NCBI GenBank assembly: GCA_951799445.1
Contig: OX637287.1
Span: 49,443,724-49,507,723 of the forward strand
Length of the DNA: 64,000 bases
Source of the DNA: Pseudisothecium myosuroides
Taxonomy: Eukaryota > Streptophyta > Bryopsida > Hypnales > Lembophyllaceae
Reading direction: 5' to 3'
Part shown: in pieces, positions 1-64,000 of the stretch
How positions within the stretch are numbered: the first letter of the stretch is position 1
Layout: every line of letters starts with the position of its first letter
Position numbers and translations under genes: made by a program
Notes under the pieces: generated by a model
Database searches by the model: none
What the model saw: the letters and a program-made list of their open reading frames with translations, nothing else
Told to the model about the DNA's origin: nothing

Positions 1-50
1 AGATCCTAAAGTCAGTGAGGTCAAATTCTGCGTTGAGGAAATGTTCATAC

Positions 51-3000
51 CGTTCCATCTTGATAGGGAGCACCATAAATGCCGGTTTGGACGGTAATCC
101 GACGTCGAGTACCATTTATCTCCTTGAGGCCCGTGGGTATCACTATGACTGGCAAGCCCACAAGATTGCCCACACATACTTTCTCCCAATCTGTTGCGTT
201 TCCAATAAACGCATCTATCTTCTGCTTATGGATGATGTCGTTAACTTCTTGAGCCAGAATCCCACGAACCCTTTGTGCCTGTACAGTACAGTGGCAGCAC
301 ATTTATTCAGTAATTTTGGAATGTGCGAAACCTTTGTAATACAGTACTGTACAGCACCATACTACTCTTGTTCCGGATTGGAATTGCTGGTTATTTATCC
401 TCTAATTGCTTCAGCAAAAACAGAAGGTCCACTTGAAAGCTAGTAGTCAATTATGGCTCGTTCCATTTGTTCCAAAAAACAAGAAAAAAAAGCTAGTAGT
501 CAATTATAGAAACATATTTCTATTGTTAAGAGATGTATGGCAGGATTTCTTCATTCTGCTGGTACATTTCGATAACCTTCCTTGATGCTTCCTATGTGAT
601 TTATTTCAACCCCAACAGACATGGGTGCGTCCACTTTCGGCCATTTCGGCACTTTGGGGTTCACGTCAAAATTCAAGGAAACGGAGAAAACCAGAATTCC
701 TAACCTGTACGTAGTCCGCAGCAGAAATTAGGCGAGCTCGCCGAAGCTCAACTGGCCACGCCGTCTGATCCTCGAACTTAGCATCTTGACCTGCTCGCTG
801 CCAGTGGTCAAAGTGCGCCAGAGTCTCCACGTCCATTGTTACATTGAGTACAAATTGCGCTGAAGTCACAGTGTAATTCAGATTGAATGGGACCATGTTC
901 ACCTTTTGCTCTGCAAGGGTTTTCACCACCTTGATGTAGCACCAAATACCGAATTAGCTCAGTTTCATGTAAGGCAGAGGGTACCAAAAAATGCTGGAGA
1001 CTTGAACCCGTCTATTTCCCCTGTTACCAGCAGCTAGCAACTCGTCTACAGTATTCATAGACTTGGCCTTCAAGTAGCAAGGTGCGTGTAAGCACACCTG
1101 GCTAAATAATACTACTACATATCTTTAAATGGAAATGGGATTATCAACTGTCACTTAAAGTGGTCCACAACCTCCCACTTCGAATGGTTGCATAAGAAAT
1201 GCATATATAGTGAAATATTTTTGATCTCAACAGATTTTGCTCGTGCACTCAAAAAATTCTCCACAGCTCTTTAGAGGTTTCCCCAACTTCTACACATCTT
1301 AAAATTCTTAAAATGACGGAAAATTAGTATCCTGTGCCTGAGCACCAGAGAACGAGTGATACAAAGAACTGGTGAGGTGAGCTGAATTCACTGATTTGTG
1401 ATAAAATGCACCACTTGACAAGTACAGACGCTGTCTATTTTCAAATTGCATCATCTTATTTCAAACATGAAAGACTTGGAATCCCCAAGAGTAACTTACT
1501 CCCATGTCTGCATCCGGAAGGTATCCCACCGTGAGCTTGGTGATGTCCACAGAGAATGGGTCTTTCAAATGAATATTCTCTGATGACCAGTCGCTTGGAT
1601 CCTTGCCCCTGATTACGTCGAGTACGACAGCGCAGTCGGCTGCAGATCGACAAAGAGGACCGGCTTTGTCCTGCAAAATATGGATTAATGAGACTATGAT
1701 ATCAGAAGGTCGATAGCTGTCATACAGTAAAAACTTACGAAGGTTGATCAGCCACACAGGTATTACTATCCAAAAAGTTGAGTCCTCTGCAAAATTAAAG
1801 TCACTACAGAATATTCTTTTGTGGAAATTAGTAAAATACAATAGCATTTCAGCCTGCCCTAATTTATAACAGTGTGATTTCGATAAATTAGTGCACGCGC
1901 ACTAAAAGGATAAATCAGTGTAGCAGGAACCGATGGAGACAGAAATCTTCACGTACATAGCTGAAGATACTTACCATGCTCCCGGCTAAGCTCATAGTCC
2001 AGGATCTTCCCACCATTCCGAAGGTAGGACGCAAGCCAGTTATGCCGGTACGAGAAGATGGATACGTGAGGGACCCGGCCGTCTCCGTACCAATTCCAAA
2101 CGGAACGTTACCTGCCACAATTACGGTATGGTCAAAGCTGAGCGCCACTAATTGCTCCCTCCACGAGTTTGCTATTTAAATCACCTCAGTCTATTGTTTT
2201 TGGCTGTGAAATTAATGAAGATGCAAGTACCTGCAGATGTACTGGCAGCTGGCCCAGCAGACGATCCAGTGGAGCCTTCAAAAATGTTCCATGGATTCTT
2301 TGTTCGGCCTCCAAACCAAATATCATCCCAGGCCAGAGCCCCCGTCACAAGCTTAGCTATCAGCACTGCCCCCGCTGCCGTCAGCCTGCCACAATTTTCA
2401 CAGTTCTAGCTGGAGCTCAGGCGATGGCAGCAGAGTGCAAATCTCAACTGATCCCGCAACAACAAAGTGTTACCAGTACGTGGCAAATTCGCGAGCTCCT
2501 CAAAGTAATTACAGGTTAATACATAAGAATGAATCCAGAGAAAAATTATGCCCAGAGTATGCAATCTGCATATCCTTTGAGAAATTCAGACAATTCTTTT
2601 AGAAAGTTCACATTCACGGTGTTGGGGTTTGCTTCTCTTGTAAGTCTTACTTCTGATAAACCCAAGATTCCTCGTTGATGACTTGATTTTTGAAAACGCT
2701 TGTGCCCCATGTAGTTCTATAGCCTGGGACGGCGAAGATATCCTTCAGCCCATATGGTATACCGTGTAATGGCCCTGCAGGGAAAGCTCAACACAGACGT
2801 CTATCAGCGACAATTTTTTTCATAAATCTTCCAGCTCTGGATTGAAAACTGCCGGGAAGGACACAACTATATTTTATGTGGTTAAGTTAATCACCCAAGT
2901 AGACTCCCTTGGCAAGTAATTCATCAGCAGCAAAAGCTTGCTCAAGAGCCAACTGTTCGGTATACGTCACCACTGCCTTCAGGACATGATCGACCCTGCA

Positions 3001-5405
3001 ATTGAAACAAAGAAATAAGGGCTCCAGGCCTAATATAGCGATTCAATCCATTTACTAAAAGTGTAAACCACACTGAAATCTGAGATTATTTCTGCACACA
3101 TGCAGCCAGAAGAAAAACAGTAATCACTTATTACACAGGCTTTGACTTTTATAAACGCACAGCACTAGAAAACAATCAAGCTCACTTCTTGAGCCGTGCT
3201 GTGTACAGTTTCACAAGCTCCACCGATGTTACTTGCTTGGATCTTATCAAGGAGCCCAATTGAAGGACCTGTAGTGAAAACCAACAATTCATCATCAAAT
3301 GCCATTATTAAAAGGTGAGGCATATTCTATTTAGAACATGAACTGTGAGGCTTGATGACAATTACATGCATTAAGAATACGTCAGTACCACAGTTGCAGT
3401 AGCTTACACTCATGAAGGCAAGATCTTCATCGCTTTTAGGACGCTGCACGTTACTCAGCGTAGGGTATATAAACTTTTCATCCGGTTCCGTAAACTCTTT
3501 TCTGTTTAGACCTGGATCGAACAGGAGTGGCATAGGATTTTTTAACCCTCCATCAGGATACCCGACAATGTCCCTATTGGCTTGAAGCCCAGGAATGTTG
3601 ATCGTCAGGACACCATTGGCTGCCTCCTCGAGCTGCGAGGTCAGACGAAAAACTTTAAGAATCCCTTGTACTGGTACTTCAAAAGGACTGTGCAATATTT
3701 CTAACAGAAAGAATGAGACCTTATCAGAAGTAGCTTGAAGCACGCACCTCTTTTTGATTAAATATGTCGGCGTCAATGACTTTGGAGGTGACATGAATTG
3801 CTGTGGCATTTACTGAAACATCAGATGCATGCATCGTCTCGGGTTCTATGCTGCCCAGCACAGTGTCAACTACATGCAGAACCCCATATTTAAATAACAG
3901 GTCCGCTATCGACACTTTAGCATTGCCGATGTATGTACTGATTTTCGTCTTGTGTATCTGTAACTCTCCACTTTAGAAATATGAGGAAATTTCTGTTTAA
4001 TTAACCTCTAAGTGCCCAAATGGCCAGAAGTGGCTGAATATTTTCAGGCAACCATATCTAAAGGAGTTAAAACGAGTCATTCATGAAACTTCAAGGAAGA
4101 TGAAAAATTACCAATAGAAAGAAGAAACCTTGCCCGACTTTTGTGAACAATAGAAGTATGTTTACAAGTTACTGTAATGACTATTAGTTGCAGGGGATAA
4201 CCAAATGAGTCTCCCATCACCTAAGAACGATTTAGAGACTGTTACCTGTTCAACTGAGCTGCTGACAAATTGAAGAAGCTCTCCGTCCCTCAGGTCCTCA
4301 ATCCGGAACGATCCCTTGACCACTGCTCCAACAGATAGCATGATTACAGAACTGATACTCATGTGTTCATTTGCAATATTTATTGCGAAAGATCATCTGT
4401 ATTTTCTGTAATTAACAAATCAATGACCACTGTTTCTCAATCGACTATACATGCTACAATTAGAGATCTCCTCTGAAGATCTCCACCCTAAATGCTTACC
4501 GGAATTCAGAAGAATTGTTTCCAGATTGGTAGCGGAAAGAAGATCAGCAGTGGAAGTGCAAGGCCGCGACTTATAGAAATCATGAACGCAAATCAACCGA
4601 GCGTCTTTGAAAGCTTCCTCCAGAGCTTTGTCAGTTGGTGCAAAAACTGTGAATGTCCCTCCATTCCTTTTGAGATTTGCCTTTCTCAGTGCCGCACTGA
4701 AAATGGACTGCACATAAGATAGAGGATACACAAACCATTAAGGACTTGATCTAGTCTCCTGTGCTGGCCCCTGTTACAAACAGCAACTAATTTATTCTTT
4801 CACTATGTTGGACTTGGTGTAAGCATCTCTAGGCTAAAATATCTGAGGCCACTCATCTTTGAATGAAAATAGGGCTGTGAACTACACTACTACGGCTTAG
4901 CCTCCCTTTTTGAATGACTGAATAAGAATCAAAACACAGCAAAACAGGTTGGACTCTAAAATTTAATATCCCAAAAATGACAATATGTGAAAATGATTGA
5001 AGTGAAGCAAATTAATCCTCTACCTTACCAAGAGAGTCAGAAGGAATCCTAATTAACCAGCAAATCTCAAAGCTCCAGGAAAGATCAATATTACTCGACT
5101 GGCATAGGGCCACTGCAACTTTGCATCACTCAGGAGAGTTCATGGCCAAAGATCTCAGTCTAGGTCAAATGGAAGTCAGGACACGGGACAGCACGAAGAT
5201 GCTATAAGATTCATGAAAGCTAGAGTACCAGCTCAGAGGCCGCAAGAGAGTCAACGCCCTCCAAACTAATGCTTCGTTGCACTGCTAGGCTGGAAGCACC
5301 TGTTATTGCCATAAAACCAGTGAGCACGAAGATGAGCGTCAGACTTGCCGTTCGACGAGACTCCATTGCAGACTCAAATTCTCCGCCTCGCTGTCGACTC
5401 ATCAC
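51..5405 (-). CDS. Predicted secreted FAS1-domain/amidase fusion protein (3' end outside window)
   Basis: Amidase-signature serine hydrolase preceded by a fasciclin-1 (FAS1) adhesion domain. Exons by position: 5405-5229, 4707-4500, 4322-4246, 3957-3748, 3632-3408, 3268-3186, 2995-2895, 2774-2651, 2385-2231, 2111-1975, 1670-1500, 929-705, 278-51. All have GT-AG ends and matching phases; the last exon lies beyond position 1. Exon 1 encodes a signal peptide (hydrophobic LTLIFVLTGFMAITGASS); the start is ATG at 5405 or 5366. Residues ~60-224 are FAS1 (FTVFAPTDKA, VVKGSF, GVLHVVDTVL). Residues ~300-707 are the amidase, with the expected Ser-cisSer-Lys triad: Lys ~371 in GLKDIF, Ser ~443 in GSSAGPA and Ser ~467 in GTETAGS. 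The amidase half resembles the Arabidopsis At5g07360 family; its natural substrate is unknown to me. The alternative is two overlapping genes, since a FAS1-only form could stop just past 3748. Amidase identity is near certain; the fusion is likely but unproven. Confidence 0.85.
430..665 (-). mobile_element. Copy of an intronic MITE-like repeat (family M) in the last amidase intron
   Basis: The right end (around 640-665) read on the minus strand resembles the family terminus CCCCTAAGTGCCCAAATGGC with a few changes. The interior around 490-600 shares the runs CAATTATAG, AACATATTTCTAT and TGGTACATTT with the copy near 32.8 kb. The left boundary is uncertain. It lies wholly within the intron between 705 and 278. 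Confidence 0.5.
4001..4200 (+). mobile_element. Copy of intronic MITE-like repeat (family M) in the third amidase-gene intron
   Basis: It begins TTAACCTCTAAGTGCCCAAA at 4001 and ends near GCAGGGGATAA around 4199, inside the intron between 4245 and 3958. The leading TTAA plus CCTCTAAGTGCCC matches the termini of copies in the LON1 introns. The right terminus is degenerate, so the end point is approximate. Confidence 0.55.
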
Positions 5406-6440
5406 ATCCTGGGGCTAATTCCACTTTGTTGATAGAACATAAGAGTATAGCCACCCAATTCTGGTTTCAAGCTACCGCCTTCACAAAGACTCTTTACGGC
5501 TCTCTCCTCATCTTCTTCTCTATATTCCCTTCTGGTGGATGCTGAAGTCGAGCTCCTCTTCGTAGGCCACAAAAGCCACCCTGTCTGACGACACCGTCTC
5601 ACCATATGAATTTTGCACCCCCACTGGATAAGATTGACTTGTGAGACAGACCATCTTTGACTAACATTTGATCTGCGTCTGTCTGCATAACATTGTATAA
5701 CCAGGCAACCCATGATGGGCTGGAAAGGTATTATGCTTTGCTAGATGCCTGGGAGGGAGGGACTTATCAGGTAATTCAACGATTGGGGTTGGCTGAGGAG
5801 TCATTCAAGACGAGTTTGTTCACTGCAGGGGTCCTCTTATTAAAGATGCAAATTTTCAAGGATATGAAAGGGACCCTGCCTCATTGGGATACAACCATAT
5901 GCTCAATTCAGGGCTGCGGGGTTACAGAATTTAAATGTTTAAAAGCCCTAATCACGGAGTTAAAGACTTCAGATTTAGGTGGTCCCATGCACTCAAGCAT
6001 TAACTTAGGCCAGAGGCAAGGCGATAGATAATGATCGACTGCGCCTTTATAATCGACACTACAGTCGAGAAATCGACACTACAACTCCAAAATTTCATTC
6101 TATAATACAATTGTGCCGTGTGATGCCTCCTTGCGATCAAAGATCGAATTATAACTTAGAAACTGCCACCACCAACAATTACAGAAATCGCGGTTTGTTT
6201 AGCCGTTAGAGCCTCCTCGTCATCATCCTCTAAGTTAGTCGAATCCATAAGGAACAACTTCGAATTCGATGATAACAAAGTGTCGTAATTAAGTTGTTTT
6301 CGGAAGGTCTCGCAGAAATTGCGATCGGACAAGCTGTGACATGGACATTTACGTGATTACGTCCATAGACGACATTCGTAAGCGCCCGAGAACGTGATTT
6401 TCGCGGAAACCGGAAGGAGGTGAATGGTGCTGGAGACAGA
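5406..6440. other. Intergenic stretch upstream of the FAS1-amidase gene
   Basis: It presumably contains the promoter and 5' UTR of the minus-strand FAS1-amidase gene. Short open frames occur on both strands (for example 5693-6031 plus and 5402-5713 minus), but none resembles a protein I recognise or carries a convincing splice structure. No RNA gene or repeat was recognised. Confidence 0.5.
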
Positions 6441-6453
6441 GTATTTGTAAGGG

Positions 6454-6494
6454 TTTTTTAGGGTTTAGGGTTCAGTTTTAGGGTTAGGGTTTAA
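6454..6494 (+). repeat. Short interstitial telomere-like tract
   Basis: Degenerate TTTAGGG-type units (TTTAGGGTTTAGGG, then TTTTAGGGTTAGGGTTT) run for about 40 bp. This matches the plant telomere motif but is far too short and impure to be a chromosome end. Such tracts are common near plant promoters. Confidence 0.7.
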
Positions 6495-6555
6495 TCGACC
6501 CTGTTTCTAAAACCGTCCTATTGCCAAACATGTTCGCCCTTGGTGTTTGGAGTTT

Positions 6556-6683
6556 AAAGGTATGTTTGCACTTGGTGTTAAAGAGTGTTGGTACTGAGGG
6601 TCTGAGGAACAAATTTAGACCTACTACTGGATCCAATTCACATTGCAAACATCACCTCTAACTCCAAGTGCAAACATACCTTT
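6556..6683. mobile_element. Short palindromic MITE-like element
   Basis: A perfect 20-bp inverted repeat (AAAGGTATGTTTGCACTTGG at 6556-6575 and its complement at 6664-6683) encloses 88 bp. Weaker similarity continues about 12 bp inward. A diverged relative lies at about 55155-55270. No target-site duplication could be assigned. Confidence 0.6.
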
Positions 6684-6689
6684 CAATGT

Positions 6690-7935
6690 ATCTTTTTTGA
6701 GCGATATAACCCTCTGTCTAGGGGTTTTTTTGGCCGTGTGTTAGTTTGTTGGCTTTGCTACATAGGCCAATTTTTGTAGGGACAAGAAGAGAAGTTAGAA
6801 TCTGGCGGGTTAAACAAATTTTTGCTTAAAATAAAAATCCTACCTCTGTCTAACAATTTTAGGCTTGTTTAGGCAGGTGCCTCCAAAATTTAGCCAATGC
6901 AATTGGTCTACTTGATAGTGATTAGAATTAATCATAAACTAAACCTCAATTTGTAGAAGGGATATTAGAGGAAGGTTTAACTAAGAACTGTACATAAGAA
7001 ATGCGACACCAAATTCTATTAGACCAAATTTGGGTGCTTCAAGGAGTTTTGTTCTGTGCTTTTCCAAATTGCATGCGGCTTTTGGTCCCTCATTGCACAC
7101 CCTTTACGATTAATTCTACTATTCAAAAAATCCTAGTAATGTGAGTCTAGTGTACACCTTTCGAAGGTTTCGGTTTTTATAAATTTAGTTAAATTTTAAC
7201 TTGGTAGATTTAAAAGAAATTTATCCTTTGAGGTCTATATGTTTTTTTGAAGTACAACAAATTTTGCTTATATATTTTTGAGCAAAAATATAGTGCTTAC
7301 CTCAAGTTCAACAAAGGTTTAAAAGAAAATATTTAAGGATTATTTTGGTTGATTGATATTTTATTGGGCAAAACATCTTCCTATAGCAATTTGTTGATTT
7401 ATAATTTAGAGCTTGGATTTGTATTAAGAGCTCTTAGGAGGTAAAATATAACCAATATAAATGTTATAAGAAATATTTCAAGTATTAGAGTTTGCTCACA
7501 CATAGAATATATTCACACTAAATGAAGGTGCCTAAATATTAACTTCATTATTTAAAACATAAACTATGTAAGAATAAATATTTGCCTCTAAAATTAAGGA
7601 AAGAAGTCTAACCTATAAGGTGCAAATAAGAATATAAACAAGTATTATATTCTGAAACGACCATTTTGGTCCTTATTATCTTATTTTCAACATGTTTATG
7701 TATTTGATTTATAGATGCTCCTGTAATCAATTGTTAGTGAATTATGATGAATTATCAGTCTACTAAGATGAACTTTATAAGTGCATATTTCTTCATTTTT
7801 TAAGCTGCTTATATCTTTTATATTCACTTGAATAGGCCTTCTTTTTTGATTGAACATGACTCCTTCATCCAAGCTTAAGTCAAAGCTACAATTGGCCAAA
7901 TAGCTCATGTGATCACTCAAGTGATGGTCTCCAAG
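6690..7935. other. AT-rich intergenic DNA, no gene seen
   Basis: Very AT-rich, with only short open frames and no recognisable protein similarity, RNA gene or clear repeat structure on either strand. Confidence 0.6.
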
Positions 7936-7939
7936 GTTT

Positions 7940-8899
7940 CACTTGATTTTAGAATCCCTACGTTCCTTAAACTCAATGCCAGGAGTAGCTACATTGGCTC
8001 CCTTTTGCAACCACACAAAATCCAAAGAGATGAAAATATATTTTATATATATTTTTTTGAACCATCTTTTTCATTATTTTCTTGAGTTTGCTTCATATGT
8101 TCTTGCAACTTCTCTTGTCCCAAGGCATACAAATTTTTTGTTTACATGTTGTGGAGAAGTTGCTAAACCAAAGGGGTAATTTAGCTTGTTGACTCGCTTG
8201 TTGACTTGTTAGTATTTTTTCCAAGCCCAAATTTCTAGAACGTTATAAAAGTGCATGTATCTTAGTTTTTTTTAGTGTCATTGAAATCTCTTTTCACGGG
8301 ATTAATTTTTTCAAAGATTGTAGGGCATGCTCTAAATGGCAATTATGTATGTGCATCTTCTTGAATCCAGTTGCTCATAGGTATAGGCTAGTCCAAAAAA
8401 GAAAATTTTACAAAGTTTTTGCTTGATTTTAGAATCCCTAAATTCCCCAAACTCAATGTCTAAAATTGCTACATTGGCTCCCTTTCAGAGCCGAACAAAA
8501 TGTACAATGATAAAAACATATTTTGCTTTAATTTTTTTAATTGTCTTTCTCTATGTTTCTCTTGAATTTTGCTTCATGTGTCCTTGCATCCACTCTCGTC
8601 CCAAGGCATGCAATTTTTTTGCTTACGTGTTGTAGAGAAGTTACTAAGCCAAAGGGGTACTTCAGCTTCTTGACTCTTTAGTGTCCTTTTAGCAAGCCCA
8701 AATTTCTAGAAGGTTATAAAGTGCATGTTCGTGAGTCAATAAGGTTTCTTGATTATTAGTTTTATCTTGTGGCATTGAAATTTCTATTTTGGGTGAAATT
8801 TCCTTACACAAGACTAATTTTTTCAAGGATTGCAGGGCATGCTCTAAGTGACAATTAAGCGTGTATATCTTCTCAAAATCCAATTGCAGGTTAGCCAAA
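7940..8899. repeat. Tandem duplication, two ~480-bp units
   Basis: Unit 1 is about 7940-8419 and unit 2 about 8420-8899. Both begin CTTGATTTTAGAATCCCTA (7942 and 8422) and share, in the same order, CTACATTGGCTCCCTTT, CCCAAGGCAT, AAGCCCAAATTTCTAGAA and GGGCATGCTCTAA. The units have diverged by substitutions and small indels. Neither has a long open frame. The second unit ends about 480 bp before the ASH2 start codon. Confidence 0.85.
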
Positions 8900-9380
8900 G
8901 AAAAAGAAATTTCAATGCCGCGAGAAAGAAATAACATGTCGAGAAAGAACATGACGAGTCCTTCTCTTTCTCTCTGCCTCCCCGCCGTGTCCTGTGAATC
9001 AGATGAAGAAGCAGGTGGAGCTCGTCGTGGCATGTGCAGGCAGGACTTGAGCTTCGTCCGACGGATAGATCATCGATTCGATCAAAATTTCAAGACGCGA
9101 CTCATTTTTTCTCCTCCGCCACCATTTCCTCTTCTCAACGAACGTCGGGCCTACAATTTTGGTGCAGAATTGAGTCGCTCCCCCTCCCCTCCCCCGCGGT
9201 TTACATTGGAGCTGAGAGATGGTGGAGCGTTCCGTTCCTGTATGGTTAGGGTTCGGGTGTTCGGAATATGTCACATTGCTTAGCAAATCTGCGCTAATGA
9301 TCGGGTGCATTCACAAAGATTGAGAACTTGTGAGAGGATTATGTGAGGGGATTTGACGAGGTTTTGAATTAAGAGCAGCG

Positions 9381-12300
9381 ATGGAGGTTGGTGAGCAACA
9401 AGAAGACGCAGCGGCAACAGCAGAGATGGAGGACCAGAAGCACGAGGACGTGACGACGATGGAGTCTGGTGAAGAGGAAGGCGGGGAGACAGGGGATCAG
9501 CAGCAAGAAGACGACATGGCCGGGACTGACGAGTTGGAGGAACAAGAGGACGCTGTGATGGAGTCTCTGCCTGCGGAGGTGGAGAGCGATAAGCTGCGAA
9601 GAAAGCGCGAGAAAGCGCCTGATAATGCCGAGGAGCGATCCGTGCACGAAGATGGTGCAGGAGGTTTAGGGTTTCCGGCTGAAAACACAGTACGGGTGTC
9701 TGACGGAGACGAAAGTAGGGAAGTAGTAGTAGGCCTGGACGGTGCAGAGGAGCGGAATGGTACGGCGCACGAGGTGCTTGCGGAGGGAGACGCCGAGGGC
9801 GAAGCTGTTGTGGAGACGGAGGTAGAAATGGGGGATGCACCTGTAGCGATTGAGGAAGGCGAAGCCGAGGCTGAAGAGAGACGAGCTGGTACGATGTCGA
9901 TCATGCCCATTTTTCCTGCGCTTCACTTTTCCTATCTTAGAACTCATCTCTTCGCTTTTCAATCAATTTTAGTTGTTCTCGAGCTTAGAAGTTTCCAATA
10001 GTGAGTTTCAGAGTAGGGAAGGCCAATGGAGGGGCCAAAACTGCTGGATACTTAGATAAAACCGGCTTCTCTCAATCAAAGGCCGATGAGTCTCCGTTGG
10101 TGGTAGCTTGAAGTCGAGTCTCCAACTAGAAAGCAGGAGGATCAATTATCAGCGTTGCTATCCATCTCCTGGTTGGCAACTTCAAGCGGTGGAAGAGTCG
10201 TTCAGGAATGTAAGTGGACGACATGGCAAATTTTGTCCAAAGACGAGAATCTTCAACGGTGGAAGTGGCTATTCTGAATCCCACTAGTGTAAAGCAGTCT
10301 TTAGCTTTTCAGGGTGATGAGCCGGAAAGAACGTTAGATGTTCGGGAGCGTTTTATTATCCCGAGAGCTATGCTGTTAGGGTACATTCTCACCAAGCGAA
10401 TACCTTGACCTTGAGAGGGACAAATAACCCTCACTATGATGGAGGTTTGAGTTTGGGAGGAGTATTGGAGTAATTTATATCCCTCCATCTTATCGGTGTA
10501 ATTTTATCCTTCTCACGATTAAGATATTCCCCCTTGGTGCGAATGTACCTTTGGTGGTACGAATCCGTGAATAATCTTGTACTTGGAACTTTGTAGGGTG
10601 TAATTCGCTTGCATTCTAGCTTCCTCGCGTTTACTCGAACTGATTTACGAGATCTTCGCAGCTGTTGATTGACAAGCTGTACATTGAGAACAGTGACATT
10701 ATGAGTTATGTTACTCGGAGTTGTATGGTTAGTGGTTCAGTACGATCTTAATTTGGTAAAGGATATCTCATGGTTTTCTGCCTTTTGATCTCGTAGGTGT
10801 TGAGAAAAATGGTACAAAAATAGTCCAAGCCTCGATGAAGAGGTCAGCAGCTTTGGAGAATGCGGATAGTGCTGTGGGAGAGGTGGTTGTGAGAAGGCCT
10901 AAGAAGAAAACCAACGTCTGGAGTAAATCCACCACCCGGAAGACCAGCAGAAAGTCCAAACCTGTAAAGATCCCGAGTGGAGAAAAGAAAGAGGAAAGTA
11001 TTGAAGTGAATCCTGCCCAGCGCTATTCTCTGGAGGAGAGAAACGGAATACAACTGTCAAAAGTACGTTTCTTACACTTCAATTTTCTTTATTCTTCTCA
11101 AAATATACCACTGCCTGGGATGGTTTCTGCCTTCGTATTCTGAGTTGTTCTGTGTTCGAAACAGTACGCGCTATATCTGTTCGCTTAATTTTGTGGGAGA
11201 CGGGTTCTTGTCTCTTGAAGTTTAATTCCGAACATTCAACGTACTGTTATAAATGCGTAGTTTTGGCAAGGGCGCATCTTATTATCCAGAGTTTTAAGGA
11301 GTGAAGTATCATAATATTCATCTTTCGTATATCGTATCGCACTTGTGCAGGATCAGAAAGCGGAAAAAGTAGAACTTTCTCTGGACAAAATGCAAGCCAG
11401 TAGTGAAAAGGGTTATCGTATGGTACGAGCAACGCGTGGTGTTACAGAGGGCGCCTGGTACTTTGAAATAATAGTGAAAGATCTTGGTGCAACTGGACAC
11501 ACTCGTCTAGGGTGGAGCACATGGAAGGGTGACTTGCAGGCGCCTGTGGGTTTTGATGCAAACAGCTATGCCTTCAGGTACACCTCGCCTTACAGATGTG
11601 CTTGGTGATGAAGGTGCATAATGTATTTAAGTGGATCTCTTAGTTGTTGAATACTTGTATTGATTACAGCTAATGCCAAGATAGACTTGCAATGGGTAAA
11701 AAGACGGGTATTTCCATAAATGTACAAACGTGTAGACGAAGGGAATGTTGTAGGAAGGACACAAATCTCATGGATTGTTAAATTATCTGGTTTAGAGTTT
11801 CATGTCATCTTCTTGCAAGTCTTTCTTTGGTAATGACATCAGTGATGTGCAGAGACGTCGATGGAAGCAAAGTGCATCAAGCCATTCGAGAATCTTTTGG
11901 CGCTCCATATGTTGAGGGAGATGTCATTGGCTTCTACATAAGCCTACCTAATGGTGCTGAGTATGCACCTAAGTATGAATTGTATGTCACTAAAGCCACT
12001 GGCACTAGGCAAGTCTACCCTGTACCAGTTGAGAAGGAAGAAGGGCCTCCTAAGCGTGTCCCAGGTATAACATCCATGACTCAGTCCTTCGTGTTCTTGC
12101 ATCCAATGAATTTTTTTAATCAGTTGCTCTTGTCTGAGAATTCCTTTTTCGCGTTTGCATCACCAAAATCACACACTCAGCTTTTGCCAAAAGGCTGACT
12201 GTTGTAGCACTTTTACGAGAAGTAGACTAAGATGCTATTTCTGAGTAAGTTTCTTAACTAGGAGTTTGCCATGGTCACGATCTATTTAGACCTGTTTAGA

Positions 12301-12991
12301 AAGGGAAATTCATTGAGGTCGTTTCAACCGTCGTTGTTCATGCGTTTCTTTCTCAATATATGCAGGAAGCGAAGTTTCTTTCTTCAAGAACGGCGTTTGT
12401 CAGGGCGTTGCATACACCGACATATTTGCTGGTGAATACTTTCCCGCAGCTTCAATGTACACGCTACCCTCGCCTGAGAAAAAATGCTCGGTGCGTTTCA
12501 ATTTTGGGCCCCATTTCCAGTTCCCTGTAGACGACTGGGGTAATAGACCAGTCCCTTTGCCCATGTCCCAGGCCCCTCCTCCTGAAGGATTGGCAGCGGC
12601 GGATGTTGAAGAGCCTCCTCCAGCTGACACACCAAATAAGTCGGACACACCCAACAATGCTGGAGGCAAGCAAAGAATGGCAGCCGAACGAGGAAACGGC
12701 ACCGCAGAAGGCCGTGTTTCTGTTGGTAGCGGCGTACGGACTAAGCGGGCAACAGATGATAAAGATCGGGGCAAACGCCCAGGATTGCCAGGAAAGAAAT
12801 TGTCGCTTCCAAAAGGTCCCAAGAAGATAAGTATGCTTCCTCGAACGAACCCAGTTGCCAAGTCTCCTATGAGCGATGCCTCGCTGCACATTGAATTGAA
12901 TGAGGGCTGCAGTAACGACGGGAGTGGAGACTTCGAAGTTGGGCCCTCCTTGCACGACCAAGGCAACAGCTCGGACACACAAACAGATTAA
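9381..12991 (+). CDS. TRO: ASH2-like SPRY protein (TRAUCO type), COMPASS-like H3K4 methyltransferase subunit
   Basis: Exons 9381-9888, 10797-11062, 11351-11577, 11853-12064 and 12366-12991 join in phase into 612 residues. Residues 1-165 are acidic and low-complexity. A basic, likely nuclear-localisation stretch (RRPKKK) lies in exon 2. The SPRY domain fills exons 3-5 (residues ~260-440), with [36 protein letters not shown] and [11 protein letters not shown] as in ASH2L and Arabidopsis TRAUCO. A ~170-residue Lys/Pro-rich, disordered-looking tail follows. I see no PHD or winged-helix region. The family stimulates the SET-domain subunit that methylates histone H3 lysine 4 in the nucleus. The gene is convergent with LON1, whose stop lies 1.5 kb away. 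It is the only strong gene call between 5.4 and 14.5 kb. Confidence 0.93.
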
Positions 12992-14534
12992 GGTAACCAC
13001 ACCTGATTGCAGAGCGCATTTCTATTAGTAATATGATCATATTTCTTAATGTTTCTTAGCAAATCAAAGAGGATTCCAGCACACCGAATTAAAGGATGCA
13101 TTATTTGGATACCACATGCAAACGGTGTACGGTTTTGCAGTTTTATTGGTAGATGATCGCCTCAAGCTCGTGATGTACATTGTCAAAATTAATATGACTC
13201 GTTGTGCAAGATTGTGCAAGATTTTGGAATATTGCATTCAGTTAGTTGTCGCAATTAGGTTTAGTTACCTTAGTGATGACTGCAACCTATGGCGTTCGAT
13301 TGTGATTGCAGGAATGCCATTTTTCAAAAATCCATTGAATGAGCATATTGGGCGAAGCTCAGACGTGAGGTCAGACTCTGTATGATACCATGAAGAGGGT
13401 GGATCCAACGATATTGATGACTAGGGACGCCGAGTCATACCTTGCTCGGTGTCGATGTTCTTGAATTTGGCTTCATTGCGTCAGCACATTTTTTGGGTTT
13501 AAATCTCGATAGGAGTCGTGAAATCAGGATTTGCAAATTGAGGTCATTGTAAAGGATGTGTACCTACATGACCTCAATTGATTTGCAAATTGAGGTCATT
13601 ATAAAGGATGTGTACCTAATTTTGGAGGGCATTCAAGCTCAAAATACAGCATTATGGTGCAGTGAGCGTCCAGGCTGTGGATCTGTTGATTCTATTCTTC
13701 TAATGAGGTTGTGGTCGAAGGCAGTGTACATTACAAAGGAGCCTTCAGATGAGTGATTTACATGGGATCAGTCATATTATGGACTGGTGCGCTACTCGAG
13801 ATATTTTCATTTGCGTGTTTCCGTTTGATTTTCACAAGGTTTCAGCTTCTTACCTTCTCTACATGCTATCTAATCACAACATCCTATGTATCCCACTTCC
13901 AGAAGCAATGAAGTGGCAGCAGCTTCTGGCAGCAGAAGCTTAATCCCAACGAAGGCATGTACCAGAGTTTGTATGGGTATATTGGTTGTGACAATATCGG
14001 TCCAGTCGTATATGTGACATTTTCAATTTATAATTTTATACCCGCTAGCATGGCAGTGCGAATATATGTTCAATGCCTGGATTAGCCCTGTATACTAGTG
14101 GAGGTTTTTCATCTTTTTCACATTGTTTGTGTGCAAGGACCAGCTTGGTTTTGATTAGGATGAAGTGATACAATACCCTTCCCACGTTGGTAGTGACATT
14201 ACACTTCAAAGTACTCAAGTAAATGTATACTCATGGTTCCTACCATTAGATCTAGTTGACAATTGGAAGAGGATTCTAATGTATCTCAGCTTGAGCTTCT
14301 GTCTTGTATAAATTTTGAAAGTATAGTTGTGTCCAAAATTGACTCTAGGCTTTCATGCTTAGAAGTTGGTAGTTGGTACACAGACATTTGAATCTACAGG
14401 TGTTATTTTTGAATAAGATACTTGTAGAGGTCAAGTTACCTAATGCTCAATGTTGACAGTGGACAGTAAAAGAATACCTCAAAAATGTGGATGGCATTGA
14501 TAAATATTGCGAGCATGTTCCCATGCTCCCTTCC
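12992..14534. other. Convergent intergenic region between ASH2 and LON1
   Basis: It holds the presumed 3' UTRs of both genes. Only short open frames are present. The one structure seen is the direct repeat at 13529-13618. Confidence 0.5.
13529..13618 (+). repeat. Two-copy direct repeat of ~39 bp
   Basis: A unit beginning GATTTGCAAATTGAGGTCAT and ending GGATGTGTACCTA occurs at 13529 and again at 13580 with one mismatch, a period of 51 bp. A short inverted piece (ATGACCTCAATT) lies between the copies. It is downstream of the ASH2 stop codon. Confidence 0.75.
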
Positions 14535-17500
14535 CTACGTATGTAAGACAACGGATACACCATCATGCGATGCACTACCAGACTCCACGGGAGCCAATTG
14601 CTTCTCTGTGTCTGGCTTGAAATCAAACGCAAGGGTGAAAATTTCACTATAATGATCTACAAAATGAACTTCTAGACCCTCCTTGACATGGGCCGGAAGC
14701 TCGAGAAAGTCTCGTTTATTAGCAGCCGGGAAAATCACGGTCTTCACCCCACTTCTTCTTGCTGCGACAGTCTTCTCCTTGACCTGTTAGAATCCGGCAT
14801 AAGAGGCGAATAACCGTAAGTGTCATAATCAAGTCCAACAAACTTGTATTCAGCCCCAAGTGTGAGCTCAAAATAGAAATTCCACTTCGGAAGGTTAGAG
14901 TAACTTTGAAAATATTGATTTCTATGTTCAAAGCTGTAGGGCATGATTTCTTGAACTCATTTAAATGTGGAAGTGCCCAAATGGCACTTGAAACATATCA
15001 TATAGGAGAGAAATAGATCATTTAAGAAGCGTCTAGGTAACAAGTGAAAATAGAAGAAATCATGCCATACGCTTTAGAACAATAGAAACGATCAACTATG
15101 AGCTTCCAAAGCGGACGCTCTATTTTGAGCTTGGGCACTTGGGGGTTAAAACGATATAATAGATGAGAAATGCATCACTGCCGACTGCTAGATAGGGCTA
15201 GAACAAAGACGGTCATTGAAGGAAATGCTGTAAGGTCAAGTAGTAACTTACGCCTCCAATAGGTAGAACACGCCCAGTGAGAGTCACTTCGCCAGTCATC
15301 GCCACATCCTTGTTGACAGGCGCATTCATAGCCAGAGAGAGCATGGAAGTTATCATAGTGCATCCTGCACTCGGTCCATCCTTGGGAGTAGCCCCCGCCG
15401 GTACATGTAAGTGCATCCTTGAAGTAGCGAAAAAATTATTCTCGGGTTCTCTTTCCCTCAAAATTTTACGTGCAAATGTGTGGGCGATAGTGGCGCTTTC
15501 CTTCATAACATCTCCTAATTGCCCTGTCATTTGTAGCGAGCCCTTGCCGTCTCCTTGCTCTACCAGGCTTGTTTCTACATATAAAGTCGACCCTCCCATG
15601 GCTGTCCAAGCTAATCCCATCACAACACCCACTGGAGTGTGCTCATAGAGACGATCGCTTTGGAAAATTGGAGGACCTACGTAGTCAGGAAGATTGGTCT
15701 CGTTAATGATCAACTTCTCCACTGGTTCCAATGGACCACCTTCCTTTCCGTCTACAGGTTCCTGAAGGTTCCAGACATTACATGACATTAGATGTTGACA
15801 ACATTTTCTGCAAAACCTCAGAGTCAGCTCTCTTAACATTTAATCACCAAGCTACCTTTAATCCCTAAGTGATCAAATGGCCCTAAGCGGACGCTCTCAA
15901 ATCTTTAGGAATACATCATTTAGGATGCTTCAAGTAACGTAGCAAAAAGTACCAGTAGACAGAAGAGATGATACTACATTTTTAAATGACAGAAATACGT
16001 TCTTAAAGTTGCTATAATAAACTCGTAGCTTCTATGTTTAGCTTGGGTAAATAGAAGTAAAGTTCTTCTCTTATACGGAAAACCCATACAATTACAAACA
16101 TCAATGTTATCAGTCGTCACCAAAAACAAAGTCACAAACCTAACAACTATCCAGGTAGAGACTCACCTCAACTATTACTACTTCCGAGCTAGTCTTGTGT
16201 GCACCCTCTTCCTTTTCCATATCAGTAGCAGTTCCAGAAAGAACAGGCACTTCTTCAATGATGAGAGGTGTCTCCTTACCGGTACCTAAAGATTCTAGCT
16301 CTTTCCTAACCAACTTCAAAGCAACCTGCAAATCAAGTAAAAAGAAATCGTCCATCAACCACCAATTAAAGATGTCACAACGAAATAAAAAACTGATGCT
16401 GCAGAGAAAAAATACCGTAAATATCTTCCAGCAATCAACATCCTAACATTGCGTCCGGTAACATGTCGAGCAAGACCTCCTGCAGCATGGATTCTCTCCA
16501 TACTCTCAGCAGATTGAGTCACTTACAAAAAGTTCAATGAAACCCAATAACTAGGAGCTCTATTGTCAAATGCCAAGCGAGGGACAACCTTTGACGTACT
16601 ACTAGTATATGATCAACACGTGAGGATGTACTTAAAGGTATATATCATAACAAAGTGGTAGTAGTACCTTGCGGTATATCCTCTCTATGTGTTTCTGGAG
16701 ATTTCGAACTCCTGCCTCTCGACAGTATGTCTCGATCAATGCATGCAACGCCGCATCACTCAAATCCACCTGATAGACGAGTTCATCAAAATTAACTTGC
16801 ACGTCAAACTCCTACCAGTAAATTTACACAAATCATGACAATTACCTGCCAATAAAACGCACAATACGGTATACAATACGGTTTGCAAAGGAGAACAATA
16901 CCTGCTCAGCCTTGACCCCTGAGCCTTCACGTGCTGCTTTCTCTAAATATCCACGAGCAATGTGGGTTTTTTCATCTGTGATATAGCCCACGAGGCGGAT
17001 GACTTCCATACGGTCCAACAGAGGACCAGGAATATTCTCCACCAGATTGGCAGTACATACAAAAAGCACCTAAACCAAAAGGAAAAAGACAGAAGGCAAT
17101 AATAAGTCCATGAAGCTCGAAGTGAAAATATCAAAATCTCTAAATGCTTTGACAAATATTTCAAAATTAAATTCAATACATCCGCTACTTAAGTATGAAA
17201 AACACCGCATTGCGGTCAATTACCTTAGATAAGTCAATTGGTACGTCAAGGTAATGATCCAAAAAGTTGGCATTCTGTTCAGGATCCAAAAGCTCTAGAA
17301 GTGCGCTTGCAGGGTCTCCAGAATGTCCACGCCCCAACTAGTTTTCACATACAAAAATAAACCCCCCAGTAATCTCAAGTTAGCTTTATGAGTTTCAGAA
17401 AACGCAATTATCAGAGAACTGTGCTAACAATTAAGCATTCAGAAAGCAATCGACAGGTCATGACAAATTTTGGGGTACGAAACTCCCGAACCTTATCGAT

Positions 17501-20500
17501 TTCATCAATCAACACAAGCGGATTTGAAGTGCCAACAGCTTTCAGGCACTGCACCATCTTCCCAGGCATAGCTCCAACGTATGTTCGACGATGTCCCTGC
17601 ACAGATAAAGTTTTTAATAATCATTTTTGTACACATACATTCAACCCCCTCTAATTGCACACTCTGTAATTTCACATTCCTTGCATATCCCTGTATATGT
17701 TGTGTGCAGATCTGATTGGACAACTTCTACATGCCAAGTACTCCGTAGTAAACACAAGCTTAGAATCCATTTGTCCCCCCCGGTGCAGTGAGAGGGTTGA
17801 GTGCATGATGGAGTAATTAGGTAATAGAGAATACCTAATAGAGAATTAGGAAATGAGAGAATACACTACTGTACAATCTGTACCTTAATCTCGGCAACGT
17901 CACCCAAGCCACCGACAGAAAATCTGTAAAATTGGCGATTGAGAGCATGAGCTATGGATCGTCCAATACTGGTCTTGCCAACACCTGGTGGTCCTGCTAA
18001 ACAAATGATCTTTCCTGCCAAAAATGAACATCCACATCTATACATACTCAGGTACCTCAATTTCGTTTGAAGAGAACTAGACGAGCACAGATGAGGTGGA
18101 TACAAACAATATGGAGAGGGAAGCAATCAATTTAACAAAAAAGGAAACAAACCCGAAGAATTATCGTAACCATTTATGCGCTTATATAGAGCGGGACGCA
18201 CCTTGAGCTTTCCCTCGCAATCTGCCGACTGCTATAAATTCAAGAATGCGTTCCTTCACATCCTCCAGCCCATAATGTTCATCGTCCAACACCTTCTGAG
18301 CTCGGTTTACATCGAAATTCTCCTCGCTGCATACAATGTAATTAATATTGCAACATCTTTGAACGGCAGCAAGGAAACAAAATAAAAATGAAGACAATTA
18401 TAAAGTTCACTGCTCAAAGCTGAAACTGTAACAACCGTATGTACATGACTTAATAAATCCAACAAGACTCACAGCACGTCAACAAAATGAACACGTCAGA
18501 TGAAAAAGGTCATGCCCAACCACGATACCAAACAGTATGGCTAGATTCAAAAACTGAACTCAACAGAGTATATAGGAATCTATTCATCAGATAAACAACC
18601 TGAAATGACCCCATGGCAAAGACGTGAGCCAATCAAGGTAATTGCGAGTGACATTAAATTCGCTGGAACTGGACTCCAGTCCTTGCAGTTTGTTCATCTC
18701 CTCCTCAATCACTTGCAGGACATTAGCAGGGCACTCTTTTCGACGGGGCTCCAATCTCTCTCGAAACTTGGCTGAATCTTCAAAAATAATATTAATACAC
18801 CAAAAGAAAGCAACCAAGATGGTAGACGATAAAAAAAAATAACAGTGAGTCATGTCAGTAATCCTAAAGAACAAGAAGGACGTTTTTGAAACTCAAGAGA
18901 TTAACCAAAGGAAAGGCTACTCCATTGCGGACCTCTAGTACAAATTGGAAACATCCTGTGCACAAAGAGCCAGACAAATAATATGTCTAGCGATGTAACT
19001 AACCAGTCAAAGCCGTTTTATCGTCCGTCTCCAACCCTAACTCCTGTTCCATCAGTGCAACACGACATTCAATATAGCAGTACACTTTGCACAGAAGAAT
19101 AGTCGTAACATACTGAAAAAGATTCATAATGAAAAAACAGATCAATAGCAAAGTCCAACATATATATGTCATAGTGTTCAGTGTGGGATAGCTAAATATC
19201 AACGTCACCTTCTTGATGGCTTTCAATTGCTCCATCAAGAAATATTTTCGCTGATCACCGGTCATTTTCTCCTCCACTCCTTTCGCAATGGATTGCTGCA
19301 ACGAACAGATAATGAAGCTTCTTGAGAACTTTCACACTCTTCTTGCACTCAACTTTGAATATTATCGCATGCTAGGAGGGTAGCGGTTCAAAAACAATGA
19401 TGCATAGTGAGAATACTTCATTTAGAACTTGGATCAAGCGACAATGTGACTATCGACCTGAAGTGCATGCAAGTAGCAGCAAATCAAAGTTACCAAGACT
19501 GAAAACAGTGGCCAGGAATATTACATGTATTCCAATAAACACTGAAGTCATGGTGGTTACACCAAAAATTGTAACTACTCCGGGTCTTACTAACTACGAA
19601 GAAGTTGCTTTCCACTACAAAATTATCTAGAAGAAATATGTGGTATGAGGAAGAAAAATTTGTAACTTGAAGATTTGTAACCCACAATACATCTGTGGCT
19701 CCGTAATTTCAAACCCACAGTAATTACAATTGTGGGTGCACTGGTAGCAATAACTCAAACTACAGTAAGATTCAAGAAATTTACCTGAAGCTTGCTAAGT
19801 TCTAATTCTTTCTTCAGCAGCACAAGCGTCAGGTGCAATCGTCTCAGAACCTGCGGACAGGAAGAAAGACCGATATAAAATTCCCACTACGGCGCAGAAC
19901 CGATGCCATCAATCTGTATCCTAGCAGCGCAGCAAGAGCAACCAAGGTAAAGTACCTTGTTACAAATACAGGGTCAGGAAACTATTGAATTCAAAGTAAA
20001 TTCGAATAAACACAGTTGCTTTTACAGATCAGCACCACAACTCATAAGTCTCTAAACGACACAAAGACCGATCCAGGAAAGCCTAAGCAAAACATCATCA
20101 TAAACACGAGAAAGTTAACAAGGCAAACATTAAAAAGAGATGCTCGACATTCAACTCAGCATCAAAACAACATCCAAATGCAAACTAGTCAATCTAATGA
20201 AGAGAGAGATACTCACATCAAGCTCTTCAAGAACCTCTTGCAACAAAGGCTCGTCAGCTGTTGTAAGTGCAGCCCCAAAGTCGGCCAGTTTTGAGGCATT
20301 GAATTCGCCCATGTGCTGTGTGGGAAACCAGTTTTCTTTCATCAGATACTAAAATAATACTCCCCCTTATTATTGCAAGTACGAATTATGCCTGGAAAGA
20401 TTTGGCCAATCCATCTAAATATCTTGAAAAGAAGCACTCTCCGAGTTAAACCGGTATTAAAAATACACTGGACATTTGCAAGCATACATTCGGCTCAGGC

Positions 20501-23500
20501 TCAGATCTGCGTGGCAGTAGAGATCCCAAGCGAAGAAAAAGTATAGGTTCAAACGAACCTGCACAAACATCTGAATATGTTCCTTGTACAGAGGGTTTAG
20601 CCTCATGAGGTCCTTCATCGTTGTCACAACTTCCAAAATCGTGGCTTTCAATTCATCTTGAGTTGAATCATATGGCTTGTCCTGTAATGCTGTCCGTAGG
20701 TTAGAGTACAAGAATAATGAGCATAAGGACCGACTCAATGATAACAAGAGAGATAAAATGCGTGTATCTTTGATTCAAAACAAGGCAGCAACTGAGACAA
20801 CCCTAATTCTCCCAAACCTTCACACTGAATCAGTCCACAAATTTAGAAAGAATGTGAAGATTGAGGTCACATACCCTCAAGTGCTCAACGCCCACTGATA
20901 GCGGCTCAGTGTCCAGCTTTATTCATGTCAAAGCACATTCACAGCACAATCAATGCAAGGAGAAAAGAAATAAGATGAATAATCAACACAAATTATACAT
21001 AAATCACACATGGAGAACTCTTGCAAGGGAGTAAAAACATACCATGCCTGTAATACGAAGACGGCGATGACCCATAAGAAGAACTTGAGTCGCACCTTCT
21101 CCATCAAGGGGTCTCATCACGTTTGTAATCTGTCATTCAAGAATACAAGCATGATCAATAGAACTTGGTGCATCTCAGGTATGAGTCCTTTCACCACGGT
21201 AGTCCCACTCGATAAGTTAGTTCTTTGAGCAATATCTTCAGAGAAAATGCTCACAGCACAATATTTCACCAAAATCTACTGAATGAATTAGGTTAGTTCT
21301 GAAATTACGATTCTGCGATAGAAAACTGTTCTTATGAGACATTGACGAACTACAACTGATCCGCAAGTGAAAAGGACTGCAAAATTGTCCAGGTATTCAA
21401 GAAATAAACCAGACAGACTAAACAGAGATCACACAGTGCCCAGTTTCCACCTGTGCAAATGTGCCGTATTCATGAAGCCGATTGAAGAGCTCCTCTCCCC
21501 GAAGGTCTTCCGTACCCTCTCCTCCCTCAGCTGCGCTCAACACCGGAGAACCATCTGTTCTAGGTTTCTGATCTTTGAGTAAGAATGAACCTACCCAGGG
21601 TGTTCCAGCAGATTTCAACTCTGCAAGCTTGTCTGCAAGCTTTTGATCCTGTAGAAAGCAATGTGTAATCCAACGCAATAATCAAGGGTCTTGTATTTCA
21701 ACTTTTCAAGTTCCCAAACTAGACTTGGAAAAAAAATCAGCAATTCTAATTAACAAGATTGGTAGTTTCTGAATACCTTGATAGACACAGGGACATAGAA
21801 GCCTGGAAACAGAGGTCTTCTTGTCAACGGAACAGCAATCACCTGCAGTTCTCCCAGTCATGAGAGCGATACACAAGCATGAATAGACTTTATAACCAAA
21901 CAGAACTTGAGTATTCAATCAAAAACCAATCTGCAAACAGCTTCTACACAGTAGCTTACAATAGCTCTAAATAAACAAACGTCTACAGCTATGAGAGCTA
22001 AGTGGAACAAACCGCCTAAACTCCATCTCATTACATATATTACTGCCGCAGTAGGGTTTTCATAGTAAGTTTCAAGATACCAGGTCTACAAAAAAATTAG
22101 GCTCTACAAATTGCTTGTCAGGTTGGCCCAACCCGTTTTAAAGAGACTAGTGGCACCATTAGAGAATATACTGAAATACAAAAAGCCACAAATGGGGACC
22201 TACACACCCTGTCAGGTCGAGGTCCTAGAGCAGGAACGATTGCACCATGTTGAGATCTATTATTGGATTCCGCTGCACCGTTTCCCTCCTTCTCCTCATT
22301 TCCCTTTTTCGGATCATCTTCGGACTCTTTCAGCTTCTCACCTGCACAAACATAGGAGCAAACAAAAGAACCTTCACGATAAGAAAGCCCGCATTCGCGA
22401 AAGTACTCCAGCACAGCCGGATTAAGCAATTCAAAAATTTCAGCGAGTGCCCATCGTTCAAATTGAACGCCAGTGAGGAACAAGTGCTGATCAGGTCACA
22501 TAAAATGTAAACCTCTGGTAAATTCTCTACGTAGAACATACCCTAGGAGTCACCTGAGAAGCACTCTAAGCCTGATGACATCCTTCATGATCAATACTTA
22601 GAGTGAAGCCTACTTTAAAGATCCGGTCTTCCAAAGTAAAGCCTACCTAAATTTCCTGATATATCTGACAGTAATATTTGTCAAACCTCCCAACCGTGGT
22701 GACTAGGAAAAATAATTGAAAACGCGAAACCTCCAGATTCGAATCAAGACTCGCCCTTGACTGTCGTTTACATCCTGCTAACTTGCAAATTCTACCATCT
22801 CCAAATAAGAAACTTTACGTCCATTCCACACGATACTACACGAACCATACTATCTTCAGCAAAATGATTACAAATTGAGCCATTGCACAATCGACAAGGC
22901 ACCTCTACTTTATCAGCTTGTACATTCAATTCACCAAATCTGATGCAGCGCACGAGTTACTAGAAAGACATGATCACAGGATTTACAAGCAGGCCTCCGT
23001 CCTATAAGCAGGCAGACCCAAGCCAAACAGATGAGCGTCAATGTTGCGTTACTGCATTCTTGGCTACATGTCACAATATTCCGAGTGCATCACGACAGCC
23101 CATACGAACGAGGACTTAACCCCTAAAAGACCAATAATCCCAAATTGAGCCTTCTGTTATTATAGCAGTTTTGAGTAGGTTTTAAGGGGATTCTCTTCCG
23201 TCCAATACAGCCAATATTCAATTCTTATTTATTGACCAACACATGCAGCGTTCTTCACCGGTTCCGCTTATGTACAATTTGGCCCCATCTAAGTTACACT
23301 TTATAAAATATGATCAATCGAATAGGTCGTCTTAAAACCATGAATACTTGGTCTTTCAGGGGTTTACCACTAAACCCTGCATAAACCCTAATTTTCCAGA
23401 CTAAGCATAAGCGCTTCTCCACATGAATTTCACTATATTGTCTATACAAATCTACGTGCCAAGGTTCCAAATTTCTTAACCACGCTACGTCATGCTCACC

Positions 23501-24188
23501 CATAAATATGAACAGACCTAACGCTGAGACCATCAGTTTTTGTATATCCAACCTTCACGTCTCTAATCTCCATAAACCATGAATCATTTCGCAACTCCGT
23601 GTTGCCGGAGTAGGTTGTAACGGATATCTTAACCCTAAACGTGATGGCCAAGCACTGAACAAATGACACTATCAAACGATCTCATTTGCAATTTCTTAAA
23701 CCCTGGCACAAAATGCAGACGAAAACCTCAAACCGCTGCCGGACTGAAACTCTTCCGGAGACATGAAAATCATAAACCCTTTCAACGAAGAAATGCAGGC
23801 TAAAGTCACGAATTTCGCCTATTCGGAGACAGAATTGTTTCCACGGTTACTCACCACTTGCTTCAGTCTTCCCGCTTTCTCGGAGAGCCTCATTCTCAGG
23901 AGCCTCCTCCTTCAAAGCCCCCTCTTCGAGAGGTGCACCTTCAGCAGCTTCCTTGCCATTCTTGCCCGATCCATCGCCGTGGCCGTCACGTCCCGACCCG
24001 GAGGACAAGAAGCGCGACCACGAGGGACCGGCCCTGGCCCGCGACTGCGGCACCAGCGAGTCCCACAGCACCAACAGAGGCGCTCGATCCAGTCTTTCCG
24101 TCCCTGAAACGCCCCATTCCGGAAGCGGCGCAACTCTTCTCAGTCCATTCACTCGCCTTAAAGCGGCGGGTGCGATTGCTGCCAGCAT
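14535..24188 (-). CDS. LON1: ATP-dependent Lon protease, mitochondrial LON1 type
   Basis: AAA+ serine protease that degrades damaged matrix proteins. The 21 exons are 24188-23855, 22341-22208, 21842-21777, 21648-21451, 21129-21043, 20916-20875, 20681-20559, 20315-20217, 19850-19785, 19295-19209, 19043-19004, 18771-18600, 18326-18202, 18014-17884, 17596-17492, 17337-17224, 17069-16902, 16769-16668, 16325-16167, 15761-15252 and 14783-14535. They join in phase into 1036 residues, a usual length. The N-terminus ([19 protein letters not shown]) is an Arg-rich amphipathic presequence. After an acidic spacer comes the LON substrate-binding domain (RPLFPGFY). Then follow Walker A GPPGVGKT (~532-539), Walker B LVLIDEID (~595-602) and the protease domain with Ser ~915 in KDGPSAG and Lys ~958 in GGVKEK. 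The motif [18 protein letters not shown] is LON1-like and unlike peroxisomal LON2. Everything needed for activity is intact. Confidence 0.95.
14961..15149 (+). mobile_element. Family M MITE-like repeat in the last LON1 intron
   Basis: It runs from TTAA at 14961 (then ATGTGGAAGTGCCCAAATGGC) to GCTTGGGCACTTGGGGGTTAA ending at 15149, so the two ends are inverted repeats flanked by TTAA. Length is 189 bp. It lies inside the intron between 15252 and 14783 and contains the family word GCGGACGCTCT. Confidence 0.65.
15858..16055 (-). mobile_element. Family M MITE-like repeat in the penultimate LON1 intron
   Basis: It starts TTAATCCCTAAGTGATCAAA at 15858 and carries GCGGACGCTCT near that end, whereas the 14961 copy has it near the opposite end, so the orientation is inverted. 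The far end near 16040 is degenerate (AGCTTGGGTAAAT). It lies inside the intron between 16167 and 15761. Confidence 0.5.
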
Positions 24189-24745
24189 AGATCTCCTTCC
24201 CGAATTCCAACCACGCCCTTGAACTACCGATCCCCCTTCTTCCCCACACCAAACCTTACCACCAATACACCTCAACCGATCCTCTCCGCACCTCAAATCA
24301 AAAATATGTAATCAAAGCTCTGAAATCAAAGCTCTGTGATCAGAATGCCTTAATCACAACATCGGGGCAATTCTCTCGGGCCAAAAAAAGGCCTCGGAAG
24401 ACAAAACTCTCCCAAAATATCTCAAAACCAATCCTGAACTCCAAATCACTCAAAATGTCGCAAAACGTCTCCAGAAAAACTCAAAAAGCTCAAAAACTGC
24501 TCCGAGGAACGCTCTGAAACGGACTGAGGAGGCGATGTAACTGAAACAAGAGCGGTGGGAGCGGTGCGGAAGGAAATTTGTGACAGTGCAAAATTGATGT
24601 GAAGGACGAGAACTTCGTGAGACTCGAACTCGGGAAGACTGTGCAGAAGGAACTGGAATGCTCTCATTGATGTTAGTTCATTATCATCCATGGGATGAAC
24701 AGATTATATGGGATGAACTTCATCGGTCGTGCTTCCTACCCTAAA
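24189..24745. other. Upstream region of LON1
   Basis: Presumed 5' UTR and promoter of the minus-strand LON1 gene. It is moderately GC-rich near 24.2 kb. An in-frame upstream extension toward 24296 exists, but the presequence-like ATG at 24188 fits better. No other gene was recognised. Confidence 0.4.
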
Positions 24746-24747
24746 TA

Positions 24748-24918
24748 CAGTAGAACCTCTCTAAGTTGATCCTCTCTAAGTTGATAAACCTCTGTAAACT
24801 AATCATGTCAGACCGGTCCCGGACTGGGCCACATAACAAAGGCTGTGACTAAAAATGACCCCCTCTAAGTCAATCTGTCAAACCGGTCCGGGACCGATCA
24901 ACTTAGAGAGTTCTACTG
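24748..24918. mobile_element. Pogo/mariner-type MITE (copy 1)
   Basis: A 171-bp element with long terminal inverted repeats starting CAGTAGAACCTCTCTAAGTT and ending with the complement at 24918. It is flanked by TA on both sides (24746-24747 and 24919-24920). The TIR resembles the CAGTA-AACCTC start of plant pogo-like MITEs such as Emigrant and Lemi1. There is no coding capacity. Confidence 0.85.
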
Positions 24919-24920
24919 TA

Positions 24921-25638
24921 GTGAAAAATTAGGTTGGCTCACACTAATTTCACGACATTCTACACTATATAATATAACTATATACAGTTCTTGTAGAAGG
25001 TTGTAGTGCACTGGTTCATGGCTTGGGTTTTTAGAGAATGGCATGTGCCTCTATCTGAACAAGCAATGAGTCATGAAGTAACTTCTCTAGAGAAGGCAAC
25101 TTAATTGTTAGGGCAATCCAATTTCACTATTTAGTGTAGTAATTCTTTAAGGAAGATGCTAAATCCTCCATTTGAAATGGGGCCCTAGCAAGGTGAATTT
25201 ATCTCAAGGGAAAATGCAAAACATTTTTATTTGCCACTCTTGATGAAATTTGAAAATTTTGAATTTATATTTGCAATCAGAGACCCAAAATTAAATAGTA
25301 GAGGTGAAGAACAACATGAGGAATTTCAAGGCATGTCAATATGGTGCACTGAATCACTATCAAGGTAATTTGGTTCTAACCTCTGTGTCAACTCGGTATC
25401 AAAGTGATTAGAAAAATGAAATTGAAATGGCCTCTATTGTCAAAATGGCATCAAATTAGATTGTATCAACTTTTCTGATGATAGAATTGATATGGCACAA
25501 AATAATGCCTGGGCTTTTTTTTTTTACATTTATCCCGGAGAATACAAAATTCACCTTGTTGATTCCACTTTGAATGGAGGATTTAGTGTTTTGCATTCTC
25601 TAAAACACATTGGAATATGTATGAATACCCATAACTCA
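24921..25638. other. AT-rich intergenic DNA with repeat fragments
   Basis: No gene recognised. A phrase around 25105-25170 (GGCAATCCAATTTCACTATTTAGTGTAG) recurs with changes near 46633, marking a dispersed repeat. Text around 25500-25600 resembles text near 58065-58130. Confidence 0.4.
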
Positions 25639-26305
25639 TTAACCCCTAAATGCCCAAAGCACCATATTAGGATGCCATCTAAACTTTGAAGTTAAATAAT
25701 ATCTTACCAAAATATTATTTTTAGTGATACTTTCTTTTTTAGTTGAATATCCTTTAAATTCTATTTTAAGCATCAAAACACTAATTTTGAAAAAAATTAT
25801 TTATGATTTTTCTATTTAATAAAGATTATGTGCAAGGATGTTCATTGCAAATCTTGAAGTTTTAGTGTTAGAGGCTCATAGTGATGAGCCTCAAATACAC
25901 TACATCTTGAGGGAAAGATCGTATTGTAAATTCATCTAAAAAAAATTGTAGAATAGATTTTGAGAAGCTCTAAAATTGATTATGATTATGCATGTTATGT
26001 GTTTTAGCCTCTAATTTTTTTCATGATCTCAATTATAGATCTGGCATGTTAAAAATTGATTGAACTACTTCAAATCACTTTCATGATAGTTTTAACATCC
26101 TTGTGATCAAACTCTATAATCTTTGAATCCATAATGATGTTGATGTGTTTTCTTTTCCTATATGATCCATAACACATCTAATTTGAATCCATACGGTTAT
26201 AATTTAAAAAACATTGATAAACTAATCAAAAATTGGACTTTTTGTTTAGTTTTAAGCAAAGTCAGCAAGTATCTCAAAAAAAAGCCTTGGTCATTCAAGG
26301 ATTAA
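25639..26305. mobile_element. TTAA-flanked piggyBac-like non-autonomous element (P5)
   Basis: The left end is TTAACCCCTAAATGCCCAAA at 25639. The right end, read inward, is TTAATCCTTGAATGACCAAG, ending at 26305. The element is about 667 bp with TTAA on both sides and no long open frame. Its interior (GAGCCTCAAATACACTA, AATTCAT, GAAGCT) aligns with the right third of the 59150-60536 element, so the two belong to one family. Confidence 0.65.
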
Positions 26306-27980
26306 CCCTGAGTAGTTCACGTTACATTTTACTTCTTCAGTTGGCGTATGAGGTTTAGTTTTGAATACAAATATTTGCATGAAAGTGTCTCCTATTCTGA
26401 TGACTTCAAGTATTTTTATGTAGCAAGGCCACACAGATGCTCTAAAACTCACACCGCTAAGGCCAGGTGTGAACGTACTTTTAGATAACCACTAACTAAA
26501 GTCTCTCTAAAATTTGTAAATTTATTGGACATTGTTATTTGTGACTTAAAATTACACGTTCAAGGAATTAGAACACAAATCCAACAAAAATGTACATAAG
26601 GTAGTCAGCTCTTAAAGCAACGTTTTAAGAACTAATTGCATTTGGAGGAAAACTAAACTCCTTGAAACAGTTTTCAATAAATTTTTATAGGAAGAAAAAT
26701 GAGCATCTAATCCAAGTTGTTTCATATTAATTTTTGAACCTTTGTAGAATAAGTTACGAATTTTTGAAGTTAAAATGTGGTGGGCACTAAAAGCGACCAC
26801 CTCCTGAAATGTACACTATTGGTACATTGAAGAAAGCAAAATGTACCTCTATATTAGTAGTTGCTTTTAGAACACCCTACCGCTTACTTTGTCTTCAAGA
26901 AGGCATTGATGGTAGAGAATTCACCTAAATGTCTTCACTTTTTTTTAGCGTGTACATACAGTAGTAGGGGCTATCACACCTCCTTCTCCCCCTTCTCAAT
27001 CTTCAAAGAATGACAACGTTGATGATGTGGCACTCTCTCCTTGAATTGCAGAAGGTCAATTCTCTTAAGATTGAGAAGTTTTTTTCTTCTCCTCTTGAGG
27101 TGAAGAATGGGCGTGAAGAAGTTCCTCCATTCTCTCCATTTCTCTCCATTTCTCTCCATTCTCCATTCTCCAAAGGGGTGTCACACCGTCTTCGTGGAGA
27201 AGGGTTCTATTGTCTCCTCTTTTCACTCCATACCTTCTCATTCTTCACAGAAGTTTCATTCTTAGCGAAGGTGTGACAACCCATAACTTACTGAAGTCAT
27301 ACACTCGCTCCTTGTTTCTGATTCCAATCATCAAACCCCAAGAAATTCAAGGAAATTCTCCCGTGCTTGAACCTCAACAGATACCGTCAGGCCTCAACCT
27401 GTGACATACTCCGTGTGCTTGACAGAACCATTACTGAGGTTCAGTAAATCAAGGAATGTGTCATACTTAGTCTAAAAGTTTTTCATTGCGGTACAAATCC
27501 AGGGTCGACTTCGATTCATAGGTACAAAACCTATTCCAGTACCTGTTCCAGTACCCCAGCACCGACTCAAACGGTGCAAGCCGCTACATCAATGGTCCTT
27601 CACATTCCGCCCATTCAATAGTCACTCACTCAACCGCGTTCTTCTGCTGCTGACAGAAGTTGAAGCTTCCAATTTCTTCCTCCGGCTGACACCTTCCACA
27701 ACTGCTGCACTTCTTTGTGTGCACATGTGTGATGATTTGCCATATTCAAAAGTGAAATTACAACAGTGGAATTACATACCAAGCTAATGAAGGTGCTTCG
27801 ATTACAAAAGTGCTGGAACTTCAATTCTACCTCTGCCATTGCACACCCATCGGCACATGAACGAAGTCATTTTATATTGGGCTTGCAAATGATTAGAGAT
27901 TTGAGGTCCCAAGACTAATTTTCTTTGGACTGGAAACCACTGCAGTGACTGGTTTACAATTTAATTGCGAGCGATTGCAC
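26306..27980. other. Intergenic DNA with dispersed repeat and a simple-sequence tract
   Basis: About 26660-26865 is a direct repeat of about 57765-57965; both contain GCGACCACCTCCTGAAATGT and GGTACATTGAAGAAAGCAAA. About 27123-27172 is a tract of CTCCATTT-like units. Open frames here (27010-27276 plus and 27630-27839 minus) are short and not recognised. Confidence 0.5.
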
Positions 27981-27982
27981 TA

Positions 27983-28168
27983 CAGTAGAACCTCTCTAAG
28001 TCGATCCCCTCTAAGTCAATAAAGCGTTGTCAAGAAGTATTTGATTGCCAGTCCCAACTTAACAATATGAACCACATACGAACATGATGACCCTCCCTAA
28101 TGTAATAACCTTTCTAACTCAATGTGTCAGACCAGTCCCAACTCTATCAACTTAGAGAGGTTCTACTG
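27983..28168. mobile_element. Pogo/mariner-type MITE (copy 2)
   Basis: A 186-bp element with the same termini as the 24748 copy (CAGTAGAACCTCTCTAAGT and its complement) and flanking TA at 27981-27982 and 28169-28170. Interior words such as GTCAGACC and AGTCCC are shared but diverged. It is non-coding. Confidence 0.85.
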
Positions 28169-28170
28169 TA

Positions 28171-30288
28171 CTAACTTACCACACCCGAGGTAGGTGACTG
28201 CAATACCTACACACATTGAGAGTGTCACTCTTCTTGTTATCACTCTCGCAAAACAGTGCCTGGCCTGGCAGGTTGGTTTACACTACAATTAGCTATACTG
28301 AACCCACCTCTGTTCAAGTCCTTGTGTATTGCATACCATTGTTTATCAATGAGGCTTTTGCATCCTTGAAAAGAAGACCCCTATAGTGAACAAAATTGTC
28401 TTATAGGGCTCCTCAACAACCCCCAATCCTTGAATTAATTGGTAAGGCCCTTCCTAGCATCTACCCAAGTATAATACCTTCCCAGCCTGGGGAGGACCAT
28501 TGCCTAGTTATACAATGTTGTGTGTATTTGAGCTCACACTACACAAAAAAACATTTCTTTGGAGCCCTACATGTTCCACCCTTGAAGTCGGGATTTTTTG
28601 ATAAAATTACAATATAATAAAACAAAAAAAATGCCATTGATCAGTTTCACTATAAAAATAACGAGGCCAACTAGGGACTGCGAGTTAAGGGTATCTAGGC
28701 AGAAGTTATGAGGGCCTGCCCGCCAACAAACCTGACCTGTATGCCTAATGTGCGATGGCATTAATAAAAATAGCGTGGGTGAGGGAACTGATCTCAGGCG
28801 CTGCAAGAAGCATAGGAGGCGTGGGAGTTGAATCTTAGATTTATTTTTTGTTTTTTTATTTTGACACAAATGAAATAAAATTATCCTGGATTTAGAAGGA
28901 GCAAGAAGTAGTGGATACAGTTGTCTCTTTCTGTCCCTCTTGAATGAATGTTGTACAACTGTGCCGAGGATTTTCTTGATATTTTTTTGAGGTCAACTCA
29001 TCCCTGTGCGCGGCTATAGGAAAAAAAGTCACCGTTGAAGCCACCATATACAATAAAAATAATTAAGTTAATGGCCTTTTCAAGGCTTGGAATTTTCTAT
29101 AATGTGATGCTCAAGAAGATGTCACTCTACATCGTTTACTGCACAGCAATCATATCGTGTCACTCTACATCGTTTACAAGAGATCTCGTAAACTACAAGC
29201 ACTAGAACATGCACACATGCTTAAAAGCAAATCCACACAACAACAAGGCATGAATGAATAACCATCCAATTAATAAGCTACTCAAATACTCCCAAATGCT
29301 TCTACTTTATCTCGATAGGACTAGTCTTGCACAAGAATTGAAGTACACAAGGAGAAACCTTAGATTTAGTAAATTGGCAACACCACCATCATCTACAAAC
29401 AACCTTCAAGGTATACCATCTCTTAACACTTCATGAAACCTTCACACACAAGACTTGAAGAGAATGAATGAGCAAAGGGGCGGCTTAGGGTTACAACCAC
29501 CTCAAAGGTGCCCCAAAACAGCTCCGTTCACACCCCAAACAGTCTAAAAACACTAGTTTAGCCCCCAGTGGCCAATATATGGCTATTTCGGCTACGCCAT
29601 GTCTACAATCAATCTTTGCAAAGCCCCATAGAGCCTTCTAGCCACCCATCATCAAATAACGTGACAGCATGAAGATGGCAAAATTTTCTAACTACAACAA
29701 TGAATAAAGTGAGAAAGACCGAAAAGTAAATTAATTTTGTAATTGAATTTGAATTCTAATCTAATTTGTTAATTTTGGGGAATAACAAGAAAACATGATT
29801 GTATGCACTCTAGTCATATTGACTTGTTAATTCTATAAATTAAGGTTTTGGTCCCTCTTTTTCAACCAGAAGACCTAAAATTTGGGATCACAAATTTTTT
29901 GCACTATTTAAAGAGCAAATAAAAATTTGGCCCCTCATTATTTTGGTATTGCAAAAGTAATTGAGACCACATAGGCGCACAAAAAACTTAATTTTAGGAG
30001 TAAGACAACTCCATGTGAGTGAAGTGCATGCAATCAAGTTATTGTCATTCCAAAAATAACAATTTGAATAGAAATTTATATGGAATGAAAAATAAGAATT
30101 GAAAGAAGGAACAATTCAATGGTAATATCTTATAATGTATTGCTAGCCCAAGGGTGGTATACTGGAGCACACAGTCATTCGTTTGCTCAAATACACCATC
30201 GTGCTCATGTGGTGATTTTTCTAACTTTAAAAACTCTGGGCCACGTCAAATTATTTACATGTAGTCAATTATTTATATATTATCTGCA
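28171..30288. other. Intergenic DNA, no gene seen
   Basis: AT-rich, with only short unrecognised open frames on either strand and no tRNA-like or other RNA structure noted. A short phrase (GTCACTCTACATCGTTTAC) is repeated at about 29120 and 29158. Confidence 0.5.
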
Positions 30289-30725
30289 TAGTATACAATT
30301 CATTTGAGTGACCTCTTGCATGGTGTACATACAAGAGGCAAATTTGAGAATGAGTACACAAATTTGAACTTTCATAATTTGTTTCATAGTGTACAATTAA
30401 TTCAAGTGACCTATTACATGGTGTACATGGTATACATACAAGAAGCAAATTTGAGAATAAACAAACAAATTTGAATTTTCATAATTTGTTTCATAATTTG
30501 TTTCATAGTGTACAATTCATTTGAGTGACCTCTTACATAGTGTACAATTTGAGAATGAACACACAAATTTGAACATACAAATTTGAATTTTCATAATTTG
30601 TTTCATAATTCGTTTTTTAGTGTACAATTCATTCAAGTGACCTCTTACATGGTGTACATGGTGTACATACAAGAGGCAAATTTGAGAATGAGTGCACAAA
30701 TTTGAATTTCCATAATTTGTTTGAC
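30289..30725 (+). repeat. Minisatellite, four ~100-118-bp units
   Basis: Units begin near 30289, 30390, 30508 and 30620 with variants of GTGTACAATTCATTTGAGTG. They share ACCTCTTACATGGTGTACAT, CAAATTTGAGAATGA and TTTTCATAATTTGTTTCAT. Length varies through internal gain or loss of GTGTACATG and CATAATTTGTTT pieces. There is no coding signal. Confidence 0.9.
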
Positions 30726-31730
30726 TTTTTGCAAATTAGATTTCTAAGTAAGGTAAGAGGTCCTTAAATGGTGCGGGTTCTAAATGTGTGCCCTATTTAG
30801 GAAAGGGTGACATATTCTCTGAAAAATCTACTACTGTCATAGATGAGGTAGGTGGGCTTAGATGCACGCTTTCTGAGCCGGTTACCTTAACCATGCAAGA
30901 ATGACAACATCCAAGCACTACAAGATGAAGGACAAAAAAATTCCCACTTCCCTAAAACATTTCTAAAAAATTGGAAATTCTTGTGGAAGCAATTAAGACT
31001 CATCATGACGGACTTTCAAAAAACCTACAGGCATACTTCAACATGCTAATACTACATAGGGAAGGACACTTTGGTTGACACATTCATTTAGGCAATTAAG
31101 GGATTATACAGTATATTACTACATATAGAAAATTTTCAACTCAAAGAAAATGACATACATGAGCATTCTGAATTTTCATTGTACTTGATTTACCGAACGC
31201 AATATCATAAAACCTTCCAGATGAGAACAACATCCAACTGAAAGACAGGGCATATACACAAAAAATCACAAAGGGTATTCTTTGTAAAGGGATTTTTTAT
31301 AAAAAAATAGCCAGAATCCCACTGAATTTCAGAACCAATAGCCAAAATTCACCTAGGCATCATCTAGGTTTCATGTAGATAATATCACCAGGTATCACCC
31401 AACTATCACCTGAGTACTGAAGATATAGCTGGCTGCTACTTCAAAATGAAAAAAGAATCACTCTGGCCGAGTTCCTTTAAAATTGGAAATAGGTCACTCA
31501 CTCTTTGGTTATGCTTGTGGGTTCCCTACCTTAGAGATAGCATTGAAGTCCAAAATTGATTTCCCCACAAGAAGCTAGAATTCTTTGCACACGCTTGCCC
31601 ATCCTGAGTGTTCGTAGGTTAATTCCCAGTTCAACCCAACCTCGGAAAATGGTGCTCCAACTCCAGGTGAAAAAGATAAAGGATTCCTGTCAAATAATGA
31701 AAATTAAGATTCTCCGGTACCCATTAGGTA
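30726..31730. other. Intergenic DNA 3' of the SUVR gene
   Basis: Contains the presumed 3' UTR of the minus-strand SET-domain gene. Only short open frames without recognisable similarity are present. Confidence 0.4.
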
Positions 31731-34700
31731 CTAACTCGAAAATTTGTCCGATACCACCTTCTTTCCCCTGCAGTAATCACTGCCACATAGACAGTTGAAT
31801 GCTGGAATGGGGTGCTCTTGGTCTTCAAAATCGATGCCATAATCCCATGTGAGCTCCTCTTTAGGTTTCACTGGACGATTAGTGAAAAAAGCCACATGAT
31901 AGTAATGACGGTCAGGGCTCTCAATTTCGACCGGCATGTCCATAAGATTTGCATCTTGACACCTGCAAAGTATACTTGATGAGCAATCGATACAGCCAAT
32001 TATACTGCGAAAAATAGAGGGCAAGGGGGCGGGGCGGGGCTCAGTGTTGATACAACAGGAGGGATGAGTCCATGAGAGGAAATCTCTGGGTTCATAATAC
32101 TATGAACTACAGGACAACTTTAACACTCATTGAATAATAGAGGAAACAGCAATGAACATAGAAGCAACCTACCTATGGTTTAAAAATCTTGCAACGTTGC
32201 CGAAGTAGGTGGCATCCAAGCCAAGGGCTTCCTCATCCTTCAAATTGGCTTCGGAGCCCCAATCAGCATCCAAAACGATAGGGTAAGTGTGATGTCCCTC
32301 TCCATTCTTTTGTACATCATTGTTCCGCTCCCACATTTCACTGTTCGTGAGAATTTCGCCCACATACTCAAAAACAAAAGCACCAGCTGGAAGATCCTCC
32401 AAGGACTTGATCCCCCATCCTTTGCCTTCCGGTGTCATGAACACCTGAACACATCCGATTCATTCCAAAATTAGGAAGTATGAACATGACAAAATATGAT
32501 CAAAACGAAATTTCTTCTGAAAATGAAACATTTAAAAAAGTTCAACTTACATTATTAAGATCTGAAAGTGACGGCACCCATCAATTACCCTATAACCCAA
32601 AATTCTTCAACTAGAAATAGAAACACCACTTAAAAATCACAATAAGGAATGATAGTAAATCAAATTTATTTATGCCTCAATAATATAGATCAAATATTTG
32701 TCATTAGATTAGTCAAGGCTGTGCAGATTCAAAAGTACATTCTATAGGGGTTCAACCGTAAGTGCCCAAACTAAATAGAGGAAATCCGCTTTAGGAAATC
32801 CGCTCTGAAAGTTAACAGTCAATTATAGTAACTCTCAAAACATATTTCTATCGTTCAAAAATGTGAAAGATTTCTTCTTTCTATTGGTACATTTTTTTAA
32901 CCTTCTTTGGAAGCTAACTAAATGATTAATTTCAAATTCCATAGATATACATTTAAATATTTGGGCACTTAATTATAAGGAATAGTTACTGAGTGAAAGT
33001 GACCCACAAAAGCCCAAACTCCAAAGTTTCACGGACTTTGCAATTGTCAGATGCTAAAAATTAAACAAAAAGGTGAATTGTAGAAGATATCCTTTAACCC
33101 CCAAAGAATCAGGGGATTTGGACAAAACAAAAATGTTATATAAAATAAGTTCCATAACTTTTTTGGAGTTTGCATCAAAGGAGATGACTATGTTACGTAT
33201 CAAACAGTAGAAAGTACTTATACGATGAAATTTTTTTAAATGGTTATAGAGTTCAATTAACTAGAAAGTTGAATAAAAAACAAAGTGAAATATATGCCAT
33301 TAGATTAGTTGCATCCTTGCAAACACAAAAGTATATTCAATAGATTAAAAGTTTGAATATACATGGGTTCAGTTTTATTAGAATTGTGACATATACCCCA
33401 TTGCTTTTAAAATACACTTCCTTACATACGTAGTCAAATTGGAGGTCAAAGGAATACACAACATGAAAGCTAGAGTAGGACTTAAAAATAAATCTCTACT
33501 AGCATCACTTAGTCTGAAATGAGTTGCAAATATTTTTTTTCAGAAATCATGTTCTCCACGGTAATAAAAAATTACTTTGATCTGCATGAACCCCAAAGAC
33601 ACCCTCCTACCAGTGTAGGGTAATGACATGCAAATCAGAGCCTTTCAATGTGGCAATTCCCACGGGAAAACATCAAGGTGCAAGGAATATGTTTTGATAC
33701 CTCCAGCCTACGAGTAATGCCACGTTGGACCACTCGATTGCCACATTGCTTGCTACATCCACACTTGGACGAACACTCCTTCACGAAGTCTCGTACGAGA
33801 TGCCCTCTACAGTCTGCTGGGTCCTCCTCGTTCTTGTGTCGCTCGATAGGGCAATGGAAGCCCGATTCACAACGGTGCATCTTCTCGGTGATGGAACCGT
33901 TCTTGATCTTCAGAAACTGCACAAGTTACAAGAGAGTAAGTTTTGGTCTTATGTAGTCATACAAAATATCAACAAATTGGCTAAAATTTTACGAGATTTT
34001 TCTGGTCACTATATTTGCATCTATGTCCGTTATTGCAACAACATGTATCCGACTTCGGAGCTCACTTTTTGCTATCAAATTGTCATTTTTTAAGGAGTGA
34101 TTTTTTATCTGAAAGTGTGTAATTGAAGGTGGCTCTGACCTCCACATGGGCTTAGTACCTTTTCAATGTACCGCTGCTGTAAGCAGCCATCTTTGGTGTA
34201 TCCAAATTCTCCTCCTGTTTCTCGTACACAAGCGCAGCGGTAGGGCGCAGATAAACAGTCCTTATAGCAGCTGGGACAGCAATCGTCGTCCCCTATTCGC
34301 GATATAGCAAGGTTGATGAAGGCTTTTTCATACGGTCTGCTCTTTTCAATGTAGAAGAAAGAGGAAGGGAGAGCCTTAGAATTAGATTGGTTTACAATAG
34401 GGATGGGAATAGATTCAAATCCTCGAGATAAATCCTTGACATCGTGCCTAAACTGTCCTTGCAAATCATGGTCAACATCATAGAACCCTCTATGATGTTG
34501 TGCCAATTCACCTGCCTCTCCGATTAACTCCTTGAGCTCATCCTTGCATTCTTCCTCCTGGCGTAGCCTCTTCAACTTCTTGAAACCTTGGGAACTAGAA
34601 ATCTCTCTCCTGGACGTAGTAGGAGCACCCTGGGACTCGAGTTCCTCTTTGGGTTGCTTCAGTTTCTTGTTGGCAATGCTGTCATCTGGTCTTCTTCTTG

Positions 34701-35647
34701 CTCCACTAACCTCCGAATGATCAATCAGCTTCACTCCACGACCATCAGTTCGAGGAGTGAGTCCCCCCCTTGAGTGCAACAAAGCGGGATTCTTCTGGCC
34801 TGGTGTCGCTTGCTTCAGTTTCCCATCTCTCTGCATTTGCTTTCTGGCGATATCTTCTTCTTGTTTGACGTTCTCAGTTGCCATCACCTTCAAGGCCGTT
34901 GCGCTCCTCTCGTCATAGCCGTTTACCCTGGCAACCCTCGGAGGAGAGGACGGGACGCTGTCTTCAATTTTCTTTGGCCTATCTGGAGTGCCGTTATCAG
35001 GCGCTGCGCGTGTTCGCTTTGCCTCCTATTTCACAGAATTCCAAAGAGAGAAGCTTAGCTTGTAGAAATGCTTTAGAAAAATTCCACTCGCTAACAATGC
35101 CAGCCAAATGCGAGCATGAGCAAGTAGCACCAAAGGAGAGAATACAAAGTCATGACCGTAAGCTACTAGAAACAGGCATCTAACAACACCAGATGGAAAA
35201 AGAAGGACCAGCCCCACAATACTCACAAGCCTCGCCTGAAGATTGCATACTTCGTCCGCTAGCATTCGATAACCGTCCATCTCGACATGATCCCACATGT
35301 CCTCAGACTCGAATACCTAACGAAAATCAGGTCCCCATCAGTCTCAAACACGAATAGACTCATCTACCGCATTCGAATATCTCTTCAAGGAGTGATCAAT
35401 ATTCAGCGATGATTACGAGATGTAACATTCAAATTAGAAGTACTTCGAAGCACAATGCTGAGAGGGTTCTTGCTATTAAAAAACATAGCTAGTGCTAGAC
35501 AGTAGCTCTTACCTTGTAGAGTTTTTTCAGAGTTTTGATGACCAAAACACGGTCAAGACCAACGTCCAACATGGCGCTCACTGCCCTCTCTGTCCTGACA
35601 CCACCATCTCTTGGAGCAATGTCGTTGCCGCCTACTTCGTCGGCCAT
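31731..35647 (-). CDS. SUVR-type histone H3K9 methyltransferase (WIYLD, pre-SET, SET, post-SET)
   Basis: Exons 35647-35513, 35316-35227, 35025-34159, 33916-33701, 32444-32173 and 31962-31731 join in phase into 603 residues. Residues 1-75 form a WIYLD domain (RAVSAMLDVGLD, TLKKLYK, WDHVEMDGYRMLADEV), known in SUVR1/2/4 to bind ubiquitin. A charged linker follows. The Cys-rich pre-SET runs through exons 3 and 4 (CCPSCYKDC, CSSKCGCSKQCGNRVVQ). The SET domain has GWGIKSL, EYVGEILT, RFLNHRC (~522-528) and ELTWDYGIDF, and the post-SET Cys cluster is CLCGSDYC (~584-591). The cofactor-binding NHRC and catalytic Tyr (WDY) motifs are intact. The family acts on nuclear chromatin, and Arabidopsis SUVR4 adds methyl groups to ubiquitin-stimulated H3K9me1. 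Which SUVR paralogue this is cannot be decided here. Intron 4 (32445-33700) is long and holds a MITE. Confidence 0.93.
32752..32980 (+). mobile_element. Family M MITE-like repeat in SUVR intron 4
   Basis: It begins near CAACCGTAAGTGCCCAAACT and ends near TTTGGGCACTTAATTATAA, the two ends being inverted. The interior shares AACATATTTCTATCGTT and TTGGTACATTTTT with the copy in the amidase intron at 430-665. The boundaries have decayed, so no clean TTAA is left on the left side. Confidence 0.55.
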
Positions 35648-37250
35648 CGCTGCCGGGTCCAGAAGAAGAAAGGACTTATGTCCGAAGTATGCCGAACGTC
35701 AAGAATTATCCCCCTCCATTATTATTTACGGTGCTTTGACCCCGAACATTGAAGGAGATTGATCGTCAACGCTCCACGTAAACCAACAGAGCATTGTAAT
35801 CAAGCCACAGACATTGATTTTCAACCTCAACAGCACGTCGGTGCTGCCTTGGAAATCCCAACCAGGGAAATATATCTCAAATATCTCAACTCCCGACCCA
35901 GGGCAGCAAGAGTTCCAATGAAAACAGCCTCGCAAACTTCAGAATCTCCAACCCAGAAGAACAAAAAGCATCCACGAAATGTCTCTGGTGTAGCAATTCC
36001 AGTGTCCAATAAACTACAGCCTTGCCAGCAAAATTGAAGTAAAAAAAGAGTCCACAGCAACTAAAGCGGAATTCCAGTTCCACAACACACACACGCTTCC
36101 AAGAGACGCGAAGGTCGACGAAACTCTGCAAATACGGAAGAGAATTGAACGCACACTTAGAAATTGAGAGAGGCGCACTTAAAAAACGAAAAAAACAACA
36201 CCAGAAAAACAGTGAAGCTCCTCCTGCAACGAATCAAGAACCTGACCTCACTCACTGCACTTTTCCACTACCACGAAAGACCAAAATTACGATCCAGAAA
36301 AAAAATCTCACAATTAAAAAACAATGGACCAAAATAGCCTAAAACTCATGATTCTTCGAGAAACCTATGATGCAAAGATTACCGACAGAACAAGAAACGC
36401 AGATTGAAACAACCAAAATTCAAAATGACCTCCGAGAAAAATGCAGCCCGTGATAGGTCTCGTCACAGCCAGACGAAAGCATATCGCAACAACGACAGAA
36501 AAATCCGAAACGATGATATTCACTTTCGTTTCAAAAAAGAGCACCAAGTTTTCTCCGCCTCAAATGTAGGAAAAAGACGATCGGAGGTGAAAGACTCATC
36601 CCACGACCTCACTCTCAAAATTACAACAAACAGCTCGCTTTCCAAATTCACGAAGCTACGCAATCCGTCATTTCTTAATCCTAAGCGCCCGTACGTAACC
36701 CGGAAAGAGCGCCATACCGGTATCAAGAACTCCCTCTCAAAATTTGGACAAACAGGCTCACTTTCCAAATTCACGAAGCTACACAATCCGTCATTTCTTA
36801 ATCTTAAAGCGCCCGTACGTAACCCGGAAAGAGCGCCATACCGGTATCAAGAACTGACTTCCAATGCTGACCTTCTCTTCAACACTCCCTCCTCTCCTCC
36901 GATTCAACATAAACCTGTGTCCCGGCGCCAAAAACACGAGCAAGAGCATGAACCTCCACAGAGCAAAGCTGGCAAACCTAAGATCCTGGAAACGATTCCA
37001 AAAAATTCCAACAAAAAATTCCAAAAAAATTCCAAAAAAAAATTTGAACGCCGAAAAGAAGAGGCTCCCGCGTTTGCTGCAAGAAGGAGCCCCTTAGCTC
37101 GCCGAAAAGATATTTGGAGCAAATGGAAAGAAGTCACGGAGACGACAAGACTCACGAGGCGTCGTGAAGTGCGACAGGAGGTCCGCCGGCGCCATGAAGG
37201 AATGTTGTCAGGAGGTACGGGGCAGGCTGTGTCCTAATAACAAACAGCGA
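35648..37250. other. SUVR upstream region with an unrecognised long open frame
   Basis: Presumed 5' UTR and promoter of the minus-strand SUVR gene. On the plus strand 36404-37237 stays open for 277 codons, with a Lys/Ser-rich, domain-free translation. The frame runs through the ~123-bp duplication at 36630-36855. I see no splice structure or family similarity and consider a real protein unlikely. Confidence 0.35.
36630..36860 (+). repeat. Tandem duplication, period ~123 bp
   Basis: The segment holding CTTTCCAAATTCACGAAGCT, CAATCCGTCATTTCTTAATC and CGTACGTAACCCGGAAAGAG occurs at about 36634-36733 and again at about 36757-36857. There are a few substitutions and one 1-bp indel. It lies about 1 kb upstream of the SUVR start codon. 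Confidence 0.85.
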
Positions 37251-37587
37251 CGCCCTAAGAAAATTCGCAGCTGTGGAGCTCCGTCGTCCGTCGTCGGCAG
37301 GTTGTCACTTCGTGATGAGTGAGTGTCCTGACTCCTGAAGCACGACGACGATGAGACGACGTAGCTTCAGGAGCACACTTGAGTGAGGAAAAATAGAAAT
37401 AAAAAATTTACCAAAATGTTGAGATGTCGTTAGGGTTTAGCAAGAACAAAATGAGTGAAGAATTGTATGGATGGAATTGTGATACAATCTGCATTTTAAT
37501 AGAAGAGATACCAAGAAAATTCTTGAAAAAAATTAAAAAGTAGAAATTATTTATTGGAGTTTTGGTTACAAAAATGTTTAGATGTCA

Positions 37588-37816
37588 TTAACCCTTAATC
37601 GATAGGCTCATAACCATGGAAATCATCTGTTTTGTCACCATGTGAATTGTTGGATTAAAATAATGCAATAGCACTCATTGGAAGTCAAACAATTGTAGAT
37701 GATCTTCCCTTTCTCCACAAAATTTAGAAGATGAATAGTTACACTTCTGTCCTACACAGGAGATTCTTTTGTCATTCATCGGCCACAAAACATCCGCTTC
37801 AACGTTTAAAGGTTAA
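37588..37816. mobile_element. TTAA-flanked 229-bp MITE (P1)
   Basis: It runs from TTAACCCTTAATCG at 37588 to CGTTTAAAGGTTAA at 37816. It is clearly homologous over its length to the 38676-38905 element; both contain GATCTTCCCTTTC-like and GAAGATGAATAGTTACACTT-like words and TTGTCATTCATCGGCC. TIRs abut TTAA at both ends and there is no open frame. Confidence 0.8.
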
Positions 37817-38675
37817 GGTATAGCAAGAACAAATGAATGAAAAATTGTATGGATGAAATTGTGATACAATTTGCATCCATACATCATGCATTTTAATATA
37901 AGTTAGAGATTCCAAAAAAAAATCCAAAAACACGTACAAATTTCACTAGACTATTGTAAAAATGTGAAGAAAAGATTTAGAAAACTTTGATTGAATGGAT
38001 TGAAATATTAAAGCATTTGGAGTTAGAAGAATTTTTTTTAAACCAATACGGTCAACATTCATACTACGTGAAGGTCACTAAATGCCATGTGACACTTTTA
38101 TTACATAAACTACTTAATTTATATCAAGACTGACCTTTGTGTAGGGTAGTATGAATGTTCATTTTGTAATATTATCAATTTAACCACTTGATCTACATGG
38201 TTATGAATAAAAATCACATAATTGAAAATATTTGCCCTTGATGTGAAAATACACTGGAGTAGAAAAGACCGATTCCAAACATTTTACCCATTCTAGGTAA
38301 GTAGGAATTTGCCCTTACAATCATGCGATCAACCTAGAACTACACTTCATTCTTGAATAATTGAGATTTTGGACCACAATGGGATGAATAATTTGTCAAA
38401 AATTGTAACTAGCTTCAGCTACCACATTTTAATATATTTGTCTATATGTGGAAAAAAACTAAAAAATTGTCAATTTCACTACAAATCAACTCTTCTGCCA
38501 CATAGATATTATAGCAAATATATTGATGTTTGTAACAATTCGATGTTTGTATGGGTTTTTTAAAACATTGGATAGATATTTAAAATGTTCACTCAACGCA
38601 TGTCATAAGAAATTATCCAAGAGTTTATATGATATAATGACCAAAATGGCCACAACAAATCACAAAACACATGCA
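37817..38675. other. AT-rich spacer between two related MITEs
   Basis: No gene. The segment around 37900-38000 (ACTAGACTATTGTAAAAATG, then GAAAACTTTGA and GGATTG) resembles part of the P3 element near 45545-45610, suggesting a remnant of the same TTAA family. Confidence 0.4.
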
Positions 38676-38905
38676 TTAACCCTTGAACACCGGGCTGGTG
38701 ACCGTGGAAACCATCCCTTTTGGTATTGGATGACATCATCTTTTTTCAAAAAATCAAAAGTGCTCACTCAAGGTCAAACTACTATTCATAATCTTCCCTT
38801 TCCATACAAAATTTGGAAGATGAATAGTTGCACTTTTGTCCTACACAAGAAATTCTCTTGTCATTCATCGGCCCCCAAACGTCCACCTTGACATTCAAGG
38901 GTTAA
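38676..38905. mobile_element. TTAA-flanked 230-bp MITE (P2)
   Basis: The left end TTAACCCTTGAACACCGG and right end CATTCAAGGGTTAA are near-perfect inverted repeats flanked by TTAA at 38676-38679 and 38902-38905. It is homologous to P1 throughout and non-coding. Confidence 0.85.
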
Positions 38906-39387
38906 GTATTAATTTTAGAATAAAGGAGGAGAAAAAAAAAAAAAAAACTCCAATGTTTTTTGGATTGGTGTAAATCAAACTTTAAAGGATTAAGTGTTCA
39001 AATTTTGAACAATGATTGAATGCAAACATAACTCAAGTATATAATTCTTTTTTTTTCCTGCTTTCTTGGGTGAACGCAATGAAAATGGCAGTTTTGAGTG
39101 GCTTTGACAAAAACATAGCCTTTGTCTTTATAGGTTTAATTTTTAAAATTTTCAATTTTTCATAATGAAATAGAAACAAAACTCTTCAAGCTTCTTTATT
39201 CTTTGTTTAAATTATTTATTAGAAATGGTTATTTGAAAAGTTACAATTAAGGTTGACCACAGCACATCTATTTTTTGGATATGTGGATCCTCAGAGTTTA
39301 ATATATACGGAGTATCAAATAAGCTTGGCATCATTATTTCATTGCTTCACTTTATTTGCATTAGAAAATAGACAAATCCTATTCCTA
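38906..39387. other. AT-rich intergenic DNA
   Basis: No gene. An A-rich run at about 38930-38947. The segment near 39080-39130 (GCAGTTTTGAGTGGCTTTG) is a reverse-complement relative of the left part of P3 near 45460. Confidence 0.4.
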
Positions 39388-39951
39388 CTCGGGGGGGTCA
39401 CTTAGAGTGTCCATTAGAAAACACGTGCGAACAAAACTTTGGACCCCCTATATTATATCCTAAAATTTAAATAAAATGAAATAAAAAAAATATGACTAGA
39501 TTTTCCTACTTCAAAAGTTTATGTTTTGAATTATTGATATTTTTATTTGTTAATGATAATTAGTTACAAATTTTTGAAGTAATTAGATACACTGTACAAC
39601 TGAAAAATAACTTTCACACCCCTATATTATATCCTAAAAAATTGTCTAAAAAATGAACAAAAAATTCCTAAAAATAGCTCTCTATTGAAAGTTCATTTTG
39701 AGTTGAGTATTGATGCAATGGTCATCTAAATGTGATCTCTATAAGTATTTGAGTTGAAAAACATGCCGTTTTAGGCCATTTTCAACCTCTTGTACAAATC
39801 ATTTCAACTATTATTTTAGTTTGAAATTTTGGCAATAGAAACCTATAGTCATTATTAAGCAACCCTCAAAATTTTAAGTTGAAATTATAGTTCATTAGAA
39901 ACCACTTGTTCGCACGTGGTTTGTAGTAAAATACTAGGTGCCCCCCCCGAG
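39388..39951. mobile_element. 564-bp TIR element with G-rich termini and TA flanks
   Basis: The left end is CTCGGGGGGGTCACTTAG and the right end is CTAGGTGCCCCCCCCGAG, flanked by TA at 39386-39387 and 39952-39953. The inverted repeats extend about 50 bp with gaps and include an identical CACGTGCGAACAA on both sides (39421 region and 39903 region). No open frame. TA flanks suggest a Tc1/mariner-like non-autonomous element, but the G7-8 terminus is not one I recognise. Confidence 0.75.
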
Positions 39952-41492
39952 TATTCCTATACAATCAAATTTCAATATCCTTCACACTATATTCTTTATT
40001 TTGCCACTATCATATATCTAATGATTTTTATTTAATGATTTTTATTTAAATTTATGGAAAAAGATTAATCATATCTCATAATCTATATGTCCATAAATTT
40101 CCAAATTCTTTTATAGTTTCAAAAGTACTATGGATTTTTGGAGAAAAATTGAAGGAACTATATACTAATTACCGATTATACTCCAAAAGTCTGAAAATTT
40201 CACCTTAGTAGTATACATTGTATTATAGTAAAGAACATTCAAGAGAACATTGTGTAATACACAATCATTCTTTAATTTGAAAATCATTAAACTATATTTG
40301 TAGGCCAAAATTTGAAAGTTTATTAAAAAATATAGTTTTTCAATAAGTTTTTCAAAATTTCAAATTTGAGTTGAAGCTACAATGATTCTCATAAATATTC
40401 ATACACTTCAAAAATTCCCCCAAATAAGATTTTTTTCAACAAACTTTAGACATGTTGAAGTATAAGTAACATATTTGAATAAAATGATTTTTCAAAAGAT
40501 TTAAAATAAAATTTGATGTCTTAAAAATTTAATCAAATTAATTGTGGAAAAATATAATCAAAAATTATTTTTTGTAATCCAAAAATGCAAATTTTGAACT
40601 TCAAATTGCTCCCAAACATTCACAACAACTTAGATTGATATGAAAATTTTACCCCAGTAACTAGAGGAAATCTAATCCAACAATTTAAAAAAAAATTGAA
40701 AACAAACATTGGATGAAGGAGATACTAGCCTCCAAAGTTGTAACCATCACAATGCAATTTGATAAACTCAAATTATACCTATGAACTTCAAATGGCTTCC
40801 AAAAAATCAGTACCAAAAAATTCTTAAAAATCATAAATTGATCTAAAAATTTTACCACACAAACTAGAAGAGACAGCACAAATTTCCCAACAAGTTTTAT
40901 TAAATTCAAACATTGGATGCAAGAGTAGTAGCACTTCGAGTTGGACTTACAAACTATGTGGGGACACTTTTGGTCACTTGGAGCACTAAGGGGTTAAATG
41001 TGTTATTTGTACCACCACATGTCCAATTTTTGTTTAAAATCTCTAATTCCTCAATTAGCTGTGGCAATTTTTTAATAAACCTCATTTCAATAGTTTAAGG
41101 GGCTCAAATTCAAAAAAGATCATTTTTAAGGCTGAAATTCAGATCAAGCACAAAGAACTATAAGTTCCCAAATTGAAAAGGATCTTTGCTGAATCATGAA
41201 TTAAGCATTTTCTTCTATCAAAAAATCCAGTATGCATCTCAATAAGGGAATTTCCACCACCATCCGCTGCACACACATTCAAGGAACATATTTACAGAAG
41301 AAAACCTGTCACCAAGGCATTTGGAGGACCCCATCATACATCTATCGAGAAAGTATAAAACACATTACTCCTGCTCACCGAGAAAAATATTTACAGAAGC
41401 AGGTTCAAACGGCTGAGATTCTGAACTTTCAGAAGCGCGTTGTGAAACGACTGGGAACGAAGTGCGCAGGTCTAAACATGCCACGGTGCACA
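39952..41492. other. Extremely AT-rich intergenic DNA
   Basis: No gene. A lone terminus-like string CACTAAGGGGTTAA near 40985-40997 looks like one end of the TTAA family, but I could not pair it with a left end. The last ~300 bp may include the 3' UTR of the next gene. Confidence 0.4.
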
Positions 41493-44180
41493 TCAGCGTG
41501 AGGATTGGGAAGAGGAGGTAAAAATTTCAAACCGCTTCTGTAAGTTCAGAAACTCCCGCTTCAACTGCAATAGTTCTGAAGAGACATCCCCCGTTTTCTG
41601 ATTTGCCCTCAGCTTCTTCACCTCCGCTTCCAATAAATTCACTTTGTTCTCTTGTTCCTTCACTGTGACATTCAAATTTCCCACATTAACGGCTGCCGAT
41701 CTTTGGGCTAGTTGCACGGCCTGCATTATCACCAGAGTACACTTAGAACAAACACCAATTAAAGAGATATATGCACAAACAAAACAGAGGTAATAAGCAC
41801 ACTAAAGATCTAGAAGATATTATGGAAAGGGTGGCCAAGGTTTGGTACGAAGAATATCACTTCCAATTGGGGGTCTGCGAGGACTGTAATATCAATTGCA
41901 TGCCTCGCATAGCTTGAAAACCCTCTATCCATTCCTAGTGATAACCTGAATTTAATAAAGGACGATTTACCTTTTCTACAAGGAGAATACGCTGTGCATG
42001 TTCTCCAAGTGTGGCTTCATGGTTCTGCACATGTTGCAAAGTCTCCAGCAAGTGCTCTCCCATGAACTCTGTACAGTGACTTTCCAATAAACCCTGCCAA
42101 CCAGATATACGACTCGTGAATATGCCAAGTTGCGCTAAAATACGATTTTCTAGTTCAATATTCTCAGACTAGGAATCGACATTTTAAGATCTACAGCGAC
42201 AACCAAATGATTGGGCAAATTATGTAACCAGGTATAGGACTCCTCATGATTTATTCTGGACAACGTTAGTGGAAAGTCTGGAACCTGGGCCATAACACGA
42301 AGGCACCCAACCGCATGATAAGGGCATTTCATCTTCTTCATAGGACACACAGTTGCACAATGGTTCGCCATATCTTTGCGCTGCACAGAAGACTCGCATT
42401 CGAGGTAACATGGAAAGAGCTTGTAACCGCATGAAGCATCATGGTCTTCTGCATGTATTGCGGAGTAAACAGCATCACATCCTTCGTTGGAACACGATAC
42501 TGGCCTAAAACCGCAGCTGTTTTGGTGCTTTGCAAGCTCTATATCAGACTCAAATTTCATCTCACAATGGCATGTCTTCCTTTGATCTATCCTTTTGAAC
42601 AACGCTTTGGCAAGCACCTGATAAACTCCAAAGATTAGGCAACATGAACATGGTTTAGGAACACATCCTTGGCTGCTTGTAATTGAGTGCAGAATACTTA
42701 AGACAACCGTCATTATCTACCGTCGCACGAGCTGAAGGAATTTTCACATAGAAACAACTGCCAAATGCTGCTATAAGTAGTGCGATGAACATGGTGCACA
42801 CCTCGCGACGCCCAGGCAGCCACACGCCTGTTTGATCCAGCTCACGAACAAAATCATTGATTTTATCATCCTTGTGCGCATCTATGACAATACCCGAAAC
42901 ACGAGAAAACATATTTCTCTTTGATTTGACGAAGTTGTCAAGCATATCCTTCACAACCTGCGTTGGATATGAAACCTGATCAAGAAACAGATGCTCTCAG
43001 AATGGACAATGTCGAACCAATCAAGAAAATAATTGCCACAAAAGCTTGAATCTAAATGCGCAAGACACCATGACACCGTTTGAGTCCGAACAACAAGGAT
43101 GGTACGCACGCATCCTAGCAAACGGTTATTCCAAAGTGCCCTTCTATTCAACAGAGAGCTAACGCACCCAGGCAGCGGATAGCTGTATATTTTACACGCA
43201 ATTAATCCATTTTGAATCAAATAAAGACCATCATACAGCTCTCAGGATAGGATCAACATAGTCCATAACAGGGTGGTCCTCGCAGAATTCGGTGACAAGC
43301 ACAGCACTGGCAGTGTAATGACGTACCAGTTCGAGCTTGAAGCCCTGCACACTTGAGCTACCATTTGCATAAGCCTCGCTTTGCAAGTTCAAGTAGTCGA
43401 GCATTTCTTTTTTAACATCTGGTGCTGCAGCCGCTCGCGGGCTAAAGGTTCCTGATGTTTTCTCCACACTGGCGGCAGCTAGAGCGACCAGCAAAGACTG
43501 CGAGAGGCGATTCACCTCCTCTACATCATAGAAGGTACACTCCAGCGGCTGTGGTGACGACGGCCCTTGCTTTGATTCACCTGTAAAAGCCCATCTCAGT
43601 TCAGAATAAAACTAAAACTTCATAACCAACTGGATATTACAGTGAAACCGCTAATTAAAGTGAACCTTGGGAACTCAGTAATTCATACCCTCCAGTCGGT
43701 AACCAGAAGCCATGTACTTTGAACACACAGACTCCACCCACATATGTGACATTGGGGACTCTATTATTTCAATATCTCTTCAGTATACTTCACACGAAGC
43801 TTACCAACCGCCTAGAATTACCCAATCTGTTTGTCAAATAAGTTCGAAACGCACGAAATGATATTCTAAACTATAGTGTGCACAACTGCTATCCAATTCC
43901 ACACAATCGGGTGCACAAATGACAGGTTAGTTTATCTACAAGGAAACAGGAGTCTAATAAACGTCTTTCTTTGCTTTCTGATGCTCATAGCGAATGCTCA
44001 TAACAAACAGTCAGTTACTCAAAAAAAGGACGATGAAGTAAGGAAAGAGACAGCGCATTACAAATTTGACAATGAATAAGAATTTTTTCAAAACAAACTC
44101 CTAACCCTGAATTTTCACTCATCAATAAAAAGACAAGTCGACTGAAAATGAATACCTGAAACACTTGTATCGGTCGCCAT
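41493..44180 (-). CDS. TRAF-type zinc-finger protein with C-terminal coiled coil
   Basis: Exons 44180-44156, 43580-43237, 42975-42802, 42617-42285, 42093-41971 and 41720-41493 join in phase into 408 residues. Residues ~182-292 hold paired TRAF-type zinc fingers with regular Cys/His spacing (CGFRPVSCSNEGCDAVY, HDASCGYKLFPCYLECE, HCATVCPMKKMKCPYHAVGC). The N-terminal ~180 residues look alpha-helical and start MATDTSVS. The C-terminal exon is a heptad-rich coiled coil (VKEQENKVNLLEAEVKKL). No RING finger or MATH domain is visible, so this resembles the small plant TRAF-zinc-finger proteins rather than signalling TRAFs. The partner and process are unknown to me. Confidence 0.85.
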
Positions 44181-45420
44181 GGCCTTCGGGAAACGTCAGA
44201 ATTTCACTCCGATCAGCAAACAGTAACTCAAAATTCAAATACTCAATCCTTCGCAAAGCGCCATTACTGAGCCTTCGTTCACATATTCTCTATTTTCACC
44301 AAGAATCACCTCCTAAAAAGACCGTTCCCTTCAAATGCCCTAAATTGACGAGAGAATTCGAAACATGCGTCTAAGAATCAGGAATTGACTTCCTGGAACA
44401 CAATCCTTTCAAGCCAATTTCTGAGGTGCGATCGATGCAACTAACAGCGGGCTCGCGATCGCCTTCTAAGTAAGTGAGGCGTCCTCTGTATCGTCTTGAT
44501 GAACTAAGAATCTCGAGACTCGCAGTAGTAAGCACGAAAACGGAATTGGGCGTAACATCACATGAAATTGGACGACGAAAGACGGACATCGTAAGCTCAC
44601 TCCGATTTTATAAAACACGCCAAAGACACGAAATGGCTGAAAACAAAGGGCTCGACATTTTGGTCAGGCGGTCTTAGCCTATGCTTGCCAAGTGTCGGAC
44701 CAACACGGTCATACCGTAAGACCGTATCGTTGTACCCTACAACCAACACCATGGTGTGCCAAACTGCCACATGTAGAACCAACACCGACACTGCAGTGCC
44801 AACACACATAATTATATGTAATGTGATTAATTTTTTTAATGATGTATTATATGTGGAATATTACAAATTATGATTATACATATAGAATTGGTAAGCAATT
44901 TAAAGTTGGCAAGTTTGAGCAGAAATCTTAACTTGTTATGGCATTGACTATGTGTCGTGTGAATAAAGATTGTAATGCACAATAGAACGAGTGACATAAA
45001 TCTATATTAAACATAAAAGAAAAATCCAAAGACGATTAAACTGAGAAAACATTCTCACGGTGACCTTTTTTTCATTTCACAATGGAAGAATTCAGATAAG
45101 AGTGCAAATTCAAAGGAAAATGAAGTTTTATTAAAAAATAAACATCATTGCCAAGCAAATTCCAACAACAAATTGTCTTTTTTTCTTTCAAAACACCTAT
45201 AAGCCTCAATTTGGCAAAGAATGCCAATTCAAGAGAGCCTCAAAGCCTAAAATATTTCCAATCCTAATTGACAAAAATAAAAAAAGGTAATTTTTACATA
45301 AACAAAGTGCTAACTTTATATGGGATTTTTAAATGACTAAGGACTCCTAATTGACTAAGGACTTCTACAGTAGTAGAAACTAATCAAGTAGGAGTCATTA
45401 ATTAACTTAACATAGGATTT
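44181..45420. other. Upstream region of the TRAF-finger gene and AT-rich DNA
   Basis: Promoter and 5' UTR of the minus-strand gene, then non-coding DNA. A segment at about 45326-45350 matches the joined flanks of the adjacent P3 element (see findings). Confidence 0.5.
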
Positions 45421-46351
45421 TTAACCCCTAAAGCCCCAAGGCCATTTTTCCATCAAAAACCACTCAAAACTGCCATTTCTATAGCAAAGAGCAAAAAAAA
45501 AAAATTAATGTGTTTTTTGCATATTTAACCGTAGGATCTTGTACTAGACTAGTGTAAGAATGTGTGGAAGAAATTTCAGAAACTTTGACCATGTAGATTG
45601 CAAGATATTTGCAATTAAAGTGAAGGAATCAAGTTTTTTTGCACCTTGTTCAACTACATTCTTTGGCTTTGAACCTTCTTAACTTAAAATTTTTGTTCTA
45701 ATGATTTTGAATTTCTAATTTTCTATGATGAAGAATTGAGTTGAGAATCTAGGAAAAAAAATTTAAAAAAAAAACACTTAGTTCTCTCTCATTAAAAATT
45801 GTTAAACAGAAGTAGGTTCAAGATTGAAGGAAAAATTAAATCATTAATAGCTCTAAGATAGAGTTGAAATATACTAATCTGAACGGTGAGATTGTTCTAG
45901 CAAGAAATCTTAACCTTGTGAAACTTTTTTTTTTTTTAAATTGTCAAAACTGGGTTCAGAAATGAATCCTACAAGTTATTTTTTCAAGAAGATGCTCTAA
46001 TTGCCTGAAAAATAAGAATGTCCATAAATTTTGCATAACAAATCCAAATGGAATGAATCAAAGCTTCCCATGTAGATAAAAATAAAATCTATATGAAAAA
46101 AAAAAAATTTAATTTTAATTTTAATATTTTGTGAGGGTTTTTTCCTGCCCGCCGAACTAAAATTTGGGGGTTTTGTGCCATAACTTTTGCTCCCGGGCAC
46201 CTATTGAAATAAAAATTACATTTTCAGAGAGCTAATGTGATGCTCTATCTTCACACAAAAATTCAGAAAATTATGACAAATATTGAGATCGTAAGAGCCT
46301 ACCCGAAATCCATTTTATCCCCCGAGGGGACAACGGGACTTTAGGGGTTAA
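45421..46351. mobile_element. TTAA-flanked piggyBac-like non-autonomous element (P3)
   Basis: A 931-bp element from TTAACCCCTAAAGCCCC at 45421 to GGGACTTTAGGGGTTAA ending 46351, with perfect CCCCTAAAG inverted ends and TTAA on both sides. A paralogous empty target at about 45326-45350 shows the same flanks joined through a single TTAA. There is no transposase; homologous internal segments occur in the 59150-60536 element and near 53.9-54.3 kb. Confidence 0.85.
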
Positions 46352-47440
46352 ATGACTAAGGACTCATAGTGTAGGAACTCTTCCAACTAATACTTCAAAT
46401 CTTAGACTATAAATAATAAAATTAGGTTGCCTTAACAATAAGGTAGCCTTACCTCAAGAAAGTTACTTTAGAAGCCATCAAAGTCAACAAATACTCCTAC
46501 AAGTATTTTCATTTGTACACATAGAGATTCATGAGTTCCAATTACAACAATACCTAATTCAAAAGTAGTGCATTATTATACAATAACACTAAATATTTAT
46601 ATAGTGGCAAATGTTGAGAAATTAATGTGAGGCAATCTAATTTCATTATTTAGTGTAGGTAGCTCTAAACCAAGTTCTCCCCTAAGTGAAGTCTCACATA
46701 ACCTAAGATTTTCAAATAAGACTAAACTACATAAACTGATGTAGTCTAACAAATAACATCCATCTAACATGGTATTGCACCTAATGCCATATCACATAAC
46801 ACTCACCTGACCTAAAAAAAAGTTTATTGTACAAATTTTTGATTAGTGACACCTTGACATTGAATTCTCTGTAGTGCAAAAATTTTCCAAAGTAATGTGT
46901 TTCTTACCTCAAAGTGAGAAATGCACATTGATGTTATTTAAATATTTGCATAATAAAATTTTAAAATTTTTCACCCATATTTTTCAATCAATTATTATGT
47001 AATACAATAAAAACACACAAAATAATTTACCAAAAATGGAATTTTTGCTTTATGAAATTGAAATTTGGTGTGTTGACTAAGATTGTGTAAAACATCAAAT
47101 TTAATACGTTAGTTTTGAAAAATAGATCCAAAAGGTCAAATTTTCACAGATATTCTTTCAAGTCAAAATTGGGGGTACTTTATTTTCTGAAGGGTGTTGT
47201 ACATGCATTCCAAGATGCATATTGTTCTATCCCCCCAAAAAAGTATGTACATAAGAATTGAATGTTCTAAATTGAGTGTTTTTTTGTCTTCCATAATAAA
47301 AACTCATAGTCATAGTTATACTAATACAATACATGCCCACTATCCCCTCAAAAATACCATCCCCCTTCTCGAGTGAAAAAATTTGGATGGCTAGTTTTAA
47401 AAAAAAAAAAAAAAATTGCTCCACAACAAATATACAACTG
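46352..47440. other. AT-rich intergenic DNA
   Basis: No gene recognised. A repeat phrase near 46605-46670 is shared with 25105-25170. An A-rich run lies at about 47399-47416. Confidence 0.4.
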
Positions 47441-47451
47441 TAGATATCTAT

Positions 47452-47860
47452 ACCTTGAATTAGGTTGTTTGTTTATTGTTTGGTTTATTTATTACGTTGC
47501 GATCTCCTAGACTGTGTGTCCCTCAGTTGCATTCTTTGTACTGTCAAAAAGCTTTTTGCAAAAAAAGGTGCATAGGATACAATGTACAAGGGCTTTGTTT
47601 TGTGGCATTCTAACTCACAAAAATAAACATATTGAATTCTAAAGTTTTTATGAATTGAAAATTAAGAAATCACTTTTACTTTTGAAAAACAACAATCTTT
47701 CTATTCCTTAAAATTAAAATGTTTGTTTGTTACATTGAGATCTTTGAATCCGTGCATCCTCCTGATGCATTCTTGGTAGCGTCAAAAAGCTCTCTACAAG
47801 GAGGGGTGCACAGACTTCGTTTCGTGGTGTTTGAACCTATGGTGTGAAAGATATTGAATT
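47452..47860 (+). repeat. Two diverged copies of a dispersed ~150-bp repeat
   Basis: Copies at about 47452-47620 and 47708-47860 share, in order, TTGTTTGTT, GAGATCT-like, GCATTCTT, GTCAAAAAGCT, a CAAGG-AGGGGTGCA-like stretch and TTCGTGGTG-like text. A third copy lies at about 58955-59130 next to the P4 element. Confidence 0.55.
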
Positions 47861-48003
47861 TCAAAGTTTTTATGAATTAAAAAATTAGAAACCTAGTTCT
47901 CCTTTTTAAGGTCCCCTACAGGAAAGGGTGACGTTCCCAATGAGGGGAACTTCGGCGCCCAAGGGGAACGTCGGGAGCGGGGAGCGTCGGGGGGACGCCG
48001 GGT

Positions 48004-48255
48004 TTGCTGGAGCTTCAGCAAGCGCTCTTGAGCTTCCACTTCGCCATTCCTCCGCAGGTGTTGGACATGCTGGTGAGCAAGTATGACCGCTCGGGGTATG
48101 CATCGGGCATCGGCTATGGCGATTTCGTGGAGTGTGGCTTCATTGTGAAAGGATTGACGGAGAAGTTCAAGAACCAGGACCGTCTCCTCACCGGTTCGGC
48201 CACTTTCGAGTACACAGGGTTCATGCTTCTGATCATCCCTTTCATTGCTGCCTAG
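48004..48255 (+). pseudogene. 5'-truncated penta-EF-hand (calpain small-subunit-like) protein fragment
   Basis: An intronless 83-codon frame encodes the C-terminal half of a plant penta-EF-hand calcium-binding protein (ELQQALLSFHFAIPP, VSKYDRSG, GDFVECGFIVKGLTEKFK, TGSATFEYTGFML) and stops at 48253-48255. The expected Gly/Pro-rich N-terminus and first EF-hands are absent. The 80 bp before it are unusually GC-rich with repeated AGGGGAAC-like text and contain no ATG-led exon that completes the protein. It is likely a retrocopy or captured fragment; expression is unknown. Confidence 0.65.
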
Positions 48256-49732
48256 CGAAACCCTAATTTTTTAGAGAACGCCTGGGGAGACGTGCAGCTC
48301 GCTTCTCACCGTGTGTCCATTGTAAAATTCCGACAAACATTTAAGAAACAAGTTTTGCTTCACCTAATCGGAAGTACATTAAGAAACCCGCTCACCTGCT
48401 AATTCTACAAACAACTTCCATGAACAACAAGTTCTACGAATAACTTCTACTTCACACGCTGAAATTACAAGGAGTTCTTTCTCAAATGTAGAACCTGATA
48501 ACATCCAAACCACGTGCTCAGATTAGTTTGAAGGATCAGGCAGATTCAACACCCAGCAGACTTAAAGAACAAAATCTCCAAAAACTTAGACTTCACTGAA
48601 TGCCGACATGCCAAAGAATCAAAACATGAGGCTGAAACTGCACGATACTAATCAAGAACAGGAAAACATAAAGGATAGTAGGAATGAGGCACGATGACGA
48701 GAAAGGTACAAATAAACGCAGTCCAATGAAAGTAAGAAACATAAGCAAATACCACAAATACAATGCAATTCAGAACCCATGCATTTGTGCTGCAGCAGCA
48801 GAGTTCACAGGAAGTAGACAACAACCTTTGCACTAAATCACTAATGCTAGCCCTCAAGCAATTACTCTGTCCAAAAATTGACCTAATGAGCTCTCATTCA
48901 GTGCAAACTCTCACGACTGTGGCGCTTACTCTCGATCTCAAACGACCAACTTTTCAAATTACTATTCACATTCAATTCAAAGCCTCCCTCTAAATGGGCC
49001 TCTTTCTGCAGTTGATTGCAATCAGCCAAAACCACGTACAGACAATCCTCCCACCAAAGGCAAAAATCTACAATTAATGTAACGATATGAAGATAAAACA
49101 TCGCTATTTACCTCAGGTCGATTCTTCTCCCTGTACATCAGTCAAAACCGCCATTCAATTGCGCAGTGAACGCTCTAAACTTACATTACCAATGCATCAA
49201 ACACAGTACGCTGTCAGAAAGCTAAGGCATAGGGAGATTCTCCAAATTGCTACTGCACCGCGGTCCCGCTGACATTCAAAATTCGAACTGAGAGCTTTAA
49301 AGCATTACATTCCAAAGCATCACGGTGGCAAATTTTCAAGCCACAAATAAATCTTCACAATAAACCCTAATTCCTCTAACGCAACACGGGACCCACACCG
49401 AATCTAAAGATGCTTCCCATTGCAACAATTTGCAGAAAAGACCACTCCACAACAATTACAACGATGAACTACTTGCAATGTCACTCTCAACTTCTCATTT
49501 ACCAAAAATGCAGATCATATATTCGTCTTCCTCACCGAACCCTAAAACCCGTGACGAAATGCCCGATCCGACACCACATCTGCAAATGTCTTTCGATGCA
49601 TGAATTCGAATAAACGATCTCTCCTTCACAAATATTACAAAGATTATCTCCTTGCAAATACCACTCAACATTTCGCATCTCCAGAAACTGCAGGTCCGAG
49701 GCGATCAAGACCTAAAAATGAGAAGAGTGTAC
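48256..49732. other. Non-coding stretch between the PEF fragment and a GC-rich exon candidate
   Basis: No recognisable gene. AAACCCTAA telo-box-like motifs occur near 48259 and 49372. Possible minus-strand mini-exons can be imagined (for example around 49110-49135) but none is conserved enough to call. Confidence 0.35.
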
Positions 49733-49822
49733 CTTCACTTGAGCAGCAGCACAGGCGGGCGCCAAAGCGTGCATGTGGCGCGGGGAAAGGCGCGTGAGGC
49801 GCTGCACTACAACCCTCCTCAT
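49733..49822 (-). CDS. Candidate first exon with a mitochondrial-type presequence
   Basis: On the minus strand an ATG at 49822 opens a 30-codon exon (MRRVVVQRLTRLSPRHMHAL, then APACAAAQVK) that ends in phase at a good donor, AAG|GTACAC. The composition is Arg-rich, Ala-rich and free of acidic residues, as in mitochondrial targeting peptides. It is locally GC-rich in AT-rich surroundings. I could not find later exons, so it may be the start of a gene whose body I failed to recognise, an orphaned promoter-exon, or chance. Confidence 0.3.
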
Positions 49823-50939
49823 GACGTCCCTTTGCAAATGCGGCGAGACACGGAGAGCACAGGGAAGTGCAAGTCTTGCTGCGGACGTGCTCTGCGAGAG
49901 GAAGAAGATGATGGCACAGGCTTTGATCGACGAAAATGTGATGAATGAGTGGTGACGAAAAATATGTTTCTCATCCATTTGAACGTGAGAGGGGGGTCAC
50001 AATTGAATGAGGGCTTTTTTTTTTGCTTTTTGGTGCTAGATTGCACTAGAAAAAAATAACTTGGCTATAAAATGGCAACAAACCGTGAGGTTTTTTTGCC
50101 AGAAAACTTCAAATTAAAAGAAAATCTTGATAGTTTTTTAATGTTATTAAATCAACAAAAACAATTTTTTGGATTGGTTGCATCAATTACATGTGTTATA
50201 AACTCTCACTAGTCTTTGAACAAAAATCTAAACCTAAAAACACATTATGTGGCTTTAATATACAACTTGAATACATTTCCTATGCAACAAATATTTCAAA
50301 TGCAAGGGCATTCATCCCTAATTACCCAAGTAACCATTTTCTGGTCACTGCCCCTTTTTTTGAGCTACCCATTCTCAAATTTTTAATTTTTTTTAAATAA
50401 AAATTATTTCTAGAAAATAGACTGTAATATAAATCCAATGGTGGTAGTTTCATCAAACTCCAAGTTAAACTCCGCCTTGTGGAATTTTTCAAAGTCAAAT
50501 GGTGTAATGTGGTTTACAGCTCATTATTTTGGGTTTGATTTGGGCACAGACTACAAAGTCAGCCAACCAATGTGCATCACTCTTCTTTGGCACCCCGAAA
50601 GTTCCAGATGGGGACTTATCACTCACCATGGCTGCTGCAACAGCTACTGAGGTAGAGACACCCAAAAGTAGACTGGCCAAACTTTACAAGTTCTTGATAG
50701 CAAATGAAAGAGGACTGCAATGTACCAAAGAATGTATCATGGGATACCATATGCTGAAGTTACAGATGTTCAAAGTTGTTTTGGTAGATGACCTAAATCC
50801 AATACTTGGTTAGGTTGTCTTCATGATCTTAATCAGTTGAATTGTCACCAGTGATACTCATTTCGTAGAGGATAAACAAATGCACAAGACCTAAAAGAGT
50901 GTCAGTTGATTTTCATCTTTTTTTTCTCTTGCCAACGAC
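49823..50939. other. Intergenic DNA upstream of a kelch remnant
   Basis: No recognised gene. An open frame at 50529-50813 (plus) encodes a translation I cannot place. Confidence 0.35.
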
Positions 50940-52296
50940 GTAGAAGGAAACCCTAGACCAAATCTGCAAAGGGTTACTTCTAATGCATGTTTTGATGCTC
51001 GGAATAAATTTCAGAACGATTTCGGAGATGAAAGGGAAAGGGGACCTCCTGCATTGATTTGGGAGGAAGCTGCTGCAGCTCCTGTGGCCCGTTTGGATGG
51101 AGCAGCAGTCCAGATCGCACACCTTCTTTATGTGTTTGCAGGCTACGCTACCATCGATGAGGTTGTCCCCCATCTCCCTAAGCCACCCGTAATCAACACT
51201 TCTGTCACGACAATCTTGTTCATACTCAATTCAGATTCTGGCAACGACGTCTAAGGTAGAGGATACAATTTGCATCACGTTAAGCATTTTAACATCGTAG
51301 GAATTATTTTTGAGCTATGTATAGAAACTGTAGAGATATTATTCAGCACAAGAGCCGAATCTGTTAAGGTATCATTTTAATCACTATTTCCGAATTTCTT
51401 ATGCAATTTCAAGGTGGGAGGTTGGAGATCACTTTGAGAGACAGAGGGCAACCCTATTTCCATTCCCAAATCAGTGGCCATAGACATTTAGAACCCTCAT
51501 GCTTACACCCAAGTTGCTAAGTGAAGGCCTACCAAGTGTTTGAACAGATTAGTTGCTGTTGGTAACAGCGGTTTTAGGGTTTAGGTCCCGTACAGTTCAA
51601 ATTGAGTACCAGATCTACCTGAGCTCTATATTCTCAAATTTGGGATACGGAGATCATTAAGGTACCCCCCCATTCCCGACCATTGACCCATTCCCAACCT
51701 ATACTATAGGTGCACGTATTTCCGACCACGCTTAGAATGCGTTTTTTTTTCATTTTCAAGGTTGGAACTAATAAATACATGACACATGTCCCAAGTTGTG
51801 AAAAAAAAAGTGGGAAATAATGATTAGGTAAAAAGTTATTGAATGATCGGAATTGGAAGAGTCTATATATTGGCCATGGGTCCGGCGCACTTTTTGCCTC
51901 CCAAAATTCATAGTAATTTCAATTTAAGCGATAAAATTACCAATTTTTTTGCAATATGTGTCTTTTCAATTTATATACCTCTGAAAATTATTTGTTTTGC
52001 CTTCACTACTCTAGATCATGTCGAAATTCCTTATTCGGTCAGTTATGGGGGGGTTACCTTACTCTGCGCTGATTTCTGCTCCTTGCAAGTTTCTGGAGCT
52101 GGGAAATATTTACGTAGTGAGTGATTGGAGCCTTCAATTCCCTGGAGATATAATTTGCAGCAGAAGCTGCTTTCAAAGAACACAATATTATCTCTTGGCA
52201 GGTTCATACGCATGTGGACGTGTACAACTTGAGCAACAATATGTGGGAGTCGAAGATTCCAATGCCAGCGGCGATGGCGCACTCGCACTCGGAATT
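50940..52296 (+). pseudogene. Truncated kelch-repeat protein gene (two exons left)
   Basis: Segment 50940-51161 reads in frame as ...ALIWEEAAAAPVARLDGAAV.. followed by QIAHLLYVFAGYATIDE, then a GT. Segment 52202-52296, after an AG acceptor, continues in phase 0 as VHTHVDVYNLSNNMWESKIP and AAMAHSHS. Together they match the conserved first kelch blades of plant kelch-repeat proteins such as At3g27220 (AAPV-RLDGAAVQI, YVFAGYGTID, VHSHVDVYN). Similarity stops right after AHSHS, and the remaining kelch repeats are not found in the next 2 kb. The 1.04-kb intron holds the dispersed repeat at 51665-51990. Probably a gene fragment or decayed gene. Confidence 0.6.
51665..51990 (+). repeat. Dispersed repeat, copy also at 58145-58540
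   Basis: The two copies share, in the same order, CATTCCCAACC-like, GGTGCA, AAGAGTCTATA, TTGAATGAT-GGAATTG and CATAGTAATTTCAA. They differ by many indels. This copy lies inside the intron of the kelch remnant. Confidence 0.6.
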
Positions 52297-52299
52297 TCG

Positions 52300-54524
52300 A
52301 ATTTTGAATTGCGTTGGAATCACACTAGAGTCTACTTTATCATCATTACAAACACATATGTAATTGAAAATCATACAAAGAGTTTGATGTTTTCTATACA
52401 CTATATACTATCTAGTGTTGCCAACATTTGTGAAAGTTACAATTTGTATTCATTGGTGCATATAAGAAATGAACCTTCACAATTGCTCTAGAGATACTTG
52501 ATCTTATACCACTTGAATTGCTTGTATGATTTTTTGCTTGTTCTTCACCCCATTGCAAAAAAACTTTGACTATCTTCCAAAGGTTCTCTATGAAATGGTA
52601 GACAATGTATAAAAGAAATTCAAATTGTTGTATGATTTGAAATTATTCATTTTTCACTTGTTATAAAGTTGAAGTGCACTTCATTGCAATTCCAACGCAA
52701 TTTGCGGTTCCAAAATCGATTCATCTTTTAGCATGCTAGAGCTTTCTAAAGTTGATGAACTATCTAGTGAAAATTGACTGGAAAATTTGTAAGGTTCCTG
52801 TATCCAACTGTACATTTTAACAAATTAATCAGTGTTGACCAATTTTAAAGTCTATAAATAATGCCGACACCCTTAAGACAAATTTTGGGGTTCTATTTCA
52901 AATGAATTCTACAATTGAATTCCAATTTACCACTTGGATCTAGCTTCACATATATAAGCTGCACTACGACTTGCAACATGTTGACAATGAACTCCAAAAC
53001 TCACCAATGGGCTCCATCTAGAATTGCAATCTTAGCACTTCCAAAGCATTCAACAATCTTGCAAGTCCATGTGGTAGGATTTTATAACAAGGTATTAACA
53101 AACTATTTGTAGACAATCTTGCAAATCTTGGCAAGTATTTCAAAATATTGAAGTAGTCAAAAATGAATATTTGAAGTCACATTGCATATCATAAATCCAA
53201 TTGGCTCCTCCTATATAAAGAGATTACTCATTCATCTTTTCAAAATTGAAAAAAAAACATGGTTTTCATTCAAATGAATTAATAGATATATCGAAGAACC
53301 ATTGCCCATCTAGAAAAGCAATACATTTTATTAGACTTTGTTGGATGTAAAGATTTTGCAAATCCTCTAGATTTTCAAAACCCTAGACAAGTTCAACAAT
53401 TTGTATTAGAGTAGGTGGAGAAGAAAATTAACATTTTTTAATAAATATGGAATTGATCCATGCCTTGGATACCAATGATACTAGAGTGTGACCATGGAAA
53501 TGTGAGCCTATTAGCTTTAAGCATTTGTATAACGAGGTACTCTACAACCATCGAAGGTGCTCATAGTATAAATACCTTTAATATAGGTATTTATAACATA
53601 GATATCCTATAATCATAAAATATTTTATAATATAGACACTTGTAATATAGGTGTACAGACTCCTATGCTCATGTGCTCATGTTTCCAAGCTCACATAGGA
53701 ACAACTATACTTTGGATACTGCAAAGTACTACGGAGTATTTAATATCTAAGACATTGACTAAAGAAAACATATTAATTAAGACACAAGCACAAATATTTT
53801 ATTTAACTCAGTTTTCAATATTTTTGAAAAAAAATAAAAACATTGGGTGTAGATTGTTTATTACAACATTACAATCCTTGGGATTGACATTTTTCAATTC
53901 CATATCTAAATTCTTAACCATTTAGTGTTTTGAATCATTCTCTACTTCTTTCTACTTACTATTTTTTTTCTATATGTTGTACAATTCCAAATGATTTGAA
54001 ATTTTTCAAGCATATAGCCAACTTGCCTTGAAGAGTTAATCCAAAGAGTAACCACCATTTTGGACATTTTTTCATAAAAATGTGACCTTGTGAAGTGCAG
54101 CTGCCCGGATTTTCGCAGAGACAAAAAAATGATTTTTGTCAATTCAAACGCTATTATCTTACAATCCATATGGTGGAAATTTCTGAAATTTTTTCCACAA
54201 CTTTTCAAACTAGTTTACTACAAGACCCTACGGTTATATTTTTCCAAAACTGTTTTATTTCTAAAATTTGGTACTTGTATTAGAAATGGCAGTTTGGAGC
54301 GATTTTGGTGAAAATATAGTCTGTGACCTTTAGGGGTGATACATGATTTTGTGGGTGATTCTTTGGGGACCACACGTCTTGTTTCACACCATAGACAACG
54401 GCACAAGGCACACTAGTGTATGTATCTAAAGATGTGTAATACATTGGATCAGTATGTTACAGTTGAAAGGTATTGGTTACAAACTCTAATAATAAGTTCC
54501 GAAGTTAATAATAAGTCAAGATAT
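52300..54524. other. AT-rich transposon-derived DNA
   Basis: No gene. About 53860-54325 is an inverted copy of about 59165-59640 (for example CAAGCATATAGCCAACTTGC here versus its near-complement there), both being parts of the TTAA family. The segment ends near 54330 with a degenerate TTTAGGGG terminus. Confidence 0.5.
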
Positions 54525-56935
54525 TTATGCAGACCTAATAGAAGCGCAAAAAGTAGTGATTGTAACATCGAAAGGGACCAGACCCCATACAGGTGGCAAA
54601 AGACGCCAATAAGTTTTGCAGTCTTCCAGAGAAACCTGTGCCAGGAGGAGCTCCCTATCTCCGACGCAGACATAGACCAAATTCTCATCCACCAGAAACG
54701 TCAAGGGCATAAAACGTTCTCTTAGTCCTTCGAGCAAGGCGGCCCATTCGCTGGGCATCAATCCAATCTGAATCAAGCTAAGGGTCTTCAAATCAACTTT
54801 CCAGAGCTTCATTGCAAAGTGCCCATTAGTATTATCTCGACATAACCCAGCCACCACGAGTGTTGTCCCGATAGCCATGATGCGGCTGTATATCAAATCT
54901 ACGGGACACACCAACTGGATGGAAGCCCACTGCTTGGTGTAAAAATCCAGAAAGTGAATATGGACTCTGTCAACTCTGAATTTGTCAATTGACGACACGT
55001 AGAATTTGTTGTCGCACACTACTCCTGACATGAACGTCGAGGAGTTGTATTCCGAGAATTCCTCCGGCAGGTCACCATAGGACTCCCAAGTACCTGCAAT
55101 CGTCATTGAAAGTGCCATGACAACAAAACTCAAGCAAAACTAAGAGGCTTAAAGGAAGGGGTGTTTGCACTTCGAATTAAGAATGACATTAGCAAAGTAA
55201 ATCCAATGTAAATGTATACCTAACTTCATTCGTAACACTTCTTAACACCAAGCACAAACATGCCTATACCAGACTAGAAGAATGGTAAGAAAAAATGAAG
55301 AACACTTTTCTTCATTTGGGCAAGCTTCAGACATCCTATATGGCATTGAAGAGCAAAGTGTTCTACTCCCAAGTATTACTGCTTGGAAGTCCATAACACA
55401 GAGAGAATTTTACTTGTTATCCATGCCATGTGGATTAGACTCAGCGGAAGTGATGCAGTGCGATCACACTGATCAAGCCTTCATGCCAAGTCTGAATTTC
55501 AAGGAACCACGTCACACTCTCAAACAAAACATAAAACCTATTGCTCCATGTGAGCCTTTCAATCAACCAAAAAGTAAAAATCAAGTTCCAAATTCAATGA
55601 AACGACATGGCATTACGTCCAATAACGTTCGCGGGCCACCCATTTCTCGAAGGTTATCTAATCCATTAACAGAACACTGAATGCCGGGTGTTAAAAAACT
55701 CATAGATTCCCGCTGTACAAAACTGGGTTAACAAACTATAATGCTAATAACTATATGACTCATTCATGAAACAAAACAATGACTCATTCATGAAGAGAGA
55801 TTTTACTTTGCAAACAAGTCTCCCACACAGCATTACAACAGAAGTATAAAGCCATGATCAATTAATGGCATAGACAGAGAACTGCAAACCACTTACCAAT
55901 TTCAGAATCAAAGACCTCCACAGCCCCCCTGTGTCCAGCCCTGTCGTCATCCCTGAATCCCGACCCCCCGCCTGCCACCACCACTTTATGCCCCATGCCA
56001 GCGCCCAGGGCCACACTCACCACCGGGAACGACCGGGGGAACGTCATGACGGGAGTCTCGTACCACGTCTCTCCAAAAGACTCAACCGAGGACGTCGAGC
56101 TCATCAGCTTGTACAAAAGCCTGTCCTCACCAGGCCCAGCAACGGCGAACACCACTCCACTGGCACCTGCAATCAAGAATATTCACACTTAGTTTAGATT
56201 TCAATCTATAGTTAACGTTTATACAGAGGAGACGTTTGGTACAGATTTCAATCTATAGTTCTTGTTTAACAGCTCTTGCATTTTCTCTAGTTCTCTAGTT
56301 CAATCTCTAGTTCTAACGTTTATACAGAGGAGAACGATAACAACTCTTGTAATTTCAGTGCGTTCAAAAAACAATATTAAAAAACAAGGTGTATGGTCAC
56401 CATTTCCAGCACCTGTTAAAGAGGCGTCGTTATGAGCCGGTAACTGCAGAGCCGGAAGTGTGACCCACGCATTGTTCTCCATATCATACGCAAATCATTG
56501 CGACTTGCTAAGACCCAGACAGCTGATTCCACAACAAACCAGACGCGGTTTAGGGTTTAGCTCCTTCTGCAAAATATCGAACTCCGGTGTGCTGGTCACC
56601 GACGCCCATCGCTTGCACACTTTCTTCGCGGCCTTGAGGGGAAACAGAGGCAGCCTGGCGAGGATGTGCTCCAGAATGTCGTCGCTTAGGTTCCGAAACG
56701 GATCCTCACTACTAACCAATTTGCTGGCAATGGTTAGGGTTCCGCGCTTCAAGGTTATCCGTCCTAGTCGCTCGGATAAAGGCCGAAGCGTTCTGGCTGG
56801 CCGTCCTTCAATCCTCCTCGCAATGGAAGCAGCGCAATCGTTTGTTGGTAACCACGATGGCCTTACGTCGTCCATCATCTCCGACTGCATCTGCTTCGGA
56901 AGAGCATTGTTGAGATCATCCGTGAAAGAATCCAT
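54525..56935 (-). pseudogene. F-box/kelch-like protein gene interrupted by one in-frame UGA
   Basis: Exons 56935-56413, 56166-55897 and 55093-54525 have clean GT-AG ends and consistent phase. They read through 454 codons with a single internal TGA at codon 147 (56497-56495) before the terminal stop. An F-box lies at residues ~81-120 (LSDDILEHILARLPLFPLKA, CKRWASV). After the UGA come kelch-like or beta-propeller segments (FAYDMENNAWVTLPAL, HKVVVAGGGSGF, GAVEVFDSEIG, WESYGDLPEEF). Intact relatives would be SCF ubiquitin-ligase substrate receptors. As read, translation yields a 146-residue F-box-only product. Restart at the ATG of codon 152 or splicing of a 96-nt in-frame segment (GTTTGT...CTGCAG) could give other forms. 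The rest shows no decay, so the lesion is recent, tolerated, or a sequence error. Confidence 0.75.
55155..55270. mobile_element. Diverged palindromic MITE-like copy in F-box gene intron 2
   Basis: The left arm contains GGTGTTTGCACTTCG. The right arm near 55245-55265 (AACACCAAGCACAAACATGCCT) is its imperfect complement. The arms resemble those of the 6556-6683 element. It lies between 55897 and 55093. Confidence 0.4.
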
Positions 56936-56973
56936 GGTTGCAAACTCGGGCGGTCAATCTGCAGAAGCTCTGC

Positions 56974-57312
56974 TCTGTGTGCAAAATAAGGTCTACAAAA
57001 CTGGAACGGGAAGAAGAAGAAGAAGATGGCGCCCGAATTCGAACATAGCCAGAGCCAGGGTTTCAAAACAAAGCAGGAATTGAAGCTCACAGTAAGAATC
57101 CCATTGAACTTGAAAACGATTGAAATTGAAAGCTCTAAGAAATCTGTGTGCAAAATGAGGTCTACAAAACTGGAACAGGAAGAAGAAGAAGAAAATGTCG
57201 CCCGAATTCGAACATAGCCAGAGCCAGGGTTTCAAAACAAAGCAGGAATTGAAGCTCACACTAAGAATCCCATTGAAATTGAAACCGATTGAAATTAAAA
57301 CCTCTCAGAAAT
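56974..57312 (+). repeat. Tandem duplication, two 170-bp units
   Basis: Unit 1 is 56974-57143 and unit 2 is 57144-57312. Both begin CTGTGTGCAAAAT-AGGTCTA and contain CCCGAATTCGAACATAGCCA, GGGTTTCAAAACAAAGCAGG and AAGAATCCCATTGAA. They differ at about ten positions. It starts 38 bp upstream of the F-box gene's start codon, so it forms the proximal promoter or 5' UTR. Confidence 0.92.
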
Positions 57313-58144
57313 GCAAGAAGGCTCCATTGCTACAGAGAAGAAGCGGATGCATTGCTCCAGCTCAAGAAGGTTGCTGACGCTCTCAATAAGCTTCACTACA
57401 GTAGAAGCGCCATTGTAGCGAGAGAATTTTTTGAAGTGAACGCCGACTGCAAGAAAGATCAGCAGCTGTAATAACTTCATGAGGTGATGAGGTTCATTGG
57501 CACAAGTGCCTGCCGCAATGTCAGAGTCCTCGGCTCTTGTGCTCAACATGTGCACAAGCAGGACGTTAAAACCCGTCCCATAACGAAGTGGGACCAGCAG
57601 GGTGGATTTACTCCGCGGGAGAAAGCAGGAATTTTTTATTTGCCACATATCATAATATTTGCAAAATGTGAATTCACATTTGCAAGCCAGAGACCCCAAA
57701 TTAAGGTAGGAGGTCCAGAAATGGAGTTCTAAGCGCTGAAACTGAATTTTGGGGAGGTAAAACATCTTGAAATATTTTTCAGTAAATTTTCCTTGAAAGA
57801 CAAGTGGAATTGAAATCTAACCCATGTTGTTTCATATTTTTGGACCTTTGTGGAATTAGTTAGAAATTTTTGAAGTTGGAAAAAAGTGGTCATTTGTGGT
57901 CATCAAAAGCGACCACCTCCTGAAATGTGCATAGGTGGTACATTGAAGAAAGCAAAATGTACCTTTGAGTCATGTTTGCTTTTAATGCCCGCTCCGTTTT
58001 ACAGCCTCCTACTTTATCTGAGAGTGGGTTTTGAATATACACAACACTTCACAAAATAGAAGACTTTTTCTTTACTTTTACCCCAGAAAACACAAGTGTT
58101 GGCCCTTTTGAGGACGGATTTAGTGTCTTGTATGTGCATATGTT
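57313..58144. other. Intergenic DNA with a dispersed repeat
   Basis: A short plus-strand open frame to about 57471 (containing ALLQLKKVADALNKL) is unrecognised. About 57765-57965 is a direct repeat of 26660-26865. Confidence 0.4.
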
Positions 58145-58540
58145 ATGGTAGAACCAACCATTCCCAGCCCACACCCAACTTGTAGGGTGCAACCATTTCC
58201 AACCAAGGCTAGAACAAATTTCCAACCCAAGCTTGGCATTTTTTTTTTGTCCTTTTCAAGGTTGGGACTAATAAGATCATTGAATGTGTCCCGAAGTAGT
58301 GAGCAAGAAAGTAGGAAGTAGTTGTTAGAAGAAAATTGTGTTATGTTGAACTCAACGCAGTTTTCTTCTAATGTGTAAGTGGAAAAGTAGTTCTTGAATG
58401 ATTGGAATTGAAAGAGTCTATACATTGGGTATTGGTTCAAACCAACTTTCGGCTTCTAAAACTCATAGTAATTTCAACTCTCAAGGCATAAAATTACTAA
58501 AAACATTTGTAATCCCTATGATTTCTATTTTCCTACATGA
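58145..58540 (+). repeat. Dispersed repeat, copy of 51665-51990
   Basis: Direct-orientation relative of the segment in the kelch-remnant intron, sharing AAGAGTCTATA, GAATGATTGGAATTG-like and CTCATAGTAATTTCAA-like words. Non-coding. Confidence 0.6.
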
Positions 58541-58954
58541 CAAAATTCTACATGCCTTATACTACTATAGAACATACGCATAATTGTGTAAGTGGTCAAC
58601 TATGGGTGGAAATTTATAGGCAAGAATCTATAGTGGTTGTTTCTAACAAAGGTCGCAAATACATGCTATTCCCTTATTGGACCTTAAGAAAGTCGGCATC
58701 ACAACCTAGAGGGTGATGAATTATGTCTTCAAGGGCTCTATGAAATGAATGAGGTGCATTCAAATATGTTGAAAAATAGATTTATGCCTATTCTTCAACA
58801 ACATGACTAGCCTTGTCATCCTAAGCTTCAGAATTTTTTTAACAAGGTCTTGAATCAATTTATACCGGAATAGACAAGACAAATGAAAACTTGCAAAAAT
58901 AAAGGTTATATGTTTTTTTTCTCAAGCCATAGTTTTTTGTGCCTACAATACTCT

Positions 58955-59130
58955 AGACCTACATTCTTAATCCACACCTTAAATTAGATTGTTTATTTGT
59001 TTTATTTGTTATAATGAGAGGTCTAGAACCATAAGTCACGTTCTTGGTAGCATTTGAAAGCTTTCTACAAGGAAGGGTACATTGACTCTATTTTGTGACA
59101 TTTGGACCTACGGTGTAGAAATTATGGATT
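58955..59130 (+). repeat. Third copy of the 47.45/47.71-kb dispersed repeat
   Basis: Contains TTCTTGGTAGCATTTGAAAG and a CTACAAGGAAGGGTACA stretch followed by GTGACATTTGGACCTACGGT, aligning with the 47708-47860 copy. It directly precedes the TTAA element starting at 59150. Confidence 0.55.
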
Positions 59131-59149
59131 TTTGAGTTATTTTTGGATC

Positions 59150-60536
59150 TTAACCCCTAAAGTTCTTTGACTATATTTTCACCAAATACGCTCTAAAGCT
59201 ACCATTTCTAGTATAAGTACCAAACTTTAGAAAAAAAAACATTTTTGACACATGTCACTGTAAAATCTTGTCTTATGCTGGTTTAAGAAGATTTGAAAAA
59301 AAAATCAGAAATTTCTACCATGTGGATTGCAAGATATTAGCATTTGATTTGACAAAAATTCTTTTTAGACCTTGCAAAAAAGAGGGCAGCTATACTTCAT
59401 AAGGTCACATTTGTATGAAAAAACATCCATGTTGGTGGTGCTACTTTGAACTCATTCTTCAAGGCAAGTTGGCTACATGCTTGAAATTTTTCAAATCATT
59501 TGGAATTGTACAACATATAGGAAAAAAATAGTAAGTAAAAAGAAGTAAGTAGAAAGAAGTAAAAAATGATTCATAATGCTAAATTGTTAAGAATTTAGTT
59601 ATGGAATTGAAAAATGCCAATCCTAATGGTTGTAATGTTGTAATAAATAATCTACATCCTATGATTTTACTTTTTTTTCAAAAAAAAAAATTGAAAATTG
59701 AATTAAATAAAGGACTTCAACTATTGTGAAGATAAGAGATTGAGTCTTTGTCAAAACGTAGGAATTGTATTCAAAGTAGAATTTAAGGCCTCATTTTGTT
59801 GAATGCATCATTGCAATCCATCATAATTGAGTGTGCAATTTTTGATGAATATTTTGAGAATGAAAAAGGCGCTCTGGGTTATTACTTCACATCTTCATAT
59901 CTTTTTTTCCACACCTCTAAATGATTTGAAAAAAATTGTACATTCACATCTTGGTGATATATAGTTGTATAAAAAAAATTAGAGTTTTTGAAGTACTTTT
60001 GAACATTCCAATTTCAACATTCCGATTTCAGTATATATAAAATCCGAGTTTGAAAATGATTGATTATGATTTTTCTATTCAGGATTTTGTGCAAAGGTAT
60101 CCATTGCAATCTTGACTTTCTATGGTGCAATCTTGAAAGCTCTTGGAAATGAGCCTCAAATACACTAGATCTTGGAGGAAAAATCACATTAAAAATTCAT
60201 TTAAGAAAATTGTAGAGTAGAATTTGAGAAGCTATAAATTGATTGGGGTTAAGCATGTTAGGTCCTTTAACCTCATATTTTTTTTGTTGGTCAACTTTTT
60301 AGATTTGGCATGTGAAAAGAGGGTTGAAAGACTTCAAGTCACCTTTGGAGTTTTAACACCCTCATGTTCAAGCATTATAATCTTTCAATTTATAAGTAGT
60401 ATTGTTGTGTTTTCTTTACCTATAACATGTCTAGTTTGAATTTGTACGGTTACAACTTATCAAAATGTTGTCTTTTTGTTCAATTTAGAACAAATTCCAA
60501 GAAGTTCAGAAAAGGCCTTGGGCATTTAGGGGTTAA
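59150..60536. mobile_element. TTAA-flanked piggyBac-like non-autonomous element (P4, longest)
   Basis: A 1387-bp element from TTAACCCCTAAAGTTC at 59150 to GGGCATTTAGGGGTTAA ending 60536. The left third resembles P3 (45.4-45.7 kb) and, inverted, 53.9-54.3 kb; the right third resembles P5 (25.8-26.1 kb). No transposase frame longer than about 70 codons was seen. It appears to be the fullest copy of the family in the window. Confidence 0.75.
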
Positions 60537-61106
60537 ACACTAGTGGTCCTTTAAAGGTTAAGGTTTGTTTTATTTAATGTACTTGAGCCTCTAGGAGTCA
60601 TAGAGAGCCTCTGAGCTCTTAAGCAACATGTAAGGAAAATAGTGAAGTACATCTAAAATCATCCAAACAAGCATCTATTCATGGTTTACTATATCAAGTC
60701 ATTTAAGTCTAAAAAAAGGAATTCAAGGTTGTTTTTTTAACAGTCAATTTTGGAACACCCAAATAAAGAAAGTACCAATTTTTTTAAGTGCTATATTCAG
60801 GTGTATACAAATCAACGACAATAGGCTTTCATAACATATGTTGTACATTTTAGGCAAGAATCTATAAGGGTCTGTGTAAGAAACTGGAGTTGAAATTAGG
60901 TGCAGTTTGGTCACCTTTAGAAATTACTAGTGCACATAATTTAAGTTTAATTACAGTTCAGTTTAAGTCTAAAAACTTAAACCTTCTAAAGTGTGACCGA
61001 ACTACACCTAGGTTACCTTAATTGCAGCTTTTAGAAATTTCTATTTGTACTGTACACAGAGTTTGCTTTGTGCTTGTAATTAAATATGTTTAGATTAAAC
61101 ATGTTT
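60537..61106. other. AT-rich intergenic DNA, no gene seen
   Basis: No gene, RNA or clear repeat recognised on either strand. Confidence 0.5.
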
Positions 61107-61892
61107 AGAAAGTTCTAGACTCACTTCTAGCGTAGATGATTCCTTCGGATGAGGGCATTGGTTGATAGAACGGCGCTCGCATTGATTGTGCCGCAGCATG
61201 CAGCTCGCAATTTTCCTGGCACAGATTTCTATTTGCAATGTCTTCTTCATCTGCGTTAAGCTTCATTTCTTGAAAGAGAGAGAATCAATTCACTGTTGCT
61301 GGATCTCCCAGCAATTGCAATGCTGAAGTCGATTACATGTTACGAGATGACTGAAACCTCGAATACCGGCGTACCAAAAATTTCGTGACTGATGATCAGA
61401 ATTTCACGGCGCAAGGTAGCCTCTCGCTTGTCTTAATTGTCTTGTTTTGAGGAGCCTCGCGAAATCTTTAATTAGAGAGACTTAACGCATAGTTGTTGCT
61501 GCTTAGAAAGTTCTAGAATTCTAGAGCAGACGGATGAGGGCAAAGCATAGAACGGCGCTAGCATTGATTGTACGTACCGCAGCATTCAGCTCGCAATTTT
61601 CTTGGCACAATTTGCTATTTGCGGCATTGTCTTCTTCATCTGCGCTAATTTCTTGAAAGACAGGGAACCAAGTACTGTTGTAGTGCGGTCCACTTTGCTG
61701 GATCTCTCAGCAATGCTGAAGTCAATTATATGTTACAAGATGACTGAAACCTCGAACACCGGCTGGCGTATCACAAATTTCGTGATTGATTAGAACTTCA
61801 CGGCGCAAGGTAACCTCTCGGGTGTCCTAGTTGCCTTGTTTTGATGAGCCTCGCAATTTAATTAGAGAGACTTAACGCATAGTTGTTGCTGC
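61107..61892 (+). repeat. Tandem duplication, period ~396 bp, upstream of the CW gene
   Basis: Unit 1 is about 61107-61503 and unit 2 about 61504-61892. Both begin AGAAAGTTCTAGA and share GAACGGCGCT, GCATTGATTGT, TTGTCTTCTTCATCTGCG-like, GATGACTGAAACCTCGAA, TTCACGGCGCAAGGTA and GAGACTTAACGCATAGTTGT. They are ~85% alike by eye, with small indels. The array ends about 390 bp before the CW-protein start. Confidence 0.92.
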
Positions 61893-62279
61893 TTGAAAAA
61901 CAGTAGTACCTGCGAGTTTCTTTATAGCGCGCCTGCTGTGAGTTTGTTGTGCATGCGTTTGAAATCTTCAATTGAAGCTTCTTATTGATTACTATTCACA
62001 GCATTCTACGAAAATTTGAAATTTAGAGAGTAGGACTAGTTGTTCAAGGCGATAATGTTTGTTTAAATCACGATGCCTGCGACGTCTTTTTAGTGTCCCT
62101 GTGTGTGAGTACCCCGTATATGCCGTTGAATTTTCGAGCGTTGTGTTAGTGTTGCTGAGTTTTTTAGGGACTGCCTACTCACAATTCGGCGAAATTTAGA
62201 AACAAGGATGACTTATTGAAGTCGCTAAATTATTTCGTGTGATTTCTTTCTTAATGTGAAGAAATCAAGAAAGGTGGAG

Positions 62280-63459
62280 ATGATGTTGGAGCCGGTGGTC
62301 GAAGAGAGCGAATGGATTCAGTGTACAGCATGCAACCGATGGCGCCTTCTGCCTCCTGGAGTGAGCGCTGACGGCCTACCAGAACAATGGTTCATAACCT
62401 TAACTGTGCAACCATTCTTCGAGGGTCGACTATTCCCTAATTTATTGTTGTGTTGGACGTTGGCTTGAGGATTAACTTAGATTCATGCTTGTTGCCCGGG
62501 AAGACTAGATCAGATTCTGAGTTTTCGTTGCATGCACTCCGCAAGGGCCTATCTTTTTCTAATAGGGCGAAGTCTTGCTTTAGGTTTTGTCACACGGAGC
62601 CTTTTAATAGAAACTGCGACGTCCCTGAAGTGGCTGAAACTCTTCCCGATTCTGTCATTGCCGGTCCCAAGAAGTCTTCGGAAGCGAACACAGGTAATTC
62701 AGCACAACTCTAATCTTCCTTGCCACTTTTGTTGAGTACTGTATCACCTTCGGTACGCCAACTTGAACTGCACTCTTTGCTTTCTGTATTGACTGTACGT
62801 AGGGTGAGAGACTTAACCCCTGTTTATGGTCCCATTTCAAAGCCCGCGTGAGTATGGACGGAATTCTAATCGGTATCCGTGCACCAATTCTTGGTACATG
62901 TACTGATCGCCTCATATTTGTGATTGATTTAGAAGTGATTACTTCATTTTCTCCCTGAGGTTGTCGAATTTTTTTTACAGATTATGAAACTCCAAAGTCG
63001 TGCGTCGAAATATTGGTTTACAAAAGAAAAAGAACTGCGGTTATCAGAAACCGCCTTGAATTCAGAGACTGTTCCGTGCAGATCGCACACCACGGCCCTC
63101 TGGACAATGGTAGGACATTTTCCGCAAAGGAAACTAAGTTCCTTCAAAGGAGCATTGAGAGTTACTTCCCAAAGAAAACCGTGTTGATTCAAAAGAACAT
63201 CAAGGATTTATTCCTGAAGAAAAGAAAGCTCGTTCAAGTGAGTATGAAGGATTACTTTCCGCAGAATACCAAGTTCGTTCAAAAGAGAATCAAGGATTTC
63301 TTCCCAAAAATTAAGTACTTCGAAGCCATGAAGAATCTGAGACAAAGTAGCGTGAACTGCGTCAACAGAGATGTCACGGAGGGAAATTCCAGGACAGTAA
63401 TTATGAATATCACGGCAGGGTTTCGTAGACCTCGTGGAAGAGCAAGGAAGCTCAGATGA
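62280..63459 (+). CDS. CW-type zinc-finger protein with four tandem PIP-box-like repeats
   Basis: Exons 62280-62389, 62584-62693 and 62981-63459 join in phase into 232 residues. Residues 12-51 are a CW domain: WIQCTACNRWRLLP, LPEQWF, CHTEPFNRNCDVPE, with zinc-ligand Cys at 15, 18, 39 and 48 and the conserved Trp at 12, 21 and 37. CW domains read methylated histone H3 lysine 4. Residues ~126-184 are four perfect-period 15-residue repeats: FLQRSIESYFPKK, LIQKNIKDLFLKK, LVQVSMKDYFPQN, FVQKRIKDFFPKI. Three match Q-x-x-(I/L/M)-x-x-(F/Y)-(F/Y), the PCNA-interacting PIP box; the second has Leu at the first aromatic position. Basic stretches (YKRKR; RRPRGRARKLR at the C-terminus) suggest nuclear import. 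ATG 62280 is the first in frame. The first donor (AATG|GTTCAT) is weak but required by CW conservation. Function is inferred; I know no characterised relative. Confidence 0.8.
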
Positions 63460-64000
63460 GTTTCAGAGCAGGGAGGAGATTTGAGATCCATGGGTTTCAA
63501 GGTAATTTTGATTTGGAATTTGGTGGTATTGTTATGGAAATAAAGTTATAGCTATGGAATTTTGGAAGTTCTAAATGACCAATGTGAGCATTTTTTCTCA
63601 TTATTCTATATGAGAATAGTGTAGGTAGTTATGGGATCTTTCCAGTTCTGGCCATAGCCTCAATGACAATACCAAGGAGCACTAACATTGACCTTGGTAC
63701 CAAGGACATTGATGAGAGGTATGACCTTTTATTTTGTGAGGTTTGGAGCACAAGTCTAATAGTGTTTGACATGTGGACTGAGTCAAACGATTCCATGGCA
63801 TAAAGCATAGCCTCAGAGGTGTCCTCGATCAGAATTGAAGGAGGTACAGGCACAGGATTCAATGTTGTAAAGAAGAAGACCACACTGTGGACCGGAGCAA
63901 CACTTGACTGCACAAATTTATGGTCATAGGTGTACATGTTCACCTTGAGCTAGGGAAGCAGCTCCTCCTACATTTCAATATAGTTTAAGTGATTGCCCCC
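63460..64000. other. 3' flank of the CW gene with an unrecognised minus-strand open frame
   Basis: The minus strand is open for 104 codons at 63943-63629 (including PVHSVVFFFTTLNPVPVPPS). I recognise no domain, start context or splice structure; it could be a gene fragment or chance. The window ends here. Confidence 0.3.

Follow-up and report, generated by a model that had tools for sequence, protein, structure and literature searches.

A predicted small protein from Pseudisothecium myosuroides combines a CW zinc finger with a tandem array of PIP-box motifs

The window analyzed here (i.e., a 64,000-nucleotide stretch of Pseudisothecium myosuroides DNA) contains a predicted three-exon gene on the + strand, at positions 62280-63459, whose spliced ORF encodes a protein of 232 amino acids with a CW zinc finger, a tandem array of four 15-residue units built around PIP-box motifs, and an AT-hook-like tail (Table 1). 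We propose that this protein is a chromatin-to-clamp adaptor in which the CW finger would engage methylated H3K4, the PIP box or boxes would engage PCNA, and the tail would engage DNA, with the array providing avidity. We put the probability of this reading at about 0.58.

Table 1. Predicted features of the CW-PIP gene (positions are those of the window)
Feature	Position	Strand	Remarks
Exon 1	62280..62389	+	Predicted; start codon and first part of CW domain; spliced ORF, GT donor
Intron 1	62390..62583	+	Predicted; inside CW domain; GT..AG
Exon 2	62584..62693	+	Predicted; remainder of CW domain, linker; spliced ORF
Intron 2	62694..62980	+	Predicted; GT..AG; T run ahead of acceptor
Exon 3	62981..63459	+	Predicted; basic linker, PIP array, C-terminal tail; stop TGA at 63457-63459
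CW zinc finger (PF07496)	62310..62629	+	Residues 11-52, split by intron 1
Unit 1, PIP box QRSIESYF	63145..63189	+	Canonical; also in P0002 (QRSIESFF) and P0003 (QRSIERFF)
Unit 2, degenerate PIP-like QKNIKDLF	63190..63234	+	Leu at position 7; fits looser pattern only
Unit 3, PIP box QVSMKDYF	63235..63279	+	Canonical here and in P0002
Unit 4, PIP box QKRIKDFF	63280..63324	+	Same box in 3/3 four-unit proteins
Conserved stretch PKIKYFEAMKNLR after last box	63304..63342	+	I...EAM..L common to 5/5 proteins
Conserved stretch TVIMNITAG	63394..63420	+	T...NI..G common to 5/5 proteins
AT-hook-like tail RPRGRARK	63427..63450	+	RPRGRPRK in P0002 and P0006

Relatives of the predicted protein were sought among 5.8 billion proteins with the full-length query, then with a profile, and then with a wider profile, at an E-value limit of 10. 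The search scores only proteins of similar length that share exact five-residue words, so it may overlook relatives that are longer or more distant. Four relatives were found in all, each of them from a short contig. P0002 (142 aa) and P0003 (127 aa) were recovered by the full-length query and carry all four units in register. The first profile added P0005 (75 aa, E = 3.6e-3), a fragment that lacks the CW part and has one box (QRSIESFF). The wider profile added P0006 (152 aa, E = 2.6e-13), an unbroken protein with a CW finger at its start (Pfam, 1.6e-15), one box (QKSIKSFF), and, at its end, RPRGRPRK followed by one residue.

The three-exon model put forward in the first-pass annotation is supported, as a prediction, by its GT-AG introns, by the CW finger that splicing rebuilds, and by the unbroken P0006. 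More specifically, removal of intron 1 restores the stretch W-F-C-H-T-E-P-F-N-R-N-C within the finger, which supplies the unbroken W-F-C...N-C required for a CW domain, and the same stretch is uninterrupted in P0006. Analysis by tblastn placed pieces of P0006, whose contig could be a transcript or genomic, on all three predicted exons, with residues 1-33 falling on exon 1 (62295-62393) and residues 33-72 on exon 2 (62585-62704). Since P0006 runs unbroken from the CW finger to the PIP box and the tail, it supports both the predicted splicing and the presence of the two modules in one protein, which had also been claimed beforehand. In addition, the alignments of P0002 and P0003 extend over 87% and 73%, respectively, of exon 3 (158 whole codons), with identities of 80% and 79%, and both proteins end in the same alignment column as the window protein. 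No second copy of the gene was found by tblastn within the 64-kb window; the best match elsewhere in it (54540-54635, - strand; 32 residues of P0006 at 41%, E = 0.015) was taken for chance.

Pfam assigned the window protein to the zf-CW family (PF07496) at 1.9e-13, with a score of 50.6 bits (cut-off, 27.5). The four zinc-binding cysteines (Cys 15, 18, 39, and 48 of the spliced protein) are present, as are both cage tryptophans (Trp12 and Trp21), which align with the Trp pair of MORC3. On this evidence, the earlier assignment of a CW domain holds. A PDB search returned the CW domain of MORC3 as the nearest solved structure (1.5e-10) and also matched plant ASHH2. The role of the two cage tryptophans in methyl-lysine binding is treated in the available parts of two reports, according to which the CW domains of MORC3 and MORC4 bind H3K4me3; MORC2, which is without the floor Trp, does not (PMC5811534, PMC7596504). 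Judging from its residues, the CW finger of the window protein likely reads a histone mark. A fold search with the P0006 model also ranked the MORC3 CW domain first (E = 0.085), a result that we did not count as evidence because no match reached 0.001 or better and the model is of low confidence (pLDDT, 45.6). Weak matches to other Pfam families, such as Cas_APE2256 (0.077) on the window protein, all fell under cut-off.

The conserved I...EAM..L and T...NI..G stretches of the C-terminal region correspond to no Pfam family above cut-off, and P0006 carries one extra residue ahead of the Gly of the second stretch. For the tail, the Pfam AT_hook model scored 8.9 bits on P0006 against a cut-off of 17.4, and was not listed for the window protein, P0002, P0003, or P0005 at E-values up to 10. 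Since the score lies under the cut-off, we describe the tail as a likeness to an AT hook and do not call one.

The four Gln codons that the first-pass annotation had placed exactly 45 bp apart are confirmed in the sequence at 63145, 63190, 63235, and 63280, each opening a 15-residue unit with the box listed in Table 1. Independently, Tandem Repeats Finder reported a period-45 array of 2.6 copies at 63188-63305. The canonical PIP box reads Qxx-hydrophobic-xx-aromatic-aromatic in the accessible part of PMC10087552, and we searched for it with the strict pattern Q..[ILMV]..[FYHW][FY]. Three of the four window units (1, 3, and 4) satisfy this pattern, so that their identity as PIP motifs stands, and unit 2, which does not, reduces the four boxes originally described to three canonical ones. 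The counterparts of unit 2 are QKSIKDKF in P0002 and RKSIKDSL in P0003, and this unit is thus non-canonical in all three four-unit proteins; unit 3 reads LMSMKDYF in P0003, where its Gln is lost.

When the protein was shuffled 200,000 times, strict matches appeared three times or more in no shuffle, twice in 21, and once in 2,967; for the looser pattern, 9 shuffles had four matches and 343 had three. These counts must be read with the units in mind as products of duplication, and therefore not as independent events. A total of 26 strict motifs occur across the six frames of the window (3 of them are this array, and 2 of the 26 span a stop). A lone strict motif consequently carries no weight, and the case rests on the array and on the relatives. 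Peptide searches of the PDB with units 1, 3, and 4 gave no matches at E-values up to 10, although searches with peptides this short have limited power. A minisatellite with no coding role is ruled out by the open frame in the window, P0002, and P0003 and by their shared end column. It is also countered by the divergence of the units, which share only 26-31 of 45 bases in pairwise comparisons within the window (14-19 differ).

Strict boxes account for 3 of 4 units in the window protein, 3 of 4 in P0002, 2 of 4 in P0003, and the single unit of both P0005 and P0006. In the three four-unit proteins, units 1 and 4 always fit the canonical motif, unit 3 does so in two, and unit 2 in none. In these sequences, two of the four motifs (i.e., units 1 and 4) are clearly kept, and the original proposal of four working boxes loses ground at unit 2 and, in one protein of three, at unit 3. 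It had also been expected that the Gln, Ile, and aromatic positions would be conserved while the rest of each unit drifts. This is not the case for the array as a whole: across all units, 10 of 16 core columns are invariant versus 34 of 44 other unit positions (p = 0.33), and the array (44 of 60 invariant columns) does not exceed the tail (32 of 44) in conservation. Taken by unit, the expected pattern looks to be present in the outer units, where 7 of 8 core columns are invariant (the exception being Y/F), and is absent from the inner ones (3 of 8), a difference that is not significant (Fisher p = 0.12). Because the core is not better conserved than the other unit positions, the picture of four functional boxes engaging three faces of PCNA is not supported. 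Pooled between the window units, pN is 0.33 and pS is 0.46, which hints weakly at constraint. The available text of PMC10087552 describes human p12 (KRLITDSY) as a working PIP with no Gln and a non-aromatic seventh residue, and hence unit 2, as well as unit 3 of P0003, is not proven dead.

The two single-box relatives indicate that members of the family need not carry the array. When compared with the window units, the box of P0005 matched unit 1 best (9 of 11), followed by unit 4 (7) and units 2 and 3 (4 each), and that of P0006 matched unit 4 best (8 of 11; the others, 6, 6, and 4). Against P0002, the P0006 box matched units 1, 2, and 4 equally (7 each). The flank downstream of both single boxes (K-I-E-F-D-E-A-M) aligns with the sequence after unit 4. 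Such an arrangement, with old flanks on the outside and copies between them, would be expected if one ancestral unit had multiplied in tandem. Corresponding units across proteins match at 12.2 of 15 residues on average, and different units within a protein at 5.5 of 15. The array therefore predates the split of the three four-unit proteins and its units have not been homogenized since, which rules out recent homogenized repeats. Collectively, these alignments suggest that a CW finger with one PIP box was probably the ancestral form and that the array arose by a tandem expansion that is specific to one lineage and already old. On the five sequences, without a tree, we prefer a gain from one to four boxes over a loss from four to one.

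These same observations bear on whether the array does anything at all. One working PIP box may suffice, in which case the extra units would be a near-neutral tandem duplication and the protein a plain CW-PIP adaptor with a functionless array. The single box of P0005 and P0006 fits this explanation, as do the non-canonical unit 2 (3 of 3) and unit 3 (1 of 3), the weak constraint in the pooled pN and pS values, and core columns that are no more conserved than the other columns of the unit. On the other hand, three proteins keep four units in register without loss or homogenization, and both outer boxes are canonical in every one of them. We consider a functionless array unlikely, and we take two or three working boxes that give avidity to be the best reading.

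The middle of the protein is basic and probably disordered. The array holds 16 K/R versus 5 D/E in its 60 residues, and AlphaFold, run with 3-4 aligned sequences, gave exon 3 a mean pLDDT of 36.6, a low value that is due in part to so few sequences in the alignment. Low pLDDT together with a basic array is as would be expected of a disordered region of linear motifs, as such regions often are. AlphaFold also drafts helices over parts of the array, with 150 of the 158 exon 3 residues below a pLDDT of 50, as might be seen if the Q..I..FF unit were no PCNA ligand but bound another partner or formed a structural helix repeat. We find this improbable, given that three units fit the canonical PCNA motif exactly and that none of the five proteins lacks a strict match. 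It is likewise improbable that the boxes are PCNA-dependent degrons of the CRL4-Cdt2 type, which would have the protein destroyed on PCNA loaded onto chromatin, during S phase or following damage. The PIP degron described in the accessible part of PMC10087552 has TD at positions 5-6 and a basic residue at +4. Asp is indeed found at position 6 in units 2, 3, and 4, and units 2 and 4 have the basic +4 residue, but the two occur together only in units 2 and 4, both are missing from the single boxes of P0005 and P0006, and the Thr is absent from all four units (K or E instead), which rules out a full degron.

In the adaptor that we favor, if the gene is expressed, the CW finger would bind the H3 tail methylated at K4, the PIP box or boxes would dock in the PCNA pocket, and the AT-hook-like tail would add affinity for DNA. 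The protein might thereby keep PCNA itself, or replication or repair factors bound to it, at chromatin that carries methylated H3K4; in the alternative direction, the protein itself would be retained by PCNA on freshly replicated, marked chromatin. We infer that the ancestral form had one PIP box and that the 15-residue unit was duplicated in tandem to give four in the lineage of the window, where the four units would raise the local PIP concentration (i.e., avidity). The working units would be 1 and 4, in most cases joined by 3, and unit 2 would be decaying.

The PIP-binding sites of PCNA lie at a ring radius of 28-35 Å. By a rough estimate from this radius, the eight peptide bonds between neighboring boxes reach ~27 Å versus the 48-61 Å between sites, and it is thus unlikely that neighboring boxes occupy adjacent faces of one ring. 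Bridging by neighboring boxes therefore looks too short by this measure, and for the protein to occupy all three faces, as suggested in the first-pass annotation, boxes 1 and 3 or 1 and 4 would have to be used. By the same estimate, boxes 1-3 or 1-4 could reach two sites of one ring, and rebinding or the capture of several rings is as likely as the occupation of all three faces. According to the accessible part of PMC10087552, constructs with two, three, and four PIP copies pull down PCNA efficiently, and one copy does so weakly. A gain in avidity is plausible because such engineered multi-PIP constructs (GST-PolD4 with 1-4 tandem PIP copies) capture PCNA better; those are synthetic, whereas the window array is natural (PMC10087552).

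Several PCNA-docking motifs in one protein are also found in human Pol eta (three PIP boxes) and Pol kappa (two), whose effects are additive or redundant in the available text of PMC4652755. The boxes of these proteins, as described there, sit in a large polymerase, whereas the window protein, of 232 residues, repeats a single unit at a fixed step of 15 residues. For MORC3 and MORC4, the available portions of PMC5811534 and PMC7596504 make no mention of a PIP array. MORC3, MORC4, and plant ASHH2 likewise have a CW finger with both cage tryptophans, but the window protein, unlike them, has no ATPase or SET domain detectable with Pfam.

The histone reader of ATXR5 and ATXR6 is a PHD finger. In Arabidopsis, these proteins are H3K27 monomethyltransferases associated with PCNA, according to the accessible part of PMC9992703. 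They are likewise plant chromatin proteins with a histone-binding domain and a PCNA link; however, they have a catalytic SET domain in addition to the PHD finger, Pfam finds neither in the window protein, and its reader is a CW finger. PIP boxes, CW fingers, multi-PIP proteins, and ATXR5/6 are thus already known. In the open-licence literature, judged mostly by titles and the openings of abstracts, we found no report of a CW protein with PIP boxes or of a natural four-PIP array, and the small CW-PIP protein is apparently undescribed. Work on multiple PIP boxes there dealt with Y-family polymerases and, to judge from the listings, with RTEL1 and Pif1.

The gene lies in an ordinary neighborhood. 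Just upstream of it, positions 61102-61899 hold a tandem duplication of ~390-400 bp with ungapped blocks that are 77-96% identical, which may carry a promoter or a relic. A domain scan of neighboring ORFs, covering 10 of the 47 in the window, revealed a Lon protease C-terminal domain (15213-15839, - strand), an F-box (56495-56953, - strand), and a TRAF-type zinc finger (42150-42716, - strand). Neighboring ORFs at 31731-35022 (- strand) match Pre-SET (2.5e-09) and, weakly and under cut-off, SET (0.00043), and we take them to be probably one split gene for a SUVR-like histone methyltransferase. An ORF at 12317-12988 (+ strand) has a weak SPRY match under cut-off (0.0028) and is perhaps part of an ASH2L-like gene, which would be another H3K4-related one. 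Rfam at gathering scores and ARAGORN with the bacterial code returned nothing in the window, nor did a bacterial promoter scan, which is inapplicable here.

More tentatively, and at less than even odds, the window protein and its relatives may represent an undescribed, very small adaptor family that connects H3K4-methylated chromatin directly to the sliding clamp, with a naturally evolved tandem array of PIP boxes serving avidity in one lineage. If this is true, a short chain would capture or retain PCNA at active chromatin, perhaps several rings of it or the PCNA left behind the fork. A protein of ~150-230 residues would then physically and directly couple a mark of active chromatin to the replication or repair clamp without a recognized enzyme domain, and the one versus four boxes among its relatives would be a natural experiment on the useful number of PIP boxes.
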